Source: Pseudomonadota bacterium (GTDB lineage Bacteria > Pseudomonadota > Alphaproteobacteria > Micropepsales > Micropepsaceae). Taken from it: a stretch of DNA of 9,155 bases. This document shows, piece by piece, positions 1 through 9,155 of this stretch. Below the pieces are notes generated by a model. The model was not told where the DNA came from, ran no database searches, and worked only from the letters and a program-made list of their open reading frames with translations. The stretch is from NCBI GenBank assembly GCA_023427355.1, contig JAEZBK010000127.1:1-9155 (forward strand), given 5' to 3'. Every line of letters starts with the position of its first letter. The first letter of the stretch is position 1. The translations under genes and the position numbers were made by a program.

Positions 1-990
1 ATCTCATACCGCAACAAGCAGGGCGTGATCGTGCACAATGCCGACCGCCCCATCATCGAGAATATGGACACGCTGCCCTGGGTGACCCCGGTCTACAAGC
101 GCGACCTGCAGATGGAGAAATACTTCATCGGCTATCTCAAGCACCCCTATATCTCGATCTATACCGGCCGCGGCTGCAAGTCGCGCTGCACCTTCTGCCT
201 GTGGCCCCAGACCGTGGGCGGCCACAATTACCGCACCCGTTCGGTCCAGCATGTCGTGGAAGAGATCAAGTGGGCGATGAAGGCCTTCCCGCAGACCAAG
301 GAATTCTTCTTCGACGACGACACCTTCACCGACAACCTGCCGCGCGCCGAAGCCATCGCCGCCGAACTGGGCAAGCTCGGTATCTCCTGGGCCTGCAATG
401 CCAAGGCCAATGTGCCTTACTCTACGCTGAAGAAGCTCAAGGATGGCGGTCTGCGCCTGCTGCTCGTCGGCTATGAATCCGGCAACCAGCAGATCCTGCA
501 CAACATCAAGAAGGGCATGCGCATCGAGGTGGCCGAACAGTTCACCAAGGATTGTCACTCCCTGGGCATCCAGATTCACGGCACCTTCATCCTGGGCCTG
601 CCGGGCGAGACGCTGGAGACGATGCGCGAGACCCGCGAATTCGCCAAGCGCATCAACCCGCACACGGTGCAGATCTCGCTGGCCGCGCCCTATCCGGGCA
701 CCTTCCTCTACAATCAGGCGGTGCAGAATGGCTGGCTTGATGCCGCCAACGCCGAACTGGTGACCGATGACGGCATCCAGATCGCGCCGCTGCACTATCC
801 GCATCTGAGCCACAAGGAAATCTTCGACTCACTGGAGACCTTCTACCGCCAGTTTTATTTCCGTCCCTCCAAGATTGGCGCCATCGTCAAGGAAATGGTC
901 ACGCAGGAAGGCATGATGAAGCGCCGCCTGCGTGAGGGCGTGGAGTTCTTCCAGTTCCTGCGCGATCGCCAGAACCAGAACGCTGCCTGA
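1..990 (+). CDS. hpnJ: HpnJ, hopanoid cyclitol-ether radical SAM enzyme (5' truncated by window edge)
   Basis: The reading frame is open from base 1, so the true start lies upstream and 329 C-terminal residues are visible. A CxxxCxxC radical SAM iron-sulfur motif has its cysteine codons at 175, 187 and 196, directly followed by LWPQ. Further family-typical stretches are FFFDDDTF (about 307-330), LLVGYESGN (about 460-489) and the glycine-rich GTFILGLPGET (about 580-612). HpnJ proteins are about 470 residues with an N-terminal B12-binding-type domain, so roughly 140 residues are missing. In Burkholderia, HpnJ is needed to turn bacteriohopanetetrol glucosamine into the cyclitol ether, acting after HpnK. 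Here hpnK follows after 4 nt, which fits. The GTG at 25 is only an internal codon. I am confident of the family; the substrate in this organism is inferred from homology. Confidence 0.92.
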   Translation: MSYRNKQGVIVHNADRPIIENMDTLPWVTPVYKRDLQMEKYFIGYLKHPYISIYTGRGCKSRCTFCLWPQTVGGHNYRTRSVQHVVEEIKWAMKAFPQTKEFFFDDDTFTDNLPRAEAIAAELGKLGISWACNAKANVPYSTLKKLKDGGLRLLLVGYESGNQQILHNIKKGMRIEVAEQFTKDCHSLGIQIHGTFILGLPGETLETMRETREFAKRINPHTVQISLAAPYPGTFLYNQAVQNGWLDAANAELVTDDGIQIAPLHYPHLSHKEIFDSLETFYRQFYFRPSKIGAIVKEMVTQEGMMKRRLREGVEFFQFLRDRQNQNAA

Positions 991-994
991 CGTC

Positions 995-1837
995 TTGAAG
1001 CGTCTGGTCGTCACGGCTGACGATTTCGGCGCATCCGCCGAAGTCAATGACGCCGTTCTGGAAACCCACGCCAATGGCATCCTCACCGCCGCCAGCCTGA
1101 TGGTGGCGGCTCCGGCTGCCGCCGATGCGGTGGCGCGGGCGCGCGCCACGCCCTCGTTGCGCGTGGGGCTGCATCTGGTGCTGGTCGAAGGCAAACCAGT
1201 CCTGCCCGCATCACGGGTGCCCGACCTGGTGGACCGTAGCGGCAATTTCCGCACCGACATGGCGCGCGCGGGGGCGGCAATGTTCTTCCTGCCCCATGTG
1301 AAGAGGCAACTCGCCAGCGAGATCGCTGCGCAGTTCGAAGCCTTTCGCGCCACCGGATTGCCGCTGGATCACGTCAATGCGCACAAGCATTTTCACCTGC
1401 ATCCGACCATTGCCGCGCTGATGCTCTCCATCGGGCGCGATTTCGGCCTCAAGGCGGCGCGGGTGCCGCTGGAGCCCACAGAAACGCTGGCACGGGTCGG
1501 GGCGTACAAAGGCTCCTTTGTCGCGGCCCTGACGCGGCCCTTCGCCCAGGGGTTGCGCCGTCGTTTCGCCCGCGCGGGCATAGCCTCGCCTGACGCCGTG
1601 TTCGGCCTGGCCTGGTCCGGGGCGATGACGGCCCCGCGCCTCCAGGGCATTGTGGAAAACCTCCCCGAGGGCCTCACGGAAATCTACCTGCATCCGGCCA
1701 CTGGCCCCTATCCCGGCTGTGCTCCCGGCTATGCCTATGCGCAAGAGCGCGCCGCCCTGCTCGATCCCGCTGTCATTGCGGCAACGCAAGGCCGAGGCAT
1801 TCGCCTTGGCGGCTTTTGCGACTTTCCGATAGATTGA
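995..1837 (+). CDS. hpnK: HpnK, hopanoid N-acetylglucosamine deacetylase (YdjC-like)
   Basis: This is a 280-residue YdjC/ChbG-type carbohydrate deacetylase of the HpnK subfamily. The metal-binding N-terminal motif TADDFG (residues 7-12), GLHLVLVEG near residues 58-66 and the histidine-rich HVNAHKHFHLHP (126-137) are all present, so the active site looks intact. HpnK removes the acetyl group from N-acetylglucosaminyl bacteriohopanetetrol, giving the free amine used by HpnJ. I choose a TTG start at 995 because it puts MKRLVVTADDFG at the N-terminus, as in the family, and sits 4 nt past the hpnJ stop. A GTG at 932 would add 21 serine-rich residues overlapping hpnJ and has no family support. No strong Shine-Dalgarno precedes the TTG, so translation is probably coupled to hpnJ. 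The length is normal for the family. Confidence 0.92.
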   Translation: MKRLVVTADDFGASAEVNDAVLETHANGILTAASLMVAAPAAADAVARARATPSLRVGLHLVLVEGKPVLPASRVPDLVDRSGNFRTDMARAGAAMFFLPHVKRQLASEIAAQFEAFRATGLPLDHVNAHKHFHLHPTIAALMLSIGRDFGLKAARVPLEPTETLARVGAYKGSFVAALTRPFAQGLRRRFARAGIASPDAVFGLAWSGAMTAPRLQGIVENLPEGLTEIYLHPATGPYPGCAPGYAYAQERAALLDPAVIAATQGRGIRLGGFCDFPID

Positions 1838-1840
1838 GGG
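1836..1840 (+). promoter_or_regulatory. Ribosome binding site GAGGG for the ferritin-like gene
   Basis: GAGGG overlaps the hpnK stop codon and lies 5 nt before the ATG at 1846. It is one of the two clearest Shine-Dalgarno matches in the window and decides the start at 1846 over an in-frame TTG at 1816 inside hpnK. Confidence 0.7.
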
Positions 1841-1845
1841 CCGAC

Positions 1846-2751
1846 ATGAGCAGCCACGCGTTCAGCATCCCGCCCGAACTGACCGAAGCCACCGGCGCCT
1901 GGCCGGCCGATGGGCCGATCCGCATCGGATCCGAAGAGCACAAGCGGCTCTTCTGCAAGACGCTGCTCGATACCCACAATCCCTATCGCCCGCGCGTGCT
2001 GGACTGGCCAGTCCTTTCGGAGGATGCCGCGCGCCGCATCACCTCGCTACCCATTTGGGATATCGCGGTGCAGACCGAGAACAAGGCGAGCATGAATGTC
2101 GCCACCTATGCCGGTATGATCGGCGACCCGCTGCTGAAGAAGGCGGTGACGCTGGACGGCTACGAGGAAAAGCGCCACCGTCATGTCCTGGCCAATATGG
2201 TCGAAGCCTATGGCATCAAGCTGGCGCCTGAGCCGGTGGTTGCGCCGCCCCGCGATCCGGAATGGGCGTTCCTTGTCACCGGCTATAGCGAGTGCATTGA
2301 CAGCTTCTTCGCCTTCGGCCTGTTCAAGGCGGCGAAGGATACGGGCTATTTCCCCTCTGAACTGGTGGATACCTTCGAGCCGGTCGTGCATGAGGAAGGC
2401 CGCCACATCCTGTTTTTCGTCAACTGGATCGCCTGGCATCGCCGCAACATGCCCTTCTGGCGCCGGCCCTGGTTCGAGTTGAAGGTCCTGGCAGTCTGGA
2501 TTTTCCTGATCTGGGAGCGAATCGGCATCGCCAAGGATGTCGGCAACGGCCAGCAGGACAACAATTTTACCGTGAACGGAGCCGAACAGCTGGGCGCCGA
2601 CATCAATGTGGGCGAACTGATCGCCATCTGTGTCGCCGAGAATGACCGCCGCCTGGGCATTTTCGATCCGCGCCTCAAGCAGCCGCGCTTCGTGCCCTTC
2701 ATGGCGCGGCTTGCCCTGAAATTCATCGGCCCGAAGAAGAAACCGGCATGA
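1846..2751 (+). CDS. Ferritin-like diiron carboxylate protein of the hopanoid locus, function unknown
   Basis: This 301-residue protein has no gene name that I know. It shows the full ligand pattern of a four-helix-bundle diiron protein: E78, E108xxH111, E149 and E184xxH187, with spacings of about 30-41 residues. Each ligand lies in a plausibly helical segment (TENKAS, YEEKRHRH, YSECIDSFF, VHEEGRHILF). The hydrophobic stretch at about 213-226 (KVLAVWIFLIWERI) could be a buried helix or a membrane-contacting segment. There is no signal peptide, so it is likely cytoplasmic or associated with the inner face of the membrane. Such proteins are typically oxygen-dependent hydroxylases, desaturases or oxidases, but not all are enzymes. 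It lies 8 nt after hpnK and overlaps the next gene by 4 nt, so it is co-expressed with hopanoid side-chain enzymes. An oxidation of the hopanoid head or side chain is my inference; iron storage is unlikely at this length. Confidence 0.82.
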   Translation: MSSHAFSIPPELTEATGAWPADGPIRIGSEEHKRLFCKTLLDTHNPYRPRVLDWPVLSEDAARRITSLPIWDIAVQTENKASMNVATYAGMIGDPLLKKAVTLDGYEEKRHRHVLANMVEAYGIKLAPEPVVAPPRDPEWAFLVTGYSECIDSFFAFGLFKAAKDTGYFPSELVDTFEPVVHEEGRHILFFVNWIAWHRRNMPFWRRPWFELKVLAVWIFLIWERIGIAKDVGNGQQDNNFTVNGAEQLGADINVGELIAICVAENDRRLGIFDPRLKQPRFVPFMARLALKFIGPKKKPA

Positions 2752-3509
2752 CGCCGATCGGCCCGCAGCAGGCGCCGCGCCATGCCGGGCCCGCGACGCG
2801 GCTGTGGAATTGCATGTCCCATTATGTTGTCACACCCCAGGATTTCTGGACGCTCATTGCGGGCGGCAAGACCGATGCGCGCATCGCCGCGCTGGAAGCC
2901 GATCATGGCAAGCATGCGGCGTTCGAAGCGCTCTATGACGGCAGCGACGATCCCTGGGATACGCTCAATCCGCACCTGACATACCAGGATCGCAAGTATC
3001 GCACCGTGATGGCGCTGCTGCCGGATCGCCATTACGCCCGTGCGCTCGATCTGGGCTGCGGGCTCGGCACGCTGTCGCGCCTCCTGGCGCAGCGGGCCGA
3101 AAATGTGCTGGGTCTGGATGTGGCGCAGTCCGCCGTGCTGCGCGCCCGCGCCCGTCATGGCGCGGTCTCCAACCTTGCCTTCCAGCAGGGGGACATCGCC
3201 GGATTGCCGGGCCTGCTGGATGGCCGCTTCGATCTCATCACCATCATGGACACGCTCTATTACCTGCCCGCCACGAGCGATGCGGCGCTGGATGACGTGG
3301 CCGCGCGCGTTGCGGCGCTGCTTGAACCTGGCGGCGTCGTGATCCTCAGCAATCATCTTTTCAAGGGCGGCTGGGATAAGGCCACGCGCCTGTCGCGGCG
3401 CATAGACGCGGCTTTCTGCCGTGCGCCTGGGCTGACGCGTGTGTCCCGTCACTGGCACCCTTTCTTTCAGACCACAATCCTGGCCGCGCCGGGCGCGCAA
3501 TCGTCGTGA
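2748..3509 (+). CDS. Class I SAM-dependent methyltransferase, NodS-like
   Basis: This 253-residue protein has a Rossmann-type SAM-binding core: motif I ALDLGCGLGTLSRLL (99-113), an acidic residue after strand 2 (GLDVA, D124), GDIAGLP (148-154) and FDLITIMDTLYYL (161-173). Ahead of the core, DDPWDTLNPHLTYQDRKY (67-84) resembles the DPW...Y..RKY signature of NodS-type methyltransferases. NodS N-methylates the free glucosamine amine of chitooligosaccharides. The start overlaps the previous stop as ATGA. An internal ATG at 2814 (residue 23) is a credible alternative because the first 22 residues look unconserved. It has no transmembrane segment. Its place between the hopanoid diiron protein and hpnL suggests a hopanoid or hopanoid-precursor substrate. 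The fold is clear, the NodS affinity moderate and the substrate unknown. Confidence 0.8.
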   Translation: MTPIGPQQAPRHAGPATRLWNCMSHYVVTPQDFWTLIAGGKTDARIAALEADHGKHAAFEALYDGSDDPWDTLNPHLTYQDRKYRTVMALLPDRHYARALDLGCGLGTLSRLLAQRAENVLGLDVAQSAVLRARARHGAVSNLAFQQGDIAGLPGLLDGRFDLITIMDTLYYLPATSDAALDDVAARVAALLEPGGVVILSNHLFKGGWDKATRLSRRIDAAFCRAPGLTRVSRHWHPFFQTTILAAPGAQSS

Positions 3510-4486
3510 AGCAGATGAAGTGGGGCGTTCTCATCGCGTTGTTCGCGGGCCTTGTCGCCGCCATCTGGCTCGTCTGGGCCGTGGGTTTCGGTGCGGTATG
3601 GGGTGCGGTCGCCCAAGCCGGCTTCGGTGGCCTGGCGCTTTTGTGTCTCTATGCTTCGGCGATGCTGCTGATCGCATCCTTCGCCTGGGCCTGCATCCTG
3701 CCGCGCCCCAACCGGCCGCCGCTGCAGGATTTCTTCATCGCCAGGCTGGTGCGTGACTCCATCGGCGACCTGTCGCCTTTCTCGCCCATTGGCGGCATGG
3801 TGGCGGGCGCACGCCTGATGATCGTCAAGGGCATGAACAGCGCCTATGCCGCTGCCGCCGTGGCGGTCGACTACACCACCGAGGCGATGGCCCAGGTGGT
3901 CTTCCTGGCTTTTGGCCTTGCCGTCGCCCTCTCGGTCCTGGGCGGGCAGGGCGACATGGGCACGCTCCTGCCCACGCTCATGGGCGCGCTGGTGCTGGCC
4001 ATTCCCGCCATCACCGCCATGGTCGTGCTGCAAAAGCGCGGCGCGGGGTTTCTCGAGCGCATGACCGCGCGCTTCTTCCCCAAGGTGAAGGATGGGTTCT
4101 CCTTCCGCCAGGCGATCCACGAACTGTATGAATCTCCCCGCCACCTCGCGGCATCGGCCTTCTGGCATCTGATTGGCTGGTTCGCTTCGGGCGGCGCAAC
4201 CTGGCTGTCCTTCCACCTCGTGGGTGTTCGGATTTCGCTGATCGAAGCCATGGCGCTGGAAGCCCTGCTTTGCACGCTGCGTTCCATGGCGGTCTTCGTG
4301 CCGGCCGCCATCGGCGTGCAGGAAGGCGGCTATGCCGCGCTGGCGGTGCTGTTCGGCCTGCCGGCCGAAAGTGGTATCGCGGTGTCGCTGCTCAAGCGCG
4401 CGCGCGAAATCGTTCTGGGCGTGCCGGCACTGCTCTACTGGCAGTCCATAGAGGGCCGCGCTGCGTTGCGGGGTGCCCAGCCATGA
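3506..4486 (+). CDS. hpnL: HpnL, hopanoid-associated integral membrane protein
   Basis: This 326-residue polytopic membrane protein belongs to the lysylphosphatidylglycerol-synthase-TM/UPF0104-like superfamily, hopanoid-associated subgroup HpnL. Hydrophobic segments are visible at about 7-27, 41-63, 115-145, 154-175, 214-238 and 247-285, and again near 301-311, giving perhaps seven or eight helices. The conserved loop RDSIGDLSPFSPIGG (83-97) and the late motif PAAIGVQEGG (266-275), followed by KRAREI (297-302), are typical. There is no soluble aminoacyltransferase domain, so it is not a lipid aminoacylase. Its role is not established; transport or flipping of a hopanoid or of a lipid-linked donor is a reasonable guess. 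The GTG at 3506 overlaps the previous stop as GTGA; an ATG at 3515 is the alternative start. The gene bridges the side-chain genes and the hpnA-E block. Confidence 0.85.
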   Translation: MKQMKWGVLIALFAGLVAAIWLVWAVGFGAVWGAVAQAGFGGLALLCLYASAMLLIASFAWACILPRPNRPPLQDFFIARLVRDSIGDLSPFSPIGGMVAGARLMIVKGMNSAYAAAAVAVDYTTEAMAQVVFLAFGLAVALSVLGGQGDMGTLLPTLMGALVLAIPAITAMVVLQKRGAGFLERMTARFFPKVKDGFSFRQAIHELYESPRHLAASAFWHLIGWFASGGATWLSFHLVGVRISLIEAMALEALLCTLRSMAVFVPAAIGVQEGGYAALAVLFGLPAESGIAVSLLKRAREIVLGVPALLYWQSIEGRAALRGAQP

Positions 4487-5475
4487 GCGACACCGTCCTG
4501 GTCACCGGCGCTTCCGGCTTTGTCGGCGCCGCCGTCGCCCGCGCCGCCATGGCGCGCGGATTCCGCGTCAAGGTGCTGATGCGCGCCGCCGCCAACCATG
4601 CCAATATTGCGGGCCTGGATGTCGAGGCCGTCACCGGCGACATGCGGGACGAGGCCTCCATGACCCGCGCGCTGGATGGCGTGCGCTATCTCTTCCATGT
4701 CGCGGCCGATTACCGGCTCTGGGCGCGGGATCCGAACGAGATCGCCCGCAACAATCTGGAAGGCGCCCGCGCGGTGATGGGCGCGGCGAAAACCACCGGC
4801 GTCGAGCGTATTATCTACACCTCTTCCGTTGCCGCCCTGAAGCCGGTCAACGGCATGGCGGTGAACGAGACCTCGCGCCACACGCCCGACACGGTGATCG
4901 GCGCCTACAAGCTCTCCAAGCTGCTGGCCGAACGCGAGGTCGAACGCCGCATCGCCGAGGAAGGGCTTCCTTGCGTGATCGTTTCGCCTTCCACCCCCAT
5001 CGGCCCGCGCGATATCAAGCCCACGCCGACGGGTCGCATCATCGTCGAGATGGCCAATGGCAAGATGCCCGCCTTCCTCGATACTGGTCTCAATCTGGCG
5101 CATGTCGAGGATGTGGCCGAAGGCCATTTCCTGGCGCTGGAAAGGGGGCGCATCGGCGAAAACTACATCCTGGGCGGGACCGATGTGCCGCTCGAAGCCA
5201 TGCTGGCCGATATCGGCGCGATGGTCGGCCGCAAGGCGCCGCGCCTCAAGCTGCCGCGCGCCCCCTTGTTCCCGCTGGCCTATGCCGCCGAAGCCGTGGC
5301 CCGCTTTACCGGCAAGGAGCCGTTCCTCACCGCCGATGCGCTGCGCATGTCGCGCTATCGCATGTTCTTCTCCTGGGAAAAGGCCAAGACCGAGCTTGGC
5401 TATGAAGCCCGGCCCTATGGGAAGGGCCTGGAAGATGCACTGGCCTGGTTCGGCAGCAACGGATACCTGCGATGA
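4483..5475 (+). CDS. hpnA: HpnA, hopanoid-associated NAD(P)-dependent sugar epimerase/reductase (extended SDR)
   Basis: This 330-residue extended short-chain dehydrogenase is of the usual HpnA length. The N-terminus carries the nucleotide-binding motif TGASGFVG (8-15), and FHVAADYRLW (71-80) matches the HpnA signature. The catalytic elements are S114/S115 (IYTSS) and YxxxK with Y142 and K146. The segment STPIGPRDIKPTPTG (170-184) and the later GENYILGG (225-232) are strongly HpnA-like and resemble dihydroflavonol-4-reductases. It is soluble with no signal peptide. The family co-occurs with hopanoid genes, but its reaction is not firmly known; reduction or epimerisation of a side-chain sugar intermediate is the common proposal. 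The start is fixed by the ATGA overlap with the hpnL stop, which puts the glycine motif at the expected distance. It overlaps hpnB in the same way. Confidence 0.92.
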   Translation: MSDTVLVTGASGFVGAAVARAAMARGFRVKVLMRAAANHANIAGLDVEAVTGDMRDEASMTRALDGVRYLFHVAADYRLWARDPNEIARNNLEGARAVMGAAKTTGVERIIYTSSVAALKPVNGMAVNETSRHTPDTVIGAYKLSKLLAEREVERRIAEEGLPCVIVSPSTPIGPRDIKPTPTGRIIVEMANGKMPAFLDTGLNLAHVEDVAEGHFLALERGRIGENYILGGTDVPLEAMLADIGAMVGRKAPRLKLPRAPLFPLAYAAEAVARFTGKEPFLTADALRMSRYRMFFSWEKAKTELGYEARPYGKGLEDALAWFGSNGYLR

Positions 5476-6647
5476 TGGACCTGCTGCTTTGGCCGCTGCA
5501 CAATATCGCCGGTTTCGTCTTCGGCGTGATCCCGCTGCTTATCTGGCTGCATCTGGCGTTCGGGCGCAGCCTGTTCTGGCTGTTTCGCGAACGCGACGCC
5601 GACCAGCGCCTGCCTGCACCCGAAGCCTGGCCCAGGGTGGTGGCGGTCGTGCCGGCCCGTGACGAGGCCGACGTCATTGCCCGTTCGCTCGGCAGCCTGA
5701 TCGCACAGAGTTATGCAGGCGAATTCCACATCATTCTGGTGGACGACCAGAGCGATGACGGCACCGCCATCGCCGCCCGCGCCCTGAGCGGCGGCAATGT
5801 TACCGTCCTCAATGGCTCTGCCCGCCCGCCGGGCTGGACGGGCAAGCTCTGGGCGATGCACCAGGGGCTGGAAGCAGCGCGGGACAGGGCGCCCGATTAT
5901 GTATGGTTCACCGATGCCGATATCGCCCATGCGCCCGACAATCTCGCCCGGCTGGTGGCCCGTGCCGAATCCGGCGGGCTCGTCCTTACGTCGCAAATGG
6001 CGAAACTGTCTGCCCGCACGCTGGTCGAGCATTTCCTGATCCCGGCCTTCGTCTTTTTCTTCGCCATGCTCTATCCCTTCGGCGCGGTGAATGATCCCCG
6101 GCGCAAGCTGGCGGCAGCGGCGGGCGGCTGCATGCTGGCGCGCCGCGACGCGCTGGAGGCTGTGGGCGGCATCGAAGCCATCCGCCGCAACATCATCGAT
6201 GATGTCAGCTTGGGAAAACTGATGAAGGGGCAGGGTCCCATATGGCTTGGGCTGTCCAACCGCGCCGTGTCCCTGCGGCCCTATGAAAAGCTGTCGGAAG
6301 TGCGGCGCATGGTGGCGCGCTCCGCCTTCGCCGAGCTGGATTATTCGCTTCTGAAACTAATCGGTACGCTGGCGGGCCTGGTGCTGGTCTATCTGGCGCC
6401 GCCCGCCGTCGCCCAGTTCGCCAACGGCCCGTCCCAGATCGCCGGCTGGATTGCCTGCATCATCATGGTGGTGATGATGCAGCCCATCCTGCGCTACTAC
6501 CGCCTGTCGCCGCTCTGGGCCTTCACCCTGCCCATCATCGCGGGCTTCTATGCCTTCTTCACCCTGGATTCGGCCATCAAATACTGGCAGGGCAGGGGCG
6601 GCATGTGGAAAGGCCGCGCCCAGAGCGCGGCGCGGAGCGAAGCATGA
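5472..6647 (+). CDS. hpnB: HpnB, hopanoid-associated family 2 glycosyltransferase
   Basis: This 391-residue membrane-anchored GT-A glycosyltransferase starts with a hydrophobic segment at about 11-38. The catalytic domain follows: VVAVVPARDEADVIARSL (56-73), the nucleotide-binding acidic pair D91-D92 (LVDDQSDDGT), the metal-binding DAD at 148-150, GGCMLARRDAL (218-228) and the acidic pair D243-D244, which probably supplies the catalytic base. Hydrophobic helices follow at about 186-204, 296-313, 323-340 and 349-366. The active site is predicted to face the cytoplasm. HpnB is a hopanoid-cluster family; a sugar transfer to the hopanoid side chain or a lipid carrier is plausible but unproven. 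It should not be confused with HpnI, which adds N-acetylglucosamine. The ATG at 5472 overlaps the hpnA stop, and a second ATG follows at once at 5475. All key residues are intact. Confidence 0.92.
   Translation: MMDLLLWPLHNIAGFVFGVIPLLIWLHLAFGRSLFWLFRERDADQRLPAPEAWPRVVAVVPARDEADVIARSLGSLIAQSYAGEFHIILVDDQSDDGTAIAARALSGGNVTVLNGSARPPGWTGKLWAMHQGLEAARDRAPDYVWFTDADIAHAPDNLARLVARAESGGLVLTSQMAKLSARTLVEHFLIPAFVFFFAMLYPFGAVNDPRRKLAAAAGGCMLARRDALEAVGGIEAIRRNIIDDVSLGKLMKGQGPIWLGLSNRAVSLRPYEKLSEVRRMVARSAFAELDYSLLKLIGTLAGLVLVYLAPPAVAQFANGPSQIAGWIACIIMVVMMQPILRYYRLSPLWAFTLPIIAGFYAFFTLDSAIKYWQGRGGMWKGRAQSAARSEA
6634..6637 (+). promoter_or_regulatory. Ribosome binding site GGAG for hpnC
   Basis: GGAG lies inside the end of hpnB, 6 nt before the ATG at 6644. 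It supports that start over the in-frame GTG at 6605 and shows that hpnC can be initiated independently as well as by coupling to hpnB. Confidence 0.6.
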
Positions 6648-7507
6648 GTACGCCTCTGCAACAGGCCAGCGCGCTTCAGTCTGGCAAGGATCACACGGGC
6701 GAAAACTTCCCGGTCGCCTCGAAACTGATCGCGCCGCAATTCCGGCCGCCCGTGATGGCCTTCTACAAATTCGTGCGCTTCGCCGACGATATCGCCGACC
6801 ATGCCACGGCCACGGCCGAGGAAAAGTTGCGCCTGCTGGAAGACATGCGCGCCACCCTGGCCGGTGAAAGCGACGCTTCGCCAGAAGGCGTGCGGCTGCG
6901 CGCGAGCCTGGCAGACCGTGGCCTCTCGCCGGTCCATGCCTTTGACCTGCTCACGGCCTTCCGGCTGGACGTTACCAAGGATTGCTATGCCGACTGGGAC
7001 GACCTGTTGGATTATTGTCGCTATTCCGCCATGCCGGTGGGGCGCTTCGTGCTGGCGGTGCATGGCGAAAGCGAAGATCTCTGGCCCGTCAATGATGCCC
7101 TGTGCGCCGCGCTGCAGGTGATCAATCATCTGCAGGATTGCGGCAAGGACTGGCGCAATCTCGGCCGCGTCTACCTGCCGCGCGACGCCCTGGCCGCTGC
7201 CGGCGCCGATGTCGCGGATCTGGGCGCGCCGCAGGCCAGCCCCGCCCTGAAGGCGGTCCTGCACGGCCTGGCGGCCAAAAACGCGCAATTGCTGGAAAAA
7301 TCCCATATATTCCCCCGCCGCATCCGCAACGCGCGGCTTGCCTTGGAGGTGGATCTCATCCAAACCCTCGCCGAAGATCTGAATGCCAAGCTGATGCGCC
7401 GCGATCCGCTCTGTGAGCCCGTGCACCATTCCAAGTTCGACGTCGCGCGCCTGTTCCTGCCGCGGCTGCCGCTTTTCGCGGTCCGCCGCCTGATGGGGCG
7501 GCCATGA
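6644..7507 (+). CDS. hpnC: HpnC, hydroxysqualene synthase
   Basis: This 287-residue member of the squalene/phytoene synthase family has the HpnC pattern. The N-terminal HTGENFPVAS (17-26) is typical. The first aspartate-rich motif FADDIAD (46-52) and the second, NHLQDCGKD (161-169), which uses NHLQD where HpnD uses TNILRD, would bind magnesium-diphosphate. Known work on HpnCDE shows that HpnC converts presqualene diphosphate to hydroxysqualene, the second step of the three-enzyme route to squalene. It is predicted to be a soluble or peripheral membrane protein. The ATG at 6644 overlaps the hpnB stop as ATGA and has a good GGAG upstream. The downstream hpnD overlap is again ATGA, fitting balanced production of consecutive enzymes. 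Length and motifs are complete. Confidence 0.94.
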   Translation: MSTPLQQASALQSGKDHTGENFPVASKLIAPQFRPPVMAFYKFVRFADDIADHATATAEEKLRLLEDMRATLAGESDASPEGVRLRASLADRGLSPVHAFDLLTAFRLDVTKDCYADWDDLLDYCRYSAMPVGRFVLAVHGESEDLWPVNDALCAALQVINHLQDCGKDWRNLGRVYLPRDALAAAGADVADLGAPQASPALKAVLHGLAAKNAQLLEKSHIFPRRIRNARLALEVDLIQTLAEDLNAKLMRRDPLCEPVHHSKFDVARLFLPRLPLFAVRRLMGRP

Positions 7508-8352
7508 CCGGCACGCTGGATGCGCCCCAGGCTGCGGCGGTGAAGAAAAAGGCCAGTGGCAGTTCCTTCTACCTGGCCATGCGGCTGATGCCCGAGGCCG
7601 AGCGGGAGGCGATGTTCGCCATCTACGCCTTCTGCCGCAAGGTGGACGATATTGCCGATGACGGTATCGGCACCCGCGAGGAGCGCCGCAGGAAACTGGA
7701 TGGCTGGCGCGACGATATTGCCGCCCTCTATCGCGGCCAGCCCGCCGGTCAGGCGCAGTTCCTGTCGGCCATCGTGGCGAAATATGGCCTGCGCCAGGAA
7801 GATTTCATCGCCATCCTGGATGGCATGGCCATGGACGTGGCCGAAGACATTGTCGCCCCCGACCTTGCGACTCTCGACCTGTATTGCGATCGTGTCGCCA
7901 GCGCCGTGGGGCGCCTCTCCATCAAGGTTTTCGGCATGGAAGAGGGGCCGGGCTTCGATCTGGCTTATCACCTGGGCCGTGCGCTTCAGCTCACCAACAT
8001 CCTGCGCGACATCGACGAGGATGCCGCCATCGGGCGCCTCTATCTGCCGCGCGAATATCTCTATGAACTGGATTGTGCCCGCGCCCTCGATCCGCGCTGG
8101 ATCGTGAACCAGCCGCAGATTGATGGCGTCTGCCGCAAGGTGGCTGCGCTGGCCCACACCCATTATGCCGCCGCCAGGAAGATCATGGAGGGCCGGCCGA
8201 AAGGCCGCATTGCCACCCCGGCGCTGATGGGGGCGGTCTATTCGGAAATCCTGGCGGTGAACGAGAAGGCGGGCTTCGCCGCGCCGCGCCATCGCGTGTC
8301 CTTGAGCAAGTGGCGGCTCCTGATGCTCGTCGTGAAGCATGGCCTCGGGTAA
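7504..8352 (+). CDS. hpnD: HpnD, presqualene diphosphate synthase
   Basis: This 282-residue squalene/phytoene synthase family protein condenses two farnesyl diphosphates to presqualene diphosphate, the first step of the HpnCDE route. SFYLAMRLMP (21-30) is the substrate-region signature. The first aspartate-rich motif is VDDIADD (47-53), and the second is ALQLTNILRDIDEDA (160-174) with D169, D171 and D173. GRLYLPREYL (177-186) follows, as in canonical family members. HpnC and HpnD share ancestry but differ in the second motif, which lets me assign each one. The first 18 residues are a short variable tail (alanine- and lysine-rich). The start overlaps the hpnC stop by 4 nt. The gene ends in TAA, unlike the TGA used by every upstream gene, and its last 14 nt overlap hpnE. 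Confidence 0.94.
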   Translation: MTGTLDAPQAAAVKKKASGSSFYLAMRLMPEAEREAMFAIYAFCRKVDDIADDGIGTREERRRKLDGWRDDIAALYRGQPAGQAQFLSAIVAKYGLRQEDFIAILDGMAMDVAEDIVAPDLATLDLYCDRVASAVGRLSIKVFGMEEGPGFDLAYHLGRALQLTNILRDIDEDAAIGRLYLPREYLYELDCARALDPRWIVNQPQIDGVCRKVAALAHTHYAAARKIMEGRPKGRIATPALMGAVYSEILAVNEKAGFAAPRHRVSLSKWRLLMLVVKHGLG

Positions 8353-9155
8353 AGCCTATGTCATCGGCGCTGGCGTGGCTGGGCTGGCGGCGGCGACCGC
8401 GCTGGCCATGCGGGGCGTGCCGGTCACCCTGTTCGAGGCGGGGCCGCAAGCCGGTGGCCGCTGCCGTTCCTATTTCGACCCTGCCATCGGTGCGGTGATC
8501 GACAATGGCAACCACCTGGTCCTGTCGGGCAACCGCGCGGTGCAGGCCTACCTCCAGCGCATCGGCGCCCACGATGCCCTGATCGGCCCCGATCACGCGG
8601 TGGTGGATTTTGTCGATCTGCGCGATGACCTGCGCTGGCGCCTGCAGCTGAGCGACGGTCTGTTCCCGGCCTGGGTTTTTGCTGGCAACCGCCGCGTGCC
8701 CGGCACGAAGCCCGCCGATTACGCCGCCTATGGCAAGCTGCTTTGGGCCGGCCGCAAGGCCACCATCGGCCAGACCGTCACCGACCGTGGCCCCTTGTGG
8801 CGGCGGCTGATGCAGCCATTTCTCGTCTCGGCCCTCAACACCGAAGCCGAAACGGCTTCCGCGGCGCTGGCCGGTTCGGTGATCCGGCAAAGCCTGGCCA
8901 GGGGCGGGCAAGCCAGCCGGCCGCGCATCGCCCATCCCACGCTGGCCGCCGCTTTCGTGGATCCGGCGCTGAAATACCTCGAAGCCAGGGGTGCGGTGGT
9001 GCATCTGGGCACCCGTCTGCGCGGTTTCACCATCGCCGGGCGCGCGGCCCGCGCGCTGGAATTTCCCGATGCCACCATTCCCACCGGCATGAAGGATGCC
9101 ATCATCCTGGCGGTGAACGCGCCGGTAGCGCAGGGCCTGTTGCCCGGTCTTGCTG
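8339..9155 (+). CDS. hpnE: HpnE, FAD-dependent hydroxysqualene reductase (3' truncated by window edge)
   Basis: This frame runs open from an ATG at 8339 to the window end, giving 272 residues of a protein usually about 420 long. The N-terminus is a FAD-binding Rossmann motif: VIGAGVAGLAAA with glycines 10, 12 and 15, E33 at the end of strand 2 (TLFEAG) for the adenosine ribose, then the GGR at 39-41 typical of amine oxidase/desaturase-like flavoproteins. DNGNHLVLSGN (55-65) and QPFLVSALNTE (about 158-168) match the hopanoid squalene-associated desaturase family. Despite that name, HpnE reduces hydroxysqualene to squalene with a reduced cofactor. The start lies 14 nt inside hpnD, so the two are translationally coupled; no strong ribosome binding site is seen. 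A squalene-hopene cyclase gene is the expected next neighbour but lies outside the window. Confidence 0.92.
   Translation, partial: MASGKAYVIGAGVAGLAAATALAMRGVPVTLFEAGPQAGGRCRSYFDPAIGAVIDNGNHLVLSGNRAVQAYLQRIGAHDALIGPDHAVVDFVDLRDDLRWRLQLSDGLFPAWVFAGNRRVPGTKPADYAAYGKLLWAGRKATIGQTVTDRGPLWRRLMQPFLVSALNTEAETASAALAGSVIRQSLARGGQASRPRIAHPTLAAAFVDPALKYLEARGAVVHLGTRLRGFTIAGRAARALEFPDATIPTGMKDAIILAVNAPVAQGLLPGLA

Follow-up and report, generated by a model that had tools for sequence, protein, structure and literature searches.

A putative diiron protein encoded among hopanoid genes is a candidate hydroxylase of the bacteriohopanepolyol side chain

The locus described here raises the question of what a ferritin-like, diiron-type protein does in the midst of a hopanoid operon. 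The window - that is, the whole stretch of 9,155 nucleotides analyzed - carries the gene of this protein, designated DiFe1, in the order hpnJ-hpnK-DiFe1-methyltransferase-hpnL-A-B-C-D-E (Table 1). The question touches on a gap acknowledged in the literature, for which DiFe1 is a candidate: a 2025 survey of 54 alphaproteobacteria calls the genes for bacteriohopanepentol and bacteriohopanehexol unknown and reports that inspection of the surroundings of hpn clusters yielded no candidate (PMC12583986). We found no paper naming the DiFe1 family in the open-access literature.

According to the open reading frame (ORF) list and its translation, DiFe1 starts with an ATG at 1846 and ends with a stop codon at 2749-2751. 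Its start lies 8 bp past hpnK and its end overlaps the methyltransferase gene by 4 bp, the following genes overlapping in turn, so that the nearly gapless operon of the original prediction, with DiFe1 between hpnK and a methyltransferase gene, is confirmed. HpnK, HpnL, HpnA, HpnB, HpnC and HpnD exceed their NCBIfam cut-offs; HpnJ and HpnE score below theirs (577.6 and 283 bits, respectively) because both genes are clipped at the window edges.

Table 1. Genes of the window, numbered from its first nucleotide
Feature	Position	Strand	Evidence and remarks
hpnJ, cobalamin-binding radical-SAM enzyme, cyclitol ether	1..990, 5' end cut by window edge	+	NCBIfam TIGR03471, 545.6 bits, model positions 157-471 of 472; frame read from 25
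hpnK, deacetylase	995..1837	+	TIGR03473, 368 bits; TTG start at 995 is our reading of the sequence
DiFe1, ferritin-like diiron-type protein (putative)	1846..2751	+	Ligands E78, E108, H111, E149, E184, H187; 301 aa
Class I SAM methyltransferase	2748..3509	+	Pfam Methyltransf_25, NodS-like
hpnL, flippase-like membrane protein	3506..4486	+	TIGR03476, 267 bits
hpnA, sugar-epimerase-like	4483..5475	+	TIGR03466, 461 bits; ATG start at 4483 counted from ORF
hpnB, glycosyltransferase-like	5472..6647	+	TIGR03469, 495 bits
hpnC, squalene synthase	6605..7507	+	TIGR03464, 276 bits
hpnD, presqualene diphosphate synthase	7504..8352	+	TIGR03465, 311 bits
hpnE, hydroxysqualene dehydroxylase	8339..9155, 3' end cut by window edge	+	TIGR03467, 226 bits, model positions 2-272 of 430

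The predicted ligand set, E78, E108xxH111, E149 and E184xxH187, is indeed present in the translation. A loose E/ExxH/E/ExxH set also arises in 153 of 20,000 shuffles of the DiFe1 protein (about 1 in 130), and conservation of the ligands is a stronger test than occurrence of the motif by itself. The six ligands are invariant in an alignment of 25 close homologues (25/25), the pattern is kept in 79 of 80 orthologue loci and in all 27 tandem paralogues (see below), and the set persists in 28 of 28 diverse members sharing 28 to 89% identity; moreover, both ligand sets are complete in all 33 fused proteins aligned. Alignment A2 comprises 43 sequences, namely the window's DiFe1 and 42 of the 80 loci; L068 and L076, both intact, are not included, five of the six fused loci were placed in alignment A3, and the others were omitted to limit its size. 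Of the 43 rows of A2, 42 have the six ligands. The exception, L041:4062-4952, is the sole orthologue of the 80 with an altered ligand, a Q for H111. Helix 3 offers two ligand candidates, E149 and D152, and E149 is the one retained in all 28 diverse members. An AlphaFold model (pLDDT 84.2, pTM 0.84) places one ligand group on each of four predicted core helices (71-89, 95-121, 138-166 and 178-201) and predicts an R2-like fold, resembling that of ribonucleotide reductase R2 and of R2-like ligand-binding oxidases (PDB 6qrz, 3ee4, 4m1h). DiFe1 differs from these proteins in that it has neither a Pfam PF00268 match nor significant sequence similarity to any solved structure, and sits in a hopanoid operon.

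Known families provide no closer assignment. DiFe1 reaches the cut-off of no model in Pfam, where a chance match at E 0.053 is the only one, or in NCBIfam, where nothing matches; a sequence search of solved structures gave chance matches only, none of them significant. Four fused relatives bear database labels of PF11583, the family of AurF-type N-oxygenases and VlmB (PDB 2jcd, 8wvr), two of the four scoring 24.1 and 25.4 bits on rescan, below the cut-off of 29.6, and DiFe1 itself has no PF11583 match. AurF has an extra histidine ligand. With hhalign, the two ExxH motifs of DiFe1 align with those of AurF and R2, E149 being 3-4 residues off, at probabilities of 4-36%, which is a hint only, as several reference ORFs were in the wrong frame and the rest scored weakly. 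Mg-protoporphyrin IX monomethyl ester cyclase, AcsF, uses a diiron site to hydroxylate the CH2 of a side chain, and given this chemistry it may serve as a working analogue of DiFe1. The AcsF model NF010172 very weakly matches the paralogue DiFe2 (E 0.007) and a fused member (E 0.005), at 15.5 and 16 bits, far under the cut-off of 391. The hopanoid tailoring enzymes HpnP, HpnR, HpnH and HpnJ act on hopanoids, and DiFe1 travels with hpnH; these four are radical-SAM enzymes, whereas the site predicted for DiFe1 is of the ferritin-like diiron type.

Of 8,000 candidates that were scored, 7,761 proved to be relatives of DiFe1. The few named organisms among the close relatives are all Rhizomicrobium sp., which makes an origin of the window in that group probable, and 29 of 60 genomes in the family of genome G015 carry DiFe1. 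With the window proteins as probes, at least one hpn gene was found in the fetched flanks of 69 of the 80 loci; hpnJ or hpnK lies near DiFe1 in 63, with hpnK directly upstream in 40. No hpn gene was seen near DiFe1 in 11 loci, of which nine are from Burkholderia/Paraburkholderia and six end at a contig edge. Inspection by eye of a crude ORF listing revealed no partner shared around ten loci, nine without nearby window-hpn genes and the fused L036. In the Cupriavidus genome G013 (L070), two HpnJ copies exceed the cut-off, one hpnJ lying about 6 kb from the DiFe1 homologue. Locus L017 is labelled Rhizobiales, yet its genome falls in the family of the L001 and L029 genomes, and the label is doubtful.

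The second gene in 27 of the 80 loci, following DiFe1, is the ferritin-like DiFe2, 33-36% identical to it. In six of these 27 (L036, L039, L043, L048, L051, L054) the two form a single ORF of about 581 aa; an hpnL-like gene adjoins, and no hpnJ or hpnK was found within the fetched flanks. A fused protein is modelled by AlphaFold as two R2-like halves (pLDDT 81.9, pTM 0.53). The fusion suggests that the two sites work in one process, and a tandem paralogue that is sometimes fused points to a two-step pair. The paralogue and the fusion, like the published gap for pentol and hexol genes, go beyond the original prediction. Among the 22 closest loci, DiFe2 occupies the slot after DiFe1 in 21; in the window this slot holds the methyltransferase gene, an arrangement seen elsewhere among the 80 loci only in L019. 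A methylated cyclitol ether, its methyl position not assigned, has been reported from Tistlia consotensis, which makes a head-group role possible for this methyltransferase. Two DiFe1-type proteins each are found in Neoasaia chiangmaiensis (P0289, P0302) and Acidisoma sp. 7E03 (P0299, P0307); hexol is strongly produced by Asaia siamensis, whose name points to a likely relationship with Neoasaia.

Genome-wide surveys, independent of neighbourhood, covered 563 genomes drawn evenly from two classes. Among 289 alphaproteobacterial genomes, 18 have DiFe1, 77 hpnH and 24 hpnJ, and all 18 carriers have hpnH. Among 274 Gammaproteobacteria in the wide sense (the class of a Burkholderia genome), three have DiFe1 and 36 hpnH, the three carriers again having both. 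Pooled, hpnH is present in 21 of 21 carriers, compared to 113 of the 563 genomes overall. Hypergeometric p values are 9e-12 for Alphaproteobacteria and about 3e-13 for the pooled set without the profile-source genomes (G001, G015, G017, G008), values that are optimistic since related genomes are not independent. On plasmid records, 11 of 13 DiFe1 carriers also have hpnH, against a background of 31 in 72,556 records at E 1e-60; the twelfth has hpnJ beside DiFe1, and from the thirteenth, the P. phymatum record, both hpnH and hpnJ are missing. By 16S typing, 14 of 79 genomes gave a match; for the three of them compared with plasmids by BLAST, the best rows listed reached just 91-92% identity, insufficient for placing these genomes. 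Three queries found no DiFe1 on seven Azospirillum and one Methylobacterium hpnH replicons, the search being confined to those replicons, apart from the chromosomes. Ligand conservation, fold, neighbourhood and co-occurrence together give good support to a diiron-type protein in hopanoid biosynthesis.

A rival reading is that DiFe1 serves only the cyclitol-ether branch, for example by oxidizing glucosamine or the cyclitol together with HpnJ and HpnK. The 63 loci with hpnJ or hpnK nearby speak for it, as do the 23 carrier genomes tested via close homologues, in all of which HpnJ exceeds the cut-off, and the enrichment of hpnJ among carriers (p = 1e-6 across all genomes, 0.05 when only those having hpnH are compared). 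The wider survey shows, however, that the link seen in 23 of 23 genomes does not hold for the whole DiFe1 family: hpnJ accompanies DiFe1 in nine of the 18 alphaproteobacterial carriers and HpnJ was not found in the other nine at E 1e-150, although some assemblies may be incomplete and the missing gene may there be an assembly gap, and 15 of the 24 genomes with HpnJ have no DiFe1. DiFe1 therefore goes with polyol hopanoids generally rather than with the cyclitol ether. After this survey a strict cyclitol-ether function was dropped as the main reading, and we consider it unlikely.

Four DiFe1 carriers could be matched to published lipid profiles, and all four make pentol or hexol types; the protein of one of them, Enhydrobacter aerosaccus (P0171), likely comes from the type strain whose lipids were profiled. 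Its pentol and hexol occur in free and carbamoyl forms, which, together with the nine carriers in which HpnJ was not found, disfavours oxidation of the cyclitol; among the three options of the original prediction, hydroxylation of the side chain is the one now favoured. In Table 3 of the 2025 survey (PMC12583986), pentol plus hexol amounts to 77% in E. aerosaccus, and pentol to 20% in Stakelama sediminis DSM 27203 (L061, the same strain) and to only 6% in Gluconacetobacter diazotrophicus PA1 5 (P0312). In Burkholderia cenocepacia the pentol cyclitol ether is reported for K56-2 (PMC8560942), and DiFe1 was seen in another strain. DiFe1 and pentol also agree at the genus level in Rhodopila and Acetobacter. 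Three positive carriers of three in Alphaproteobacteria (four of four overall) are only suggestive, because by our count of the same Table 3, 1% values included, 21 of 48 bacteriohopanepolyol makers have some pentol anyway. The table gives 1% pentol for Enterovirga (Hyphomicrobiales) and for Rhizomicrobium (Micropepsales). Enhydrobacter is placed near Reyranella, in the Rhodospirillales, by the survey (PMC12583986), as against the Hyphomicrobiales in the NCBI taxonomy.

As for hexol, a protein of genome G088 is 70% identical to that of Enhydrobacter, and in G088 both paralogues flank hpnH; its two paralogues are in line with the hexol of Enhydrobacter, if the two organisms are related. The Stakelama genome has one DiFe copy, and hexol is not reported for its order. 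Methylomirabilis oxyfera, which produces its own oxygen, has been reported to make bacteriohopanehexol (PMC5516240).

It is also conceivable that DiFe1 is a peroxidase, or an oxygen-scavenging and iron-handling protein, that shields the oxygen-sensitive HpnH and HpnJ. Both partners are radical-SAM enzymes, and among ten proteins scanned, two fused relatives pass the Rubrerythrin cut-off (PF02915, 26.7 and 25.9 bits compared to 22.8), a weak similarity. We hold this to be improbable: the window's DiFe1 has no PF02915 match, 59 of the 77 alphaproteobacterial genomes with hpnH are without DiFe1, and two complete sites, in tandem or fused copies, suggest a catalytic role. Least probable is a ring desaturase introducing the delta-6 or delta-11 double bonds, also without known gene, for although the R2-like fold occurs in a plant acyl-ACP desaturase (2uw1), unsaturated forms abound in Acetobacteraceae, a family in which carriers are numerous, and B. 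cenocepacia makes them (PMC8560942), the carriers Stakelama and Enhydrobacter have 0% and 1% unsaturated forms, which makes a desaturase less likely, and in Afipia broomeae, with 43% unsaturated forms and 0% pentol, the two traits separate as far as the lipids alone tell (PMC12583986 Table 3).

We therefore return to the side chain. Our preferred reading, which we hold with slightly better than even confidence, is that DiFe1 is an O2-using diiron hydroxylase that converts tetrol-type side chains to pentol at C-31, DiFe2 acting at C-30. DiFe1 would bind two irons and, with a general ferredoxin or flavin reductase as electron donor, react with O2 to form a diiron intermediate of the peroxo or high-valent type, which would abstract a hydrogen from the CH2 adjoining the tetrol and install the hydroxyl there. 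At carbon 30, DiFe2, with the same ligands, would carry out the same hydroxylation and so produce the hexol. Because it would act on the polyol chain that the cyclitol-ether, carbamoyl and free forms have in common, DiFe1 would take all of them as substrates, in keeping with an association with hpnJ that is weaker than the one with hpnH. More tentatively, and with less than even confidence, we propose that the two proteins make up the enzyme family so far lacking for bacteriohopanepentol and bacteriohopanehexol, hydroxylating C-31 and C-30 in sequence on one side chain.

Several observations count against a hydroxylase of this kind. Rhodopila, a genus with DiFe1 (P0330), makes the pentol cyclitol ether, and R. 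globiformis has 19% pentol; Rhodopila phototrophs are often grown anoxically, and the accessible text of PMC8590665 does not say how the cells for its LC-MS list were grown. Pentol in a phototroph that can grow without oxygen counts against the use of O2. Rhizomicrobium palustre, from the genus of the named close relatives, has only 1% pentol (PMC12583986 Table 3). The low pentol of G. diazotrophicus, the 11 loci with no nearby hpn gene, the P. phymatum plasmid and the displacement of E149 in the hhalign alignments are counted on the same side.

The tie to hpnH, the presence of DiFe1 in the matched pentol makers and a plausible chemistry make the question of the pentol and hexol genes testable. 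Bacteriohopanepolyols are molecular fossils in sediments, and the hydroxyls of their side chains help to tell their sources apart. If our reading is true, DiFe1 and DiFe2 would allow these biomarkers to be traced genetically, and might also serve as a marker of oxygen. On the more tentative reading, counting the oxygens on the side chain of a hopanoid biomarker would tell which of the two genes had been present, and that oxygen had been.
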